The position numbers were made by a program, and so were the translations under genes. Shown piece by piece: positions 1 through 64,000 of a stretch of 64,000 nucleotides of DNA. The DNA comes from Phycisphaerae bacterium (lineage in GTDB: Bacteria > Planctomycetota > Phycisphaerae > SM23-33): NCBI GenBank assembly GCA_011050235.1, contig DRGC01000049.1, forward strand, positions 62,001-126,000. The letters run 5' to 3'. Numbering within the stretch: the first letter of the stretch is position 1; the number at the start of each line of letters is the position of its first letter. The notes under the pieces were generated by a model. The model was not told the DNA's origin. It was given only the letters and a program-made list of their open reading frames with translations, and did not search any database.

Positions 1-642
1 ACGCGGATGCTGCTGCCGCCGGGAACCGAGGGCGACGGCGACGAGGACGACGAGTTCGGCATCGACCCGCGGTCGGAGCTGGTCCGCCAACTGCTGGAGT
101 ACAAGAGGTTCAAGGACGCCGCGGGCGATCTGCTTGCCGCGGCCCAGTTACAGACGATGCAGCACGCTCGCAACGCCCCCACGCTGAAGCTCGAAACCGA
201 CGATCTGGACATCGAGGATGCGCAGGTCTGGGACCTGATGGACGCCTTCAGCAAGGTGCTGACGGCCATCGGGCAAAATGCCGCCTTTCACGAGGTCATC
301 TACGACGACACGCCCATCGAACTGTACGAGGTGGACATCGTCGACCGCCTGCAGCGCGATGGGGCGATGACGTTCGAGAAGGTATTCGAAGGCTGCCTGA
401 ACCGCGGGCAACTGGTGGGGCTGTTCATGGCCCTGCTGGAACTGGTGCGGCTGCAGAAGGTGCTGACGCGGCAGGAGCACAACTTCGGGACGATCACGAT
501 CGAGCTGAACCCCAAGCCGCCAACCGAAGAGCAACTGGCCGCCATGGCTCAGCCGGCAAGCGACGAAGCAGCCGAGCAGCATGCTCCCGATGATGCGGTG
601 ATTCCCGGAGACAGTGATGAGCATCGAGACACGTCTGACTGA
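1..642 (+). CDS. scpA: Segregation and condensation protein A, 3' part
   Basis: Open from the first base of the window, so the N-terminus lies outside. The visible part begins in the typical ScpA region (RMLLPP) and continues through the C-terminal winged-helix domain (TFEKVFEGC, then LVGLFMALLELVRL near residues 135-150), which in this family binds the SMC head. The acidic tail after about residue 170 is poorly conserved. ScpA is the kleisin subunit of the SMC-ScpA-ScpB complex in chromosome segregation. The stop overlaps the next gene by 26 bp, which implies translational coupling. No ScpB or SMC gene is visible. Confidence 0.9.
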   Translation, partial: TRMLLPPGTEGDGDEDDEFGIDPRSELVRQLLEYKRFKDAAGDLLAAAQLQTMQHARNAPTLKLETDDLDIEDAQVWDLMDAFSKVLTAIGQNAAFHEVIYDDTPIELYEVDIVDRLQRDGAMTFEKVFEGCLNRGQLVGLFMALLELVRLQKVLTRQEHNFGTITIELNPKPPTEEQLAAMAQPASDEAAEQHAPDDAVIPGDSDEHRDTSD

Positions 643-1075
643 GTTGGGTATCGATCTACCTTCGCCGGCCAAGCCCGTCGGCGCCTACGTGGCGGCCGTG
701 CGTACGGGCGATCTGGTCTTCACGGCCGGTCAGTTGCCGCTGACCGACGGCGAGCTCATCGCCGCCGGCCACGTGCCGAGCGATGTCGACATCGCGGCCG
801 CCCAGGCCGGCGCGCGTCAGGCCGCTCTCAACGCCCTGGCCGCCATCAAGGCCGAGGTGGGGTCGCTCGACGCCGTGCGGCGGATCGTTCGGGTCAACTG
901 TTTCGTCAATAGCGACGCCGGCTTCACCGATCAGGCGAAAGTCGCCAACGGGGCCAGCGACGTGCTCAAGGAGATCTTCGGCGATGTAGGCGTGCATACC
1001 CGCTGCGCGATCGGGGCGGCCGAGCTGCCGCTCAACGCCGCCGTTGAACTGGACCTGATCGTCGAGGTGGCCTAG
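617..1075 (+). CDS. RidA-family (YjgF/YER057c/UK114) protein
   Basis: About 152 residues with the RidA fold pattern: PVGAYVAAVRTGDLVFTAGQ at the N-terminus, a central A-AL-A-I segment, and the terminal E-DLIVEVA strand. RidA proteins are trimeric and hydrolyse reactive enamine/imine intermediates released by PLP enzymes. Within the fold the family varies, so the substrate is not certain. A GTG lies at 614, but the ATG at 617 fits better because a GGAG motif ends 6 nt before it. It overlaps scpA by 26 bp and its stop overlaps the convergent next gene by 4 bp. Confidence 0.85.
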   Translation: MSIETRLTELGIDLPSPAKPVGAYVAAVRTGDLVFTAGQLPLTDGELIAAGHVPSDVDIAAAQAGARQAALNALAAIKAEVGSLDAVRRIVRVNCFVNSDAGFTDQAKVANGASDVLKEIFGDVGVHTRCAIGAAELPLNAAVELDLIVEVA

Positions 1076-1962
1076 CCGGCCGAGCTGTCGGCGTCCGGTT
1101 GGCTTGTCGGCTGGTCGAGGCCGAGAATGTGGGGTTGGGTCGTCAGGGCCGGGGCGGTATTGGCCGGGCGGCCGCGGGAGGGGTCGATCTTATCGGGGAT
1201 AGTGAAGGTGAGCGGCTGGCTACTGCCGTCGGCATCGACGAAGACGCTCAACTCGGGCCGGAACTCGTGAGCGATCTTTCGCCAATCGTCGACCGGGCCG
1301 CGAAAACGGTGAAGCACTCGATCCTGGTTCGCCACCCGTTGCCAGCCGCCGGCTTGGTATTCGAAATACCACAACTCCACGCGCCAGATGATATCGCCGC
1401 CGTCGGCGTGGAACTCGCGCGTTCGCAGCAGCTCGACCAGCATCGTGGCCCGCCGGCCGTGGCCCTGGATATACAGCACGCGGCGGGTGTCCATGAAGTC
1501 CTTCATCTCGGCGATAAACTTGAGCAGCCAGTCAGCGTCGGCCTGCGTGAACTCCCGCCCGGGCTCGGGCGCCATGCCGAGCTGCTCCCGCCGCGTGGCC
1601 GCCATCCGAAGCAATCGGGCATCGACGAACGATAGATCGACCCCCTCGATAATCCGGCCCTTGCCGACGATGACGAGATCGTAGGCCGCATCTCCTGGAA
1701 GGTCGGCGAATCGAAACGTCCCGGTTGCCGGGTCGAAGTGCGACGGCTGATACGCCCGGCCGCTCTGGCGGGAAACGAGCGAGACGCCCTGGACCTGCTC
1801 GGCCGGCGTGATCGTACCCGTCACATCGCCAGCCGTGGGCGCGGGGATAGTGGGCTGATCTTCGGTCAGATCGACCTCGGCCAGTCCAACGCCAAGCAGC
1901 CCCACCAGCATGACCGTCGCCAAAGCGATGGCGGTTCGGCGGCCGAATTGGGCAGCGATCAT
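1072..1962 (-). CDS. Predicted exported protein with a carboxypeptidase-regulatory-like segment
   Basis: About 296 residues. An N-terminal hydrophobic stretch (AIALATVMLVGLLGVGLA) looks like an uncleaved anchor or signal peptide. Residues about 45-105 (GDVTGTITPAEQ, then FRFADLPGDAAYDLVIV) resemble the beta-sandwich of carboxypeptidase-regulatory-like domains. The central region is mixed charged sequence and the C-terminus is a Pro/Thr/Gln-rich tail. I do not recognise a family for the whole protein. The start is one of two adjacent ATGs; 1962 sits 6 nt after GAGGG. It begins 12 nt after the flavin reductase stop, so it is probably the last gene of that minus-strand operon. Confidence 0.6.
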   Translation of the reverse strand: MIAAQFGRRTAIALATVMLVGLLGVGLAEVDLTEDQPTIPAPTAGDVTGTITPAEQVQGVSLVSRQSGRAYQPSHFDPATGTFRFADLPGDAAYDLVIVGKGRIIEGVDLSFVDARLLRMAATRREQLGMAPEPGREFTQADADWLLKFIAEMKDFMDTRRVLYIQGHGRRATMLVELLRTREFHADGGDIIWRVELWYFEYQAGGWQRVANQDRVLHRFRGPVDDWRKIAHEFRPELSVFVDADGSSQPLTFTIPDKIDPSRGRPANTAPALTTQPHILGLDQPTSQPDADSSAG

Positions 1963-1974
1963 CATCGGCCCTCG

Positions 1975-2511
1975 CTACCCGCCCAGCAGCTTGGCTGCAT
2001 CGTCCGACGCCTCGGCTGCGATGACCTTGCCGAAGTAGACGCGGTGGAAGTCGCCTTCGGGATAATAGTCGTCGACGATCGATTGGACGAGATGCTTGGG
2101 GATCACGTCGTTGTGATGGACGACCTGACACTCGTAAACGATGGGGCACTCGGCCACAATCGGCGCATTCACGCTGCCGGCCTTGGCGGCCGTTAGCCCG
2201 GTTTCGGCGAACTTGTCGATGTCCCTGCCGCTCAGCGTGCCGCACACGCCGCACGCCCCGGCCATCTCGACCGTCGGCACGTTTACACTGAAAGCCCCGC
2301 TGTGCTCGATGCAGTCGTAGGTGTAGCGGCTGGGGCGGACCAACACGGTCCAGATCGGCATCCCCCAGATGATGCCAAGCTGTCCCCACCCGATGGTCAT
2401 GATGTTGGCATTGCCGTCAGGCGCATAGCCGCCCAGCAGCAACCCGTCCGAACCCAGCCGCCTGGCGACGGCTGCGTAGTGATCGAACATCTCCATGGAC
2501 ATTCTGTTCAT
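1975..2511 (-). CDS. Flavin reductase-like FMN-binding protein
   Basis: About 178 residues of the flavin_reductase/DIM6-NTAB split-barrel type. Visible family features are NIMTIGWGQLGIIWGMPIWTV, the substrate/FMN region VRPSRYTYDCI, and FSVNVP. These proteins bind FMN and either reduce flavin with NAD(P)H or act as electron-transfer or unknown oxidoreductases. A GTG at 2520 gives a longer product, but the ATG at 2511 follows an AGGTGG-like SD at 7 nt. It lies about 50 bp downstream of the Cys-less PurF paralogue on the same strand, so it is probably co-transcribed. The link to purine synthesis is unexplained. Confidence 0.8.
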   Translation of the reverse strand: MNRMSMEMFDHYAAVARRLGSDGLLLGGYAPDGNANIMTIGWGQLGIIWGMPIWTVLVRPSRYTYDCIEHSGAFSVNVPTVEMAGACGVCGTLSGRDIDKFAETGLTAAKAGSVNAPIVAECPIVYECQVVHHNDVIPKHLVQSIVDDYYPEGDFHRVYFGKVIAAEASDDAAKLLGG

Positions 2512-2559
2512 CTGGCCCACCTTTCTTCAGTTGTCTTGGCGAGCGTCTCGCTTCGCTCG

Positions 2560-3960
2560 TTATTCCGCGCCGTCCCAGCAGTAGGTGCAGAGCTGCTCTT
2601 TCGGCAGCCCCACCGCCTCGACCAGGTCGCTGAGCTTCTGGTACTTCAGCGAGGTCAGGTTCAGCTGTCGGGCGATGCGATCGACCATCGCGCAATACTT
2701 CTCGCCGCAGGGATCGGTGTATTGCTCGATGTTCTTGCCGTCCTCGCCCTCGATTTCGCAGATAGCCCGCCGCCCGGCCAGGTCCAGCTCCGACCGCGAC
2801 CGCGAGAAGTTCAGGAACTTACAGCCGTAGATCAGCGGCGGACACGCCGGTCGCATGTGCACTTCCTTAGCGCCCGCCTCGTACAGGCGCTGGATCGTAT
2901 CACGAAGCTGCGTGCCGCGAACGATCGAGTCCTCGCAGAACAGCATCCGCTTGCCGTCGATCAGCTCGCGCACGGGGATGAGCTTCATGCGGGCAACCAG
3001 GTCGCGCACGTCCTGGTTTTGCGGCATGAAACTTCGCGGCCAGGTGGGCGTGTACTTAACAAACGGGCGCCGATAGGGCACGCCGGCGTGGTTGGCGTAG
3101 CCGATGGCATGGGCCGTACCGGAATCGGGAATGCCGGCAACCATGTCGATGTCCATGTCATCGTTCTTGGCCAGGGCCGCCCCGCAGCGGTTGCGGGCGT
3201 CTTCCACGTTGATGCCTTCGTAGGTCGACGCCGGGTACCCGTAGTAGACCCACATGAAGGTGCACATCTGCATGCGCTTGCCGGGCGGGGCCTTGGTCTC
3301 AGCGCCGTCGGGCGTCATCAGCACGATCTCTCCCGGACCCAAATCGCGCACGGTGGCGTATCCCAGGTTAGGGAACGCGCACGACTCCAGCGTGGCCGCG
3401 TGGGCGCCGTCCTTTCGGCCGATAATGACGGGCGTCCGGCCGAGCTTGTCCCGCGCGACATAAATGCCCTCCGCCGTCAACAGCATGATCGAGCACGAGC
3501 CCTCCACCGACTCCTGCACCCGCCGAATCCCGGCGACGAAGCTGCTCTCCTGGTTGATCAGCGTCGAGACCAGCTCGGTCGGGTTTACCTCGCCGCCGCC
3601 CATCTCCGAGAAGTGCGTGTGGCGTTTGCTGAACGCCTTCTTGACCAGCGCGTCGAGGTTCTTGATCACACCGACGGTGATGATGGCGTAGGTGCCCAGG
3701 TGCGACCCGATCAGGAGGGGTTGATCCTCGTAGTCGCTGATCACGCCGATGCCCGCAGGGCCCTCGAAGCTGGAAATGTCGTCGTCGAACTTGGAGCGGA
3801 ATTGCGCGTTCTCGATGTTGTGAATCACCCGCGTGAACCCCGTGTGATTGAGCGTGGTCAGGCCGCCCCGCCGTGTCCCGAGGTGCGAATGGTAGTCCGT
3901 TCCGTAGTAGAGGTCCGTTACGCAATCCTCTTTCGACGCTACACCGAAGAAACCACCCAT
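2560..3960 (-). CDS. PurF paralogue lacking the glutaminase nucleophile
   Basis: About 466 residues with the whole PurF layout (N-terminal Ntn glutamine amidotransferase domain, C-terminal type I phosphoribosyltransferase). The start is fixed by AAGGAG 7 nt before ATG 3960, giving MGGFFGVASKEDC, so the usual Met-Cys-Gly is Met-Gly-Gly. Other glutaminase motifs are also lost: GHxRYxT is replaced by GSHLGTYA, and the NGN and TDTE motifs cannot be found. The transferase half looks intact: IPDSG, then QDVRDLVARMKL (the flexible PRPP loop), and CEDSIVRGTQ (PRPP motif). Candidate 4Fe-4S Cys ligands remain at QMCTF, YGCKF and LCTYC. It lies 65 bp downstream of the Cys-containing paralogue in one operon. 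Confidence 0.85.
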   Translation of the reverse strand: MGGFFGVASKEDCVTDLYYGTDYHSHLGTRRGGLTTLNHTGFTRVIHNIENAQFRSKFDDDISSFEGPAGIGVISDYEDQPLLIGSHLGTYAIITVGVIKNLDALVKKAFSKRHTHFSEMGGGEVNPTELVSTLINQESSFVAGIRRVQESVEGSCSIMLLTAEGIYVARDKLGRTPVIIGRKDGAHAATLESCAFPNLGYATVRDLGPGEIVLMTPDGAETKAPPGKRMQMCTFMWVYYGYPASTYEGINVEDARNRCGAALAKNDDMDIDMVAGIPDSGTAHAIGYANHAGVPYRRPFVKYTPTWPRSFMPQNQDVRDLVARMKLIPVRELIDGKRMLFCEDSIVRGTQLRDTIQRLYEAGAKEVHMRPACPPLIYGCKFLNFSRSRSELDLAGRRAICEIEGEDGKNIEQYTDPCGEKYCAMVDRIARQLNLTSLKYQKLSDLVEAVGLPKEQLCTYCWDGAE

Positions 3961-4025
3961 CGTTCGACTCCTTCTTTCAACAGCCACCGAGATGTCGGCC
4001 GACATCCGTTACCGGCCGGATCGTT

Positions 4026-5597
4026 CTATTCGTAGGTACGTCCGCCACCGGTGCGTCCGAAATCGCGCTTCGCGCGGCGGTACAACTGGTTGCCCCACTT
4101 GGTGGGGTACTTGCCCATCACGCAGCCGGTGCAGAGCGTCTCGCCGTCGACGTCGATACAAGGCCCCAGATCGGCCACGTGGAGATAGCGAAGGCTATCG
4201 ACTTTCAGGGCCGCGGCCATCTTGGCCAATGCATCGGCCGACGGCGCCCCGTCGTAGGTCCGCTTGAAGAAGGTCGGGGCAAACAGTTCGTTGAGGGTGG
4301 ACATGTCGATTCCGTAGAAGCACGGGGCCACGATCGGCGGGCAGGCCACGCGAACGTGGAGTTCCCTGGCGCCGCCGCGCTTTCGCAACTGCGCGGCCAG
4401 CCCCGACAGCGTCGTCGAACGAACGATCGAATCCTCGACCAGGAACACGCGCTTGCCCGACAGGACGCCCGGCAGCGGTGTGTATTTGCTGGCGGCGCTG
4501 GCCTTTCGCGTGCTGTCGGGCTGGATGAACGTCCGCCCGATGTAGCGATTTCGGATCAGCCCTTCGACGCACGGCAGGCCCAGCTTGTAGGCGAACGCGT
4601 CCGCGGCGGCTTTGGCGGTATCGGGGACGGGCACGACGATCCAGTCCTTGCCGAAGGGCTGGTCTTCTCGCTCGGCCAGTTGCACACCCGACCGCGCGCG
4701 GGCCATGTAGACGCCCGCCCCGTCCATCTCGCTGGCGACGTTGGAGAAGTACACCCATTCGAAGAAACACCGCGATTGCTTTCGCGATTCGGCGAACTGC
4801 TCGAACCGAAGCTTGCCTTTCTCGACGATGGCCATCTGGCCCGGCTCGAGCGAGTGGATCTCCCCGAAGCCGAGATTCGCCAATGCCACCGACTCGCTGG
4901 CGGCCCCGAACAGTCGCCCCTGCACCGCCCAGCACATCGGTCGAAAGCCCACCGGATCGCGTGCGACGAACATCCGGCCCATCGCATCGAGGAAGGCGAT
5001 ATTGTACGCCCCATCAAAATCCCGCGCCATCGACCGCATGACCTTGGTCAGGTCAGGCATTTTCTCGCCCCGCAGGCGATAGGACAGGGCGTGCAGGATC
5101 ATCTCGGTGTCGGTATTGAGCGTGAAATGGTAATGACGCCTCGCCAGCAAGCGGTCGCGGAGCTGGCGGTAGTTGGCCAGGTTGCCGTTGAAGGCGAACG
5201 TATACCATTTCCACAGGCGGCCGTGGTGGCGTTCGAAGGGCTGGGCGTACCGCACATCGTCCTGGCCGCACGTCGCATAACGCGTGTGGCCGATGGCGGC
5301 CTGCCCCGCATACTTTGCAAGGATCTCGCGACAGCGGGCCGGCTGAGACATGGTGAACGCCTCGGTTACCATGCCGACGTCCTTGTAGGTATCCAGGAGC
5401 TGGACGCGCTGGGGGGCATAGCTGCTCAGCCCGGCCGCCAACTGGCCGCGGTTCTGCAGGTCCAGCAACATCGGGGGCACCAGGGGAGAGACGTTGCCGC
5501 GCTTGACCAGCCGGCTTGCCTTGCCCGCACGTCCGGCGGGCTTATCGAGCCAGTACAACGCAACGACGCCGCATTCGTGACGAATGTCTTCGCTCAT
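4026..5597 (-). CDS. purF: Amidophosphoribosyltransferase (glutaminase-competent PurF)
   Basis: Predicted first enzyme of purine synthesis (PRPP plus glutamine to phosphoribosylamine). From start 5597 the protein begins MSEDIRHE followed by Cys9, a short propeptide of the kind removed in B. subtilis-type PurF to expose the catalytic Cys. GHTRYATCG, FNGNLAN and TDTE are all present. Cys residues matching Fe-S ligands occur at SRCFFEW, APCFYG and LCTGC. The PRPP motif is VEDSIVRSTT, but the flexible loop after RTFIQP is unusual (STRKASAASKYTPL) and lacks the family VRxKLxxxR pattern. An upstream in-frame ATG at 5642 lies before the predicted transcription start. It leads the operon with the Cys-less paralogue. 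Confidence 0.88.
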   Translation of the reverse strand: MSEDIRHECGVVALYWLDKPAGRAGKASRLVKRGNVSPLVPPMLLDLQNRGQLAAGLSSYAPQRVQLLDTYKDVGMVTEAFTMSQPARCREILAKYAGQAAIGHTRYATCGQDDVRYAQPFERHHGRLWKWYTFAFNGNLANYRQLRDRLLARRHYHFTLNTDTEMILHALSYRLRGEKMPDLTKVMRSMARDFDGAYNIAFLDAMGRMFVARDPVGFRPMCWAVQGRLFGAASESVALANLGFGEIHSLEPGQMAIVEKGKLRFEQFAESRKQSRCFFEWVYFSNVASEMDGAGVYMARARSGVQLAEREDQPFGKDWIVVPVPDTAKAAADAFAYKLGLPCVEGLIRNRYIGRTFIQPDSTRKASAASKYTPLPGVLSGKRVFLVEDSIVRSTTLSGLAAQLRKRGGARELHVRVACPPIVAPCFYGIDMSTLNELFAPTFFKRTYDGAPSADALAKMAAALKVDSLRYLHVADLGPCIDVDGETLCTGCVMGKYPTKWGNQLYRRAKRDFGRTGGGRTYE

Positions 5598-5644
5598 ATG
5601 TGCAGGGCCAATCCGTGGCGGGACCAGTTGAAATTGAATCATGC

Positions 5645-5673
5645 ACTATACAGTCTACGCGGCGGTGACTCAA
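5645..5673 (-). promoter_or_regulatory. Sigma70-like promoter of the purF operon
   Basis: On the minus strand TTGAGT (5673-5668) is followed by a 17-nt spacer and TATAGT (5650-5645). A start about 7 nt further on would be near 5638, downstream of the ATG at 5642 and about 40 nt before the ATG at 5597, so it supports the shorter purF product. No purine riboswitch is apparent in the short leader. Confidence 0.6.
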
Positions 5674-5759
5674 GCCCCCCTCGCCCGGTCGGCGGAATGA
5701 CAACCGGGCGGGCCGGATGCTGTTAGCGCCCGGTCCGCCCAGGATCGACCCCCGACCCA

Positions 5760-8039
5760 TTATCGAATCTGATAGACCTGTCCACGAAGCTCGATCAGCA
5801 GTTCCTCGGCGGCCTGCTGGCTGGCTAGAATCTGGTTCTCCGCGACCGTGTTGGCCCGGGCCAGTTTGAAATACTCCTCGCTCATCCGCTCGATGACGAC
5901 GACCTTGTCGGCGTCGCGTTCGAGATCGATCTGCGTGGCGTTGGCGGCCACCCACTGGCGCCCGCGACGATACAGCGCTTGGCCGCCCACCCGGCGGACG
6001 TTGGCAACCTGTTCTTGCTCGCCACGATCATAGGCGTCCTGGCTGGCGTTGCCGACCATCGCCACGCCGTTATCGGCCGGACGGGAGGGCTCGGGCACTC
6101 GCTTGGCCGTATTGAGTTTCTGGCGGCTCTTGGCCCCTCTCTGGCCCGCCCCGCCGGTGACCTCATCGGCCAGGATATAGGCGTTGCCCACCGCCGCCGC
6201 ACGAACAGCCGTCGGCCGGTTCAACGCCGTCCCTTCGTCGGCCAGGAAGCTGGTATAGGGGGTGATAATCCCGTGGGTCAGGCTCAGGCGGATCAGCTCA
6301 TCGACGACTTCCTTCGATTCGCCGTGTAGTTGGATCTGATCCAACAGCCAGCCGATGCGGCGGACGGCCCAGAGCGTTTGAACGAATGGATAGCGTTTAT
6401 CCATCTTGAAAATATTGGCCGGATACTCGAACCCGCGCTCCTTGCCGTCATACGTCCCGGTTACGACGACCTGGATGACACCCACGCCGTCTTCGTCTTC
6501 ATCCAAGGCCTGGATATCCTTGGCCGCTAGTCGTCCGACGATCACGAGCTGGTCGCCCTCGAATAGATCGCCAAGCTCGCGCGGGTAAACGTCTACAAGC
6601 TTCACGCCGTGCACTGCCACCTTCAGGCCCATCATGACGGGGTTCTTGATTTTCTTATAGAGCGAGCCGACCTTGGCCTCGATGGGTTCGCTGGGCTTGA
6701 CGTAATCGCTACGCCCGCCATTGTCGAGCACCAGCTTGTCCAGCATCCGCACGTTCACGTCGTAGCCGACGCCGAACGCGAACAGCCTGGCCCCGGCGGT
6801 GTTGGCCTTTTTCGCCTCCGACAGGATGACGGTCTCGTCGGTCGTGCCCACCGTCGGCAGGCCGTCGGTCAGGAAGATGATGTACTTCGGACGCGGATCC
6901 TTGCCACCCCCCTCGGAGAGCATCTTCATCGCCATCTGCAGGGCCGCATGGATGTCCGTCGCGCCGCCCGCCTGGAGCGATCCGATCCTAGCGATGGCCG
7001 TCTCGACAACCTTCCCGGTGGCGGGTTGCAGTTCGGTGAAGACCGCCTCCACGGCATCGCTATAGACCAGAACGTTGATGCGGTCACCTTCGTTGAGATT
7101 GTTCAGGACGAATGCCGCCGCCTCACGGGCCTGGGCGATCTTCTCACCACCCATCGAGCCGCTGCGGTCCAGCACGAGCACGACGTCTTTTGCGATGATC
7201 TTCGTCGAAGCCGTTCGGGGATTGGGGCTGACCAGCATCAGGAAGTAGCCGTCTTCGGCCTCGGTCGCCTGATACGTCAGGAGCGTGGCCCCTATCTCCT
7301 CGTTGGCGGACTTGTAGAACAGTTGGAAGTCGGCGGTCGGGGTGACGTTCACGGCGTGGTAGGTCGCCACGAGCCGACGCGGGCCCTTGCGGTCGATGGT
7401 AATCTTGTGCGAAGGCGAGTAGACCGTCGTAATATCGGCCGATGACTCGACGTCCACGCGGACGGTCACGTCGCGAATGGGCTTGGCCGAGAACTTCTCG
7501 GTGTTCAGCGGGTACCACACCTCGACGGTCGAGGTATCCTTCTTGCAGATGGTGCGGTAGTTGACGACGACCTTGGCGGGCTTGCCCGGCTCGAGCGGAA
7601 ACGCCCGCGTGCGGTACAGGCCGAACCCCGCGTATTCCAGCAGGGCGGGGTCCTTCTTGCGGCGGACGATCTCCTCGTAGATCCTTCGGGCCTCGTCGGC
7701 CTTCATCAGCTTGGCCGGGAACTCCTTGCCGTTGACCATCAGCGTCATCGAGTTGATGGCGGCCCCCGGCGGGACGGGAAACAGGTACTCCACCTCGATC
7801 ATGCCCTTGCCGGTATTGACGAACTCCTGCGTAATCGACACCGACGCCACCTGCTGACGGACGGTGATATCCACGTGATGATAGGTCACCGCCCAATGGC
7901 CCTGGACGGGAATATCCGGACGGATGGGCACGATCATCCCGTCGGCCCCCGCCGGCGAGACAGCCGCAGCCGTCACGGCGACGGCGATCAGCCAGTGGCG
8001 GATGAGTTGGCGAGTTGTCAAATCACGTGACCTGGACAT
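5760..8039 (-). CDS. VIT and von Willebrand factor A domain protein
   Basis: About 759 residues, exported. A signal peptide (LIAVAVTAAAVSPAGA) is followed by a VIT domain (about residues 40-170; VEYLFPVPPGAAINSM and DEARRIYEEIV are typical). A VWA domain follows, with an intact MIDAS motif (VLVLDRSGSMGG) and later FLTDGLPTVG. The C-terminal region includes IITPYTSFLA, a conserved segment after VWA in this inter-alpha-trypsin-inhibitor-like family. VWA/MIDAS domains bind ligands through a metal ion; the partner here is unknown. Start 8039 was chosen because AGGGAG lies 6 nt upstream, against the ATG at 8060. The gene appears to stand alone. Confidence 0.85.
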   Translation of the reverse strand: MSRSRDLTTRQLIRHWLIAVAVTAAAVSPAGADGMIVPIRPDIPVQGHWAVTYHHVDITVRQQVASVSITQEFVNTGKGMIEVEYLFPVPPGAAINSMTLMVNGKEFPAKLMKADEARRIYEEIVRRKKDPALLEYAGFGLYRTRAFPLEPGKPAKVVVNYRTICKKDTSTVEVWYPLNTEKFSAKPIRDVTVRVDVESSADITTVYSPSHKITIDRKGPRRLVATYHAVNVTPTADFQLFYKSANEEIGATLLTYQATEAEDGYFLMLVSPNPRTASTKIIAKDVVLVLDRSGSMGGEKIAQAREAAAFVLNNLNEGDRINVLVYSDAVEAVFTELQPATGKVVETAIARIGSLQAGGATDIHAALQMAMKMLSEGGGKDPRPKYIIFLTDGLPTVGTTDETVILSEAKKANTAGARLFAFGVGYDVNVRMLDKLVLDNGGRSDYVKPSEPIEAKVGSLYKKIKNPVMMGLKVAVHGVKLVDVYPRELGDLFEGDQLVIVGRLAAKDIQALDEDEDGVGVIQVVVTGTYDGKERGFEYPANIFKMDKRYPFVQTLWAVRRIGWLLDQIQLHGESKEVVDELIRLSLTHGIITPYTSFLADEGTALNRPTAVRAAAVGNAYILADEVTGGAGQRGAKSRQKLNTAKRVPEPSRPADNGVAMVGNASQDAYDRGEQEQVANVRRVGGQALYRRGRQWVAANATQIDLERDADKVVVIERMSEEYFKLARANTVAENQILASQQAAEELLIELRGQVYQIR

Positions 8040-8249
8040 GGCATTCTCCCTGTCAGTCAAGTATGGCCGTTATCTCTTCACTCATTCAGACGACCCTCAA
8101 CGCCAACGGTTCCAAACAATTTCAAGAAAACCACCCACCCAGCGCCATCTGAAGATACCCCTGATCCTCCCCAATTGCGCAGAACAATACATCTGCCGAA
8201 AAGCGTCCATCGATGCCCGGCCCTCAGCCCGAAGGGCGGGCCCTGCCAG

Positions 8250-8269
8250 CCCATGGCGGAAGCCATGGG
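8250..8269. repeat. Hairpin in the glyQS-VIT/VWA intergenic region
   Basis: CCCATGGC and GCCATGGG form a perfect 8-bp stem with a GGAA loop, a few bases after the glycyl-tRNA synthetase stop as read on the minus strand. A second hairpin (GCCCGAAGGGC, about 8228-8238) follows. No U tract is present, so it may be an intergenic repeat or a stem that protects the mRNA end. The rest of the 8040-8274 gap shows no gene. Confidence 0.5.
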
Positions 8270-8274
8270 TAGCC

Positions 8275-9783
<1,509 letters not shown>

Positions 9784-9888
9784 CAGGGGCTCCACGGCGC
9801 GGCGGCCGGGCGGCGCCGACGGCCTGCGCGATTGTCAAGGGAGCGGTCATCATACGGCTCGCCTACGCCACTGACAAGGCCCGGCGCC

Positions 9889-10458
9889 CTACGGCCCCAG
9901 GGCCTGCTTGGGGGGCGAGATACTGACGATTCGCCAGCCCGCCGGCCGTTTCAGCCACCGCGTCCGCCAGGTCAGCGGCGTTCGCCGTCGGCCCACGTCG
10001 GGGCTCTCGAGCGTCATCACGGTCGTGAGATCCACGATCGCCCGGTGGCCGAACTCGACGCGAAATTTGGTGATCGCGATCTGTCGGATATTCCACCGGC
10101 TCACGGCCCCCTTGGCCGCCAGAATCGTCATCTGCTTATTCAGGCCAATCCCGCCATAGGGGCCCAGGTCGATCGTGGCGTCATCGTCAAGAACTATCTG
10201 CAGGCCGTCGGTCTTCCCGGCCGACAGATCGGCGGCAATCTGCTCGCACGCTTGGCGAATCTGCTCGCGATCGGTCACCACCAGCACCGACAGAACCCCA
10301 ACCAACGCCGCCAGGGCCGCCGGCACGATCAACAGCCGCGCCGTCCCCCGCGTGCGACGTTCCCGCCAAATCGCCGCCAGCACGATTTCGGCGACCAGCA
10401 TCATCGCCAGGAATCCAAACGGTTGCTCGAAAAGTGTCCGCGTGATGATCTGCATCAC
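9889..10458 (-). CDS. Membrane protein of unknown function
   Basis: About 189 residues. Two hydrophobic segments near the N-terminus (FLAMMLVAEIVLAAIW about 15-30 and LLIVPAALAALVGVLSVLVV about 42-61) are followed by a soluble domain of about 120 residues with a beta-rich pattern. The ending includes W-R-R-K-PAGWRIVSISPP. The pattern of the soluble domain is loosely like NTF2-type folds, but I cannot assign it. It lies on the same strand as glyQS and about 100 bp upstream of it, and could be co-transcribed. Confidence 0.6.
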   Translation of the reverse strand: MMQIITRTLFEQPFGFLAMMLVAEIVLAAIWRERRTRGTARLLIVPAALAALVGVLSVLVVTDREQIRQACEQIAADLSAGKTDGLQIVLDDDATIDLGPYGGIGLNKQMTILAAKGAVSRWNIRQIAITKFRVEFGHRAIVDLTTVMTLESPDVGRRRTPLTWRTRWLKRPAGWRIVSISPPKQALGP

Positions 10459-10523
10459 AAAATTGTACGCCTGGGCGAATTAAAGTGTGCGAGAACATTC
10501 GTGTGATAGGTATCCTTTGACCC

Positions 10524-10778
10524 ATGCGGCCCGACGATGACCATCCCGCTGACGGCGACTTGATGCGAATCAAGGAAGCCGCCGCCGCTGCCGGCGTCAG
10601 CCGTCAGACCATTCAGTACTACATCATGCTCGGTCTGGTCGAGCCGATTCGGGGACCCAACGGTCGCCGCCGCCACTTCGACGACAAGCTTATCCGCCGT
10701 ATTCGGCTCATCCACCAGCTCAACGTGTCCGGCTACGCGCTGCGGGACATCCGGGATACCTACTTGCACAGCCGGTAA
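10524..10778 (+). CDS. Small MerR-family DNA-binding protein
   Basis: 84 residues consisting almost entirely of a MerR winged-helix domain: LMRIKEAAAAAGVSRQTIQYYIMLGLVEP, then GRRRHFDDKLIRRIRLIHQL and the end GYALRDIRD. It lacks the dimerisation coiled coil and effector domain of full MerR proteins, so it is a stand-alone HTH. It ends 55 bp before the haem-type histidine kinase on the same strand. A TATCCT hexamer lies 7 nt before its ATG, so the mRNA may be nearly leaderless. Confidence 0.8.
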   Translation: MRPDDDHPADGDLMRIKEAAAAAGVSRQTIQYYIMLGLVEPIRGPNGRRRHFDDKLIRRIRLIHQLNVSGYALRDIRDTYLHSR

Positions 10779-10817
10779 CGGCGGCGAGGGTCTCTTCCAT
10801 CGCCGCCGATGCGGCCG

Positions 10818-10823
10818 TAGAAT
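10818..10823 (+). promoter_or_regulatory. -10 element of the histidine kinase gene
   Basis: TAGAAT is followed by exactly 9 nt and then ATG 10833, with no usable SD. This is the same arrangement as before pcm, the TsaC fusion and the anSME gene. No good -35 hexamer is visible. A leaderless transcript is inferred. Confidence 0.45.
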
Positions 10824-10832
10824 GCAGCGGGA

Positions 10833-12428
10833 ATGGCCAAAAAATTCGTCAAGATCTCCCTGGCGGTGAAGTTCCGCCTGCTGATCGGCATCGCGGCCGT
10901 GGGCATTATTCTTGCGGCGCTGGTGTTTCCGTGGATCGTCATGGAACTCGCCGCCGAGCAGCAGGTTCGCCACCACGGCGAGGAGGTCGCCCGGCTGGCC
11001 CAGAACCGCTGGGACCGCGAGCACGGCCATAGCTCAGACGTTCTGACAGACATGGCCGAGCTGTTCGCCCTCGACGACCTCAGCGGCGTGCGCACCGGGC
11101 CGCGATTCGTGACGATCAAGGCCAGTGCCGCCCTCGATCCGATCGCCCAAAAGGCCGTGCGGGCATTTCAGCAGAACCTCAAACAGGACCTGGTCGTTTT
11201 CAGTGGAGAGGACGAGCAGGACGAGGGGACGCATCGGCTGTTCCGCCGCATCCGGACCGAGCCGCGCTGCATGGAATGTCACCGCGCCCCCACCGGCGAC
11301 GTCGTGCGCCTCCAGCCCGGCGAGTTTGTGGGCATGATCGATCTGACGCTGCCCCCCCCACCGACGCCCAAGTGGCTGCCGACGGTGCGGCTGGCCTTTG
11401 CGACGGGCGGCCTGGTGGCCGGGCTGCTGGCCTTTATCCTGTTCGCGGCGATCACCCAGCGCCTGGTGCTTCGGCCCGTTCGCATCCTTCGCGACATCGC
11501 CGACCGGGTCGCCGACGGCGATCTGAGCATCCGCAGCACGCTCGACAGCGGCGATGAACTCCAGCACCTCGGCGACAGCTTCAACAGCATGCTCTCGTCC
11601 ATCGGCAGCCAGACCAATCGGCTCCGAGCGGCCAATCGCGCACTCGACCTCAAGCTCGGCGAGCTGTCCGAGGCCAACGTGGCGCTGTTCGAGGCCAATA
11701 AAGTCAAGGCCGAGTTCCTGGCGAACATCTCCCACGAACTGCGAACGCCCCTCAACAGCATCATCGGCTTTGCCGACCTGCTGGCCGACGCCTCCGACGA
11801 CCGGATCCGTCGCTACGGGCAGAATATTTCTTCATCCTCCAAGAGCCTCCTGGCGATGATCAACGACCTGCTGGACCTGGCGAAGATCGAAGGCGGCAAG
11901 ACCACCGTTCGCCTGGACAAGGTGTCGGTGTCCGGCACATGTCAGACACTGGTCACGTTGATCCAGCCTCTGGCCGACCAGAAGCAACTGTCCGTCCGGC
12001 TGGACCTGGCCGAGGATCTGCCCATCATCACCACCGACGGCGGCAAGCTGCAGCAGATCCTCTACAACCTGCTGTCCAACGCCGTCAAGTTCACACCCGC
12101 CAACGGCGGCATCACCGTGACGGCCGGCCTGCACAAACCCCAGATCGTCTCGATCGTCGTGGCCGACACGGGGCCCGGCATCAGCGAGGCCGAGCAGAAT
12201 CGAATCTTCGAGAAGTTCTACCAAGCCGACAGCACGCTGGCGAAACAGTCCACCGGGACGGGCCTGGGGCTGGCGATCGCCAAAGAACTGGCCAATCTGC
12301 TCGGGGGGCGGCTCACCGTTGCCAGCTCGCCGGGGGCCGGCGCAACATTCACCCTCACGTTACCGGTCGACCCCAAGCCCGCCAATGGCGCCGACGCCGC
12401 CGATTCGACGGACTCGGACCCTCGATAG
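10833..12428 (+). CDS. Membrane sensor histidine kinase with a c-type haem motif
   Basis: 531 residues. The order is: membrane segment about 15-37; extracytoplasmic domain about 38-180 holding CMECH at 146-150, a covalent haem c attachment motif; second membrane segment about 184-210; HAMP linker about 210-260; HisKA domain with phospho-acceptor His301 in SHELRTPLNSIIGFADLL; HATPase_c domain with the N box (YNLLSNAVKF), VADTGPGI and GTGLGLAIAKEL. The sensor resembles haem-binding periplasmic domains of the Tll0287/DUF3365 kind. It probably senses redox state or a gas ligand. No response regulator lies next to it; a small MerR gene precedes it. Confidence 0.88.
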   Translation: MAKKFVKISLAVKFRLLIGIAAVGIILAALVFPWIVMELAAEQQVRHHGEEVARLAQNRWDREHGHSSDVLTDMAELFALDDLSGVRTGPRFVTIKASAALDPIAQKAVRAFQQNLKQDLVVFSGEDEQDEGTHRLFRRIRTEPRCMECHRAPTGDVVRLQPGEFVGMIDLTLPPPPTPKWLPTVRLAFATGGLVAGLLAFILFAAITQRLVLRPVRILRDIADRVADGDLSIRSTLDSGDELQHLGDSFNSMLSSIGSQTNRLRAANRALDLKLGELSEANVALFEANKVKAEFLANISHELRTPLNSIIGFADLLADASDDRIRRYGQNISSSSKSLLAMINDLLDLAKIEGGKTTVRLDKVSVSGTCQTLVTLIQPLADQKQLSVRLDLAEDLPIITTDGGKLQQILYNLLSNAVKFTPANGGITVTAGLHKPQIVSIVVADTGPGISEAEQNRIFEKFYQADSTLAKQSTGTGLGLAIAKELANLLGGRLTVASSPGAGATFTLTLPVDPKPANGADAADSTDSDPR

Positions 12429-12448
12429 CGACGGCGCCGCCAGGCCCC

Positions 12449-12862
12449 TCAATACCAAATCGTGACGATGAGGTTCTCTTCAGCCGTCTTGCCCTGAAGC
12501 ATGCCGATGTTGTGGCCGACGTGCTTGACTTCGACCTCTTCGCTGTCGAGCCATTCGTTGATCTGATCTTCCATCCCCTTCAGCGAGGTGGCCGAGATCT
12601 TGGTGTGGAACACGCGACAGCGCGTGGCGCCCGTCCCGGGAAGATTGACGGGGCGCCGAAACTCCTTGATCCCCTGCATCCGCTCATCGAGGCTGGCCAA
12701 TCGACGCACCTGCGACTCGCCGCCGTCGCTGTCGGAGTCGACCAGACTGATCGACTCGGCATCTTCTTCTTGCGCCGGCGAGCTCGCCTCGAGCGAAATC
12801 GGCGCATCATCGTCTGTCGGGGTCGGGGCATCGTCGGAATTGGACACATTGGGTTGTGACAT
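12449..12862 (-). CDS. Conserved hypothetical acidic protein
   Basis: About 137 residues. The first half is Asp/Glu/Ser-rich and looks disordered. The second half (about 60-137; LDERMQGIKEFRRPVNLPG, then CRVFHTKISATSLKGMEDQINEWL, ending NLIVTIWY) looks folded, with one helix and beta strands. Start 12862 is set by AAAGGAG 8 nt upstream, shortening the open frame that begins at 12910. No export signal. I do not recognise the family. It is divergent from the GH113-like gene. Confidence 0.65.
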   Translation of the reverse strand: MSQPNVSNSDDAPTPTDDDAPISLEASSPAQEEDAESISLVDSDSDGGESQVRRLASLDERMQGIKEFRRPVNLPGTGATRCRVFHTKISATSLKGMEDQINEWLDSEEVEVKHVGHNIGMLQGKTAEENLIVTIWY

Positions 12863-12980
12863 GGTCAGGCTCCTTTGATTCGTCAAAACAGATTCCAAAG
12901 ACAGCGTCAATTCCCTAGTATAGCTAGTTGCGGCTCCCGTTCAAGCTCACACCTGGCGCAGCGGCCGTGAGACTGAAACG

Positions 12981-14108
12981 ATGCGAAACGACAAGCTCTG
13001 GACACTCGTCATCTTCGCCGCAGTTCTGCTGGCGGTGATAGCGTTCAACCCCTTCAGCGGCGGGCAGGACCACGCCCCGGCGACGGGCCCGGCCAGCCAA
13101 CCCGCAAGCGGGGATTTTCTGGCCGGCATCAGCCTGCAACTGCACAGCGGCAACGACGAGCACCCCTTCGAGACCTACATCGACGAAATCGCCGACGCCG
13201 GCGCCAACACCGTCTGCCTGGTCATCGCCGCCTACCAGGAGAACTGCGCCTCGTCGAGCCTGTTCGTCGACGCCCGCAAGACGCCCTCCGACCGCCGGCT
13301 GACGCAGTTGATCGATCACGCCCACGGGCGAGGCTTGCGCGTGGTCCTGATGCCGATCGTTCTGCTCGATAACCCCCTCGCCGGCGAGTGGCGGGGCAAG
13401 ATCGCCCCCACCAGTTGGGACGACTGGTGGGAAGACTACACCGGCTATCTCGTGCACTACGCCCGCTTGGCCGAGAAAGCCGATGTCGACGTGCTCATGA
13501 TCGGGTCGGAACTGCTCAGCACCGAGCGGTTCACCGACCGGTGGGAAAAGCTTATCGGCACGATCCGGCACGACTACCACGGGCTGCTGTCCTACTCGAC
13601 CAACTGGGACCACTACCAGGTGCCCAAGTTCTGGAAACACCTCGACCTGATCGGCATGACGACCTATTACGACCTGACCGGCGGCAAGACCCCCACCCTT
13701 GAGCGACTGCTGGCCGCCTGGGAGCCCATCCGCCGTGACATCCACGCCTGGCAGGCCAAGATCGGCCTACCCATCATGTTCACCGAGGTTGGCTGGCCCA
13801 ACCTGACGACGTGCGCCCAATACCCCTGGAACTATACGCTCACAGACAAAGGCCCCGACCCCGCCGCCCAGGCCAATTGTTTCGAGGCGTTCTTCCGGAC
13901 GTGGATCGACGACCCGATCGTCGCCGGCATCATGGTCTGGGAGTGGCGAAACTACCCGGACCAACCCACCGGCCCGACCGACACCTCCTACGTCCCCTGC
14001 GGCAAGCCCGCACTGGATGTAATCAGCCGCTACTACCGCGCCGCCCAACTGGCCACCACACGCCCAGCAACCCAACCCGCCGAGACAGCCAACGCCGTCA
14101 GCCCTTAG
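12981..14108 (+). CDS. GH113-like glycoside hydrolase, membrane anchored
   Basis: 375 residues. An N-terminal hydrophobic segment (LVIFAAVLLAVIAF) is followed by a Pro/Thr/Ala linker and a TIM barrel from about residue 45. Family signs are GISLQLHSG, the acid/base region MIGSELLSTE (Glu177), GMTTYYDL, and the nucleophile region MFTEVGWPN (Glu269). These match GH113 and related barrels that act on beta-mannan. The C-terminal tail is TRPATQPA-type low complexity, as in other exported proteins of this group. No SD is seen. The mannanase specificity is inferred from the family only. Confidence 0.72.
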   Translation: MRNDKLWTLVIFAAVLLAVIAFNPFSGGQDHAPATGPASQPASGDFLAGISLQLHSGNDEHPFETYIDEIADAGANTVCLVIAAYQENCASSSLFVDARKTPSDRRLTQLIDHAHGRGLRVVLMPIVLLDNPLAGEWRGKIAPTSWDDWWEDYTGYLVHYARLAEKADVDVLMIGSELLSTERFTDRWEKLIGTIRHDYHGLLSYSTNWDHYQVPKFWKHLDLIGMTTYYDLTGGKTPTLERLLAAWEPIRRDIHAWQAKIGLPIMFTEVGWPNLTTCAQYPWNYTLTDKGPDPAAQANCFEAFFRTWIDDPIVAGIMVWEWRNYPDQPTGPTDTSYVPCGKPALDVISRYYRAAQLATTRPATQPAETANAVSP

Positions 14109-14125
14109 AGCAATGGGCGCAATCG

Positions 14126-14188
14126 CCGGGCGCCATGCCCACACTTGTGTGGACATGTCTGATCGTCGGTCATTCTTCATGCCCACGC
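14126..14188 (+). repeat. 63-bp direct repeat, copy 1
   Basis: Matches 15113-15175 in the same orientation with 4 mismatches in 63 positions. It contains the near palindrome CATGCCCACACTTGTGTGGACATG (split at 14134-14157). A further hairpin with CATGCCCACGC and GCGTGGGCATG arms follows at about 14179-14201. The remaining 14109-14313 gap has no gene. Confidence 0.85.
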
Positions 14189-14313
14189 GAGCGTGGGCAT
14201 GCCACCCGCCGTGCGGCGTCGAACACTTGCGCGGGGGATCTCCTGATCCCCCGCGTTCTTGGACCACCGCGCCAGGTGCGACAGCATGGTCAACTTCCCT
14301 TTCAGAATGAGAA

Positions 14314-15096
14314 TTACTCGCCTTTGGTGATGGTAATCGCCGCGCTATGAATCTCGCCGATCCACAGTGCCGGCACATCTTTCGATCCCGCCGAGGAAGG
14401 TGCCGTCGAAACGGGCCTCGACCCGGGGGGGCGAGGAGGGGCCGGCTGATGAAGGACGGACTGATACACATCTGGATACTTCACGCAACGTTCCAACTCA
14501 CTGACATGGCTACGCCCGACGATATAGGAGAACTCGATCGCATGCTCGCCCGCTTGGTCGATCCCTGTAAAGGGCACGGCCTTGAGTTTCGTCACATCAA
14601 GCCACTTCATCCGAGGTCCAAGAACTTTGAAAGGGTCAACGATCCCATACGAAGGCGGCTCGGCTCCAGTAATCTGCACACCATCCGGACGCGTTACGCG
14701 GATGTTCACCCAGGCATTTCCTTCGAAACCAAAAGGCCGAAGAATGGTTATTGGCTCATCGGTATCGTTGCGAATCTCTGCGAACAGCAGCACCGGCTCG
14801 CCCGGGACCGTGGCTTCCTTCGGTGTCAGCAGCCTTAGCGACAAGACTCCATCGGCACTGGTAGTCCACTCAGAAGCAGTCATATCCTCGTACGAGACAC
14901 CCAACGCCTCCTTTCGGATATTCAGAAGGGGCAGGGCCTTGTCTTCATCAGCAGTCCTTGTGTCAGAATGATCGGATTGCTCGACCGGGGTGGGCACTTC
15001 ATCGGCCCGCCGACATCCCACGGCTAGCACTGCAACAGCCAACAGCATGATCACAACAGCCATCTCGCATTTCTGAGCCCATATCTGCAATCTCAT
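14314..15096 (-). CDS. Lipoprotein of unknown function
   Basis: About 260 residues. A lipobox (LLAVAVLAVGC) near residue 28 predicts lipid attachment. A beta-rich domain follows (LSLRLLTPKEATVPGEPVLLFAEIRNDTDEPITI...), like Ig-type intracellular-proteinase-inhibitor or BsuPI-like folds, with EHAIEFSYIV late. The linker is Pro/Ser-rich. Start 15096 has GGAAGGA 7 nt upstream; the longer frame would translate the upstream 63-bp repeat. The gene is bracketed by the two repeat copies, so it could be a mobile or recently rearranged cassette. Confidence 0.65.
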   Translation of the reverse strand: MRLQIWAQKCEMAVVIMLLAVAVLAVGCRRADEVPTPVEQSDHSDTRTADEDKALPLLNIRKEALGVSYEDMTASEWTTSADGVLSLRLLTPKEATVPGEPVLLFAEIRNDTDEPITILRPFGFEGNAWVNIRVTRPDGVQITGAEPPSYGIVDPFKVLGPRMKWLDVTKLKAVPFTGIDQAGEHAIEFSYIVGRSHVSELERCVKYPDVYQSVLHQPAPPRPPGSRPVSTAPSSAGSKDVPALWIGEIHSAAITITKGE

Positions 15097-15112
15097 TTGT
15101 CTATCCTTCCGG

Positions 15113-15175
15113 CCGGGTGCCATGCCCACACTTGTGTGGGCATGTCTGATCGTCGGCCATTCTTCATGCCCACAC
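15113..15175 (+). repeat. 63-bp direct repeat, copy 2
   Basis: Second copy of the element at 14126-14188, immediately upstream of the lipoprotein gene as read on its strand. The internal CATGCCCACACTTGTGTGGGCATG (two 12-nt arms) is a near-perfect palindrome here. The pair flanks a gene of 783 bp. Confidence 0.85.
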
Positions 15176-15177
15176 AA

Positions 15178-15203
15178 AGAAAAAGGGGTCAGGTACCTTT
15201 TCT
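15178..15203. repeat. REP-like palindrome at the bioD stop
   Basis: AAAAAGGGGTCAGGTACCTTTT is an imperfect palindrome. Its end abuts and slightly overlaps the bioD stop codon (15202-15204). It resembles short palindromes mobilised by REP-associated tyrosine transposases in other bacteria; no such transposase is visible here. It could act as a transcription end for bioD. Confidence 0.5.
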
Positions 15204-15996
15204 AGCACTCCCGGCGCCCCGCCATCAGCGCCAGCCAGTCCACCTGCTCGATGGCCAGTTGCGCCTCCGGGCCGATCCGCATCTTCTTGACGCTCGTCGA
15301 TGTATCATTGGGCACGCGCGTCAGCACGTTCACCCGCCCGCGCTGAGCGATTTGGTCGGGATTGGTCGCGACCGCCGCGTCCATCGGCTCCGGATCGGTG
15401 GGCCAGCGATTGACGACCACACCGGCCACCCGCAGCCCCGCAGCCCGCGCCGCGTGCAGCGTCAACAACGTGTGGTTGATCGTCCCCAGGCCCGGCCGAA
15501 CCACAACCACAAGCGGCAGGCCCAGAAGTCTGGCCAGATGAATCACCCAGAACTCGTCGCTGAGCGGGCACAAGAGGCCCCCGACCCCTTCAACGATCAC
15601 GGGCCGCCCCGCCTCGGCTAGATAGCGCCATGCCTCGAAGATTGCACCGAGATCCACCGCCCGGTCCTCCCGCTGGGCGGCGACATTCGGCGCCAGCGGC
15701 GCATGAAAACACACCGGCGTAATCTGCGCCAACGTCCGCCCCGAATCGGCGCATGCGGCCAGGAACTCCGTATCGCCGCTGACCAGCCCGCCGCGAGGAT
15801 CACGCCGACAGCCCGATGCGACCGGCTTGAACACATCCACCGGCTGGCCCGCCAGGCGCAAACACCTCGCGATGCCGCCCGCCACCACCGTCTTGCCGAC
15901 GCCCGTATCCGTGCCCGTGACAAACAGCCCCCGCGCCGCCGGCAAGTCCGGATAGTCCGACACATCGAAATCAAAGCCGTTATTCGAAGAAGTCAT
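15202..15996 (-). CDS. bioD: Dethiobiotin synthetase
   Basis: 264 residues. BioD closes the ureido ring of dethiobiotin from 7,8-diaminopelargonate, CO2 and ATP. The P-loop is VTGTDTGVGKTVVAGG near residue 26, with FKPVASG, then EGVGGLLCPL, GTINHTLLTL and GVVVNRW. The N-terminal 20 residues before the P-loop strand are slightly longer than usual. Its start overlaps the end of bioA by 17 bp, so the two are one translationally coupled operon. Confidence 0.95.
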   Translation of the reverse strand: MTSSNNGFDFDVSDYPDLPAARGLFVTGTDTGVGKTVVAGGIARCLRLAGQPVDVFKPVASGCRRDPRGGLVSGDTEFLAACADSGRTLAQITPVCFHAPLAPNVAAQREDRAVDLGAIFEAWRYLAEAGRPVIVEGVGGLLCPLSDEFWVIHLARLLGLPLVVVVRPGLGTINHTLLTLHAARAAGLRVAGVVVNRWPTDPEPMDAAVATNPDQIAQRGRVNVLTRVPNDTSTSVKKMRIGPEAQLAIEQVDWLALMAGRREC

Positions 15997-17353
15997 TGAT
16001 CGTCGCCACCACGCCGTCCAGCAGGCGTCCCAAGGTTGTCTCGTCCATGGCCGGGGCCGGCATGAGCACGACCACGTCGCCGAGCGGCCGGACTATGATA
16101 CCGCGATCGAGCGCCCGCTCGCACACCGCGGCGCCGACGCGTTTGACGGGATCGAACGCCTTGCGTTTATCGCGGTCGGCTGCCAGTTCGATGCCCACCA
16201 TCATGCCGCACTGACGAACATCGCCCACATTCGCATGATCGGCCAAAGGCGCCAATTTCTCGCGAATCAGTTCGATCTTGGCCGCCAGCTTATCCAGGAG
16301 ATTCGACTCGAAGATCAGATCGATGCTGGCCGATCCCGCCGCACAGCCCAGCGCGTTGCCCGTGAAGGTATGGCCGTGATAGAAGGTCCCGCCTTCGCCC
16401 GCATCGCCGCAGAACGCATCGAAAATATCCTGACTGGCCAACGTCGCCGCCACCGGCAGATACCCGCCCGTCAGCCCTTTGCCCAGACACATCAGGTCCG
16501 GCGAGACCTGCTCGTGCTCGCACGCAAACAGCTTGCCCGTCCGGCAGAACCCCGTCGCCACCTCGTCGACGATCAGCAGCGTCTCGCGCCTGGCCGTCAG
16601 CTCGCGCAGCGACGCCAGGAACCCCGGCGGGTGCGTCAGCATCCCCCCGGCCCCCTGGCAGAGCGGCTCGACGATCACGGCGCAATACTCGCCCGCGCCG
16701 ATTTCGAGCAATGTGTCGATCTCGCTCAGCACGACGTCCCCGGCCCGGGGCCCGGCCGGATGGCGATACGGATTTGGACAGTCCACAAAGGCGGTCTCGA
16801 ACAATAACGCCCGAAATGTCCTGTGAAACAGATCGATCCCGCCCAGGCTGACCGAGCCGATCGTGTCGCCGTGATAGCCCTGCCGCAGAGCGATGAACTT
16901 TCGCCGCTCGATCTCGCCGCGGTTGTGCCAATACTGATACGCCATCTTCAGCGCCACCTCGACCGCCGTCGCCCCGCTGTCACTGTAGAAGACCTTTGTC
17001 AGCGTCTCCGGCGAGATCCGCACCAGCCGCTCGGCCAGCTCGATGCTGGCCGTCTGCCCGTGGCCCAGCAGCGTCGAATGCGCGACACGGCCGAGCTGCC
17101 GGCGGATCGCATCATCGATTCGCCCCACGCGGTGCCCGTGCAGGTTGCACCACAGGCTGGAGAACCCGTCGATGAACCGCCGCCCGTCGGCGTCGATCAG
17201 TTCGAAGCCCTCCGCCTCGACGATGATCCGCCCGGGCTCGTCGCCGCCGCCGAGCCACTGCCGCATGGCCGTGAACGGATGCCACACGACCTGCTTATCG
17301 GCCTCGACAAGTCGGGCAGGCGGCGGGGGAGACTCTTGTGAATGCTCTGTCAT
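15980..17353 (-). CDS. bioA: Adenosylmethionine-8-amino-7-oxononanoate aminotransferase
   Basis: 457 residues, a class III PLP aminotransferase making 7,8-diaminopelargonate from KAPA and SAM. Features: VWHPFTAMRQW at the N-terminus, DGFSSLWCNLHGHR, the PLP-phosphate region SDSGATAVEVALKMA, LIVDEVATGFCRTGKLFA (PLP-ring Asp), and the Schiff-base Lys in CLGKGLTGGYLPVA. The frame stays open far upstream (to 18715) but that part is antisense to pcm and the LysM gene. ATG 17353 gives the normal family length. Divergent from pcm, with about 60 bp between the starts. No bioB or bioF is in the window. Confidence 0.95.
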   Translation of the reverse strand: MTEHSQESPPPPARLVEADKQVVWHPFTAMRQWLGGGDEPGRIIVEAEGFELIDADGRRFIDGFSSLWCNLHGHRVGRIDDAIRRQLGRVAHSTLLGHGQTASIELAERLVRISPETLTKVFYSDSGATAVEVALKMAYQYWHNRGEIERRKFIALRQGYHGDTIGSVSLGGIDLFHRTFRALLFETAFVDCPNPYRHPAGPRAGDVVLSEIDTLLEIGAGEYCAVIVEPLCQGAGGMLTHPPGFLASLRELTARRETLLIVDEVATGFCRTGKLFACEHEQVSPDLMCLGKGLTGGYLPVAATLASQDIFDAFCGDAGEGGTFYHGHTFTGNALGCAAGSASIDLIFESNLLDKLAAKIELIREKLAPLADHANVGDVRQCGMMVGIELAADRDKRKAFDPVKRVGAAVCERALDRGIIVRPLGDVVVLMPAPAMDETTLGRLLDGVVATINDFFE

Positions 17354-17398
17354 GTTCTGCGTCCAAAGGCGGCGCCTATGCGGCGACGATCGAGCAAC

Positions 17399-17404
17399 TA
17401 TAAT
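17399..17404 (+). promoter_or_regulatory. -10 element of pcm
   Basis: A perfect TATAAT followed by 9 nt and ATG 17414. The transcript would start at or within a few nt of the start codon, so the mRNA is probably leaderless. A -35 is not recognisable at 16-18 nt. Confidence 0.5.
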
Positions 17405-17413
17405 ACTGGGGTG

Positions 17414-18088
17414 ATGGCATCGTCGGAAGATCAACTCGCCGCCGCCCGCACCAGAATGGTCCGTCGCCACCTCCGAGACCGGGGCATCGCGGATGAGCGT
17501 ATTCTCGCAGCCTTCGCCGCCACGCCGCGAGAGCGGTTCCTCCCGCCGGAAAAAGCCGACCAGGCCTATGGCGATTTTCCGATCCCGATCGGTCTGGGCC
17601 AAACGATCAGCCAGCCCTACATTGTCGCCGAAATGATTCAGCAGATGCGGCCCCAGCCCCACCATCGCGTTCTCGACGTCGGCTCGGGCAGCGGGTACCA
17701 GACGGCGATCCTCGCCCGCCTGGTCGATCATGTCTACGCCGTCGAGCGGCTCGACGCCCTCCGGCGCAGCGCCGAGGCGCTCCTGAAGGAGCTCGGCATC
17801 GATAACGTCACCTTCAGCACCCACGACGGCAGCGGTGGTTGGCCCGAGCACGCTCCGTTCGACGGCATCATCTCCGGCGCGGCCTCCCCGGACGTGCCCG
17901 TCTCCTGGCGCGAGCAACTCGTCGATGGCGGGCGGATCGTCCTGCCCGTCGGTCCCGCTTATTCGCAGGATCTCCGCGTCGTCGAGAAGCGCGGCGACCG
18001 ATGGATCGAAACGTCGGTCTGCGGGGTGCGATTTGTCAAACTCATCGGCCGCGAGGCCTGGCCACAAGACAATAACGACCGACCTTGA
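17414..18088 (+). CDS. pcm: Protein-L-isoaspartate O-methyltransferase
   Basis: 224 residues. Uses SAM to methylate isoaspartyl residues and start protein repair. Features: TPRERFLPPE, the GLGQTISQPYIVAEMIQ motif, motif I VLDVGSGSGYQTAILA, DGSGGWPEHAPFDGI and ISGAASPDVP, and GGRIVLPVG. ATG 17414 fits the normal length and the adjacent TATAAT; longer frames would overlap bioA. It is followed after about 125 bp by the LysM lipoprotein on the same strand. Confidence 0.93.
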   Translation: MASSEDQLAAARTRMVRRHLRDRGIADERILAAFAATPRERFLPPEKADQAYGDFPIPIGLGQTISQPYIVAEMIQQMRPQPHHRVLDVGSGSGYQTAILARLVDHVYAVERLDALRRSAEALLKELGIDNVTFSTHDGSGGWPEHAPFDGIISGAASPDVPVSWREQLVDGGRIVLPVGPAYSQDLRVVEKRGDRWIETSVCGVRFVKLIGREAWPQDNNDRP

Positions 18089-18212
18089 CACCGCCTTGCG
18101 GAGACTTATCATAATGCAGGCGGTTCGATCCATCCCCGTTGACCGAGCCAGGTTGTTTTGCCGCCCTGCTGGACCGCTATGCTCGGCGACGGAAAAGGGA
18201 AAGGACATGCAC

Positions 18213-18677
18213 ATGCGTATCACCTTCCTGACAAGTGTGGCGGCGATGTTGATCGTCGCCGGCTGCAACTTCAACTCGCCCAACGAGGTTCGCGGCCCGA
18301 TCGCCCCGGGGCCTGTGGAACGGGACGTCAAACCGCTTGAAGCCCCCATCGAGCAGGCCCCTGTCGTCACCGACGCTGATGACACCGAGGTCGACACGGA
18401 CGACAAGCCCGCCCCCCGAGTGCGAACACTGGGCCGGCCCGACGAGCCTCGCCCTCCCCGCCGTCGGGACACGCCCGTTGTCACCCCGGCGCCGCCGCCC
18501 ACCCCGCCCGCGCCGGCGACAAGACAGTACGTCATCCACCCGAAGGACACGCTCTGGTCGCTGTCGAAGCACTTCCTCGGCGACGGCAAACGCTGGCGCG
18601 AGATCATGCGCGCCAACCCGGGGCTGGACCCCAACAAGCTCAGAGTAGGCCAGACGATCACTATCCCGCCAAAGTAG
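18213..18677 (+). CDS. LysM-domain lipoprotein
   Basis: 154 residues. A lipobox (SVAAMLIVAGC, Cys about residue 17) gives a lipid anchor. A Pro/Asp-rich linker of about 85 residues follows, then one C-terminal LysM domain (QYVIHPKDTLWSLSKHFLG, ending LRVGQTITIP), which binds peptidoglycan or chitin-type glycans. Two in-frame ATGs lie 6 nt apart; 18213 is 7 nt after AAGGA and is preferred over 18207. It probably tethers the outer envelope to the cell wall. The next gene, recG, starts 16 bp on. Confidence 0.85.
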   Translation: MRITFLTSVAAMLIVAGCNFNSPNEVRGPIAPGPVERDVKPLEAPIEQAPVVTDADDTEVDTDDKPAPRVRTLGRPDEPRPPRRRDTPVVTPAPPPTPPAPATRQYVIHPKDTLWSLSKHFLGDGKRWREIMRANPGLDPNKLRVGQTITIPPK

Positions 18678-18692
18678 CGGTGACATTCGACC

Positions 18693-20768
18693 TTGCCTCC
18701 GCTCCACCCGGACACGCCCGTTCAGTACGTCAAAGGCGTTGGCCCCACCCGCGCCGAGCAGTTACGCCAACTCGGCATCGAAACGGTCGAGGACCTTCTG
18801 CTCTACTTTCCGCGCCGGTTCGATCTCCGCCGCCAGGCTCAACCCATAGAAACGCTGCGAGGCGACGAACCGGCCGTCACCGTCGCCGGCGAAGTGCTCA
18901 GCGTCAGTGAACGGCCGGGCGGCAAGCGCCCGTTCTTCGAGTGCGTCCTGTCGGATGGCACCGGGTGGGTCCAGTTGAAGTGGTTCTACGGGCTCTACCT
19001 CCGCAACCAGATTCGCCCCGGCATCCATCTGGCCGCCAGCGGGAAGATTGGCGTCTACCGTGAAGTCCTGCAACTGATCAATCCGCAGTTTCAGATGCTG
19101 TGGGATCCCGCCGGGGCCAAGCTCGACCGCGATGAATTGCTGCCCGTCTATCCGGCCGGGGCGAAACTCTCCAGCGGCGTGATCGCACAGATCATTCGCC
19201 GCGTACTCCCGGAGGCGACCCGCCTCGTCCAATCGTGGTTCCGCGACGACTACCTCGACAAGCGCGCCCTGATGCCGCGTCCCGAAGCCGTCGCCGCCAT
19301 GCATCGGCCCCAGGACCGCGACCACTGGGCCCAGGCGCGGCGCCGCCTGGCCTATGACGAATGCCTGCTGATGCAACTCGGCATCGCGCTGATACGGCTG
19401 CGGCAGATCAGCCGACCCGCTCACCCGCTGCCATGCTCGCCCCTGATCGACCAGCGAATCCGCAAGCGCCTGCCCTTCAAGCTGACGGGGGCCCAGGATC
19501 GGGCCGTGGCGGATATTGCCGCCGATCTCGCCCGCGAGCGCCCGATGAACCGCCTGCTGCAGGGGGATGTCGGCTCGGGAAAGACGGTCGTCGCGCTGTA
19601 TGCGGCGCTGCTGGCGGTGGCCAACCGCAAACAGGCGGCCATCATGGCCCCCACCGAGGTCCTCGCCTCCCAGCATTTCCGAAAGATCACCGACTACCTG
19701 GCCGGCAGCAAGGTGCGGACCGAGCTGCTCGTGGGCGGCCAGCCAGCGGCCCATCGCCGGCGCCTGCTCGATGCATTGGCCCAGGGCGAAATCGACATCC
19801 TCGTCGGCACCCATGCGTTGTTGACTGAGGGCGTGACGTTCTCCGACCTCGCCCTGGTGGTCGTGGACGAGCAGCACAAGTTCGGCGTCCGCCAGCGAAC
19901 GCAGATTCGGGGCAAGGGCTTCGCGCCGCACTACCTGGTCATGACGGCCACGCCGATTCCGCGAACGCTGGCCCTGACGGTTTTCGGCGATCTGGACTGC
20001 TCGATCATCGACGAGATGCCGCCCGGGCGAGGCACGACGACCACCCGATGTGCGGCCATCGACGAGATGGACGCCATCCTGGCCGAAGTCCAGGGCCGCC
20101 TCGATGCCGGACAGCAGGCGTACTTCATCTACCCTCTGGTCAACCCGTCGCCGAAGCTCCAGTTGACGGCCGCCCAGCAGGCCTATACGGAGTTGTCCGG
20201 CGGCCCGCTGGGGCGCTACGGCGTGGGGCTCGTCCACGGCCAGATGCCGGCCCCGCAGAAGGAGGCCGTCATGGCCGATTTCCGCCTGGGCCGCACGAAG
20301 GTCCTGGTCGCCTCGGTCGTCGTCGAGGTCGGTGTGGACGTGCCGGCCGCCAACGTGATGGTCATCATGCACGCCGAGCGGTTCGGGCTGGCCCAGTTGC
20401 ACCAGCTTCGCGGTCGAATCGGCAGATCGGCCGCCGATGCCCTGTGCATCCTGGTCGCCGAACCCAAGAATCCCCTCGCCCGGCAACGGATCGAGACGCT
20501 CGCCGAGACACACGACGGATTCAAGATCGCCGAGGAAGACCTTCGCCTGCGCGGCCCGGGGGAAATCTTCGGCACGCAGCAGCACGGCCTGCCGGAGTTG
20601 AAGGTGGCCGATCTGATCGAGGATTTCGAGCTGCTGCGGCTCGCCCGGCGCGATGCGTTCGATATCGTCGCCGACGACCCGGGCATGGCGGCCCCCCACC
20701 ACCAGGAGCTTCGCCGCCAGATGCTCAGGGCCTACGGCGGCAAACTGGACCTGCTGACGGGGGCGTAA
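18693..20768 (+). CDS. recG: ATP-dependent DNA helicase RecG
   Basis: 691 residues, the normal length. RecG remodels stalled forks and Holliday junctions. The N-terminal wedge/OB domain starts at PVQYVKGVGPTRAEQL. Helicase motifs: I GDVGSGKTVVALYAA, Ia APTEVLASQH, II VVDEQHKFGV (DEQH), III MTATPIPRTLA, V-VI VVVEVGVDVPAANVMVI and QLHQLRGRIGR. A C-terminal GPGEIFGTQQHGLPEL segment is typical. The start is TTG, since no ATG is in a suitable place. Same strand and close to the LysM gene; otherwise independent. Confidence 0.95.
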   Translation: MPPLHPDTPVQYVKGVGPTRAEQLRQLGIETVEDLLLYFPRRFDLRRQAQPIETLRGDEPAVTVAGEVLSVSERPGGKRPFFECVLSDGTGWVQLKWFYGLYLRNQIRPGIHLAASGKIGVYREVLQLINPQFQMLWDPAGAKLDRDELLPVYPAGAKLSSGVIAQIIRRVLPEATRLVQSWFRDDYLDKRALMPRPEAVAAMHRPQDRDHWAQARRRLAYDECLLMQLGIALIRLRQISRPAHPLPCSPLIDQRIRKRLPFKLTGAQDRAVADIAADLARERPMNRLLQGDVGSGKTVVALYAALLAVANRKQAAIMAPTEVLASQHFRKITDYLAGSKVRTELLVGGQPAAHRRRLLDALAQGEIDILVGTHALLTEGVTFSDLALVVVDEQHKFGVRQRTQIRGKGFAPHYLVMTATPIPRTLALTVFGDLDCSIIDEMPPGRGTTTTRCAAIDEMDAILAEVQGRLDAGQQAYFIYPLVNPSPKLQLTAAQQAYTELSGGPLGRYGVGLVHGQMPAPQKEAVMADFRLGRTKVLVASVVVEVGVDVPAANVMVIMHAERFGLAQLHQLRGRIGRSAADALCILVAEPKNPLARQRIETLAETHDGFKIAEEDLRLRGPGEIFGTQQHGLPELKVADLIEDFELLRLARRDAFDIVADDPGMAAPHHQELRRQMLRAYGGKLDLLTGA

Positions 20769-20813
20769 GGGCGATTTGACCGGCGCAGCCTGCGCCATTA
20801 GCATGAGGGGCCC

Positions 20814-22733
20814 TTGATTCTGAACAAGCTATCCAAGCCGAAAGCGAAGTACCGCAAGCTCGTCGCCGTCATGAACGTCCTGCTGGCGATGACGGGCCTG
20901 GGCGCGGTGGTCGCATTGGTCCTGGAATACGGCAGCGACCTTTCGCCCACGCACGAGCGGTGGGTGCACAATCTTCAGTGGGTCGTCCTGGCGGTCTTCG
21001 TGCTGGATCGTTTTGTCCGCGGCTGGGTGGCGCAGCGACGCCGCACGTACTTTCGCGAGAACTGGCTGGATTTTGCGCTGATCGCCGCCGTCGTAGCGGC
21101 GATCGCGATCGCGACCAATCTTCGCGGGTCCATCCGGTCGGCGGGCACGTTGTACGTCCTGGTCGCCCAGGCCTACATCGTGTTGGCGTTGATCCTTCGC
21201 GGCATCAATCTCAACATGCGTCTGGCCGGCAGCGGTTTGCCGCCGGCGTGGCTGCTGGTGGGCAGCTTTGCGGTGCTGGCGGCGGTCGGATCGGGCCTGT
21301 TGATGTTGCCGGCGGCCACGCCCGGACCCGACAGCGACCATTACCGGCCCATCGACTACATGGACGCCCTGTTCACGTCCGTTTCGGCGACCTGCGTCAC
21401 GGGGCTGGTCGTCCGCGACACGGGGCAGGACTTCACGCTCTTTGGCCAGGTCGTGATCCTGGTGCTGATCCAACTGGGCGGTCTGGGCATGATGTTGTTC
21501 GGCACGGCCCTGGCGATGGCGGTCGGCAAGAGCCTCTCCCTCCGCAGCTCCGCCGCCGTCGGCGAGATGCTGGCCGTCGACACGGTCGGCCGGGTGGGCC
21601 GGACCATGTGGTTTGTCATCGTGACAACGCTGGCGCTGGAGGCGCTCGGCGCGCTGATGTTCTACGGCATGTTCACGGCGCCGCAAGGGGGCCAAACGCT
21701 CGCGACCGGTGAGGCGATCTGGCAGAGCATCTTCCACAGCATCTCCAGCTTCTGCAACGCCGGGTTCTCGCTGTACGGGCGAAACATGATGCAAGGCGTG
21801 CCCGAGGGTTGGCCGGTGGCCCTGCGCGACCACTGGCAGATCATGGGTGTCATGGCCCCGCTGATTGTCCTCGGCGGGCTGGGGTTCCCGGTGCTGCAGG
21901 AACTGTGTCGCTACGCCTTCCAACGGGGGAGACGATTGCTGGCCCGGTGGCGCTCGACCATCGGCTCGATCCAGGCGTCGACCGTTCGGCCGTTGTCGCT
22001 GCACGCCAAGATCGTCCTGACGACCACCCTTGGACTGCTTGTGCTGGGGGCGGCGGGGTTGCTGCTGTTCGAATCGACCGGCGGCGGCAACGCTCCCCGC
22101 ATCGGTCAGCATCCCCTGCGCACGGTCCACACGGCCGAGCCGAACGATTGGCAGGGCCTCTCACTGCTGCGGCGTGTCCGTGAGGTCACGTTTCAGTCGG
22201 TCACCGCCCGCACCGCCGGATTCAACACCATCGACATGTCGGAGCTTTCGCAGGCGGGCAAGCTGTGGATGTGCGGGTTGATGACGATCGGGGGCAGTCC
22301 CGGCGGCACGGCCGGCGGGATGAAGACCGTGACGTTCGCCCTGCTGATCCTCGCGGCGGTCGCCGCGCTGCGGCGTCGCAAGGCGCTGGAGGCGTTTCGC
22401 CGCCGCATCGCCGTCGACGCGTTTCAGCGGGCCGTCGCCATCGCCGTGCTCTACGCCGCTCTGGTGGCCGTCGTGACGCTGCTGCTATCGGTGGCGATGC
22501 GCCCGGGGGCCGATGTGCCGCTGATCGACGTGCTGTTCGAGGCGTCCAGCGCCTGCGGAACGGTCGGCCTGTCGACGGGCCTGACCGAACGCTTGACGAT
22601 ATTGGGCAAGAGCGTCATCGTGGGGGCGATGTTTATCGGCCGACTCGGGCCGCTGACATTGCTGCTGGCGATGACGGCCCGGCAGCGGCACGTGGACTAC
22701 GCCTACGCCGCTGAGAACGTTGTGATCGGATAA
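20814..22733 (+). CDS. TrkH/KtrB-type K+ transporter with N-terminal membrane extension
   Basis: 639 residues, longer than KtrB (about 450). The first 160 residues hold four or five hydrophobic segments with an Arg-rich link (DRFVRGWVAQRRR) and resemble a voltage-sensor-like S1-S4 bundle; that comparison is inference. From about residue 165 the K+ transport core has four selectivity-filter-like repeats: SVSATCVTGL, SISSFCNAGF, TARTAGFNTI, and SSACGTVGLSTG. TTG 20814 is the only start near a GAGGGG motif; the nearby ATG frame stops at once. It forms an operon with its RCK subunit 4 bp downstream. Confidence 0.88.
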   Translation: MILNKLSKPKAKYRKLVAVMNVLLAMTGLGAVVALVLEYGSDLSPTHERWVHNLQWVVLAVFVLDRFVRGWVAQRRRTYFRENWLDFALIAAVVAAIAIATNLRGSIRSAGTLYVLVAQAYIVLALILRGINLNMRLAGSGLPPAWLLVGSFAVLAAVGSGLLMLPAATPGPDSDHYRPIDYMDALFTSVSATCVTGLVVRDTGQDFTLFGQVVILVLIQLGGLGMMLFGTALAMAVGKSLSLRSSAAVGEMLAVDTVGRVGRTMWFVIVTTLALEALGALMFYGMFTAPQGGQTLATGEAIWQSIFHSISSFCNAGFSLYGRNMMQGVPEGWPVALRDHWQIMGVMAPLIVLGGLGFPVLQELCRYAFQRGRRLLARWRSTIGSIQASTVRPLSLHAKIVLTTTLGLLVLGAAGLLLFESTGGGNAPRIGQHPLRTVHTAEPNDWQGLSLLRRVREVTFQSVTARTAGFNTIDMSELSQAGKLWMCGLMTIGGSPGGTAGGMKTVTFALLILAAVAALRRRKALEAFRRRIAVDAFQRAVAIAVLYAALVAVVTLLLSVAMRPGADVPLIDVLFEASSACGTVGLSTGLTERLTILGKSVIVGAMFIGRLGPLTLLLAMTARQRHVDYAYAAENVVIG

Positions 22734-22737
22734 CACC

Positions 22738-23424
22738 ATGGATCGATTCGCCGTAATTGGATTGGGGCTCTTTGGCCGGCGCCTGGCCCATCTGTTGACC
22801 GAAGCCGGCGCCGATGTGATCGCCATCGACCGACGCCAGGACGTCGTCGACGAGATTCGCGACCGCGTCTCGCTCGCCGTCTGTCTGGACAGCACCAACG
22901 CAGACGCCCTCCGCGCCCAGGGGGTCGACGCCGTCGATGTCGCCATCGTGGGCATCGGCACGGACTTCGAGTCGGCCGTGCTGACCGCCGTCCTGCTGAA
23001 GCAATTGGGCGTCAAACGCGTGATCTGCCGGGCGACCAGCCAGGTGCGAAGTCAGATCTTTATGCGGATCGGCGCCGACGAGGTGATCAATCCCGAACGA
23101 GAGGCCGCCGAGCGGTGGCGCAACCGCCTGCTCGTCCCGGCCGTGCTCGAACGGTCCGTCCTGGCCGAGGGCACGAGCCTCGTCCACGTGGCCGCCCCGC
23201 GACGCTTCGTCGGCAAGACGCTCGGCGAACTTCAAATTCGCCGCAAGTTCGAGATCAATGTGGTCGCCATTCGCCGCACGGTCGAGCACGTCGATGAGGA
23301 CGGCGTGCCGCAAACGCGTCAGGAGGCCATCAGCGTCCCGACGGCCGACACCTGTATCGAAGCCGGCGACGTGCTGCTGCTGATCGGCGCGGACGATGCG
23401 CTGGCCGCTTTCCCCGTCGACTGA
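22738..23424 (+). CDS. TrkA/KtrA-type potassium uptake regulatory subunit
   Basis: 228 residues. An RCK_N Rossmann domain (FAVIGLGLFGRRLAHLL, Asp after AIDRR) binds NAD(H) or ATP/ADP, and an RCK_C domain fills residues about 140-225 (VHVAAPRRFVGKTLGELQIRRKF ... GDVLLLIGADDAL). A single RCK pair as in KtrA, not the double TrkA form. It gates the adjacent TrkH-type channel subunit. The gene follows it by 4 bp. Confidence 0.93.
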   Translation: MDRFAVIGLGLFGRRLAHLLTEAGADVIAIDRRQDVVDEIRDRVSLAVCLDSTNADALRAQGVDAVDVAIVGIGTDFESAVLTAVLLKQLGVKRVICRATSQVRSQIFMRIGADEVINPEREAAERWRNRLLVPAVLERSVLAEGTSLVHVAAPRRFVGKTLGELQIRRKFEINVVAIRRTVEHVDEDGVPQTRQEAISVPTADTCIEAGDVLLLIGADDALAAFPVD

Positions 23425-23449
23425 CGCGGTTCTATTCCGCCCGGCCCTT

Positions 23450-24406
23450 TCACTGGCCGCGGCGCGAGCGAGGGCGCGCCAGCCGGGCCAGTTCGCTGCA
23501 CCGCATCCAGCGGATCTCGTCGCCGAGGTGGGCGGCCATTCGCTCCAGAAGCAGTTCCAACCCCCACAACCCAGCCAATCGGCCGTTGGAGAACAGGGAC
23601 TGCCAGTGAGTGAGGATCGTGACGGGAAATCCCACATCGACGAGCTCTCGAATCCTCCCGCTCCGGCCGTCGCGCGACAGCAGTTCATCCGCCCCGGCCC
23701 GAGCCGCGGCGCGGGCCGCCCGGAGGGTGACGGCATATTGTGTGGGCCAGAACACATCCCCCGTGTTGGCCGGCACGGTGACGGTCTCCAGCCCCCGCCC
23801 GGCGTCCTTCCACGCCACCCAAGGCCAGGCCGGGCGAGATTCGTCCATGCAATGCAGGAAATACCACGACCGTTTCCGCCGATGCACCCGCCAGAACGCC
23901 CGGGCGATGCCCTGAGCGTAGGCCTTCTCGTTGTCAGCCCCCGTGGACCATGGCGATGTCACGCCAGTCGATCGCAGGCCGACGCTGTCGAGAATTGTCA
24001 GCGCCAGCGCGATGGTCTCGGCGATCTGGTCGGCAGTGGCGCGGGAGACCCAGGCGTCCTCATACATGTGCTCGAAATAACCGCCTTTCACATTGAAGGC
24101 CACCAGATGCGTCAGCAACTCGCAGGTGATATCAAACCGCGGCGCAATCCGCCGGCGAGCGATGTCGAGGAACGTGCGGAGATGCGCCGGCGAAATGCCC
24201 GTCAGTTGTCGGTCGATCCGACCAAGGGCGGCCGGCATCGGCGGGATGGAAAACTTGCCGCTCACCCCATGTCGCTCACACAACGAAGCAAAATCCCGCA
24301 GCATCACGTTGGGCACGACCCGGACGTGCTGCTCCCACGTGCAGTGCCACACCATCAGATTGACAGGCGCCCCATCGTCAACAAGCAGCGATGCCGGCAC
24401 GGCCAT
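23450..24406 (-). CDS. Polysaccharide-deacetylase-like protein of unknown function
   Basis: 318 residues, no signal peptide. The start (MAVPASLLVDDGAPVNLMVWH) and the later GKFSIPPMPAALGRI, FDITCEL-THLVAFN, and the end region PVTILTHWQSLFSNG suggest a 7-stranded barrel of the polysaccharide deacetylase/GH57-like superfamily. The Asp pair near the N-terminus and the HWQS strand fit a metal site. I cannot assign a substrate. Start 24406 has GGGAGA 5 nt upstream. It converges on the TrkA gene and has no obvious partner. Confidence 0.55.
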   Translation of the reverse strand: MAVPASLLVDDGAPVNLMVWHCTWEQHVRVVPNVMLRDFASLCERHGVSGKFSIPPMPAALGRIDRQLTGISPAHLRTFLDIARRRIAPRFDITCELLTHLVAFNVKGGYFEHMYEDAWVSRATADQIAETIALALTILDSVGLRSTGVTSPWSTGADNEKAYAQGIARAFWRVHRRKRSWYFLHCMDESRPAWPWVAWKDAGRGLETVTVPANTGDVFWPTQYAVTLRAARAAARAGADELLSRDGRSGRIRELVDVGFPVTILTHWQSLFSNGRLAGLWGLELLLERMAAHLGDEIRWMRCSELARLARPRSRRGQ

Positions 24407-24530
24407 GCTCGTCTCCCAGCCAGACCAAACGCGCCTCACCAAAGTCAGAACACACAACGAGGGAGTATACCCAACACCTCAACCCCTGCCGAGACTTCCC
24501 CACACCCCAATGTCCGCAATCGCGACCCCG

Positions 24531-25025
24531 CTACGCCTCTGCGGATTCGTTGTCAGCCTGGTCGCCGAACTCGCTGGGGTCTTTGCCTGCTTCGATCCAA
24601 GTGAGCTTGGAGACGCGCCGTTCGTGGCGCCCGCCGCTTTCGAACTCTATCTCCAGCCAACTGCTGACGATGCGGCGCATGAGTTCCTCGCCCAGCACGT
24701 CGCTGGCCAGGCACAGGATGTTGGCGTTGTTGTGACGTCGCGACATCTCCGCCGTCAGTTCGTCGTGGCACAGGGCGGCCCGAATTCCGGAGATCTTGTT
24801 GGCCGAGATGCTCATCCCGATGCCGTTGCCATCGATCAGAATCGCCCGCTCGGCCCGCGCAGCGGCCACCGCGATCGAAACCGAATACGCAACATCCGTA
24901 TAGTCGCAGCTTCGGCTGCTGTTGGTGCCCATGTCGATGACCTCATGCCCCAATTCGCTCAGAAGCACGCCGACGCGTTCTTTGGCTGCGTGTCCACGAT
25001 GGTCTGCCCCAATTGCTATTTTCAT
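24531..25025 (-). CDS. rpiB: RpiB/LacAB-family sugar-phosphate isomerase with Asp65
   Basis: 164 residues. GADHRG near the N-terminus (Asp8, His9) and SRRHNNANILCL (His98) match RpiB, which interconverts ribose 5-phosphate and ribulose 5-phosphate. The catalytic Cys of the LICGTGIG loop is replaced: here it is LIDGNGIGMSISANK (Asp65). Other RpiB subgroups use different bases (for example Glu in Mycobacterium), so activity is possible but the substrate is less certain. A tail of about 20 acidic residues follows. Its start overlaps the preceding gene by ATGA (4 bp). Confidence 0.82.
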   Translation of the reverse strand: MKIAIGADHRGHAAKERVGVLLSELGHEVIDMGTNSSRSCDYTDVAYSVSIAVAAARAERAILIDGNGIGMSISANKISGIRAALCHDELTAEMSRRHNNANILCLASDVLGEELMRRIVSSWLEIEFESGGRHERRVSKLTWIEAGKDPSEFGDQADNESAEA

Positions 25026-26143
25026 AAGATGTGTTTTCCCAAAACGTTACGAAGCGCTTGGCGGATTTTCGTTGCGGTCTTTCTATACACTGCCGCTCCG
25101 CCGCCGACAGGGTCAGGAATGTCGGCGGCCTCATCCAATCGGCGGATCTTCGTCCCGGCCGACCGAGCGACGCGGCGAACTGCTTCCACGTGTGTCTGCG
25201 TCATGCACAATACCATATCTGCAGATTTTATCAACTCTGCGCCCATTTTTTGACTCCGGTGCCCAGACAGGTCCGCGCCGAACTTTCCGGCCGCCTGCCG
25301 GGCCTCCGCCGTCGCCGGACTGCCGCCCGCAGCAAACACGCCGGCCGATGAGACCTCGTAGCCCTTGCCCGCCAGTTGTCCGACGGAGCATCCCAAACGA
25401 TCGGCCAGCATCGCCCGGGCCAGCCCCGCCGCCATCGGGCTGCGACAGGTGTTGCCCGTGCACACGAACACGATCCGCACGCGCATCGCATCGGCCAGCG
25501 CCTGCCGGCCCACGGCGCCCTCGCGCACAACCTGCCAGTCTGTGCCGGTCAGCCGCACAATGCTGCTGTCGGTCCCAAAACGGGTCGATCCGGCGTCGAT
25601 CAGCAGATCGATCTTCCCATCCAGCGCCGCTGCGACCTGCTCGCCCGTGTGCGGCGAGGGGGCGCCCCTCACGTTCGCGCTGGGGGCCACGACCGGCTCG
25701 TCCACGGCCGAGAGCATCGCCGCAGCCACCGGCTCGTCCGGACAGCGCAGGCCAATCACTCTCCTGGCGCACAACACCTTGCGGAGTTGGCGGGTGTTGA
25801 TGGCTTTGTCGGCCAGCCGCCCTTTCGTCGCGGCCAGGACGGTCACAGGCCCCGGCCAGGTCCGTTCGATCAGACGCCGCCCCGCCCCGGGCAAATGCGC
25901 GATGTACCGCGCCACCTCCTCGGGTGAGCCGAGATGCACCGTAAAGGGATGGCGTGGCCGCGACTTGATCTTCCGCAGACGCCGCATCGCCTCCGGCCGC
26001 GACGCAACCGCCGCAATGCCGTAGACCGTCTCGGTAGGAAAACCCACCAGCTTCCCCTCCCGCAGCGCTGCCGCGCCGGCCGCAGCAGCGGCCGCAACGT
26101 CCGAGGCCCGCCTTACTCGAATGATCTCTGTCGATACCGTCAT
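25022..26143 (-). CDS. TsaC/Sua5 domain fused to low-molecular-weight phosphatase
   Basis: 373 residues, two domains. Residues 1-215 are a Sua5/YrdC/YwlC domain (KLVGFPTETVYGIAA, SRPRHPFTVH, TWPGPVTVLA, VVAPSANVRGAPSP) that makes threonylcarbamoyl-AMP for tRNA t6A. Residues about 222-373 are a low-molecular-weight phosphatase with loop CTGNTCRSP (Cys228, Thr232, Arg234) and DIPDPVGG (Asp344). Thr in that loop is the YwlE arginine-phosphatase signature, where tyrosine phosphatases have Ile. B. subtilis has ywlC, ywlE and ywlF (rpiB) as neighbours; here the first two are fused. Start 26143 is supported by TATAAT 9 nt upstream. Confidence 0.88.
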   Translation of the reverse strand: MTVSTEIIRVRRASDVAAAAAAGAAALREGKLVGFPTETVYGIAAVASRPEAMRRLRKIKSRPRHPFTVHLGSPEEVARYIAHLPGAGRRLIERTWPGPVTVLAATKGRLADKAINTRQLRKVLCARRVIGLRCPDEPVAAAMLSAVDEPVVAPSANVRGAPSPHTGEQVAAALDGKIDLLIDAGSTRFGTDSSIVRLTGTDWQVVREGAVGRQALADAMRVRIVFVCTGNTCRSPMAAGLARAMLADRLGCSVGQLAGKGYEVSSAGVFAAGGSPATAEARQAAGKFGADLSGHRSQKMGAELIKSADMVLCMTQTHVEAVRRVARSAGTKIRRLDEAADIPDPVGGGAAVYRKTATKIRQALRNVLGKHIL

Positions 26144-26152
26144 TGGCGGCGA

Positions 26153-26181
26153 ATTATATCGCACCTGCCAGCTTCAGCCAA
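26153..26181 (-). promoter_or_regulatory. Promoter of the TsaC fusion-rpiB operon
   Basis: On the minus strand TTGGCT (26181-26176), 17-nt spacer, TATAAT (26158-26153), then 9 nt to ATG 26143. The transcript is probably leaderless. The GTG at 26164 would lie upstream of the -10. Confidence 0.6.
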
Positions 26182-26204
26182 GCCCGTCCCAATCGGCCGC
26201 CGGC

Positions 26205-28298
26205 TTACGGCGCATTGAGTTTCTCGATGGCCTCAGCGGCGTAGGTCGATTCGGGATACATGGCGATGATGGTCTTGAGCGTTTCGACCACTTTCTCGGT
26301 CCGCCCGAGACGGTGATAGGCATTCGCCGCCAGCATCAGTACAAGCGCCCCCTGCGGCGAGGCCGGGTTGATGGCCACCAGCGTCTCCGCCTCCGCGGCG
26401 GCGGCCTCGTGACGGCCCTGCAGCATCAGCGTCTTGACCATCAGCAGGCTCCACGCGCCGTTGAGCTTGTCGGCGGGCATGGCGTCCGCCCATCGCTGGA
26501 GGTACTCCCGGGCCGCCCACAAATCGCCCGAACGCAGATAGGACTCCACGTGACGGGCGAAATCCCCGGCCCGAAAGGCCTGCTGGCCGGGGCGGATCGC
26601 CTTGGCGGGCGTGGCCGTTTTGTACGCCGCGCGAGCCTTGGCGCTGTCGCCCCGAATCCGCCAGATGTCCCCAATGCCCAGATGGGCCCCGCGAACGCCC
26701 GTCAGAGAGCCTTCCGACCCATATCGCTTAAGGACATGGTCGAACAGCTCCCGGGCCGCTTCGACTTGGCCTAACTCGTCGAGCCGCACCCGCCCCGCGC
26801 GGGTCAGCAGCATCGCCCGGGCATCCGCCGAATCGGCCATCTGCGCCGCCGATGCCAACATCTTGGCCGCCTGATCCGCCTGCCCTCCCGCCAGCAGCGC
26901 CTTGACGTAAGGCGCCATCGCCCTCTGCACCACCTCGCCGGCGGCCGAGTCCCTCGCAGCGAACTCCGGCCCGGCCTGCAGCAGCAGATCGCCCTTGTCC
27001 GTCCGCTCAAAAAGCACCATCGCCAAGCCGAGCGAGTCCGTCTGCAACGCGGCGAGATCGTACGCCGCAACGATGGTCACGACATCCTTCAGACGGTCCA
27101 GCTTGTTCTGCGTAACCTGATCCCATGGGCGCTCGACCGCCAGCCGCATCGACCGCGTGCGCCGCCCGCTGTGTGTCTGGGCCGTCAGTGTCAGCGTGTA
27201 CTCGCCCGGCATCAGATAGACGTGGTCGACCCGCTCGCCTTCGCCCTTGGTTCCGTCGCCGAACGACCACTGCCAGCGCGGCTTCGTCCTCACCGGCCCG
27301 ATGGCCGATGCGGTGAAGGTGTATCGCTGAATGTAGCGGCCGGCCAGGAAGCCCTCGCCGGCATGAACAGCCGCGATATCCAGCGTGACGGACCGGTCGT
27401 ACTCCTCGAGCGCCCCCGCCCGGGCCCTGAACACCGGCGCGAACGCCCCCGGGGCCATGGGCCAGATTCGTTTCCCATCGGGTGGCTGCCATGCGGCGAC
27501 CACGATCGGGGCGCCATCGGGGCTGACGTGGTAGAACGTCAACCGATGCAGCCCCTTGGTCAGTTCGATCCGGCCCTGCTTGCTGGCGGTCGTCTGCGGG
27601 CGGTGGCGGCCGCCGTTGGAGACGACTCGCTTGCCGTCGACGACAAGGAACGATGCATTCTGGCTGGACGTGCAAAAGGTGTAGGGGCCTGACTCCGGCG
27701 CGACGAAATAGGCGGTGAAGATCGTGGCCAGCCGCTGCTGGGGGCCGAAGGGGTTATAGCCCTGGAAGATGCGCGTGCGGAACCCGCGGCCAATGAGCAT
27801 TTCGGCCTGCTCGAAGACCGCCCGCACCTGGGCGAGTGTGCCGAATCGCCCGCCCGGCAGGACCCACGTCTCCTGAAGAACGCCTCTGCGGATGTCCAAC
27901 TCCTCGGGGTCATCGGGCGGATTGCGGTTTGCGAAGTAGATGTGATAGTTCGTCACACCCGGGCGAAGGGCAAAGGCGATACGGATCACATCGCCGGGGC
28001 CCGTCATCAGCACGCGATGGGCTGTGAGCTTTCCTCGCGGGGTCACGACCCGAATGTCGCGTCCGTCGGGTCGGGTCAGGCCGGCCGTCGGCATCGTCAC
28101 CACGGCCACGTCGTCGCCGGGCAGGCCGGTGGGCTTGGGGTTTTCGACCGCTACAATTCGCCGGGCCTTCCAGGCGGACCGCCACCATTGCCCATCAGCC
28201 GGAGAGGCCGGCACAGCCGCCGCAACGGCCGCGACGATGATGCACAGGCGGACTCTCATCGAGGCATTGACTGCGACATCGTGTCCGATCGCCCGCAT
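26205..28298 (-). CDS. Exported PA14/PKD/TPR protein
   Basis: About 697 residues. Signal peptide (CIIVAAVAAAVPASPADG). Next comes a DUF2341-like beta domain (VENPKPTGLPGDDVAVV..., YHIYFANRNPPDD), then a PA14-like lectin domain (about 175-300; IFTAYFVAPESGPYTFCTSS, GRIELTKGLHRLTFYHV), a PKD domain (WQWSFGDGTKGEGERVDHVYLMPGEYTLTL), and a C-terminal TPR-like half. It probably binds carbohydrate outside the cell. Start 28298 was chosen because TAGAAT lies 8 nt upstream; a second candidate is the Met at 28259. The neighbour in front is divergent. Confidence 0.72.
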   Translation of the reverse strand: MRAIGHDVAVNASMRVRLCIIVAAVAAAVPASPADGQWWRSAWKARRIVAVENPKPTGLPGDDVAVVTMPTAGLTRPDGRDIRVVTPRGKLTAHRVLMTGPGDVIRIAFALRPGVTNYHIYFANRNPPDDPEELDIRRGVLQETWVLPGGRFGTLAQVRAVFEQAEMLIGRGFRTRIFQGYNPFGPQQRLATIFTAYFVAPESGPYTFCTSSQNASFLVVDGKRVVSNGGRHRPQTTASKQGRIELTKGLHRLTFYHVSPDGAPIVVAAWQPPDGKRIWPMAPGAFAPVFRARAGALEEYDRSVTLDIAAVHAGEGFLAGRYIQRYTFTASAIGPVRTKPRWQWSFGDGTKGEGERVDHVYLMPGEYTLTLTAQTHSGRRTRSMRLAVERPWDQVTQNKLDRLKDVVTIVAAYDLAALQTDSLGLAMVLFERTDKGDLLLQAGPEFAARDSAAGEVVQRAMAPYVKALLAGGQADQAAKMLASAAQMADSADARAMLLTRAGRVRLDELGQVEAARELFDHVLKRYGSEGSLTGVRGAHLGIGDIWRIRGDSAKARAAYKTATPAKAIRPGQQAFRAGDFARHVESYLRSGDLWAAREYLQRWADAMPADKLNGAWSLLMVKTLMLQGRHEAAAAEAETLVAINPASPQGALVLMLAANAYHRLGRTEKVVETLKTIIAMYPESTYAAEAIEKLNAP

Positions 28299-28378
28299 GG
28301 AGGGGCATTCTATCGTGGCATAACGGGTGGCGTAACGGTAAATTGCCCGCGAGCCAATCACAGCCGGCGCCCATCCCC

Positions 28379-28957
28379 ATGAAACGTTTCGACGCCGTCA
28401 TTTTCGACATGGATGGTACGTTGATCGAGCAGCAGATCGACTTCGCCGCCATTCGCGCCGAACTGGGCATTGCCGGCGAGGTCGGCATCCTCGAAGCCAT
28501 CGCCCAGATGTCGCCCGGTCAGCGCAGCGATGCCGAGGCCAAACTGCTCGCCCACGAGCTCAGGGCAGCCGGCGAAGCGGCCCTGATGCCCGAGGCCCGC
28601 CAGACCCTGGACCGCATCGAGACCGCCGGTCTCAAGACCGCTTTGCTGACGCGAAACGCCGCCGAGGCCATGTCGCTGATCCTGCAGCGGTTCGACCTGA
28701 CGTTCGACCTGACCTGGTCGCGTGAGCAAGGGCCGATCAAGCCCGAGCCGGACGGCGTGCTGCTGGCTTGCGACGAGCTTGGCGTTCTGCCGGCACGAGC
28801 GGCGTGCGTGGGCGACTTTCATTACGACATAACCGCCGCCAATGCCGCCGGGGCCGTCAGTGTGCTCCTGGTTACGGGCGAGCGGCCCGATTTCGCCGAC
28901 GAGGCCGACTACGTGATTCAGCGACTCGGCGACCTTCCGATGCTCCTGGAGCTCTAG
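28379..28957 (+). CDS. HAD-superfamily phosphatase
   Basis: 192 residues. Motif I is FDMDGTL near the N-terminus, motif II is LLTRNA, the Lys of motif III lies in GPIKPEPD, and motif IV is VGDFHYDITAANAAG. The helical cap is short, as in Gph/PGP or beta-phosphoglucomutase-like HADs; the substrate is unknown. The stop is followed after one base by the ABC permease ATG, so it heads a plus-strand operon with the MacB/LolCDE-type transporter. Confidence 0.85.
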   Translation: MKRFDAVIFDMDGTLIEQQIDFAAIRAELGIAGEVGILEAIAQMSPGQRSDAEAKLLAHELRAAGEAALMPEARQTLDRIETAGLKTALLTRNAAEAMSLILQRFDLTFDLTWSREQGPIKPEPDGVLLACDELGVLPARAACVGDFHYDITAANAAGAVSVLLVTGERPDFADEADYVIQRLGDLPMLLEL

Positions 28958-28958
28958 C

Positions 28959-30179
28959 ATGATGTATCTGCCCCTGGCGAACATCCTGCATCACAAGCTT
29001 CGCAGCTTTCTGGCGGCGATGGGCATCGGGATCGGCATCTGCATGCTGATCACGCTGACGGGCCTGGCGCGCGGCAGTCTCAACGAGGTCGCCGACCGCT
29101 GGGAATCGGTCAACGCCGATCTGATCGTCCTGCCGTCGGGCTGGGGCGAGCAGGTCTCCACCAAGAGCGGCAGCGGCCTGTCCGACGGTTTCGCCGGCGT
29201 CATCGCCCGCAAGTTCGCCGACCAGGTCGAATCCATCGTGCCGGTGTTCCTCTGGCGGATCTCGCTGGCCGGGCAGGACCAGATGACCGCCGGCATCGAC
29301 GCAGCCGACTGGGCGACGCTGACCGGAGATCGGCCGCTGACGGCCGGGCGGATGTGCGACCCCGACGGGCGGGCCTCGCAGTGGCTGGCGGGCAAGATTC
29401 TCTCGGCCCCCGCCGAGGGTGAACAGATATTGGACCTGTCGGCGGCCGACCTGGGTCACCCGGACCATAACTGTCTGGAACTCGTCATCGACGAGCGTCT
29501 GGCCAAGGCGGGCGGGTATCGAGTCGGCCAGATCGTCCGGGCCGCCAATCACGACTGGCGCATCGTGGGCATCGCGCCGGAGGGCGTAATCACGCGCGTG
29601 TTCATGCCGCGGCGGACGGCCCAGTTCCTCTTTGCCAGCGGCGATGTCAGCCGAAGCACGCTCATGTTCGTCAAGCTCAAGCCCGGCGCCGGCGATCTGG
29701 GCGTGATCGCTCGGCGGATGCGAGATCAGACCAAGCTGGACGTGCTGGCCGTGGCGGAATACCGCGGCATGCTGACCCGGAGCTTTGGCATCATGTTCGT
29801 CTATGTCAACATGGTCAACGTCGTGGCGCTGATCATCGCGTTCCTGTTCATCATGGTCATCCTGTACACGATGGTGCTCCAGCGGACGCGGGACATCGCG
29901 ATCCTCAAGGCCAACGGCGCCTCGAACGGTTTCCTGATTCGTCAGGTCGTGGCCGAATCGATCCTGCTGACGGCGATGGGCGTGGGGCTGGGCATCGCGT
30001 TGAGCTTTCTGAGCGCGTGGATAATCCAGGCGTATCGGCCGCTTCTGACCGTCGTGATCGAGCCGGAGCGGATCGGCTGGGCGGTTGCGGCGGCCGGGGT
30101 CGGCGCGCTGGCCAGTTCGCTTTATCCGGCATGGCGGGCGACGCGGGTAGACATGGCCGCCGCCCTGTCGCTGGAGTAG
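28959..30179 (+). CDS. ABC transporter permease (MacB/FtsX type)
   Basis: 406 residues. One N-terminal membrane segment (FLAAMGIGIGICMLITLTGLA), a periplasmic domain of about 230 residues, and three C-terminal membrane segments (MVNVVALIIAFLFIMVILYTMVL; LLTAMGVGLGIALSFL; VAAAGVGALASSLYPAWRA). RTRDIAILKANGAS is the FtsX-domain coupling helix. Type VII ABC proteins of this fold move lipoproteins or act as mechanotransmission systems. The ATPase follows by 13 bp. Confidence 0.88.
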   Translation: MMYLPLANILHHKLRSFLAAMGIGIGICMLITLTGLARGSLNEVADRWESVNADLIVLPSGWGEQVSTKSGSGLSDGFAGVIARKFADQVESIVPVFLWRISLAGQDQMTAGIDAADWATLTGDRPLTAGRMCDPDGRASQWLAGKILSAPAEGEQILDLSAADLGHPDHNCLELVIDERLAKAGGYRVGQIVRAANHDWRIVGIAPEGVITRVFMPRRTAQFLFASGDVSRSTLMFVKLKPGAGDLGVIARRMRDQTKLDVLAVAEYRGMLTRSFGIMFVYVNMVNVVALIIAFLFIMVILYTMVLQRTRDIAILKANGASNGFLIRQVVAESILLTAMGVGLGIALSFLSAWIIQAYRPLLTVVIEPERIGWAVAAAGVGALASSLYPAWRATRVDMAAALSLE

Positions 30180-30192
30180 ACTGATAGAGACG

Positions 30193-30873
30193 ATGATCGA
30201 CGCCGATCACATCCTGACGGCCCGCGGGTTGGATAAGTCTTTCGGCCGGGGGCCGGGGCGAGTCGACGTGCTGCGCGGGCTGGACGTGACGGTCCGCCGG
30301 GGTGAGTTCCTGGCCGTGATGGGCCCCAGCGGCTGCGGCAAGAGCACGCTGCTGCACGTGCTGGGGCTGATTACGCCCGCTGACGGCGGCGAGTTGGCGG
30401 TAGACGGCCAGGCCGTCGGCATGGGCGCCGCCCAGCGCCACGCGCTGCGGCGCGATGTGTTCGGGTTCGTGTTTCAACGGTTCAACCTGCTGGGCGTGCT
30501 CACGGCGGCGGACAATGTGGCCATCTCCTTGCGGGCCCGCGGGCTTCGGGCCGACGGGCGGGTGGACGAGTTGTTCGAAGCCATGGGCGTCGCCGATGTC
30601 GCCCGGCGCAAGCCCTCGCAGATGTCCATGGGCCAGCAGCAGCGCGTGGCGGTCGTGCGGGCGTTGGCGCATCGGCCTAAGATCGTCCTGGCCGACGAGC
30701 CCACGGGCAACCTGGACTCGGCCAACAGCAACGCCCTGCTGGACCTGTTTCGCCGGATCAATCGCGACCACCAGCAGACCATCGTGATGATCACACACTC
30801 CGCCGAGGCCGCCGCCGCTGCCGACCGCGTGGTGCATATGAAAGATGGACGAATCCTCGAGACAAGTCGTTGA
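30193..30873 (+). CDS. ABC transporter ATP-binding protein (LolD/MacB type)
   Basis: 226 residues. Walker A GPSGCGKST, Q-loop region FVFQRFNLLGVLT, signature SMGQQQRV (a variant of LSGGQ), Walker B IVLADEPTGNLDS, and switch ITHS. Partners the upstream MacB/FtsX-type permease to form a dimeric exporter-like complex. It overlaps the next gene by 29 bp, so translation is coupled. Confidence 0.93.
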   Translation: MIDADHILTARGLDKSFGRGPGRVDVLRGLDVTVRRGEFLAVMGPSGCGKSTLLHVLGLITPADGGELAVDGQAVGMGAAQRHALRRDVFGFVFQRFNLLGVLTAADNVAISLRARGLRADGRVDELFEAMGVADVARRKPSQMSMGQQQRVAVVRALAHRPKIVLADEPTGNLDSANSNALLDLFRRINRDHQQTIVMITHSAEAAAAADRVVHMKDGRILETSR

Positions 30874-31621
30874 TGTCGCCGTGGCCGATCCGTCGCTGCC
30901 GGACGGCATCCGTCTGCGACGCTGGTTGGCCGCCTATGGGGTGTTCCTGGCGGCGGCGGGCGCGTGGCTGGCGATCCTTGTCGTCGCGCAGACGTCATCC
31001 TGGCAGCAATGGGCGGAACAGTTCGTGGGGACATTCAGCGCCATGAGCGCCACGGCCAAACTGCTGGCCTTCGCCATCTACATGTCGCTGTGCTGCACGT
31101 TTCTGCCCATGCCGACGGGTTGGATCGTCTCGGCGCTCGCCCTGCCCGGCGTCGCGGTCGGGCCGAACATTTGGACCACGACACTGCTGATCGCCGCCGT
31201 CGGCGGCGCGGGCTCCACGATCGCCAATCTCAACGACTATCACCTGTTCACGTGGGTCCTTCGCAGCCGGCGCGTCGCCCGCGTGCGATCGTCGCGCCTG
31301 TACCACTCGGCCAGCCGCTGGTTCACCAAGGCGCCGTTCGCGCTGCTGGTGATCTTCAACATCCTTCCGATCCCCGTCGACGTGGTCCGCATCCTGGCGA
31401 CAACGCATCGCTATCCGCGCGCGCCGTTCGCAGCGGCCAACTTCATCGGCCGATTCATCCGATATGCCGTAATCGCCGCCGCCACCTACTTGCTTGGGTC
31501 AGATGGGTGGATCGCCGCGGCGGCGCTGCTGGCGGTGGCGGCGCTGCTGGGGATCGAGCGAGGCGCGACCGCCCTGATCCGCACCATGCGCCGCCGACGC
31601 GCCCAGGAGATATCTTCATGA
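30845..31621 (+). CDS. VTT (DedA/TVP38-like) membrane protein
   Basis: 258 residues with about six hydrophobic segments. The VTT core shows CTFLPMPTGWIVSALALPG, ANLNDYHLFTW, FNILPIPVDVVRIL and FAAANFIGRFIRYAVIA. VTT/DedA proteins are membrane proteins linked to lipid scrambling or recycling. The start overlaps the ATPase by 29 bp and the stop overlaps the next gene by ATGA, so the four genes form one tightly coupled operon. The function with the ABC transporter is inferred as envelope lipid or lipoprotein handling. Confidence 0.82.
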   Translation: MDESSRQVVDVAVADPSLPDGIRLRRWLAAYGVFLAAAGAWLAILVVAQTSSWQQWAEQFVGTFSAMSATAKLLAFAIYMSLCCTFLPMPTGWIVSALALPGVAVGPNIWTTTLLIAAVGGAGSTIANLNDYHLFTWVLRSRRVARVRSSRLYHSASRWFTKAPFALLVIFNILPIPVDVVRILATTHRYPRAPFAAANFIGRFIRYAVIAAATYLLGSDGWIAAAALLAVAALLGIERGATALIRTMRRRRAQEISS

Positions 31622-32412
31622 ATCGTTGGATTGTGCTGTTTCTGCTCGCCGCCTCCGCCGGCTGTAACGACGCGGAGGGCCCCGATGTTGATAACGCAAA
31701 TGTGTCGACCCAGCCGACCACAGCGCCGGGCACCCGGCCCGCCGACGTGGACGACATCCTGGACGCCATGGAGGCCGCCGGACGCGAGCACACCCAGATC
31801 GCCGCCGACGTCCGCTATCACGTCCACCAGCGAATGACCGGCGACAGCGAGCTGCGCACCGGACGGGTCAAGTATCAGCGACACACCGAGACCACGCCGG
31901 CGCGATTCCACATCCGCTTCGACACGCTCAAGCTCGGCGAAGGCCCGATCCTCAACGACAAGGTCGAGTACGGCTTCGACGGCCGATGGGTGACGGTCGC
32001 CAAGCATCGCATCAAGCAGATGACGCGCTACGAGGTCGCCGCCGAAGGCGAGAACATCGACGCCTTCAAACTCGGCAAGGGCCCGTTCCCCCTGCCGTTC
32101 GGCCAGGAAGCGGCCGTCATGCGAGAATATTTCACGGTCACGACGCGGCCGACCCGTCCGAGCGATCCGCCCGGGACGCACTATTTGCTGTTGATCCCGC
32201 GCGAGCAGCACCGCGAGTCGCTGTCCTTCACCCGGCTGGAGATGTGGATCGATCGCCAGCGGTCGCTGCCGGTGAAAATCATCTCGCGCGACAAGAACCG
32301 AAACGTCACCACCGTGACGTTCGCCGACATCCGCACGGATGTGAAATTCTCCCGGAAGAACTTCCGCCTGCCTCGCAAGATCGGCTGGGAATACAACGAG
32401 CAGCGAAACTAG
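31618..32412 (+). CDS. Lipoprotein, outer-membrane carrier-like fold
   Basis: 264 residues. Lipobox LLAASAGC (Cys about residue 16) and a Thr/Pro/Ala-rich linker (STQPTTAPGTRPA). The body has alternating strands (VRYHVHQRMTG, LRTGRVKYQR, RFHIRFDTLKLGEGP, KVEYGFDGRWVTVAKH) that resemble the LolA/LolB-type half barrel. GGAG lies 8 nt before ATG 31618. As the last clear member of the HAD-permease-ATPase-VTT operon, it is a candidate lipid-binding partner of the transporter. Confidence 0.68.
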   Translation: MNRWIVLFLLAASAGCNDAEGPDVDNANVSTQPTTAPGTRPADVDDILDAMEAAGREHTQIAADVRYHVHQRMTGDSELRTGRVKYQRHTETTPARFHIRFDTLKLGEGPILNDKVEYGFDGRWVTVAKHRIKQMTRYEVAAEGENIDAFKLGKGPFPLPFGQEAAVMREYFTVTTRPTRPSDPPGTHYLLLIPREQHRESLSFTRLEMWIDRQRSLPVKIISRDKNRNVTTVTFADIRTDVKFSRKNFRLPRKIGWEYNEQRN

Positions 32413-32504
32413 GGGCGCCAGACGGCCAGTTGCCGGCCGTCAAAACGATTCCTATATTTCTATTGGAGGGCCGGGGGGGGCCGTTTCTTTTCGAGGGCGG
32501 AGCT

Positions 32505-32684
32505 ATGGACCGTCACGATCTATTGGAGATGTGTCTGGTGAGCCTATTGGTGCTTCCGGAGGTGGAGTTAATTCGGCTGCTGCCCACACTGGCTATGCTG
32601 GCTGACCCGTATCTGGCCTCTCCGCAAGACCACCAGGAACTCTGTGAGACCATTCAGCGCTGCCTGGCGGAGCATCTAGCCTGA
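32505..32684 (+). CDS. Short hypothetical protein (59 aa)
   Basis: A 59-codon frame preceded by GAGGG 7 nt before ATG. The product MDRHDLLEMCLVSLLVLPEV... is leucine-rich with charged C-terminal QDHQELCETIQRCLAEHL. It could be an amphipathic helical micro-protein. It lies 92 bp after the lipoprotein and ends just before the convergent alcohol dehydrogenase. Homology is unknown, so it is a low-confidence call. Confidence 0.35.
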   Translation: MDRHDLLEMCLVSLLVLPEVELIRLLPTLAMLADPYLASPQDHQELCETIQRCLAEHLA

Positions 32685-32691
32685 GGGCCGG

Positions 32692-33696
32692 TCACTGCGT
32701 GATCTGCAGGACGCCCGTGCCATTGAGGCGGTCGGAGTCGAGGTCCTGCAACGCCCGATTAGCTTCCGCGAGGGGGTAGGTGGTGACGCGGGGGCGGATG
32801 GGGATTTTCGCAGCCTCGGCGAGCAGTTCCCGGCCATCTTGGCGCGTGTTGGCCGTCACCGAGCGGATGTCCCGCTCATAGAACACGGACTGCTGGTAAT
32901 CCATCTGCGGGATCGGCGTCATGTGGATGCCGGCCAGCGAAAGCGTGCCGCCCTTTTTCAGCTTCGCCAGCGCCTGGGGCACGAGTTCGCCCGCTGGGGC
33001 GAAGATGATGGCGCTTTGGACTTTCGCCGGCATCTCGTCGGCCGACGCCCCGACCCACGCGGCGCCCATGTCGCGAGCGAGCGCCCGGTGCGACTCGCCG
33101 CGCGTGACCACAGACACCGCCATGCCGCGATGCAGCGCGATCTGCATGATGATGTGCGCACTGGAGCCGAACCCGTAGATCGCCAGCGTCCCGCCGTCTT
33201 GGGGCCGACTCCGCTTGAAGGATCGATAGCCCACAATGCCCGCACACAGCAACGGGGCCGCCTCGGTGTCGCTGAACGCCTCGGGCAAGTCGTAGACGAA
33301 CGCTTCCGGCGCGAGGGCATACTCGGCATAGCCGCCGTCGGCGTGATAGCCGGTGAAACGCTGCGACTCGCACAGGTTCTCCCGCCCGGCCGCACAGAAC
33401 TCGCACGTCCCGCATGTGTGCCGCAGCCACGCCACCCCCACGCGCTGACCGACAGCCAGCCGCCCGCAGCCCTCCCCCAGCGCATCCACGACGCCGACGA
33501 TCTGATGGCCGGGAATGATCGGCAGCTTCTCGCGCGGCAGATCGCCCTCGATGACATGCAGATCCGTCCGGCAGATCGCGCAGCAGTGGACCTTCAGCCG
33601 CACGTCGCCGGGGCCGGGCTGTGGATCAGGCAGGTCCGTCAGAACAAGCGGCGACGACTCAATCGGCGCGATGTCGTGAAGCTGCATGGCTCTCAT
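32692..33696 (-). CDS. Zinc-dependent alcohol dehydrogenase
   Basis: 334 residues, medium-chain dehydrogenase/reductase. Catalytic zinc ligands are in CAICRTDLH (Cys42) and PGHQ (His64). Structural zinc uses [15 protein letters not shown] (Cys95, 98, 101, 109). The nucleotide-binding turn is [11 protein letters not shown]. This pattern matches the AdhA class of NAD(P)-dependent alcohol dehydrogenases, with the catalytic substrate unknown. ATG 33696 follows a GAGAGG motif; an ATG at 33687 is possible. Convergent with the 59-aa gene and otherwise alone. Confidence 0.88.
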
Positions 33697-33750
33697 TGCC
33701 GCATCCCTCTCCACATTCTACTCAAACCACGCCACCTGCCGTGCTTGGCA

Positions 33751-34356
33751 CTACTGGGCTCGGCGGCGGGAGATAAGTTTCAGATCGTAGTCTTTGTCCT
33801 CAGGCGCCTTGTATTCCTCGATCCAAAGCGGGGAGAATCGCTGACCATCGAAGGCATAGTAGGTCACGGTGCCGCCCCATCGATATGCGTCGTTATCGCG
33901 CAGTTCCAGAACACCGTCGCCATCGGAATCGGTAAAAAGCGTCGCCTTCCAGTCCCGAACGTTGTGCGGCTCCCAGTGATGGCGAATATCTGCCGCTCGA
34001 ACGGGGGTATCCCCAGCCCGTATCGTGAAAAGGGTGAGCGTGCTCGGCCCGCTGGCCGCGGGGGGCATGTAGAGCGCGAGAAACTCCGCCTTCAACTCCT
34101 CAACCGGGAACCGGTGCAAGCGCGCTCGAACGATGTCTGGGTACTGAGTTTTTCCCACGTCATAGGTGCGCCCACCGGGGGAGATTAGAACTGTCTGTCC
34201 CGCCACGCCAAGCCTCACATCCCACCCCGAAGCCGACGGGTCAATCAAGACCTCTTCGCCAAAACGACGTGGCACCACTGTGGTCACCGGCTCGTCGCGC
34301 CCCTGGCACCCAGCCACGAGCAGCAGGCACGCCATTGAAAGTCTGACATTGAGCAT
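33751..34356 (-). CDS. Lipoprotein of unknown function
   Basis: 201 residues. Lipobox CLLLVAGC predicts lipid attachment at about residue 17. The body has a beta-rich middle (GWDVRLGVAGQTVLISPGGR, LTLFTIRAG), then a Ca-binding-like DSDGDGVLEL and a C-terminal beta segment. Start 34356 is set by AAAGGA 7 nt upstream. It follows the sulfatase-fold gene by 50 bp on the same strand, so they may be co-transcribed. Confidence 0.6.
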   Translation of the reverse strand: MLNVRLSMACLLLVAGCQGRDEPVTTVVPRRFGEEVLIDPSASGWDVRLGVAGQTVLISPGGRTYDVGKTQYPDIVRARLHRFPVEELKAEFLALYMPPAASGPSTLTLFTIRAGDTPVRAADIRHHWEPHNVRDWKATLFTDSDGDGVLELRDNDAYRWGGTVTYYAFDGQRFSPLWIEEYKAPEDKDYDLKLISRRRAQ

Positions 34357-34406
34357 ATGGAGTCCTTTCCGTCCGTACAGGGCAAGCTGCACATCCATGT
34401 CGCCGT

Positions 34407-35762
34407 TCATTCCAGCGACGTGCCGGCTACCTCCATGCTTCCCTGGACGCCGCGGACTTGGCTCTTTTGCTTGAAGAACATCGAGCCGATTCCCCTCATC
34501 AGCTCGGCGACGATGTCGGCCGAACCGGAGATGATGTTCGTTGTCTCACGCGGGTCGGCGTCCAGATCGTACAGTTCGTCGGTATCGCCTTCGGCATTGA
34601 CGATTAGGCTGTAGCGCTGGTTTCGGACGCATCGGATGTCGGAGGGGAAGAACCCGCTGACGGTGGCGGCATAAGGCGACGTGTCGTCGCCTTCGAGCAC
34701 GGATTTGAGGCTCTTGCCGGCCAGGGCCATGTTGTTCGCCCCCAGCCCCACCACATCCAGCAGCGTCGGCATCAGATCGGGGAACCGGCCCAGCGCCTTG
34801 ACGCGCCGCCCGCCGTGGGCGCCGCCCGGCAGGCGGAGGATGAAGGGCACCTTCAGAAGTTCGCTGTACACCCGGTCCGGCCCCTTGAGGAACTTGCCGT
34901 GGTCGCCCAGCGGGTGGCCGTGGTCGGACAGAATGACGATGACCGAATCGTCGAGGTAACCCATTTGCCGCATGCCGTCGAACAGCCGGCCCAGGCAGGC
35001 GTCCGTGTAGGCGGCCTCGCCCGCGTACAGGCTGCGGGTGCGGTCGAGGACGGCATGGTCGCCCCAGGCGCTCGCGGGGCCGCCTGGCGGCATGATGACC
35101 TTCGGCCCATCGTAGCTCGGGTCGCCAAACGTGTCGAACGTCGCCGGCGGACACCACGGCTCGTGCGGCTGGAAGGTGTCCAGCCACAGAAACACGTCGC
35201 GCTTGGCCTCGCGCGCCTGGGCGAGCACATCCAGCGCCGCCGTCATCGTCTGCCAGCACGGGAAGTCCTCCGGCTCGGTCCGGCCGTCGAGGCTCAGCAA
35301 CGCCTGATGCACCGACTCACGCCATGACGCTGGGATGCCATCGGTGAGATGGTCTTCGAGCTTGAGATGCTTCAGCGGCCCGGCGGCGACGCCGTCGTAT
35401 TCCGCCCCGCGAACCCACCGAAACGCGTCGAAGCCGCGGTGGAAGTTCATGTCGGGCTTGAACAGGTGATAGGTATCGGCCACCAGGGCGGTCAGATACC
35501 CCTCGCGCCGAAGGACCTCCGCCATCGTCACGTCGGTCGCCATCAGCGGCTGCCACGTGCGGTTGGTCAGGCTGCTCAGGCCCGTCATCAGGTCCGTGCG
35601 GACGGGGATCGTCGGCAGGCCCTCGGGATAGACGTTGTCGAACACAACGCCCTCGGCAGCGATGGCGTCGATGTGCGGCGTCTGCACCGGGCAGCCGTCC
35701 CACCCATAGACGCTGACATGGTCCTGCCTGAGCGAATCGAGCATCAAAACGATGACGTTCAT
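34407..35762 (-). CDS. Sulfatase-fold hydrolase with Thr at the nucleophile position
   Basis: 451 residues, alkaline phosphatase superfamily. The N-terminal metal site is VLMLDSLRQDHVSVYG. The family CxPSR segment is TIPVRTDLMTG (Thr51), so there is no Cys or Ser for formylglycine. Thr is used as the direct nucleophile by phosphodiesterase members of the superfamily (NPP type). DTFQPHEPW and LSDHGHPLGDHGKF supply the other metal ligands. No signal peptide. Start 35762 follows AGGAGG at 6 nt. It is probably a phosphodiester or phosphonate hydrolase rather than a sulfatase. Confidence 0.78.
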   Translation of the reverse strand: MNVIVLMLDSLRQDHVSVYGWDGCPVQTPHIDAIAAEGVVFDNVYPEGLPTIPVRTDLMTGLSSLTNRTWQPLMATDVTMAEVLRREGYLTALVADTYHLFKPDMNFHRGFDAFRWVRGAEYDGVAAGPLKHLKLEDHLTDGIPASWRESVHQALLSLDGRTEPEDFPCWQTMTAALDVLAQAREAKRDVFLWLDTFQPHEPWCPPATFDTFGDPSYDGPKVIMPPGGPASAWGDHAVLDRTRSLYAGEAAYTDACLGRLFDGMRQMGYLDDSVIVILSDHGHPLGDHGKFLKGPDRVYSELLKVPFILRLPGGAHGGRRVKALGRFPDLMPTLLDVVGLGANNMALAGKSLKSVLEGDDTSPYAATVSGFFPSDIRCVRNQRYSLIVNAEGDTDELYDLDADPRETTNIISGSADIVAELMRGIGSMFFKQKSQVRGVQGSMEVAGTSLE

Positions 35763-35974
35763 ATCCGGCCTCCTCTCTCGTCGGGGCAAGCTCTCCTAGA
35801 TAGCCCCAACGGTCGTTGAAGTCAAACGCCCCGGGCCGCTGCCTGGGGCCTGGGCGGCCCGGGATCGCCCGAGAACTTTTTCATACCTTTTTCTTGCAGG
35901 CCCGTGGCGGCGAAGGTATGTTCCGCGCCGAGGACGCGTGGAGTTCGGCTGGTACCCTACACAAGGCGTGATTC

Positions 35975-37183
35975 ATGGACGAATCCGGCGGCGACGCCCT
36001 CAGCGAAATCGTTGATGAAAATCTCCAAGGGGGCAGGCGACAACTACCGGGCTGGGTGGTCGGGCTCATGGCTGTGGCCGTCCTGTACCTGTTCATTTCC
36101 TCGGTCAGTATGATCGGCGTGGGGCTGAAGATTGTGGCCGAGGATAAAGCGGGGAAGCAGTTTCTGGATTGGCTGTTCTCGTTTGTCTCCACCCCTATCG
36201 CGGGCCTGTGCATCGGTCTGCTGGCGACGTCGCTGGTGCAGTCCAGCAGTTTCACCACGGCGATGACGGTCGGCCTGGTGGCCGCGGGAGACGTGTCGTT
36301 GGCCACGGCGATCCCCATCATCATGGGCGCCAACATCGGCACGTCGGTGACGAACATCCTGGTGTCTCTGGCCCAGGTCCGGCGGCGGCTGGAGTTTCGC
36401 CGGTCGTTCGGGGCGGCGGTCGTGCACGATTTCTTCAACGTGCTGTCGGTGCTGCTGCTGATGCCGCTGGAGTACGCCTTTGGCATTATTTCGGTTCCCA
36501 CCCACTGGATCGCGGGCGCGCTGGAGGGGAGCAAGCTCTTCCCCGAAAATGCCACCGAGCAGATGGGCGTTCTGAAGAGAATTTTCTCCCAAATCGGCAA
36601 GGGCGTCCACGAACTGCTCACAAACGTGCTGCACCTGGCGCCGACCGTCGCCGGTACGATTACGGCTGCGCTGGCGCTGGCGCTGCTGTTCGTGTCGTTA
36701 TGGCTGCTGGTGAAGCTGCTTCGGGGCCTGCTGCAGAGCCGCCTCAGCGGCGTGTTCGACCGCACGCTGTTTCGCAACCCGGCGACGGCGTTCATGGTGG
36801 GCATCGTCATGACGGCGGCGGTGCAGAGCTCGTCGGTAACGACCTCCCTGGTCGTGCCGCTGGTGGGGGCGGGCATTCTGCAATTGGCGCAGATCTATCC
36901 GTACACGTTGGGCGCCAATATCGGCACGACGGTGACGGCCATGCTGGCCGCCCTGGGCAGCGGCTCGGCGGCAGCAATGGCCTGTGCATTTGCTCACTTA
37001 TTCTTTAATCTATACGGTACGGCTGTCTTCTGGCCGCTTCAATTCATCCCGATCTCACTGGCGAAAGGGTTTGCAGGAATGGCTGCGAAGAGACGCTATG
37101 TAGCGGTGCTTTTCGTTCTGGGCCTATTCTTTGCGCTGCCTGTGACGATCCTCATGGTCATCCATTTATTGAAAGGCCATTGA
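35975..37183 (+). CDS. Na+/phosphate cotransporter family protein
   Basis: 402 residues, eight or more membrane segments. Two copies of the QSSS-type motif are visible (SLVQSSSFTTAMTVGLV and AVQSSSVTTSLVVPLV), each followed by a GANIGT motif (GANIGTSVTNIL, GANIGTTVTAML), as in NptA/SLC34. It lacks the C-terminal PhoU domain that many bacterial homologues carry; that domain is encoded separately by the next gene, 18 bp downstream. No clear SD is seen. The 35763-35974 gap before it holds no gene. Confidence 0.88.
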   Translation: MDESGGDALSEIVDENLQGGRRQLPGWVVGLMAVAVLYLFISSVSMIGVGLKIVAEDKAGKQFLDWLFSFVSTPIAGLCIGLLATSLVQSSSFTTAMTVGLVAAGDVSLATAIPIIMGANIGTSVTNILVSLAQVRRRLEFRRSFGAAVVHDFFNVLSVLLLMPLEYAFGIISVPTHWIAGALEGSKLFPENATEQMGVLKRIFSQIGKGVHELLTNVLHLAPTVAGTITAALALALLFVSLWLLVKLLRGLLQSRLSGVFDRTLFRNPATAFMVGIVMTAAVQSSSVTTSLVVPLVGAGILQLAQIYPYTLGANIGTTVTAMLAALGSGSAAAMACAFAHLFFNLYGTAVFWPLQFIPISLAKGFAGMAAKRRYVAVLFVLGLFFALPVTILMVIHLLKGH

Positions 37184-37201
37184 ACCTGGAGAGGACCGCT
37201 C

Positions 37202-37864
37202 ATGTGGAAACAAATTATTCAAGCCTTCCGGCATCAGGACGTCATCAAGGATCTGTCCGCGCAGGTCGGGCAAATGCTCGATGCGGGGGCGTGGATGTTC
37301 GAGCAGGCCTGCGACGTGCTGATGCACAAGGCCGAGTGGGACGCCGTCAGCGACCCGATTTACGAGCGCGATCAGGCCATCAACGGCCTCCAGCAGGACA
37401 TCCGCGAGAAGGTCGTCACGCATCTGAGCGTGGGCAACCAGGGCGACCTGGCCCCCTGCCTGGTCCTGATGAGCGTCGTCAAGGACGCCGAGAGAATCGG
37501 CGATTACTGTAAGAACATTTTCGAAGTCGGCAAGTTCTTCCACGGCAGCTATGGGCACCGTAGCTACGCCGAGCCGCTCGATCAGATCCGCAAGGACGTA
37601 TCGGACCTGTTCGAGCCCACCAAGCAGGCGTTCCTTACGGGCGATGAAGACCTCGCCAGGAATGTCCTGGACCACACCGGCAGCGTGATCAAGCAGTGCG
37701 ACCTGATCATCCAGCAGTTGCTGAGCATCGACGACGAGTTCCCCGCCGCCGAGGCCGTCGCCTATGTGCTGCTGGCGAGGCATTACAAGCGGGTCAACTC
37801 GCATCTGTCCAATATCGCCACCAGCGTCCTGTCGCCGATCCCGCTGCTGGACTACCTCGGGTAG
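37202..37864 (+). CDS. PhoU-domain protein
   Basis: 220 residues, two PhoU-like helical repeats. The conserved E/D-D pattern appears in YERDQAINGLQQDIR and VLMSVVKDAERIGDYCKNI, and again in YVLLARHYKRVNSHLSNIA. PhoU binds metal and regulates phosphate uptake. GGAGAGG precedes ATG by about 7 nt. It follows the Na/Pi cotransporter by 18 bp and most likely controls it, replacing the C-terminal domain usually fused there. Confidence 0.88.
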   Translation: MWKQIIQAFRHQDVIKDLSAQVGQMLDAGAWMFEQACDVLMHKAEWDAVSDPIYERDQAINGLQQDIREKVVTHLSVGNQGDLAPCLVLMSVVKDAERIGDYCKNIFEVGKFFHGSYGHRSYAEPLDQIRKDVSDLFEPTKQAFLTGDEDLARNVLDHTGSVIKQCDLIIQQLLSIDDEFPAAEAVAYVLLARHYKRVNSHLSNIATSVLSPIPLLDYLG

Positions 37865-37899
37865 CCGTCGTATCGCCGACGTACGAAAGGAATCGCCTT

Positions 37900-38817
37900 G
37901 TGCGGCGTCCTGTGAATCCGTTCGAGCTGCCCGGCAAATGGTACAAGGGCAACTTCCACTGTCACACCAACGTGAGTGACGGAGCATTGTCGGTCCGGGA
38001 CGCCGTGGCCGAGCACCGCAAGCGGGGCTACTCGGTGCTGACGATTACCGACCACGAGCAAACCAACGATATTGCGGGCCTGTCGGATAAGAGCCTTCTG
38101 GTCATCAACGGCATGGAGATGCACCCCGTGCTGCCGCGGGTGGGACACTACCACATCTGCGGCGTGAATCTGCCCGGCGGCTACACGAGCAGCCGCGCCA
38201 GCCGCAAAGCCCCCCAGCCCTGCCTCAACCAGGCCGCCCGGGCCGGGGCCGTGAACATCCTGGCCCACCCCAAGGAAATGAGTCACACCCTCGATGAGTT
38301 CATCCACCTCAAGAACCTGCACGGCCTGGAGGTCTGGACCAGCCTGAGCGAATTGGAAGGCCACGTGGGATCCAGCGAGGACGAATGGGCCGCCGCGATG
38401 GATGCCGGCGTCTTCCTGACCGCCATCGGCTCGGACGACACGCACTGGGATCCGAAGCATGGCTGGCGCGATGTCGCCGCCGCGTGGACGATGCTCAAGA
38501 TGTCGTCGCTGACGGTCGCCAACGTTCTCAAGGCGATTACGACCGGCGCCACCTACGCCTCCGGCGGGCCCACCATCAAGGACTTTCGCTACAACGCCGA
38601 CGACAACACCGTCACCGTCAAATGCAGCGCATCCACCATCATCGACTTCAAGGGCCCCAAAGGCCTGCGCATGTCCCGCTTCGCCCCAGCCGGCAAGAGC
38701 ATCCGCAGCTTTACCTGTGAATTGCCCGACCCGTGGCCCTGGGTCCGCGCCGTCGTCACCGACGATCACCAGTACCAGGCGTGGACCAACCCAATTCAAA
38801 ATAGGGACAGACCCTAG
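37900..38817 (+). CDS. PHP-domain metal-dependent hydrolase
   Basis: 305 residues starting with GTG 37900, where AAAGGA lies 8 nt upstream. The PHP metal-binding motifs are FHCHTNVSDG (I), TITDHEQ (II), NILAHPKEM (III) and GSDDTHWDP (IV). PHP proteins are metal-dependent phosphoesterases; the substrate is unknown. The N-terminus is cytosolic. The stop lies inside the left arm of a 24-nt inverted repeat (38798-38821), so the last residues, NRDRP, come from that element. The gene follows phoU by 35 bp. Confidence 0.8.
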   Translation: MRRPVNPFELPGKWYKGNFHCHTNVSDGALSVRDAVAEHRKRGYSVLTITDHEQTNDIAGLSDKSLLVINGMEMHPVLPRVGHYHICGVNLPGGYTSSRASRKAPQPCLNQAARAGAVNILAHPKEMSHTLDEFIHLKNLHGLEVWTSLSELEGHVGSSEDEWAAAMDAGVFLTAIGSDDTHWDPKHGWRDVAAAWTMLKMSSLTVANVLKAITTGATYASGGPTIKDFRYNADDNTVTVKCSASTIIDFKGPKGLRMSRFAPAGKSIRSFTCELPDPWPWVRAVVTDDHQYQAWTNPIQNRDRP

Positions 38818-38872
38818 TTTTGCGATCCGTCCTGCCTGATACCGGGCGAAAACTAGGGTCTGTCCCTATTTT
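38798..38872. repeat. Perfect 24-nt inverted repeat overlapping the PHP gene end
   Basis: Arms at 38798-38821 and 38849-38872 are exact reverse complements; the left arm includes ATAGGGACAGACCCTAG. The loop is 27 nt. It resembles the REP palindromes mobilised by IS200-like RAYT transposases. The PHP gene stop codon lies within the left arm. It may also serve as a transcription terminator. Confidence 0.8.
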
Positions 38873-38924
38873 TGAAAGGACTTCCACCTCCAAGTCATCG
38901 TGCCATGGGCGGCACACCGCATAA

Positions 38925-38956
38925 CAAAGCCCATGCATAGCTATGCATGGGCTTTG
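38925..38956. terminator. 32-bp perfect palindrome, probable bidirectional terminator
   Basis: The two 16-nt halves CAAAGCCCATGCATAG and CTATGCATGGGCTTTG are exact complements, with no loop bases. On the plus strand it is followed by CTTTTGC. It lies between the convergent PHP and GH95-like genes, 19 bp past the latter's stop, so it can end both transcripts. The T tract is short. Confidence 0.65.
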
Positions 38957-38975
38957 CTTTTGCGATCTTGCGGAA

Positions 38976-41405
38976 CTACTTCGTCGGTGACAGTGCGTAC
39001 GTCTCACCCGGCGTGGTGTCGAAGCAGAAGATTTTTCCGTCTTCGACCATCGACTCGACCGCGTTGCCCGCTGAGTCAACCACGCTGACGGCGTGATCCC
39101 ACGGATTGGCGACGCGGCAGCGGGCGCCCTTTTCGCTGATGATCGTTATGTCGCCGACCTTGCCGGCGGCATGTGATGCGCTGACTAGGAAGGCGCCTTG
39201 GGCTCGTAGCGTGGTGAAGCTGCCGGCCATGTCCCTGGGCCACGCGTCGAAGATGCGGATGCAGCCGTCCCAGCTCTGCAGCATGGTTTCCTGAAGTGGC
39301 TGGAGGACACCCTCGGCCTCGCCGTAGTGGCCAATGAAGCCCAGCCCCTGCGTGCCCATCGCCCGCAATGCGCCGTTGGGAGCGCGCCATTGCTGAATCC
39401 ATTCGCTGAGGGCGGGGAAATCCCGCTCCGGGTCGAACGCTCGATTGCGAAGGTGGATCATCCACTCCCACGGCTGCCCACCGGTGCTGGTGAAGGGCTT
39501 TTTCAGCCACTTCGGCTTATCGCCCGGCCGCGGGATGTGCTTGCCGATGTCGATGCCGATGAACGCCGGCTCGTTGTAGAAGTATTGCCGCTTCGCTTCG
39601 GCGTCGAAGCCAAGCTCGTCCAGATCGTCGACCACGACGAGGTTGTCCAGAATGTCCTGCCATTGATCGCGCAGGTCTTTGTCGGTATCCAGCACGTCGG
39701 CCGCGGCGACGGCCGCCTGCAAACACCAGCGGGCGTTGCGGATGACCTGGGCCTGGTCGAAATAGTCTTTGACGTCGCCGGTGTACAGGTACTCGCCTTG
39801 GGGTGAGGGGTAGGCGTGGTACTTGCCGTCGTCGAACTCGCTGCCATCTTCGACCTTGGCGAGGAAGTCGGTGTAGAACATGGCCGTGTCGCGGATGACC
39901 GGGTAGCCATATTCCTTGAGCCAGACCGCGTCGAGCGTGTAGAGGTATCGCCACCAGTAGAAGTTGGTCACCCAGCCGGTCATGTAGGCCATGCGGGCCA
40001 GCGGACCGTTGCCGTAAGGATCGTCATCGATGGGGAAGGGATAGCCCGTCACCTGGATGAACGTGCCGCGATTGCCGTTCCAATACTTCTTGGCGAGCAT
40101 CCGTCCCAGTTCGACCATGTGGGCCATGCCGGGGAAGAACGAATCGCCCATGTCGACCTGGTTGGCGGTGTAGTCGCCGTAGAACGGCTGCTGGTAGTTG
40201 TAGTTCATGTGGTAATCGCCGTGCCAGAACGAGTAGTCGCCCACCGTTGAAGGCAGGGCCAGGCCCGGCGCGATCACATCGCCGCGATAGGCGCAGCGGC
40301 GGGTGTGCAGCGACGCGTACCACACATCTTCGAGGATCTTGTCTTCGATGGTCACCGACGAGCGGGACCAGAACTCTTCGGCGCTGGCGGCGTTGGCCGC
40401 TTCCCATCGCTTGAAGGCAGCGGCCGAATCGTCACCCACGTCCGCTCGGACGCGGGCCAGCTCAGCCTCGACGTCGCCTTCGTCGCTACTGGTGGGAACA
40501 GCCACAGCCAGCGACCCCTTTCGGGCTTCCTTGTCCGGCTGGAGCAGAATGCAAGCGCCCGGCTCTTCGAACAGATTGAACTCCTTGATCTCGGTTCCCT
40601 CGACCAGCGGGGCCATCAGGTAGCGGAAGCCCTGCGGGAACTGGATATCGGGATCGAAGGTCTGCTGGATGACGCTCAGCCCGTCGATCTCTTCGACCGT
40701 CGGGGCGGCCAGCGGGGTGCACTTGTCGGTCTTCAGCGAGCCGAAGAAGTGGTGGTAGCGATGCCGCCGATAGTGCTTGGCCGCGTGGGCCCGAATCGTC
40801 GGATCCGGCCAGCGATAGAGCGTGAACCACGCCGGCGTCTTGCAGGCCATGGACGTGTCATCGTTCCAGTTGACGACCTCCCAGTCGACGACCAGCACGT
40901 TGGGCTTGGGCGGGATGAAGCAGCGGAGGCGAATCTCGAAACCGTTTTCCCACGTCATCTCGATTTCAAGCTCGGCCTTCTCGACGTGGACGCGCTGGGA
41001 AATCGTCCACCCGCGGTGGTCGGTGGGGATGTTGAGGATCAGTTCGCCGACCGGCTTGGGGCACGGATATGGCCGCCGCGCATAACACGGCGTGCCGCTC
41101 ATCAACTCGCCGACGCGCTTCTGCTCGGCCTCGGACAGTGTGCCACCGGCGTCGGTGCCGGCCCCGCCGGCGTCGTAGCCGCCTCCCCTCCAGCCTTGCT
41201 CGCGGATGCCCTTGGCGATTTCCTCGATGTGGGCGGGCTCGGGGCTGTCGGACCTGTCGAATCGCCGGTCCCACACGTCGTTCTTGCCGAACCGCCAGAC
41301 GAGCTCGCCCGAGCGTTGAAACACGCTGACCGACAGATCGCCGTTCCCCAGCAACAGCCCCTCTTCGGCTTCCAACACCAGTTGATTAACTTCGATTGTG
41401 TGCAT
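38976..41405 (-). CDS. GH95-like glycoside hydrolase
   Basis: 809 residues, no signal peptide. An N-terminal beta domain (ELVWRFGKNDVWDRR) leads into an (alpha/alpha)6 barrel. FWHGDYHMNYNYQQPFYG and WWRYLYTLDAVWLKEYGYPVI correspond to the GH95 substrate-binding centre (usual DYHLNINLQ), and the C-terminus (RIFDAWPRDMAGSFTTLRAQGAFLVSA...) is the typical end domain. GH95 enzymes are alpha-L-fucosidases or alpha-L-galactosidases. It is upstream of two sulfatases, so a sulfated fucan or galactan is plausible. Sequence agreement is distant, so specificity is uncertain. Confidence 0.72.
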   Translation of the reverse strand: MHTIEVNQLVLEAEEGLLLGNGDLSVSVFQRSGELVWRFGKNDVWDRRFDRSDSPEPAHIEEIAKGIREQGWRGGGYDAGGAGTDAGGTLSEAEQKRVGELMSGTPCYARRPYPCPKPVGELILNIPTDHRGWTISQRVHVEKAELEIEMTWENGFEIRLRCFIPPKPNVLVVDWEVVNWNDDTSMACKTPAWFTLYRWPDPTIRAHAAKHYRRHRYHHFFGSLKTDKCTPLAAPTVEEIDGLSVIQQTFDPDIQFPQGFRYLMAPLVEGTEIKEFNLFEEPGACILLQPDKEARKGSLAVAVPTSSDEGDVEAELARVRADVGDDSAAAFKRWEAANAASAEEFWSRSSVTIEDKILEDVWYASLHTRRCAYRGDVIAPGLALPSTVGDYSFWHGDYHMNYNYQQPFYGDYTANQVDMGDSFFPGMAHMVELGRMLAKKYWNGNRGTFIQVTGYPFPIDDDPYGNGPLARMAYMTGWVTNFYWWRYLYTLDAVWLKEYGYPVIRDTAMFYTDFLAKVEDGSEFDDGKYHAYPSPQGEYLYTGDVKDYFDQAQVIRNARWCLQAAVAAADVLDTDKDLRDQWQDILDNLVVVDDLDELGFDAEAKRQYFYNEPAFIGIDIGKHIPRPGDKPKWLKKPFTSTGGQPWEWMIHLRNRAFDPERDFPALSEWIQQWRAPNGALRAMGTQGLGFIGHYGEAEGVLQPLQETMLQSWDGCIRIFDAWPRDMAGSFTTLRAQGAFLVSASHAAGKVGDITIISEKGARCRVANPWDHAVSVVDSAGNAVESMVEDGKIFCFDTTPGETYALSPTK

Positions 41406-41444
41406 GATCCTGCTTTCTAGAAAACGAGTCTGGGCCGGGGCCTC

Positions 41445-41548
41445 AAATGCTGAACTCCGAATGCTGAATGCTGAATGTCCTCATGGGCCGTGCCGTGTAG
41501 CCTCATTGCCAAGAGCAATTCAGCATTAAACATTCATCATTCAGCATT
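41445..41548. repeat. AATGCTGA-type palindromic intergenic element
   Basis: Left arm 41445-41478 repeats GAATGCTGAATGCTGAATG; right arm 41517-41548 is its near reverse complement (AATTCAGCATTAAACATTC...). The loop is about 38 nt. It resembles the two other elements at 42999-43087 and 44545-44639 in architecture but uses a different short unit. Confidence 0.65.
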
Positions 41549-41549
41549 G

Positions 41550-42962
41550 TCACCTCTCCATTGTCGCCGACCGCACGATGAGCCGGTCTTCGGTCCAATT
41601 GTCTCGATACCAGGTGGTGGCCTCGAAGGTGTCGTTGACGGCGGCCATGCGGTCACGCAGCATCGTGCGGAATCGCTCGGCCGTTTCGGCGCTGGCGGGA
41701 TCGTCTATCAGATTGGTCATCTGATACGGATCGGCCAGGTTATCGAACAGCAGTTCTTTTCGCGGATCGCGGTAGATGGCGTAGGTGAACTGCTTGTCGC
41801 GGAGGGCCCGCCATTCGTTGCCGTCGACCCAATCGGCCGTCGGGCCCGTGCACTGCATGAAGGCGGCCTCGGGCTCGTCGCCGGCCTGGCCGAGGGCGCA
41901 GTGGCTTAGGTCCATGCCCTCGACGGCGTCGGGGATCGGCAGGTCCATCAAGCCCAGCAGCGTGGGCATGATGTCGACGGTGTTGAGGCAGACATCGGTG
42001 CTCGTCCCGGCCGGGGTGTTGTTGCCCCAGCGCACGAGCATCGGCACGCGGGCGGCCTCTTCGTAGAAGACGTTCTTCGCCTGACGGCCGTGCGCGCCGA
42101 AGCATTCGCCGTGGTCGGACGTGAAGACGATGATGGTGTCCTCCCGCAGGCCCATCTTGTCGAGCGCCTTGAGAAGCCGGCCGAGGTTCCAGTCGGTGTT
42201 GGCGGCCTGGCCGTAATAGCAGCGTTTGATCTCCTCGAGGTTGTCGAAGTACTCCGGCTCGGGCCGGCCCCAGAGGTCGGCATACGGATCACGCTCGCGC
42301 GAGAAGTTGGGAGGCAAGTCCGAGAAATCGACCCATTCGAACGGTTTGTAGAACTCCTCAGGCACGTTGGACCGCGTCCACGGATCGTGGGGCGTGCCGT
42401 AGTTCAGGAACATCGCGAACGGCTTGTCGCCGGCCTGCATCCGCTGAATCTGCTCGATGGCCAAGTCGGTCTGGAAGTCGGGCTCGAACCCGTGCACCGC
42501 AATTTGCCGAAGCGAGTCGGTGTGGTAGAACCCCTGGTAGTAGCAGTGGTTGAAGTTGAACGCGGCCCAGAAGTCGTCAAAGCCCAAACGGTCCGGCCCC
42601 GGCGGGACGAAGCTGTTTCGCGGCAGGTGATGGTTGCCCAGCTCGTTCGCCCACAGGTGCCATTTTCCGATGTAGGCCGTCTCGTAGCCGCCCTTGCCCA
42701 GCACGTGGCCGATGCACTCGTGGTTGGTGTTCATGCGGATTTCGTTGATCACCATGCCCGTGCTGGTGGTGCACTTGCCCGTAAACAGCGACGCCCGATA
42801 CGGCGCACAGACGGGATGGCCGGAGACGGCATTGCAGAAGTTCACACTCTCCCCCGCCAGCGCATCGATATTGGGCGTGCGGGCGGCGCGGTCGCCGTTA
42901 TAGCCGCACGAGGCCCAACGAAGTTGATCGGCAAGAACGTAGATAAGGTTTGGCTTAGGCAT
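41550..42962 (-). CDS. Cys-type sulfatase
   Basis: 470 residues, no signal peptide. The N-terminal metal motif is YVLADQLRWASCG. The modified residue is Cys52 in HPVCAPYRASLFTG, a CxPxR site with Tyr in place of Ser. GKWHLW follows at about residue 108. Family function: formylglycine-dependent hydrolysis of sugar or aryl sulfate esters. The Cys-type site can be converted by the anSME encoded 1.7 kb away. Start 42962 has GGAG 8 nt upstream. Same strand as the GH95-like gene and its paralogue at 43089-44504. Confidence 0.9.
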   Translation of the reverse strand: MPKPNLIYVLADQLRWASCGYNGDRAARTPNIDALAGESVNFCNAVSGHPVCAPYRASLFTGKCTTSTGMVINEIRMNTNHECIGHVLGKGGYETAYIGKWHLWANELGNHHLPRNSFVPPGPDRLGFDDFWAAFNFNHCYYQGFYHTDSLRQIAVHGFEPDFQTDLAIEQIQRMQAGDKPFAMFLNYGTPHDPWTRSNVPEEFYKPFEWVDFSDLPPNFSRERDPYADLWGRPEPEYFDNLEEIKRCYYGQAANTDWNLGRLLKALDKMGLREDTIIVFTSDHGECFGAHGRQAKNVFYEEAARVPMLVRWGNNTPAGTSTDVCLNTVDIMPTLLGLMDLPIPDAVEGMDLSHCALGQAGDEPEAAFMQCTGPTADWVDGNEWRALRDKQFTYAIYRDPRKELLFDNLADPYQMTNLIDDPASAETAERFRTMLRDRMAAVNDTFEATTWYRDNWTEDRLIVRSATMER

Positions 42963-42998
42963 CAATTCTGCTCCATGCTGGGATTCGCTCATGTTCGA

Positions 42999-43087
42999 AA
43001 TGTCCAATGTCCAATGACCAATGATCCAAGAAAGGCCGAGAGTTCACGTTGCCGGCCTTGGTCATTGGGAATTGGGCATTGGTCATT
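42999..43087. repeat. CCAATG-type palindromic intergenic element
   Basis: Left arm 42999-43030 has repeated TCCAATG/ACCAATG; right arm 43057-43087 has the reverse, TTGGTCATTGGGAATTGGGC. Imperfect complements around an approximately 26-nt loop between the two sulfatase genes. Confidence 0.65.
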
Positions 43088-43088
43088 C

Positions 43089-44504
43089 TCATTTCAATGT
43101 CGCTGTTCTCACGATGCAGTCGTTCTCATCGATCCAGTTCTCGCGGTACCACGTGGGGGCCTCGAACGTGTCGCCGAGTTCGGCCATGCGGTCGGCCATC
43201 AGCTTGCGCAGGCGGTTGGCCGTTTCTGCGGAGGCGGGATCGTCGATCAGGTTGGTCAGTTGATACCGATCGGCCACGTGATCGAACAGCAATTCCATTC
43301 GCGGCTCGCGGTAGACGGCGTAGGTGAACTGCTTGTCCCGCACGGCCCGCCATTCGGATCCATCGGCCCAGCCGTCCGTCTCGGCCATGCCTTGCAGCAA
43401 CGAGCACTCGGGCTCGGGCCCGGTTTGCCCCAGCGCAAAGTGGCTGAGATCGCTGCCCTCGACGGCGGCGGGAATCGGCAGATCCATCATGCTCAGCAGC
43501 GTGGGCATGATGTCGGGCGTGTTCAGGCAGGCGTCGGTCTCGCGGCCGGCTGGGGTCTTGTCACCCCAACGCATCAGGAACGGCACCCGGACGGCCTCCT
43601 CGTAGAACGTGCACTTCCCGGCCCGGCCGTGCTCGCCGAACATCGACCCATGATCGGACGTGAAGACCACGATGGTGTCCTCCCGCAGGCCCATCGCATC
43701 GACCGCCTTGAGCAGGCGGCCCATGTTCCAGTCGAGGTTAGCCGTCATCGCGTGGTAGTACCGCAGGTTCTGGACGTAGGCCTCCGCGTCAGCGTATCCC
43801 CCCCCGTCGGTCCACGGCGTGTGGTAATGATCGATGCCGGTCATGAAGTTCGGCGGGCGGTCATCGAACTCGACCCACTCGAACGGCTTGATGAAATCCT
43901 CCGGCACGTTGCAGCGAGCCCACGGTTCGTGCGGCGTGCCGAACGACAGGAACATCGCGAACGGGTTGCCCGTGGCGTTCATCTCCGCCATGTGCTCGAT
44001 GGCCAGGTCGGTCTGGAAGTCGGGCTCGTAGCCGTGGACTTTGATCGGGTTGGGCGAATCGGTGTAGTACTCGGCCAGGTAGTAGTTGTGCAGGAAGTTG
44101 TACGCCGACCATCGGCCGTCGAAGCCCAGCCGGAACTTGCCCGGCGGCGTGTAGGCGTAATCGGTGTGGTAGTAATCGCCCCGCCGCGTCCCCCACAGGT
44201 GCCACTTGCCGATATAGCTTGTCTCATAGCCGCCGCCGGCCAGCACATGCCCAAAGCACTCGTGGTTGGGGTTCATGCGGACCGTGTTGATCACCATGCC
44301 CGTCGACGAGCTGTGCTTGCCCGTAAACAGCGACGCCCGAAACGGCGCGCAGACCGGATGGCCGGAGATGGCGTTGGAGAAGCTGACGCCCTCGTCGCAC
44401 AGGTCGTCGAGATTGGGCGTGCGGGCCCGAGTCTCGCCGTTGCAGCGAAGGCAGTCCCGGCGAAGCTGATCGGCGAAAACGAACAGTAGGTTAGGCTTGC
44501 TCAT
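43089..44504 (-). CDS. Cys-type sulfatase
   Basis: 471 residues, no signal peptide. A close paralogue of the neighbouring sulfatase (same length, shared GHPVC and GKWHLW). Metal motif FVFADQLRRDC; modified Cys52 in HPVCAPFRASLFTG (CxPxR with Phe in place of Ser); then STGMVINTVRMNPNHEC. The two may act on different positions of one sulfated sugar. A GTG start at 44513 is possible; 44504 is preferred by alignment with the paralogue. SD is weak. Confidence 0.9.
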   Translation of the reverse strand: MSKPNLLFVFADQLRRDCLRCNGETRARTPNLDDLCDEGVSFSNAISGHPVCAPFRASLFTGKHSSSTGMVINTVRMNPNHECFGHVLAGGGYETSYIGKWHLWGTRRGDYYHTDYAYTPPGKFRLGFDGRWSAYNFLHNYYLAEYYTDSPNPIKVHGYEPDFQTDLAIEHMAEMNATGNPFAMFLSFGTPHEPWARCNVPEDFIKPFEWVEFDDRPPNFMTGIDHYHTPWTDGGGYADAEAYVQNLRYYHAMTANLDWNMGRLLKAVDAMGLREDTIVVFTSDHGSMFGEHGRAGKCTFYEEAVRVPFLMRWGDKTPAGRETDACLNTPDIMPTLLSMMDLPIPAAVEGSDLSHFALGQTGPEPECSLLQGMAETDGWADGSEWRAVRDKQFTYAVYREPRMELLFDHVADRYQLTNLIDDPASAETANRLRKLMADRMAELGDTFEAPTWYRENWIDENDCIVRTATLK

Positions 44505-44544
44505 GCGTGTCACTCATCTTTCGAGCCGGTAATATCCTTTGTTT

Positions 44545-44639
44545 AATGCCCAATTTCCAATGTCCAATTCCCAACTGCATCATCCTGCATGGCGAAGTGG
44601 GCCTAATGTATGGGCATTGGACATTGGTCATTGGGCATT
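44545..44639. repeat. CCAATG-type palindromic intergenic element
   Basis: Left arm 44545-44574 (AATGCCCAATTTCCAATGTCC...), right arm 44611-44639 (GGGCATTGGACATTGGTCATT...), separated by about 36 nt. It sits between the divergent sulfatase and anSME genes and shares its unit with the element at 42999-43087. Confidence 0.65.
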
Positions 44640-44661
44640 TTCCGCAGAGCTCTCCACAGGG

Positions 44662-44667
44662 TACAAT
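44662..44667 (+). promoter_or_regulatory. -10 element of the anSME gene
   Basis: TACAAT followed by exactly 9 nt and ATG 44677. The mRNA is probably leaderless, as at pcm and the TsaC fusion. No -35 is evident. Confidence 0.45.
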
Positions 44668-44676
44668 AGTTGATCT

Positions 44677-45948
44677 ATGCCTCCAACCACCACCAATCTC
44701 CCCCCCTTCTCCATCATGTGCAAGCCGGTCTGCGGGACCTGCAACCTGGACTGCGCCTATTGCTACTATACCTCCAAGGCCAAGGAGCTCTATCCGGACG
44801 TCGCCCGGCCCGAGATGTCCGACGAGGTGCTGGAGGCCTATACCCGCCAGTACCTGCAGGCCATGCCCGTCCAGAGCCAATTCATGTGGCAAGGCGGCGA
44901 GCCGCTGCTGGCTGGGATGGACTTCTTCGAGCGGGCCCTGGCCCTTCAGAGTGAGCACAAGCTCGACGGCCAGACGGTGACCAACGGCCTGCAGACCAAC
45001 GGCACGCTGATCGATGAGCGTTGGTGTGAGCTGTTCAAGGCCAATGGGTTTCTGGTCGGGGTCAGCATCGACGGCACGCCGCAGTGGCACGACTACTTCC
45101 GCCGCGACCACGCGGGGAATCCGTCGTTCCATCGTGCGTGGGCGGGTCTGGACTTTCTCAAGACATTCGGCGTCGAGTTCAACGTGCTGGTCACGCTCAA
45201 CAGCGCCAACATCGTCCACGGCGGCGACATCTACCGCTGGTTCACCAATCGCGGGGCCCAGTATCTGCAGTTCATCCCCATCCTGGAACGCGACCCCCAA
45301 GGCGTCCCCCAGCCGTTCTCCTGCAGCGGCGAGCAGTATGGGCGGTTCCTGCTGGATGTCTACGAGGTATGGCGGGCGCGTGACGTCGGGCGTGTGTCGG
45401 TGCGGCTGTTCGACTCGGTGATGCACAACGAGTTGTTCGGCGCCCCGTCCACCTGCTGTTACAGCCAGCGCTGTGCCAACGCCTACGTGCTGGAGTTTAA
45501 CGGTGATCTGTTCGTGTGCGACCACTTCGTCTTCAAGGAGTGGCGCGTGGGCAACATCATGGATCGCCCGCTGGCCGAGTTGGTGCTCGACCCGCTCATC
45601 GAACGCTTCGCCACGCTCAAGACCGACTTGCCCGAGGCCTGTCGCGATTGCGAGTATCTGCCCTTCTGCCACGGCGGGTGTCCGAAGCATCACTGGCCCA
45701 TCGGCCCCGACGCCGGCCGCGTGAACCACTACTGCGAAGGCTTGAAGCTATTCTTCCGTGAGGCCCTGTCGGATCTGAAGCAACTGGCCCACGATCTGCA
45801 GGCCGGGGGGGGGCAGGGCGAGCACGCTTCTGCTAGCAGAAGCGTGGCACCCAATGCGAACCAAGGCCCGGCTGCTCGGCCCAAGCGCAACGAGCCCTGC
45901 CCGTGCGGGTCCGGTCGAAAATTCAAGCTCTGCTGCGGGCGAAAATAG
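44677..45948 (+). CDS. Anaerobic sulfatase-maturating enzyme (radical SAM) with SEC-C tail
   Basis: 423 residues. Radical SAM 4Fe-4S site CNLDCAYC (Cys22, 26, 29), QGGEPLL as the SAM-binding region, VSIDGTP, and a C-terminal SPASM/Cys-rich region (CRDCEYLPFCHGGCPKHH) that holds auxiliary clusters. These match anSME, which converts the active-site Cys (or Ser) of sulfatases to formylglycine. The last 20 residues are a SEC-C zinc motif (RNEPCPCGSGRKFKLCCG), unusual at the end of this enzyme. It is divergent from two Cys-type sulfatases, its likely substrates, and precedes a DUF2284 gene by 11 bp. Confidence 0.93.
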   Translation: MPPTTTNLPPFSIMCKPVCGTCNLDCAYCYYTSKAKELYPDVARPEMSDEVLEAYTRQYLQAMPVQSQFMWQGGEPLLAGMDFFERALALQSEHKLDGQTVTNGLQTNGTLIDERWCELFKANGFLVGVSIDGTPQWHDYFRRDHAGNPSFHRAWAGLDFLKTFGVEFNVLVTLNSANIVHGGDIYRWFTNRGAQYLQFIPILERDPQGVPQPFSCSGEQYGRFLLDVYEVWRARDVGRVSVRLFDSVMHNELFGAPSTCCYSQRCANAYVLEFNGDLFVCDHFVFKEWRVGNIMDRPLAELVLDPLIERFATLKTDLPEACRDCEYLPFCHGGCPKHHWPIGPDAGRVNHYCEGLKLFFREALSDLKQLAHDLQAGGGQGEHASASRSVAPNANQGPAARPKRNEPCPCGSGRKFKLCCGRK

Positions 45949-45959
45949 GAGGTCGTGTT

Positions 45960-46499
45960 ATGGCCAAACGCACCAAACAGACCAACCGCACGCCGCGGTG
46001 GTCGCAGGCCAAGCTGATCGACCGCGCCAAGGCCCACGGCGCCAAAGGCGCTAAGGTGATCGATCCCAAGACCGTCGTGACCGAGCAATGGGTACGGTGG
46101 AAGTGTCGCTATGGGTGTGGGGGCTACGGCAGCAGTCTGGTCTGCCCGCCCCGCTCGCCCACGCCGGACGAGACGCGCCGGATGCTGGACGGCTACAAGC
46201 GCGGCGTGCTGTTCGAGGCGGCCGAATGGCAAGGCGTCAAACCCCTTGCCGTGTCACTGGAGCGGGAGCTCTTCCTGACCGGTTACTACAAGGCCTTCGG
46301 CCTCGGCGCGGGCCCGTGCACGCTGTGCGAGCAGTGTGCGTTCGATGAAGGCTGCCGACACCCCAACGACGCCCGCCCGGCGATGGAAGCCTGCGGCATC
46401 GACGTGTTCGCCACGGTGCGAGAGAACGCCTTCGTTGTCAACGTCATCCGCAAGCGAACCGATCCCCAGCACTACTTCGGCCTGGTGTTGGTCGACTAA
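45960..46499 (+). CDS. DUF2284 predicted metal-binding protein
   Basis: 179 residues. Cysteine motifs CRYGCGGYGSSLVCPP and CTLCEQCAFDEGCRHP are typical of DUF2284, a predicted metal- or Fe-S-binding family of unknown function. AGGAGGT lies 6 nt before ATG. The anSME gene is 11 bp upstream, so the two are one operon; a role in radical-SAM cluster chemistry or sulfatase maturation is a reasonable guess. Downstream is the long GC-rich inverted repeat. Confidence 0.82.
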   Translation: MAKRTKQTNRTPRWSQAKLIDRAKAHGAKGAKVIDPKTVVTEQWVRWKCRYGCGGYGSSLVCPPRSPTPDETRRMLDGYKRGVLFEAAEWQGVKPLAVSLERELFLTGYYKAFGLGAGPCTLCEQCAFDEGCRHPNDARPAMEACGIDVFATVRENAFVVNVIRKRTDPQHYFGLVLVD

Positions 46500-46541
46500 A
46501 CGCTCGTTCTTCTTCGACCCCAAAGGGGTCAAATGCGCCAG

Positions 46542-46691
46542 CCCAGGGCGCAGCCCTGGGAAAGGACGCCCTTCTTGAAGAAAAGCCCTGAAGGGGCGAG
46601 ATGATTCATTGCGCCCCTTCAGGGCTTCTCCCTCTTGGCATCTGCAACCCAGGGCTGCGCCCTGGGCTGTCGAATCTCGCCCTTTCAGGGC
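46542..46691. repeat. GC-rich nested inverted repeat
   Basis: CCCAGGGCGCAGCCCTGGG (46542-46560) is the exact reverse complement of the copy at 46648-46666. Inside lies AGCCCTGAAGGGGCG (46584-46598) with its reverse complement at 46612-46626. GCCCTTTCAGGGC follows at 46679-46691. A cruciform or long stem of about 125 nt is possible. The remaining 46500-46747 gap has no gene. Confidence 0.8.
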
Positions 46692-46747
46692 TAAAAGAAA
46701 CGTGCGCCCACCGTCACTGGTGTCGGTGGACTGGGTCCGCACGCCCA

Positions 46748-48028
46748 TCAATACAACGTGAAGTTCTCGCCGCAGCCCAGGATGTCGGTCTTGGTGGCGT
46801 GGGGGCCGCTGATGTCGAATAGGTGGATCATCGCGCCGTCGCCTGTTTCCGAATCGCCGGTCGAGATGGCCAAGCCCACGCACCCGCTGCCGGTCATGTC
46901 GCCCTTTTGGACGGTGTTGCCCGCTCCGGGCAGATCGATCCGCCCCAGCCACTGGCCCCGATGACCTAAGACCCCGCGGGCGTCGGCTTGGAGAATCTGA
47001 TCGTATCCAAGGCCCAGCGCATCCAGCGTGGTGTGCAGGCGGGGATGCTCCATCATGATCCGCCCCAGTTGCGTGCCCGATCCGTCGATGACCATCAGCA
47101 GCGACTGATCGTTCGGCTCCTGGCCGACGTCGACAACGATGCGGGGCGTGGGGTCGCCGGGGACAATTCGGCCGATGTCGATCGACTCGTAGTGGCGCTG
47201 CGTCAGCGCCCACTGGATACGGCCCTCGCCGTCCAGCATCACAATGCCCCTGTGCCCGCAGCACGTGCAGACCAGCCGCCAGTCGGCCGGCGACGGGCCG
47301 CGCCGAAACACGCGGCAGGCATCCAGGTGGCCCAGCGGCTCGGGGTACGGCGGCGGGGTGAAGGTCCAGCGGAGCTTGCCGTCCGGATCGGCCAGGCCGT
47401 AGCCGACGAGGACCTCCTCGCGACCGTCGCCGTCGATATCCATCGCATACGGCTGATGGGCGGTGCGATGTCCGCCGGGCCAGGCGATGTGCCATCGGAG
47501 ACGGCCGTCGTAATCCAACGCGTAGACGTTGTAGTATCGATCCTTGACGATTACCTGGCCGCGATGACCGACCCCATCGAGATCGGCGAAGTTCACGCAG
47601 TCGGTGGCATCGTCGGGGATCTTGATGCGGCGGCGCTCCCGGCCGGTCGCGCCGTCCAGCTCGACCAGCTCCCCGCGAGTCAGCAGAATCACCTCCGCCT
47701 TGCCGTCGCCGTCCCAGTCGTGGATCTGGCAGGCGACGTCGTAGCCCAGCCGGAATCCGCCCGCCGTCGGGTCGCCCCATTGCCACAGGATGCTGCCATC
47801 GAGCTTGCGCGCGGTCACGGAGGTCACGTGCGGCGGGATGGTGTCAGTACTGTCATTGCGGGCGGTGACGATCTCGATGGCCCCGTCGCCGTCAATATCG
47901 CCGGTGACGAACCATGCGCCGTCCAGATCGCGCGAAAGCGGCACGGAAACGGCCGGGGCAAGAGTGGGCAGGTCGGTCGGCGGCTCGCCGGAGCAGGTCA
48001 CGTCAAAGAAGTCTGCGGCTCGGCCCAT
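46748..48028 (-). CDS. FG-GAP/VCBS beta-propeller protein
   Basis: 426 residues from ATG 48028; longer frames upstream are not supported. Repeated calcium motifs DIDGDGAIEIVTA, DWDGDGKAEVILL, LDGVGHRGQVIV and DIDGDGREEVLVG identify a seven- or eight-bladed propeller of the FG-GAP/VCBS type, as in PL11 rhamnogalacturonan lyases. A lyase function is only a possibility, since I see no catalytic signature. No signal peptide is found at this start. Divergent from the GH172 gene with about 176 bp between. Confidence 0.65.
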   Translation of the reverse strand: MGRAADFFDVTCSGEPPTDLPTLAPAVSVPLSRDLDGAWFVTGDIDGDGAIEIVTARNDSTDTIPPHVTSVTARKLDGSILWQWGDPTAGGFRLGYDVACQIHDWDGDGKAEVILLTRGELVELDGATGRERRRIKIPDDATDCVNFADLDGVGHRGQVIVKDRYYNVYALDYDGRLRWHIAWPGGHRTAHQPYAMDIDGDGREEVLVGYGLADPDGKLRWTFTPPPYPEPLGHLDACRVFRRGPSPADWRLVCTCCGHRGIVMLDGEGRIQWALTQRHYESIDIGRIVPGDPTPRIVVDVGQEPNDQSLLMVIDGSGTQLGRIMMEHPRLHTTLDALGLGYDQILQADARGVLGHRGQWLGRIDLPGAGNTVQKGDMTGSGCVGLAISTGDSETGDGAMIHLFDISGPHATKTDILGCGENFTLY

Positions 48029-48204
48029 AGCGGTTGTGATCCTCGCAATGCGTTTCCAGGGCCTGACGATAGCAGTTGCCTCGCCGGCGGCAAAGGGCAA
48101 TCCTCGCGATCGGCTAGGCAAAATGCCTCGACGACGGACCGTTCGATGGCGATACTGACGCGACACAGATCTGAATCTCTCCATCGATTGAAAGGAGCGC
48201 AACA

Positions 48205-49293
48205 ATGTTTAATGGACTTGGAATGAGCCTGGGGAATCTGCCGCGACTGTCCAACGCGGTGACGCGATCGATCAGCGCCGAAAACTTTAACGGTGAAAAA
48301 GGCAAAGGCGCCATGGCCACCGAGGGGCTCGGGGCCGAGCTGGCCCGCGACTTGGGCCAGGGCTGGAAAGTATCCCCATGCGTGGCGGTCAAGGCGGGCG
48401 AAACTTTCACGATCGCCGACATCGATGGGCCGGGCGCGATTCAATCGATGTGGCTTTCCGGAAGCATCGCCTGCATGGGCCCGGCCGCCAGGTATTACAT
48501 CCTCCGTATCTATTGGGACGACCAGGAGCAGCCGTCGGTCGAATGTCCGGCGCCGGATTTTTTCGCGTGTCCGTGGGGCCAATATGCTCAGGTCAACTCG
48601 GTCGCCGTGGCCGTCAATCCCAACCGTGGGTACAACTGCTTCTGGGAGATGCCGTTCAAAAAGCGATGCCGCATGACGCTGGAAAATCGCCATCACGACG
48701 ACATGGTCTTCTACTACCAGGTCAACTACACGCTGACCGACGTGGGGGACGACGTGGGCTATTTCCACGCGCAGTTCCGCCGCACGAATCCCCTGCCCTA
48801 CAAGCAGGAATACACGATCGTCGACGGCATCGCCGGCAAGGGCCATTACGCCGGCACGGTGATGGGCTGGGGCCTCAACGGGGCCGGCAACTGGTGGGGC
48901 GAGGGTGAGATCAAGTTCTTCATGGACGGCGACAAGGAGTTCCCGACCATCTGCGGGACAGGCACGGAAGACTACTTCGGCGGCGCCTATGACTGGGACG
49001 TCGACGGCAAGTATGTCACCTTCAGCGGGCCTTTCATCGGCATGCACCAGGTCATTCAGCCGGACGGGCTGTACGTCTCGCAGCAGCGGTTCGCCATGTA
49101 TCGCTGGCACGTGATGGACCCGATACGGTTCGAGCAGGACCTGCGCGTGCAAATCCAGGCGCTCGGCCTGCGCGACAAAGCCCGATACCTCGCCCGCCAG
49201 GACGATATTGCATCGGTGGCATTTTGGTACCAAACACTGCCGACGGCCCCCTTCCCGCAACTGGGCAGCACCGACGACCTGGAGATCATCTGA
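48205..49293 (+). CDS. GH172 (DUF2961) family glycoside hydrolase
   Basis: 362 residues with no signal peptide. The DUF2961 core includes CFWEMPFKKRCRMTLENRH and two acidic sites, WGEGEIKFFMDGD (about 231-243) and GTGTEDYF (Glu255), which match the acid/base and nucleophile pair of GH172. Known GH172 members are alpha-D-fructofuranosidase/difructose dianhydride enzymes and D-arabinofuranosidases. AAAGGAG lies 7 nt upstream. It is part of the glycan-degradation region beside the propeller gene. Confidence 0.85.
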   Translation: MFNGLGMSLGNLPRLSNAVTRSISAENFNGEKGKGAMATEGLGAELARDLGQGWKVSPCVAVKAGETFTIADIDGPGAIQSMWLSGSIACMGPAARYYILRIYWDDQEQPSVECPAPDFFACPWGQYAQVNSVAVAVNPNRGYNCFWEMPFKKRCRMTLENRHHDDMVFYYQVNYTLTDVGDDVGYFHAQFRRTNPLPYKQEYTIVDGIAGKGHYAGTVMGWGLNGAGNWWGEGEIKFFMDGDKEFPTICGTGTEDYFGGAYDWDVDGKYVTFSGPFIGMHQVIQPDGLYVSQQRFAMYRWHVMDPIRFEQDLRVQIQALGLRDKARYLARQDDIASVAFWYQTLPTAPFPQLGSTDDLEII

Positions 49294-49334
49294 GGACAGG
49301 CAGGAGAGACGGCGGGAGGCCCCGACGAGACGGA

Positions 49335-50324
49335 CTAAGGCCTCACGGGCGCCCAGAGGGCTTCGGTATTCGAGTTGACCACTTCCGGATTGATGTCCAC
49401 CGGAAACATGTACTCCACCGCCCCGTCGGCGAACAGCACGTTTGCCTTGCCAAGGTGGCGTGGGGCCTTCAGCGCCTGCCACCCCGGCAGAGGACCGGCG
49501 TCGTCCAGCGCGTAGCAGACTTTCGCCTCGTAGTCCAGGAGCAGGATCTTCCGCACGCCTGGCGGGACCCGATAGGCCTTCGAATTGATGCCATAGCTGG
49601 TCGGCGGCACGGCGTAGGTCAGCGGCCCGACTTCATCTGTGACGTGGTAAGTTTCCCCTTCCGGCCCGACGATGTGATGCGTCGCATGCGCATTGGCCCA
49701 GTGCTTGCCCGAGATCTCCACGACGCCCGGGGAGATCTCCTTGACATACAGGTCGAAGTCATAGAAATCGTTGTCGCCGATGTCCTCGAAAATGAACCAG
49801 TACTCTTTCGGATTGGACCCCGGGGTGTACTTCGGCATGTTCTGGCGGCTGGAGCCCATCGCCTGGTAGACGTCGTCGTTGACCTTCCATATCTGGGGCT
49901 TTTCGGCGAAATCGTTGTGATCGCCGTCCAGCCAATACGGATAGATCTCGAACACCCGCTCGTCCCGCCCGCCAAGCCAATTGGTTCGCATCGCCACTGA
50001 CGGCCAGGTCCAGTCCGGCTCGACGTCTTCCGGGCAGATATACTGCGTGGTGCGATCCTGGAAGTACGGCAACAATGCCTCGGCCCACGCCTCGCCCGAC
50101 AGCGCCGCCCGGTCCTCGCGGTGATCGGACACGAACATGGGGTAGGCTTGGCCGATCCCGCGAAGATTCGCGGCGCACTCGGCTCGCCGGGCCAGCGCCG
50201 CAGCGCGCAAGCCGCTGGGCACAACAATGGCGGCTAACGTCGCCAGCACCACTAAAACGATCAGCACCTCCACCAACGTGAATGCGCGCCCCCTAAGCGA
50301 AGAATATCTATCTAATCGACTCAT
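49335..50324 (-). CDS. Prepilin-like H-x9-DG protein (DUF1559 type)
   Basis: 329 residues from ATG 50324. The type IV prepilin site is RGRAFTLVEVLIVLVVLATLAAIVVPS (Gly-Arg-Ala/Phe with Glu at +5 after Phe), and the C-terminus contains H-LGKANVLFA-DG, the H-x9-DG motif. These proteins are abundant in Planctomycetes and presumed to form type II-like pseudopili or surface structures. A TATAAT hexamer lies about 42 nt upstream, before the start. Convergent with the GH172 gene. Confidence 0.82.
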   Translation of the reverse strand: MSRLDRYSSLRGRAFTLVEVLIVLVVLATLAAIVVPSGLRAAALARRAECAANLRGIGQAYPMFVSDHREDRAALSGEAWAEALLPYFQDRTTQYICPEDVEPDWTWPSVAMRTNWLGGRDERVFEIYPYWLDGDHNDFAEKPQIWKVNDDVYQAMGSSRQNMPKYTPGSNPKEYWFIFEDIGDNDFYDFDLYVKEISPGVVEISGKHWANAHATHHIVGPEGETYHVTDEVGPLTYAVPPTSYGINSKAYRVPPGVRKILLLDYEAKVCYALDDAGPLPGWQALKAPRHLGKANVLFADGAVEYMFPVDINPEVVNSNTEALWAPVRP

Positions 50325-50488
50325 GATTTCGACGTGGCGTTGAGACCAAGTCGTCAACGCTCTTATTGGATTATAGAGCGCTCTGCGCCAAAAGAACAGG
50401 GGGTGTCGTCTCGGAGAAACGCTGGAGCGCGCGGGCCGACGACCGTATGCTCTGCGGGTCCATTCCAACAAACGAGCAGGAGACGACC

Positions 50489-51262
50489 ATGGCTGAGTTG
50501 AAGTTGAGTGCGGCGTGTTGGTGTTTCAATTCCGAAGGCACGGATCCGGCGGAGCTGTTCGGCGGGCTGGCCGAGGCCGGCTACACCGCTGCGGAGATGG
50601 TCGGAGAGGACAATTACGACACCGCCCGGGCGGCTGGGTTGGAATTGCTCAACGAATGTGCGCCCGGCATGGGCGAGGGGCTGAACTTTCTGGAGAACCA
50701 CGACGAATTGATCCCGCAGATCCGCGAAACGATTCGGCTGGCGGGCGAAAACGGCGTAGCGCAGGTCATCGTCTTTAGCGGCGCCAAGAAGGGCCTGGAC
50801 GATGAGACCGGCATCGCCAACTGCGTGGCCGGTCTCGAGAAACTCATCCCCGACGTCGAGGCGTCTAACATCGTGCTGACGTTAGAGATGCTCTGCATCG
50901 CCAATCACGGCGATTACCACGCCACCGCCAGCGCGTTCGGCTACGAGGTCGTCCGCCGCGTGGGCTCGCCGCACGTCAAGGCGTTGTACGACATCTACCA
51001 CCAGGCGCGAACGGGCGAGGACCTGATGGCTACGCTGGTGCCGAACCTCGATCTGGTTGCGCATCTGCACGTGGCGGGCAGCCCGCAGCGCGACTTCCCG
51101 GGGCCGGACCAGGAGATCGACTATCGACCTCTGGTCCAGGCCGTTCAGGCCGCCGGTTACGACGGCTATTGGGGCATGGAGTTCATGCCGCACGAAACAC
51201 CCCTGCAGCAGGCCATCGACGCGGCGGAACTGTTCCGCAGCTATGCAGCCGCTCCAGCTTAA
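50489..51262 (+). CDS. TIM-barrel sugar isomerase-like protein
   Basis: 257 residues. Xylose-isomerase-like TIM barrel of the AP-endonuclease-2 family: LTLEMLCIANHGDYHA, KALYDIYHQARTG, HLHVAGSPQRDFPG, YDGYWGMEF. The closest known activities are hydroxypyruvate isomerase and sugar-acid epimerases or isomerases. Start 50489 follows AGGAG at 7 nt; the earlier frame is not needed. The next gene begins 8 bp later, so the two are coupled. Confidence 0.8.
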   Translation: MAELKLSAACWCFNSEGTDPAELFGGLAEAGYTAAEMVGEDNYDTARAAGLELLNECAPGMGEGLNFLENHDELIPQIRETIRLAGENGVAQVIVFSGAKKGLDDETGIANCVAGLEKLIPDVEASNIVLTLEMLCIANHGDYHATASAFGYEVVRRVGSPHVKALYDIYHQARTGEDLMATLVPNLDLVAHLHVAGSPQRDFPGPDQEIDYRPLVQAVQAAGYDGYWGMEFMPHETPLQQAIDAAELFRSYAAAPA

Positions 51263-51270
51263 GGTCACAT

Positions 51271-52809
51271 ATGCAGTCACGCGTTCAACCGACGCTGCCG
51301 TATTCAGCAACGATAGCCAACATCCCCGCCGCCCCCCGCGACGTGCTTCGCCGGCGACTGGCGTGGGCGCTGGTGATCCTCGGTGTGGGTTTTCGTCTGG
51401 GCGCGTACCTCTGGAACACGGGCTTTTGGTACGACGAAGGCTGGCTGATCCAGAGCCTGCAGGACAAATCATTTCTCGGGCTGGTCGGCCCCCTAGCCAA
51501 CGATCAGGCCGCCCCGCTGCTGTATCTGTGGCTGCTCAAATGCCTGTACTTGCTGGGCGGCCTGAACGAGAGTCTCCTGCGGGCCCCGTCTCTGCTCGCC
51601 GCAGTTGGTGGGATGGTGTTGATGTGGCCGTTGGCGCGTCGGATGGTCAGGCCATCGGCGATTATCTGGGCGCTGGCGCTGCTGGCTGCGAGCGACAATA
51701 TCCTGATCTACTGCGCGCGGACCAAGCCCTATGCCATGGACGCCATGGCGACGATGGTCCTGCTCTATGCCGCCGTCCGCCTGAAAGACGCCTCGCCTAC
51801 CAGAGCGATTCTGACTATCGGCGCGATCGGAGCGGGCCTGTTCTGGTTCAGCTATCCGTCGTGTTTCGTCTATGGCGGCGTCGCCATCATGCTGGGCCTG
51901 AAGGTCCTGCGCAGCCGCCGGCGGCGCGACTGGGTGGCGTTTATCGCCGTCAACGCGATCGTCGCAGCCAGCATGTGGGGGCTGATGAAGCTGACGGCAT
52001 CGGACCTGCGGACGGGCATGCTGGTCGAATACTGGGGGCGGCGGGGCTTCCCGATGGGGTTCGACCGCGTGATGAAGTGGCCCCTGGACGCAACGTATCG
52101 CCAGTTCGAAGAGGCCATGCGCCCCATCGGCGCCTTTGCGTTGGTCATGTCGGCCCTTGGCGCCGCTGCCATGTGGCGAGACCGGACCCGACGGTTCCAA
52201 CTGGGCCTGCTGGTGTTGCCCCTGCTGCTGAACATCGCCGCCGGTTGCCTGAGGCGCTATCCCTGGGTCGGTGGGCGGCTGAGCATGTACAACATCCCTA
52301 TCCTGGTGCTCCTGACGGCCGAGGGATGGGCGGAGGTCATCGCCTGGCTGCGGCGTACGCGCGAGCGGGCGTGGCTGCCGCGGCCGGTCGCACTGAGAAT
52401 CGCCTTCACCATCGGAATCGTCGCCGTTGGCGTGCCGATCGTCCTGGCCGTCTACCACGTCGCCTGGGTCGGGCACCGCAGCACGCACGGCCGGCCGCTG
52501 GCCATGCACGTGCTCAAGAATGCCCGCGAGGGCGACCGCATCGTCATCGCGGGGGCCAACGAGTTCGGCATCTACTTTCGCGGCCGATGTGAGTTGCCCA
52601 TCGCCGGCGGTGATTACTACAGCCCGCCGCCACATTCAGTCCTGGACAAGTCGGACTGGACGCGCCTGTGGCTGCTGGTCCGGAAACGGCCCAAGTCTCT
52701 AATGGCCGTTGCGATCCCTTTTCTTGAGCGGTATGAAACGGTTTGGGCCGACCGGCGAGACACGGCCGATCTGTATCTGCTGGCCCCGCCCGCCGAGGCG
52801 ACGCCCTAA
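51271..52809 (+). CDS. GT-C glycosyltransferase (ArnT/PMT-like membrane protein)
   Basis: 512 residues, about eleven hydrophobic segments. The extracytoplasmic loop FWYDEGWLIQSL near residue 52 carries the Asp-Glu pair of GT-C enzymes, which use polyprenyl-phosphate sugars. GRLSMYNIPI and YHVAWVGHRS follow near the C-terminus. Start 51271 has AAGGT 6 nt upstream. It is operonic with the upstream isomerase, though a functional link is not obvious. Acceptor and donor are unknown. Confidence 0.75.
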   Translation: MQSRVQPTLPYSATIANIPAAPRDVLRRRLAWALVILGVGFRLGAYLWNTGFWYDEGWLIQSLQDKSFLGLVGPLANDQAAPLLYLWLLKCLYLLGGLNESLLRAPSLLAAVGGMVLMWPLARRMVRPSAIIWALALLAASDNILIYCARTKPYAMDAMATMVLLYAAVRLKDASPTRAILTIGAIGAGLFWFSYPSCFVYGGVAIMLGLKVLRSRRRRDWVAFIAVNAIVAASMWGLMKLTASDLRTGMLVEYWGRRGFPMGFDRVMKWPLDATYRQFEEAMRPIGAFALVMSALGAAAMWRDRTRRFQLGLLVLPLLLNIAAGCLRRYPWVGGRLSMYNIPILVLLTAEGWAEVIAWLRRTRERAWLPRPVALRIAFTIGIVAVGVPIVLAVYHVAWVGHRSTHGRPLAMHVLKNAREGDRIVIAGANEFGIYFRGRCELPIAGGDYYSPPPHSVLDKSDWTRLWLLVRKRPKSLMAVAIPFLERYETVWADRRDTADLYLLAPPAEATP

Positions 52810-52841
52810 GCCCACGCGCCGAGCTTTACTTGGCGCGGGGG

Positions 52842-53993
52842 TTATTCGACTTGGCGCAGTTGCTGGGAGACGGCGGCCAGATTCTCAACGGGCGTGCCGG
52901 GTACGAGCGCATCCGACGAGCCCATCACCACCTTCCGGTCGCCGAGCTTTGCCAGGAAGTCCCCGCATAGCCGCTTGACCTGATCCGCTGACATGCGGCA
53001 GAGATAATCCGGGTCCGGCCCCGGACACCCGACGATGCGACCATCCCAACGCTTCTGAAGGTCGACCATCTGGTCGATATTCTCTTCGCCCAGGTGCAGG
53101 CCGTACATGACGTCGAACTCGGCCGCCTCGATGCCGTCGAGAAACGGCGTCACGTCCTGCCCGCTGGCGTGGTCGAAGCACAGCTTGCCGGCGGCGTGGA
53201 AGATGTCGTTGTAGTCCTTCTGGAACGGCACGTAGAACTCGTTGTGGATCCTGGGCGAGATCTGCCGGGCGTCCCATATGGTCTCGTGGTCGAACACCTC
53301 GAATGGTGAGCGGGCCAGGATCTTGACGACCTCGATGTTCTTGGCGTGCTGCAGGTCCATCATGTCCAGGACCTCTTGCGGCATGTCGAAACTCATCACC
53401 AGGAAGTCCTCGGCGTCGAACGAATACAGCAGGTCGTGGAACGGGCAGGAGAACCCCCCGCCGGTGAACAGGCCCGCCTCGCCGACGGCCTGCTGCAGTT
53501 CGGGGGCGCTGTCGTAGTTGGGCCCATAGCTCGTCGCCTCGGTGACGTAGCGGAGGACCTTCAGGTCGTCGACCGTCTTGATCGGGCGCTCGGTGACGTA
53601 GCTGACGTGGGAGATCGGCGACACTTCATGCTTGGAGACCAGTTCGCCGACCGGCGTTTTGGTCACATAGGTCGTCTTTCGGCCGTCCACGTGCGTTTCG
53701 CTGATGACGCTGGGATCGATGGTCGATTCGAGCGCCCAGCCCTGACACCAGCCCAGAAACACCGCACCGACCCGTTCGCCAAACGCCAGGCGGAAACGCA
53801 GGCCGTCCATCCCGAGGAAATAACGGAACCGCTCGGCCAGCGAGGGTGTGCTGTCGACGAACTCCTTGGCATCGGCCCGCAGGAGCTTGTCGTAGTCCGG
53901 CAGCGACTCGAAGAAGTCGTGCACCATCAGCGGCATGAAGACGTTCTGCGGGACATGCTTCGAACGAAACGCTTCCAGCACCTGCTTTCTCAT
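52842..53993 (-). CDS. Uroporphyrinogen decarboxylase-family protein
   Basis: 383 residues of the URO-D/MtaA-type TIM barrel. Recognisable parts are the GFSCPFHDLLYSF and HNEFYVPFQKDYNDIFHAAG regions and DHASGQDVTPFLDGI near the C-terminus. Members outside haem synthesis are methyltransferases of one-carbon metabolism or of unknown role; substrate-binding Arg/Asp of true HemE are not clear here. GAGGT is 7 nt upstream. Followed by a second URO-D-like gene about 110 bp further along, on the same strand. Confidence 0.75.
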   Translation of the reverse strand: MRKQVLEAFRSKHVPQNVFMPLMVHDFFESLPDYDKLLRADAKEFVDSTPSLAERFRYFLGMDGLRFRLAFGERVGAVFLGWCQGWALESTIDPSVISETHVDGRKTTYVTKTPVGELVSKHEVSPISHVSYVTERPIKTVDDLKVLRYVTEATSYGPNYDSAPELQQAVGEAGLFTGGGFSCPFHDLLYSFDAEDFLVMSFDMPQEVLDMMDLQHAKNIEVVKILARSPFEVFDHETIWDARQISPRIHNEFYVPFQKDYNDIFHAAGKLCFDHASGQDVTPFLDGIEAAEFDVMYGLHLGEENIDQMVDLQKRWDGRIVGCPGPDPDYLCRMSADQVKRLCGDFLAKLGDRKVVMGSSDALVPGTPVENLAAVSQQLRQVE

Positions 53994-54101
53994 CGTCGAT
54001 ACCTCATTCGTTCCTGGGCCGGTGGAATCGCGGCGCGGCGGTCAGGCCTGATGATACGCACAAGCGGCCGTCAGTAAACCCCGCATCTGACGCAGGGCCA
54101 C

Positions 54102-55223
54102 TTACGCCATCGGCGAGAGTTCTTCCCACACGTCGATCATCCGGTGGTAGTTGGCGACGATGTTGGGAGTCATTGCGCTGAGGGGGCCGGCCGTGGTCTG
54201 GAGGACCATGCGGTCCTTGCCGCCGTCGAAGGCGGCGCGGACGGCCTGCTCGACGGTGTCGATATCCTCGTTTTCGAGGATGCGGGCCTCGATGTTGCCG
54301 CCCAGTGTGATCCGCCCGGCGGCTGTCGCCTTGGCGTCGGCGAAGGTGATATCCCCGTCGGGCGGCGGCTCGCAGGGCTCGAAGAAATCCCCACCACGCG
54401 CGATGACGCGCTCGAGCGTCGAGCGGATATTGCCGTGGCAGTGGACGTGTGCGACCGCCCCGGCGGCGTGGATTCGCTCGATGATCGGGGCCTCGAACAC
54501 CTGCACGAGTTGGTCGTAAAGCTGTGGAGACGCCATCGGGGGCGTCAGCCACTCGCACCCCCCCATCCAGACGTAGTCGACATGGCCATCGGCCAGGACC
54601 ACATCCAGGATGCGGAGGATTCGGTCCATGCAGATGGCCGTCAGCTCTCGAATCAGCTCCAGATCGGTCCCACAGAGCTCCAGGAAGCTCTGGTAGGACA
54701 TCATCCCGCCCACGCACACGAACGGCGACGATATCCTCGCACAGACGACGCCCCGCCGGTCGAACTGCGGGGGAAGGTCGGTCAGGTCAGGCCCGGCGAC
54801 GCCGGGCGGCACGTCCCAGGGGCAGGAGCGAATCTTCTCGATATCGGCCAGAGATTCGACGGGGTACTTGATCGTCCAGTCCGTATCGGTGGCTGCGTTT
54901 CGCCCGATGGCGGCGGTGAGCGGGCCTTTGGGCGTGTCGATCTGCTCAAGGACCGTAACGTTGCCGTCGCCGTCGGTGCGAGTGACCTTCGTCATGCGGC
55001 CTGGGTCGGTCACGAGGTACCGGTTGACCTCGGCCGGCACGTCGACCCAGAAGTTAGTCTGCTCGGCCACCCGCTCGGCGATCTGCCTCCGGCCCGGGTC
55101 GTGCGCCTGTTGCGGCGAGGCGTCTTGGAACTTCTCGAGCACCAACGGCACGCGATCGGCCCGCCGGCCTCTGATGGTTGTCAGGAGTCTGTCTCTTGGG
55201 GTCATCGCGGCTGTGGTCTGCAT
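54102..55223 (-). CDS. Uroporphyrinogen decarboxylase-family protein
   Basis: 373 residues. Begins with TPRDRLLTTIRGRRADRVPL, the characteristic start of this family. VDYVWMGGCEWLTPPMASPQLYDQLV, HAAGAVAHVHCHGNI and FFEPCEPPPDGDITFADAKA (probable zinc ligands at His-Cys-His) suggest the MtaA/MtbA/CmuA methyltransferase subgroup rather than HemE. Several ATGs are possible (55223, 55205); none has a good SD. It precedes the related URO-D gene on the same strand. Confidence 0.75.
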   Translation of the reverse strand: MQTTAAMTPRDRLLTTIRGRRADRVPLVLEKFQDASPQQAHDPGRRQIAERVAEQTNFWVDVPAEVNRYLVTDPGRMTKVTRTDGDGNVTVLEQIDTPKGPLTAAIGRNAATDTDWTIKYPVESLADIEKIRSCPWDVPPGVAGPDLTDLPPQFDRRGVVCARISSPFVCVGGMMSYQSFLELCGTDLELIRELTAICMDRILRILDVVLADGHVDYVWMGGCEWLTPPMASPQLYDQLVQVFEAPIIERIHAAGAVAHVHCHGNIRSTLERVIARGGDFFEPCEPPPDGDITFADAKATAAGRITLGGNIEARILENEDIDTVEQAVRAAFDGGKDRMVLQTTAGPLSAMTPNIVANYHRMIDVWEELSPMA

Positions 55224-55351
55224 CACGAGTGACTGAGCGGTGTCGCCCGGTCATTATGTCGTCGCCGCCCCCATGCCCGCAAGCCGTAGCCCCACGTACA
55301 AACACCCCCACCGTCGACCATCATCAACGCAGATGGCCTGCCGCTGCTCAT

Positions 55352-55696
55352 CTACCCCCTGTTCCTAACTGCAGCGGCTGGAGAGGCCGGCTGGGTCGTT
55401 GGGAGCGGCTTGGGCTGTTTCCCCGGTGGCGCGTGGGGGATGATCGGCGCGTCGGTGCGCTCGATCGGCGGCGTGTCCGTGGGGATCCCCGGCGTGATCA
55501 TCGTGCTGGGCTGGCGCCAGTAGTCCATGTCAATGGGCGCGCTGAGGCCGTGATTGCCCGGAGGGACCACGCCGATAAAGGCCTCACCATCTCGGCCGAT
55601 GTAGTAGACCCGGTCTACGACCATCGCAGACCTTTTTAACGATTCTATCATGATCATGGCCGTGGCATCGAGAAGATCCGCATGCCTCAGCCGCAA
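55352..55696 (-). pseudogene. Truncated 3' fragment of the WG-repeat/PDZ gene
   Basis: An open frame whose middle (VYYIGRDGEAFIGVVPPGNH...) is the same as the end of the large protein at 60101-64000; nucleotide identity covers 55442-55609 apart from a 3-nt indel. Its C-terminal tail (PHAPPGKQPKPLPTTQPASP...) differs from that of the large gene and may be the original end of the gene. Upstream it diverges at ESLKR, with no domain before it. Probably not expressed. Confidence 0.6.
55442..55609 (+). repeat. Direct repeat, left copy (168 bp)
   Basis: Matches 60158-60322 (165 bp) with identity except for a 3-nt insertion (ATC) at about 55499. The copies flank 55610-60157, which holds three genes. 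This could be a target-site duplication, a tandem duplication with later insertion, or an assembly effect. Confidence 0.85.
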
Positions 55697-55724
55697 TCCC
55701 TCCTTTCGGCGAACTCCGCGACTC

Positions 55725-55741
55725 GCCCGCTACAGGCGGGC
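55725..55741. other. Short hairpin and -10-like hexamer ahead of the c-haem gene
   Basis: GCCCGC (55725-55730), loop TACAG, GCGGGC (55736-55741). A TATAAT hexamer follows at 55777-55782, 119 nt before ATG 55902, with no clear -35. The stretch from 55697 to 55901 shows no gene. Confidence 0.4.
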
Positions 55742-55901
55742 GGAATCAAATTTCCTATCAGCAAGTAACAATCGATTATAATATGTGACAGACTGGCCAG
55801 CGGCGAAACGCTTGAAGACGCCAAGCCAGAACGTTGCAGAGAGGACCGAGGCGCTCGCGACCCGCATCGAATGAGCGACCGAGTTCGCGGAGCTAATCGT
55901 C

Positions 55902-58211
55902 ATGAAACGTATTTTCCTTCCCCTCGCACTACTAGCCTTGACAGCCGTTGTCGTGGGCATCGTCGTCAAGTGGCAAGAACACCGGATTGAAGACACCCCT
56001 CCCGGCGATCGCCAACCCGTGCTTGCTGTCAAGGCGAACGCTCCGTCAACGGTTGATGCCGGGCAACAGCAGTTGATCCTCGCTCTGGCGGAAGCCGGGC
56101 GCGGGGCCGACAGTCCGGGCGAGATTGTGATCGACTACCCCATCGACGGGTCGATCTTCCCACCGGACATGATAGCCCCAACGTTCCTCTGGCACGACGA
56201 CACGCCAGACGTCGATCGTTGGCTGATCAACGTGGCGCTGGCCGATGGCGAAGGGCATATCTACGTGCTGGCTGAGGGCGACCCGCCGCCGATGGGCGAG
56301 ACAGATCCTCGCTGCTTCGGCCCGACCAACGAGCCCTACGAACCGACGCCGTATCAGGCTTCGGCCAAGAGTTGGACCCCCGACGCCGACGTGTGGGAGG
56401 CCATCAAAGCCCAGTCCGCAGAGGCGCCGGCCAGCGTGATAATGTACGGTTTCAACTCGGATAGGCCCAGCCATGTCCTCTCGACCGGGCAGATGACGAT
56501 GACAACGTCACGCGACCCTGTCGACGCACCGATCTTCTATCGTGACGTGCCGCTTATGCCGGTACGGTCCGACGAAGATGGGGTGATCAAGCCTCTCGCC
56601 GATGCCAATCTGGGGTTGATCCAATGGCGCCTCAAGGACGTCTCCCGGCCCGACAGCCGGGTCGTGCTGGCAGATATCCCCACCTGCGCGAATTGCCACA
56701 GCTTCTCCGCAGACGGGCAGACGCTGGGTATGGACGTTGACGGACCGTCCGGCGACAAAGGGGCGTACGCTCTGGCGCAGATCGAGAGAGACATGTCCAT
56801 CGGGCCGGACGAAATCATCACATGGAACTCATTCGCCGACAAGCCTGAGGGGCACAGGACGATCGGCTTCTTGTCGCGCGTGTCGCCCGATGGTCAGCAT
56901 GTTATCTCAACGGTTAATGAGGCTGTCTACGTCGCAAACTTCACCGACCACGAGTTCCTCCAGGTGTTCTATCCCACGCGCGGCATTCTCGCCTACTACT
57001 CACGCCGAACCGACGAAATGAAGGCTCTGCCCGGGGCCGACGACACGGACTACGTACACTGCGACCCGGTGTGGACACCCGACGGCGAGACGGTCGTTTT
57101 TGCTCGAGCCCGCGCGTGCGACCCGTACTCCGATGAGAAGCCAACCCACGCAAATGACGAAAGGGAACTGCAGATCCAGTTCGATCTGTTCCGCATCCCG
57201 TTCAAGGATGGTCTGGGCGGAGAGCCCGAGCCGATCGAGGGAGCATCGAACAACGGAATGAGCAACACGTTCCCGAAGGTCTCCCCCGATGGCAAGTGGA
57301 TCGTGTTCGTCAAATGCCGCAACGGCCAACTCATGAGGCCCGACGGTGAACTGTGGATCGTCCCGGTCGAAGGCGGCCAGGCCAGAAAGATGGCCTGCAA
57401 CACGAGGCTGATGAACTCGTGGCACAGCTTCTCACCAAACGGACGATGGATGGTGTTCTCGTCCAAGTCCAACACCCCCTACACGCAAATGCTCCTTACG
57501 CACATCGATGCCGACGGCAACGACAGCCCGGCCATTCTGATTCCCAACGCCACCGCAGCCAACAGGGCCGTCAACATACCGGAGTTCGTCAACATCAACT
57601 ACGACGAGTTGGTGTCCATGGAGGTGCCGGGCGTAGCCTACTATCAGAACTTCAACCGCGGCAACAAGTTGATGGCGGCCGGGAGACTACACGAAGCCAT
57701 AGCCGAGTTTAACAAGGCGCTCGGGGCCGAGCCCACGTCCGTACGCATAAACACCCAACTTGGCACGTGCTTCACGAAGGTGCGCCAACTGGGCCAAGCC
57801 TCCGCCTGCTTCGAACGCGTAGTACAGACCGACCCCAAGAACACGATTGCGTTGATCAATCTGGGCGCCCTTTACGTCTCTCGAGGGATGCCTGCCAAGG
57901 CGATCCGGTACCTGGAAGATGCCCTGAAGATCGATCCGGACGTCACCGATGCCCATATCAATCTGGGCATCGCTCTGGATATGTGCGGGGACCCCCAGGA
58001 GGCCTTTAAACACTTTCAGGAGGCGTCGACCCTCTCCCCCGACTCGGCCAAGGCGCATAATGGACTGGGACTTACCTCTGGCAAGATGGGCCGGACCGAC
58101 GAGGCGATCGAGCACTTTCAAAAGGCGCTGCTGATAGACCCGCAGTTTCACATCGCTCGGCGGAATCTCCGGAAAGCGCTTCAGGCCAAGACCATGAACC
58201 AAGGATCATAA
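55902..58211 (+). CDS. c-type haem, PD40 propeller and TPR protein
   Basis: 769 residues. An N-terminal hydrophobic segment (LPLALLALTAVVVGIVV) targets the envelope. CANCH at 262-266 is a haem c site, followed by PD40/TolB-like beta-propeller repeats (RVSPDGQHVIS, VWTPDGETVVFARA, KVSPDGKWIVFVKC, SFSPNGRWMVFSS) to about residue 560. Four or five TPR units occupy about 600-765. The combination occurs in Planctomycetes; a redox-linked scaffold or sensor is inferred. It starts the segment between the 168-bp and 165-bp repeats. Confidence 0.82.
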   Translation: MKRIFLPLALLALTAVVVGIVVKWQEHRIEDTPPGDRQPVLAVKANAPSTVDAGQQQLILALAEAGRGADSPGEIVIDYPIDGSIFPPDMIAPTFLWHDDTPDVDRWLINVALADGEGHIYVLAEGDPPPMGETDPRCFGPTNEPYEPTPYQASAKSWTPDADVWEAIKAQSAEAPASVIMYGFNSDRPSHVLSTGQMTMTTSRDPVDAPIFYRDVPLMPVRSDEDGVIKPLADANLGLIQWRLKDVSRPDSRVVLADIPTCANCHSFSADGQTLGMDVDGPSGDKGAYALAQIERDMSIGPDEIITWNSFADKPEGHRTIGFLSRVSPDGQHVISTVNEAVYVANFTDHEFLQVFYPTRGILAYYSRRTDEMKALPGADDTDYVHCDPVWTPDGETVVFARARACDPYSDEKPTHANDERELQIQFDLFRIPFKDGLGGEPEPIEGASNNGMSNTFPKVSPDGKWIVFVKCRNGQLMRPDGELWIVPVEGGQARKMACNTRLMNSWHSFSPNGRWMVFSSKSNTPYTQMLLTHIDADGNDSPAILIPNATAANRAVNIPEFVNINYDELVSMEVPGVAYYQNFNRGNKLMAAGRLHEAIAEFNKALGAEPTSVRINTQLGTCFTKVRQLGQASACFERVVQTDPKNTIALINLGALYVSRGMPAKAIRYLEDALKIDPDVTDAHINLGIALDMCGDPQEAFKHFQEASTLSPDSAKAHNGLGLTSGKMGRTDEAIEHFQKALLIDPQFHIARRNLRKALQAKTMNQGS

Positions 58212-58218
58212 CGCCCCT

Positions 58219-58629
58219 ATGGCCGATCACCCCGTTGGGGGGCATGAAGCCAACATCCTCTCATTGATCGAGGTCGTTCTAGCTGTTGTCGTTGGTGTCG
58301 TGGTCTGGAAAACTGCCGACCGGGAGCCCGAAGGTGTTACGGGCGTCCTGGCTGTCGGCGTCGACGCGCTGACGCCGTTGGTTATCGGCAATTGGCTGCT
58401 GGGGGCCAGCGGCCTGGCGACCAGTTTCGTCACGCGGGACGATCGCCGGTACGTCAGCGGCGTGCGGAAGCTCATCGGCGACAAGCTGCCCAAGCCCGTT
58501 CGCCTGGAAAGCTATGACGCATCGGGTGGCGACGACAGGCCCAAGCCAAAGGGCAAGGGCCAATACCGCTCCAACCGTCGCTCGCGCCGCCCGAGCTCCC
58601 GGGGGCGCTCCGGTTCCGCGACGAAATAG
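58219..58629 (+). CDS. Small membrane protein with basic tail
   Basis: 136 residues. One strong membrane segment (ILSLIEVVLAVVVGVVVW), a weaker one (TPLVIGNWLLGASGLATSF), and a Lys/Arg/Ser-rich tail (KPKGKGQYRSNRRSRRPSS). The family is not recognised. It follows the c-haem gene after 7 nt on the same strand, so it is probably in the same operon. No SD is seen. Confidence 0.5.
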   Translation: MADHPVGGHEANILSLIEVVLAVVVGVVVWKTADREPEGVTGVLAVGVDALTPLVIGNWLLGASGLATSFVTRDDRRYVSGVRKLIGDKLPKPVRLESYDASGGDDRPKPKGKGQYRSNRRSRRPSSRGRSGSATK

Positions 58630-58795
58630 ACAGGCGGTGCGGCTTGTCCGCACCGGCGCAAGAAAACGGGCGACGACCACATAGGTTGCCGCCCGCGTTG
58701 TTGGTTGGGGCTTGCCCGCGACTACTTCCCGCCCCTTGGGGATCTTCGACCTTCGGCGGATCTACGTCCTTTTTCTCCGCAGCAAGCGTCTCCGC

Positions 58796-59785
58796 CTAAC
58801 GGCTTCGTCGTCTCAAGAGCGCCATCCCGCCCAGGGCCAGCAAGCTCAGCGTCGCCGGCTCGGGGACACCGCCTGCGGGGTCGGCGATGAAGCCGAAGTT
58901 CGTCTTCAAGATCGCCAGGTCCGTGCCGTCGACGAAGGCGTCGCAGTTGGCGTTGCCGTCGGCATAGGTCATGCTCGGCTGGCCGAAGGCGGTCTTCATC
59001 AGGGCCAGATCGGTGCCGTCGACAAAACCGTCGAGGTTGAAGTCGCCGCGCTTGGTGCCCACGCGAACGCCATCGGTCAGCTCGACGAGGGTCTCGATCA
59101 GGACGATCATGTCGTCCTCGTCAACGTCGCCGTCTTCGTCCACGTCATAGGTGGCCGGATCACCGCCCATGTTCGCGCACAGGATGTCGATGTCGTCGGC
59201 ATCGACGTCGCCATCGCCGTCGAAGTCGCCTGGGATGCCCAGCGGCGGGGGCAAGACGTTAATCCGCATGGCAAAAGGATCGGTTCCATCGCGGGGAATC
59301 ACCGCGTTGGTCTCGGCGCCGCCGTGGCGCAGCATGGTCTGCGTCAGCCCGAGCAGGGAAATGCCCACCGGCGCGTCGGGTGCGATCGTAACCCAGACCC
59401 TATTGACGTACTGGCCTTCCTGGATGCCGTACAAGTTCTGGTCCCAGTAGCTCTCGTACCACTGGGTCTCAAAAACGCCGACCCCGTACCACTCAAACTG
59501 GAGCGTGTAATACTGTCGCCAATAGGTATTCGACGTATCTTCCGTCACGTTCATCACAGCCGAATCCCACGACACGTTGGTGATGCCGCCATTGCCGTAC
59601 CCCCCCGTAGAGTTGACCATGATCGACAGGCCGAAGCTATCGCCACGCTCGACCTCAACATAGTTGTCGTGCCAATCTTCGTAGTAATCCTCCCACATCA
59701 TGTTGTGACCGCTGGGAACGATCTCTGCTGAGGCAGACATGGCGCACATCACCGCTGACAATGCCAGAATTGCAAGAGTCCTCAT
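58796..59785 (-). CDS. Dockerin-repeat PEP-CTERM protein
   Basis: 329 residues. Signal peptide ILALSAVMCAMSASA; a beta-rich N-terminal domain of about 170 residues; dockerin/EF-hand-like calcium repeats DFDGDGDVDADDIDIL, DVDEDGDVDEDD, DFNLDGFVDGTDLALMKTAFG and CDAFVDGTDLAILKTNFG; and a terminal PEP-CTERM signal (VPEPATLSLLALGGMALLRRR). Proteins with this tail are cut by exosortase and presumably become surface or matrix proteins. GGAGAG lies about 4 nt upstream. Convergent with the small membrane gene. Confidence 0.88.
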   Translation of the reverse strand: MRTLAILALSAVMCAMSASAEIVPSGHNMMWEDYYEDWHDNYVEVERGDSFGLSIMVNSTGGYGNGGITNVSWDSAVMNVTEDTSNTYWRQYYTLQFEWYGVGVFETQWYESYWDQNLYGIQEGQYVNRVWVTIAPDAPVGISLLGLTQTMLRHGGAETNAVIPRDGTDPFAMRINVLPPPLGIPGDFDGDGDVDADDIDILCANMGGDPATYDVDEDGDVDEDDMIVLIETLVELTDGVRVGTKRGDFNLDGFVDGTDLALMKTAFGQPSMTYADGNANCDAFVDGTDLAILKTNFGFIADPAGGVPEPATLSLLALGGMALLRRRSR

Positions 59786-60100
59786 ACGTCTCTCCTTATC
59801 ACCCGAAACCCCCGCCCCAGTGACGCGGGCCCGCCAACTGGGACATACCGAAAACAGACATGTTGTGCGACCAATTCCACATTTCCCATATCGCTTGCAT
59901 ATTGGCCGGTGCGCGCGGCCTCAAGGGCCTCACGCGGCCCCCCCGTATTTCGAAGTGTGGCATTGTCATTGCCTTCTTCTTCGGCCTACTTACGGCAGCA
60001 TAGCCTAGCCACCGCCCCAGGCCCGCAAGGCCTTGCGCCTTCAGACTCATTTGCACATTTTAGCATACCCGAACGAGGGCGTTTGTCAAGAAGAAAGGCC
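59786..60100. other. Intergenic stretch without a gene
   Basis: Between the PEP-CTERM gene start and the end of the WG-repeat gene. CGCAAGGCCTTGCG (60024-60037) is a 14-bp perfect palindrome. AAAGGCCTCACCATCT (60094-60109) also occurs at 60290-60305 and 55577-55592, and contains the stop of the large gene. No promoter can be named with confidence. Confidence 0.5.
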
Positions 60101-63100
60101 TCACCATCTGCTGCAAAGGGGCGAATGGACCTTCGCTGAGATGGCGGCTGGAGCCACGATCGGCGCGTCGGTGCGCTCGATCGGCGGCGTGTCCGTGGGG
60201 ATCCCCGGCGTGATCGTGCTGGGCTGGCGCCAGTAGTCCATGTCAATGGGCGCGCTGAGGCCGTGATTGCCCGGAGGGACCACGCCGATAAAGGCCTCAC
60301 CATCTCGGCCGATGTAGTAGACTACCGTCTCCGTGTAGTCAACGCGCTTGAGCGAGTCAAGTCCGACGATGTCACGATCCCCGATTCGCAGAATCATATC
60401 GCCCAGGAGAAAGCCAAGCTGCTCCGCATAACTGCCGGCGGCAACGTCGGCGACGGCAGATCCCGTCGTCGACCACAACGCTCCGGCGTCATAGATCACG
60501 CCGCCCGATCGGTTGATGTAGATCACCCGGCCGCTCTTGACGACTCGGGCGACGCCGTCGATGAACGCGCCGGCCTGCTCGAATTGAGGCGGGAACACCC
60601 ACTCGCCGCGGCGATTGACATACCCCCACCGGCCGCCCACAGGCTTGTGCACGACGTTGTAGTCATCCTTGCCGTAAGTCACATCCCCACCCACGCACAC
60701 CGCAGCCAGCCCTTCGGAGAAGCTGTCGGCTGCGGAGAATTGCGGCTTGATGGCCAGCCGGCCTTGGCGGTCGACAAAGCCGAACCGCCCGTTCGGCAGA
60801 TCCCACCCGACGCGGGCCAGGCCTTGCGAGAACGGCAACGGCGCCGAGAAGCGTGTTTCGATCACAACCCGCCCGGTCGTGTCGAGGCATCCCCAGCGTT
60901 GGTCGCTGGGCTTGAACCACGCCAGGTCCTCGTGGAAATCCGTGATCTGCCCTTCGATATCCTTTGTCAGATAACGGCCCGTCCGATCGATCAGCCGCCA
61001 CTGGCCGCGGAGCGCCGGCATTTGCTTTCGTCGCCAGAAAGGCTCATACGGTTCGTTGTAGGTGACCATCGTGTCGGCGTAGTAATTCATGTCTGGCACG
61101 ACACTGTAGCGCAGTTCATCCTTCTGCGAGACCCACGCCACGCCACATTGGAACGGCCGCGCCGTGCCGTAGCGTTCCGCTATCACCGTCTGTCCGTCGA
61201 GATCGATGTATCCCCATCCGTAGGGCGACCGGTGAACGGCGGCCAAGCCCTCGGAGTAGTCCTGGACGGCTTGGTATCCGATGGGCGTCGTGATCGAGCC
61301 CTGACGATCGCAGAATCCCCACGCCCCGCCCATATGAAGGTTATTGCCCGGGTACAGTTCCATGTAAGTTGACCCAAGATTCACGGCAGCGCGGCCGTTC
61401 GAGAAGGACCGAGCGCCATCGAACTGCGCCGGGATCGCCCATTGCCCCTTCCGGCCAACGAATCCCCATTTAGACTTCTCGTCTTCAGCCCCGCCGTCGG
61501 CCGCTACGGCCAGGCCTTCCTTGAACGGCAGGATCTGGAACTGCTCCAACGGCATGATGACCTCCCCGGATTCGTCGATCAGGCCGTAGGAGTGCATGTG
61601 CCGACCGAACTTCTCGTCGGATTCCTGCTTCACGGCAGCAAGACCTTCCCAGAAGGCCCGCTGGGGGTGCTCGCCGCGGAAGTTGTAGTAGCCGCTGGGC
61701 GAAAGCTCGCCGGTTTCCGTATTGAGGATGTGGTAGCGGCCGGCCCGAAGGACCAGGATCGACTTCGACTTCGGCGGCGGCGCCAGGGCCGGCGGCATGG
61801 CCGGTGGGGACATGTCCTCCTGCGGCGGGGCAGGCGAAGCCTGAGAAGCCGCCTCCTGCTTGCGCGCAATCCGGTAGAGCCTGAAATCCGCCCTATCGGC
61901 GATGAGGACCCCGCCATCGGCGGGCAGAAGAAAGCTGAAGTCGCTCGTCAGGCCGAATCCCCCGCGAGGGTAGGGATAGGCCCTGTCCGTCTGTGGATCG
62001 CACAGGACAAGCCCGTCCAGGACATAGTCGCCCAGTCCGAAGTAGCGGACCTGACCGTCTCCAAAGGGCCAGTTCAGCCCTTTCCCAATACGCCCGTATT
62101 GACCGCCGCCAGGGAGCGTGAAGGCCCGATCATAGGGCCTATCCGGCCCAAAGACTTCGATCTCCCCGGTGTCGGCTCTGAGCAGGTTCAACCCAATTGT
62201 GCTCAAACGGTCTGCGTCAAACCATTGCATCGCGCCCGGAAAGTGATCGACCACCTCGAGGGTCGACTGTTTGCTCCTATACCGCCACATGCCGTTGCGA
62301 ATGGGCGCACCGGGATTGGCGTGATCCGGCGTCGTCTCGCCGATTCGCAGCCACAAACAGTCCCGTTTCGGATCCGGGAGAATGTCCGTCACGCCCCAAG
62401 GCGCGCCGCCATCGAGCTCGTTGCGAGGCGCCACCCGGCGCGAACTGGCGATCACATCGAAGGACTCCGTGGCGGGGTCAAAAGACGCCAGGGCGCCGGG
62501 CTTGAAGCCAATGGCGACCCTGACGAAACCTGCCAGATGCTTGGACTCGACTACGTGGAGTCGGCGGTAATCGACACCGAAATATATCCTGCCTTCAAAT
62601 GCGGCCAGGGTGTTGATCGACCGGCCGGGCAGGCCGTCGGACTCCGAGTACGACTTGACGATCTCCCCATCCTCGATCGCCAACAGAGCGGGCCAGTCGG
62701 CCGCCACGGGGGGCTCTCCCTTGAGAACCCGACGGTTAGCGGCCCAGCTATCAACTGCCCAACTCCGCCCCACATACAGTGTGTCGTCCAGAACGGCCGC
62801 CCAGTGAATCGGCTGCATGAGGGACAACTCGCTTGGGTCGGGAGCGTCCAGCTTGGCCAACTGTCGCAGCTCCCCGCCCGTAACCGGCAAGGTGCTGATA
62901 TAGCAGTGGCGCACGTTCTGCCAGATGAGAATCAACTGGTCGCCGTCGAGGATGATGTTGTCCCAATGCCCGCCGGCGTAGTCTTTCGGGACATTCGTGA
63001 TCGGGATCTCCTGCAGGCCGTACATATCCCACGGGTTCACCTGCCCGGCTCCGTCGAGGGGGCCTGCTTCCGTTGGCAGCAGTCGCCTCGCCAGCGACGC

Positions 63101-64000
63101 CTGCAGATCCCGACATTGGGACATCGCCGCCACAAAACGCGCGTGGGCTTCGGCGTCCTCCGTCGAAGAGACCGGCTTGGAAACGCGGGTCAACAGAGCG
63201 ATCAGATCATCGACCTCAGAGCGACCGAGGTGGCGTATCGCCGTCTTGAGAACGACCGGCGTGCTGGACAGGCGGCCCCAGGCCCGAGTCGCCAGCTCCT
63301 CGCCGAAGACGCGCCCCAGATGCTGGGCCAGGTCGCCCATCCGGCTCAGTTCGGCCACACTGCCGCCAAGGACCCCCAGGATCGCCGCCCGCTCCTGGTC
63401 CGACGCCGCATCGGCCAACGACGCTAAGGTCAGTTCGATCCCCTCCCGAGCGGCTAGCCCTGCAAGTCGGTCGCGGGCGTCCTGATGACGGCGCCAAGAC
63501 TCCTCGGAGAGAATGTCGCGGCCGTAACGCGGCTCGAACATGTGGCGGATGCCCAGGCAGCTACTCAGCAACCCCGCCCGCTGTTGCACCGGGAGCTCGG
63601 CGTTGCGCGCCAAGGCCGCCAACTGTTCGGCCGCCGAGTGTGCTTCGTCCCCACCCGCCTGGATCTGCCCGAAATACCCACCGGCCTGCAGAATGGGATT
63701 GGCATGGGCCTTCAGCCATCCCCACGTCGGCGCGACGGCCTTGTGGCCAAACCGCTGCTCAGCCACCGTGAGCACCCATGCGCAGGACTGCAGCATGCTG
63801 GCGGGGAGGTAAATCCATTCCTTCTTGAACGCCTCCAGGTCGGCGACGCTTTCCTTGACCAGCCGATCACACTCATCTGCGTCCCCAGCCAGCCGGGCGG
63901 CGAACTGCAACTGCCACGCCAGCGGAACCGGGGACAACTTCAGCCGACGACGATAGGACAACTTGGCTCGATGATGATCTCGACTCAGGCGAGCGAGAAC
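60101..64000 (-). CDS. Large WG-repeat protein with C-terminal PDZ domain, 5' end beyond window
   Basis: At least 1,299 residues; the frame stays open to the window edge and the first internal start (TTG 63961) is not convincing. The first 330 residues are alpha-helical, followed by a propeller-like region to about 760. A Pro-rich linker leads to WG/KWG repeats (WGFVGRKGQWAIPAQFDGA, WGYIDLDGQTVI, FGFVDRQGRLAIKPQFSAA, WGYVNRRGEWVFPPQFEQA). A PDZ domain follows (AGSYAEQLGFLLGDMILRIGDRDIVG). The gene end after the repeat copy (APIVAPAAISAKVHSPLC...) is unlike the parallel tail at 55352, so it may be chimeric. Confidence 0.78.
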   Translation of the reverse strand, partial: VLARLSRDHHRAKLSYRRRLKLSPVPLAWQLQFAARLAGDADECDRLVKESVADLEAFKKEWIYLPASMLQSCAWVLTVAEQRFGHKAVAPTWGWLKAHANPILQAGGYFGQIQAGGDEAHSAAEQLAALARNAELPVQQRAGLLSSCLGIRHMFEPRYGRDILSEESWRRHQDARDRLAGLAAREGIELTLASLADAASDQERAAILGVLGGSVAELSRMGDLAQHLGRVFGEELATRAWGRLSSTPVVLKTAIRHLGRSEVDDLIALLTRVSKPVSSTEDAEAHARFVAAMSQCRDLQASLARRLLPTEAGPLDGAGQVNPWDMYGLQEIPITNVPKDYAGGHWDNIILDGDQLILIWQNVRHCYISTLPVTGGELRQLAKLDAPDPSELSLMQPIHWAAVLDDTLYVGRSWAVDSWAANRRVLKGEPPVAADWPALLAIEDGEIVKSYSESDGLPGRSINTLAAFEGRIYFGVDYRRLHVVESKHLAGFVRVAIGFKPGALASFDPATESFDVIASSRRVAPRNELDGGAPWGVTDILPDPKRDCLWLRIGETTPDHANPGAPIRNGMWRYRSKQSTLEVVDHFPGAMQWFDADRLSTIGLNLLRADTGEIEVFGPDRPYDRAFTLPGGGQYGRIGKGLNWPFGDGQVRYFGLGDYVLDGLVLCDPQTDRAYPYPRGGFGLTSDFSFLLPADGGVLIADRADFRLYRIARKQEAASQASPAPPQEDMSPPAMPPALAPPPKSKSILVLRAGRYHILNTETGELSPSGYYNFRGEHPQRAFWEGLAAVKQESDEKFGRHMHSYGLIDESGEVIMPLEQFQILPFKEGLAVAADGGAEDEKSKWGFVGRKGQWAIPAQFDGARSFSNGRAAVNLGSTYMELYPGNNLHMGGAWGFCDRQGSITTPIGYQAVQDYSEGLAAVHRSPYGWGYIDLDGQTVIAERYGTARPFQCGVAWVSQKDELRYSVVPDMNYYADTMVTYNEPYEPFWRRKQMPALRGQWRLIDRTGRYLTKDIEGQITDFHEDLAWFKPSDQRWGCLDTTGRVVIETRFSAPLPFSQGLARVGWDLPNGRFGFVDRQGRLAIKPQFSAADSFSEGLAAVCVGGDVTYGKDDYNVVHKPVGGRWGYVNRRGEWVFPPQFEQAGAFIDGVARVVKSGRVIYINRSGGVIYDAGALWSTTGSAVADVAAGSYAEQLGFLLGDMILRIGDRDIVGLDSLKRVDYTETVVYYIGRDGEAFIGVVPPGNHGLSAPIDMDYWRQPSTITPGIPTDTPPIERTDAPIVAPAAISAKVHSPLCSRW
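60158..60322 (+). repeat. Direct repeat, right copy (165 bp)
   Basis: Lies within the 3' end of the WG-repeat gene. Same orientation as the 168-bp copy at 55442-55609, and 3 nt shorter. Confidence 0.85.

Follow-up and report, generated by a model that had tools for sequence, protein, structure and literature searches.

The phosphatase YwlE (PtpB) is a stand-alone protein in Bacillus and Staphylococcus. According to the excerpts of the PMC papers on which we draw here and below, position 5 of the P-loop is Thr in arginine phosphatases and Ile in tyrosine phosphatases, a Thr-to-Ile change shifting the activity (PMC8001253, citing earlier work), and TsaD of B. subtilis is marked by phosphate on arginine and degraded by ClpCP where YwlE does not counteract this (PMC7546277). 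Arginine marking is treated as a Gram-positive system in the excerpted PMC8370763, and for the wider superphylum the sole case met in the literature examined, itself seen as an excerpt, is the ClpC of Chlamydia, which degrades casein that a bacterial McsB has phosphorylated on arginine (PMC10128030). For TsaC/Sua5 enzymes, a tetrad of residues is ATP-binding and T33/S181/R195 are threonine-binding, all of them being needed in yeast Sua5 (excerpt of PMC10321239). TsaC-like domains inside multidomain proteins are found in HypF and TobZ, the partner there being a Kae1-like domain and the chemistry carbamoylation (excerpts of PMC10321239 and PMC9654439).

Here we describe a gene in which a TsaC/Sua5 domain is joined to a YwlE-type phosphatase domain. 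It lies in the window, i.e., the whole stretch of 64,000 nucleotides analyzed, from a Phycisphaerae bacterium (contig C49). We think it probable that its product is an arginine phosphatase opposing McsA/McsB, joined to TsaC in one two-enzyme protein whose activities are separable. Each enzyme is already known, and a YwlE-like chain named Ribose 5-phosphate isomerase RpiB has already been solved (PDB 4egs). A TsaC-YwlE fusion and planctomycete arginine phosphorylation are absent from open-licence PMC titles and abstracts, among the matches listed; pseudo-TsaC forms and the spread of the fusion with McsB in a Gram-negative phylum were not found in the same open-licence literature, nor was any biochemistry on these planctomycete proteins found in the literature examined.

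A TsaC/Sua5 domain and a YwlE-type domain in one frame

25022..26143, minus strand: fused TsaC/Sua5 - YwlE-type phosphatase gene, 373 aa, P0001 (frame, Pfam, NCBIfam-type models)
25517..26068 (C49:87517-88068), minus strand: TsaC/Sua5 (L-threonylcarbamoyladenylate synthase) catalytic domain, residues 26-209 (PF01300, E 1e-47; TIGR00057)
25958..25966, minus strand: K60-x-R62, first half of the ATP-binding tetrad (sequence; role from an excerpt of PMC10321239)
25673..25681, minus strand: S155-x-N157, second half of the tetrad (sequence; role from the same excerpt)
25043..25474 (C49:87043-87474), minus strand: LMW protein phosphatase domain, YwlE type, residues 224-367 (PF01451, E 2.4e-25; YwlE chains at about 1e-17)
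25436..25462, minus strand: P-loop C228-TGNTCRSP, with Thr232 at position 5 (sequence; Thr/Ile rule from an excerpt of PMC8001253)
25100..25114, minus strand: DPVGG general-acid loop, residues 344-348 (sequence and solved-chain comparison)
25022..25025, minus strand: ATGA overlap of fusion stop and rpiB start (sequence)
24531..25025, minus strand: rpiB, ribose-5-phosphate isomerase B, 164 aa, P0002 (PF02502, E 2e-52; TIGR01120)

The fusion gene runs from an ATG at 26143 to a TGA stop at 25022 (a GTG start 7 codons upstream of the ATG is likewise open), and rpiB lies directly behind it, its ATG sharing four nucleotides with that stop. An earlier note on this DNA had described a two-domain frame followed by rpiB; the domains, the motifs and the 4-nt overlap are as claimed, and what had to be amended is the strand, all genes being on the minus strand and the plus strand of 24531-26143 carrying three stops in frame 1. 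The rpiB product is over the curated cut-off of TIGR01120 (LacAB_rpiB domain; 155.9 bits vs 138.65). Just downstream of rpiB, on the same strand, a 335-aa frame (23450-24457, minus) has no Pfam match at E 0.01.

The N-terminal half exceeds the cut-off of TIGR00057 (148.9 bits vs 123.2) and has the complete KxR/SxN tetrad (K60, R62, S155, N157). The threonine-site residues are present as T37, S193 and R207, placed by alignment to 6f89, which we take to be Pa-Sua5, where they are numbered T33, S181 and R195. In both sets of residues the protein resembles TsaC/Sua5 (YwlC), from which it differs in being of TsaC length, with a phosphatase domain in place of Sua5_C; Pfam gave PF01300 and PF01451 only for the window protein, and Sua5_C (PF03481) was not found. 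The residue before SxN is Pro154, as is typical of Sua5, whereas short-form TsaC has Thr or Ser; among 113 fusions with an intact tetrad this residue is mixed (P51, T36, S22, A4), and some bacterial TsaC exceptions carry Pro there (excerpt of PMC10321239). PF01300 matches two proteins of the window genome, the fusion and HypF. The N-terminal domain most likely makes threonylcarbamoyl-AMP for tRNA t6A.

The C-terminal half has the CX5R P-loop (C228 to R234). Its nearest solved chains are 4egs (E 6.8e-22) and then YwlE (1.3e-17), the more distant ones being the best chain without a YwlE or RpiB name (5.8e-12), Wzb (2e-11) and the PtpA-named 2luo (2.1e-7). These neighbors, together with Thr at loop position 5, bear out the earlier assignment to the YwlE type; the Thr linked to phosphoarginine (pArg) is indeed there, as T232, and its site is the P-loop CTGNTCRSP, not the DPVGG loop in which it had been placed. 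Compared with YwlE/PtpB of Bacillus and Staphylococcus, the LMW phosphatase domain has the identical CTGNTCRSPM loop, the DP general acid and an McsB in its genome; it differs in standing behind a fused TsaC/Sua5 domain, and its pArg activity is a prediction. The 4egs chain is tied by its name to RpiB, the window domain to TsaC. Such a tie to RpiB is an alternative seen within Planctomycetota as well, in G332, where a YwlE-type phosphatase and RpiB form one 317-aa frame with no TsaC recognized (L242:1003-1953, minus). PF01451 has two matches in the window genome: one is the fusion, the other an ArsC-like gene that reads CTGNSCRSQ and scores 128 bits on the arsenate-reductase model, below the cut-off of 174.3. 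A structure model of the fusion (two-row alignment; mean pLDDT 44, pTM 0.41) was uninformative on domain packing.

Across 170 fusions of the phylum, position 5 of the P-loop is T142, S13, L5, I5, M3, A1 and R1, and in the 23 loci with a YwlE-type phosphatase and no recognized TsaC (YwlE-only) it is T22 and V1. As a control we used 22 other LMW-phosphatase-family proteins of the class genomes (20 fetched, L064 and the window genome's L003), among which Thr occurs in none, Ser in 21 and Ile in one, with 20 of the 21 Ser proteins reading CTGNSCRSQ, as in ArsC-like proteins. Asn replaces the second Cys of the phosphatase loop in L253 (G234, CIGNVNRS), in whose frame the TsaC half is unrecognized, and in L254 (G080, CLGNLNRS), where it is weak.

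A Wzb-like tyrosine phosphatase without any role in arginine marking would accommodate the 28 of 170 fusions that have no Thr at position 5, five of which have Ile, and LMW phosphatases are often promiscuous. However, the domain is closer to YwlE chains than to Wzb or to any other chain lacking the YwlE or RpiB name, most fusions do have Thr, and loop and McsB decay jointly in one genus (below), so we regard this alternative as quite unlikely and predict pArg specificity for the window protein.

The arginine kinase set of the window genome

The window genome has a full-length mcsB with a McsA-like gene directly upstream. Its McsB can be aligned over almost its whole length with protein-arginine kinases of solved structure and carries the guanido-kinase catalytic motifs SSRVRLARN, NEEDH, CPTN and GEG, with RAEARA where RDxxRA, presumably the allosteric motif of McsB, would stand. 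It passes one NCBIfam protein-arginine-kinase cut-off (407.7 vs 385 bits), and fails four others (363.5 bits on the Bacillus-type model, cut-off 500); the upstream gene matches McsA best among the NCBIfam models (E 1e-34), though below the cut-off (119.9 bits vs 210). ClpC is encoded in an 859-aa open frame whose N-domain is close to solved ClpC N-domains and has both GTEH motifs, the glutamates of which presumably bind pArg. The earlier note had held that its idea would fall if the genome had no arginine kinase homologue; with McsB found beside an McsA-like gene, and ClpC in the same genome, that objection does not apply.

An mcsA-like gene adjacent to mcsB and a ClpC encoded in the genome recall the Bacillus ctsR-mcsA-mcsB-clpC operon, from which the present arrangement departs in having clpC on another contig, with no Clp_N match on the mcsAB contig. 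The control genomes for these searches were imperfect, as PF00217 matched none of the 14 and Clp_N missed B. subtilis too, though B. subtilis, which has McsB, was among them. Within this set, the C-terminal domain of the fusion would most likely remove phosphate from protein arginines, against the predicted McsA/McsB kinase of its genome, and the dephosphorylation would spare proteins from ClpC-dependent degradation. On contig C93 of the same genome, a 281-aa protein (L260:1456-2301, plus) begins with a ClpC N-domain; behind it comes a weak T2SSE-like stretch that falls just short of the Pfam cut-off, and Pfam matches nothing else. It may serve as a reader of ClpC clients or as an adaptor for them.

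Spread of the fusion in Planctomycetota

Among the genome of the window and 59 relatives, the fusion protein has matches in 57 of 60 and McsB in 55 of 60. Of the 53 class loci that were parsed, 52 have rpiB directly behind the two-domain frame and on its strand (the remaining one is at a contig edge), so the arrangement is not a matter of chance. Among 392 genomes sampled across the phylum, 384 match the fusion model through one or other of its halves and 373 match McsB, degenerate copies included; class and phylum samples both contain the window genome itself. The earlier note had proposed looking for the same two-domain protein in related genomes, and among 210 chosen loci a single frame carries both domains in 170, while 23 have the phosphatase without a recognized TsaC and 17 have no phosphatase in the locus. 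The fusion is thus ordinary for Planctomycetota.

The 210 loci come from 208 genomes (G426 and G234 twice) and are not a random sample: 54 are class loci (duplicates reduced to one each: L002 and L004; L036 and L067; L020; L025 left out), 26 top phylum matches of the fusion model, 30 loci from a search with the phosphatase half, and 100 were picked by hand, 80 of them among the 150-odd fusion-model rows listed and 20 from the phosphatase-half search. Two fusions whose N-terminus is cut by a contig end (L058 and L200, loops Thr and Ser) were dropped from the status counts, which leaves 168 fusions and, with the YwlE-only loci, 191 scored rows (113 intact, 38 decayed, 17 partial, 23 YwlE-only). 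The YwlE-only rows include G005, where TsaC and phosphatase occupy separate, overlapping frames (a frameshift may be the cause), and G234, where any match to TsaC has gone from the first 214 residues of a 375-aa frame. A nearby rpiB on the same strand is found in 139 of the 191 rows (81/113 intact, 31/38 decayed, 16/23 YwlE-only and 11/17 partial).

The fusion seems old in Planctomycetota, and we infer that neighbors in an ancient sua5-ywlE-rpiB cluster were probably joined. From these data, a kinase, activator, phosphatase and ClpC set may be predicted across the phylum, McsA and ClpC having been checked in the window genome only.

Loss of the TsaC tetrad beside a kept phosphatase loop

We scored a TsaC half as decayed when two or more tetrad residues, or the S or the N, were lost. 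The tetrad is lost by this measure in 38 of the 168 scorable fusions, 37 of which keep the Thr loop; Thr is also found in 22/23 YwlE-only, 92/113 intact and 12/17 partial rows. A second PF01300 protein other than HypF is present in 36 of 37 decayed genomes searched (G359 was left out) and in 2 of 65 intact ones, the exception among the decayed being G328, whose other PF01300 match is HypF. Second Sua5 copies were told from HypF first by frame length and then, in part, by a domain check: all 17 copies fetched (14 decayed genomes, the intact G018 and G407, and the partial G263) carry PF03481 Sua5_C and are therefore long-form Sua5, those of the other 22 decayed genomes are called from frame length and score, and the other PF01300 frames checked (G019, G053, G328, G000) are HypF. 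The association of decay with a second Sua5 has a Fisher value of 5e-24 with kinship ignored; with kinship corrected, there are 3 independent pairs on starred branches, which agree in direction but are too few to carry the association (mean 2.6 agreeing, 0 opposing, 0.4 equal; median p 0.25). The tree was made from the phosphatase domain alone, so its 17 intact/decayed changes are rough.

The frames of the 38 decayed rows are long (355 aa or more), and their TsaC halves keep T37 in 33, Y41 in 35, P97 in 37, G98 in 38 and R133 in 34 cases, S193 in 27 and R207 in 23; of the tetrad, whose loss defines the group, K remains in 6, R in 8, S in 10 and N in 4. Judged from these residues, TsaC catalysis is dispensable in the fusion while the fold is often kept. 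Decayed fusions occur together with YwlE-only rows in each of the families f5, f17 and f43, and in f17 there are intact fusions as well, which makes a path from intact through decayed to lost TsaC likely, the direction being assumed. Lineages with a second Sua5 appear to lose TsaC catalysis and retain the phosphatase loop, and a repeated conversion of an essential enzyme domain into a non-catalytic partner is predicted. Counting the 17 partial rows (single-residue tetrad variants) as decayed was considered and rejected: the fusion is the sole PF01300 match in G070, G074, G118, G154 and G303, so that it probably works there.

Joint loss of kinase and phosphatase motifs

Only two of the 191 rows have lost the P-loop Arg, namely the fusions L193 and L194 of G365 and G385, single-contig genomes of one genus. 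Their loop reads CEANTLSSP and the general-acid Asp is Glu, and in their McsB (L294, L295) SSRxRxARN, CPTN and GEG are gone and NGEDH stands for NEEDH, while the TsaC tetrad is intact; in G054, of the same family, the motifs of both enzymes are intact. No other genus combines a scored fusion with a dead McsB, and in this one the phosphatase loop is dead but TsaC intact. Although it is a single event, confined to one genus, such co-decay is what a kinase-phosphatase pair predicts, and it supports such a pair, as a natural joint loss that would tie the phosphatase to McsB.

A strict rule by which Thr occurs only with a live McsB was tried and abandoned, Ile standing beside live McsB motifs in G060, G131 and G186 and also in f73 (G224, G261), where McsB is weak-scoring but motif-complete. 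Degenerate McsB motifs were also seen in L303 (G072) and L304 (G075), where the fusion model is weak (1.5e-9 and 4e-31). Six genomes of f61, f89 and f106 (G143, G192, G271, G329, G354, G399) encode McsB along with a TsaC some 215 aa long, and the phosphatase half has no match in these genomes. Conversely, McsB has no match in the genomes of nine scored rows, whose loops are all of the Thr or Ser kind; six of these genomes are less than 80% complete and three (G010, G317, G445) 90-93%.

What the physical link may mean

The earlier note had suggested that t6A synthesis is functionally coupled to the removal of phosphoarginine or phosphotyrosine. In an obligate form of such a coupling, with pArg removal, the two activities would be mutually dependent, e.g., by channelling or allostery, for which the phylum-wide fusion and the TsaD of B. 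subtilis, a client of McsB, YwlE and ClpCP (excerpt of PMC7546277), could be adduced. This form is weakened by the 38 tetrad-less fusions, 37 with the Thr loop, and by the 23 loci with no TsaC recognized in the frame of the phosphatase, those of f17, f19, f20 and others having a separate Sua5; G365 and G385, moreover, retain the TsaC tetrad beside a dead phosphatase loop. As the halves decay separately (among scored rows, both are dead in none), catalysis in one appears independent of the other, and we hold obligate coupling to be very unlikely. A softer link is possible given the same TsaD observation, which offers a possible reason for gene adjacency and then fusion by analogy with B. subtilis: the physical link would perhaps guard the t6A machinery from arginine marking.

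The link itself may also be neutral, a lost stop codon having joined the neighbors, which then stayed together by inertia, with the fold of a dead half kept since its deletion would destabilize the other half. Such a history is compatible with the arginine phosphatase we prefer, as it concerns the value of the link only, and we give it a little short of an even chance. The independent decay of the halves, the TsaC-less YwlE in several families and the existence of a YwlE-RpiB frame joining the next pair (G332; 4egs) all agree with it, but the frame length and the retention of T37, Y41, P97, G98 and R133 (33-38 of 38) in decayed rows are more than a tail without use would lead one to expect, a surplus for which fold stability may account.

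Beyond neutrality, the fused TsaC fold might be a regulatory or targeting module of the arginine phosphatase, and a pseudoenzyme where a second Sua5 covers t6A, an idea that we consider unlikely. A decayed TsaC, with the ATP tetrad lost but the threonine-site residues T37, S193 and R207 more often retained, would then perhaps sense threonine or dock on the t6A machinery, letting TsaD escape McsB marking; were this the case, translation fidelity would be linked directly to arginine-marked proteolysis. In three genomes (L340 of G018, L342 of G254 and L344 of G263), a HAD-type hydrolase domain precedes the second Sua5 within a single open frame, possibly another phosphatase-Sua5 fusion.
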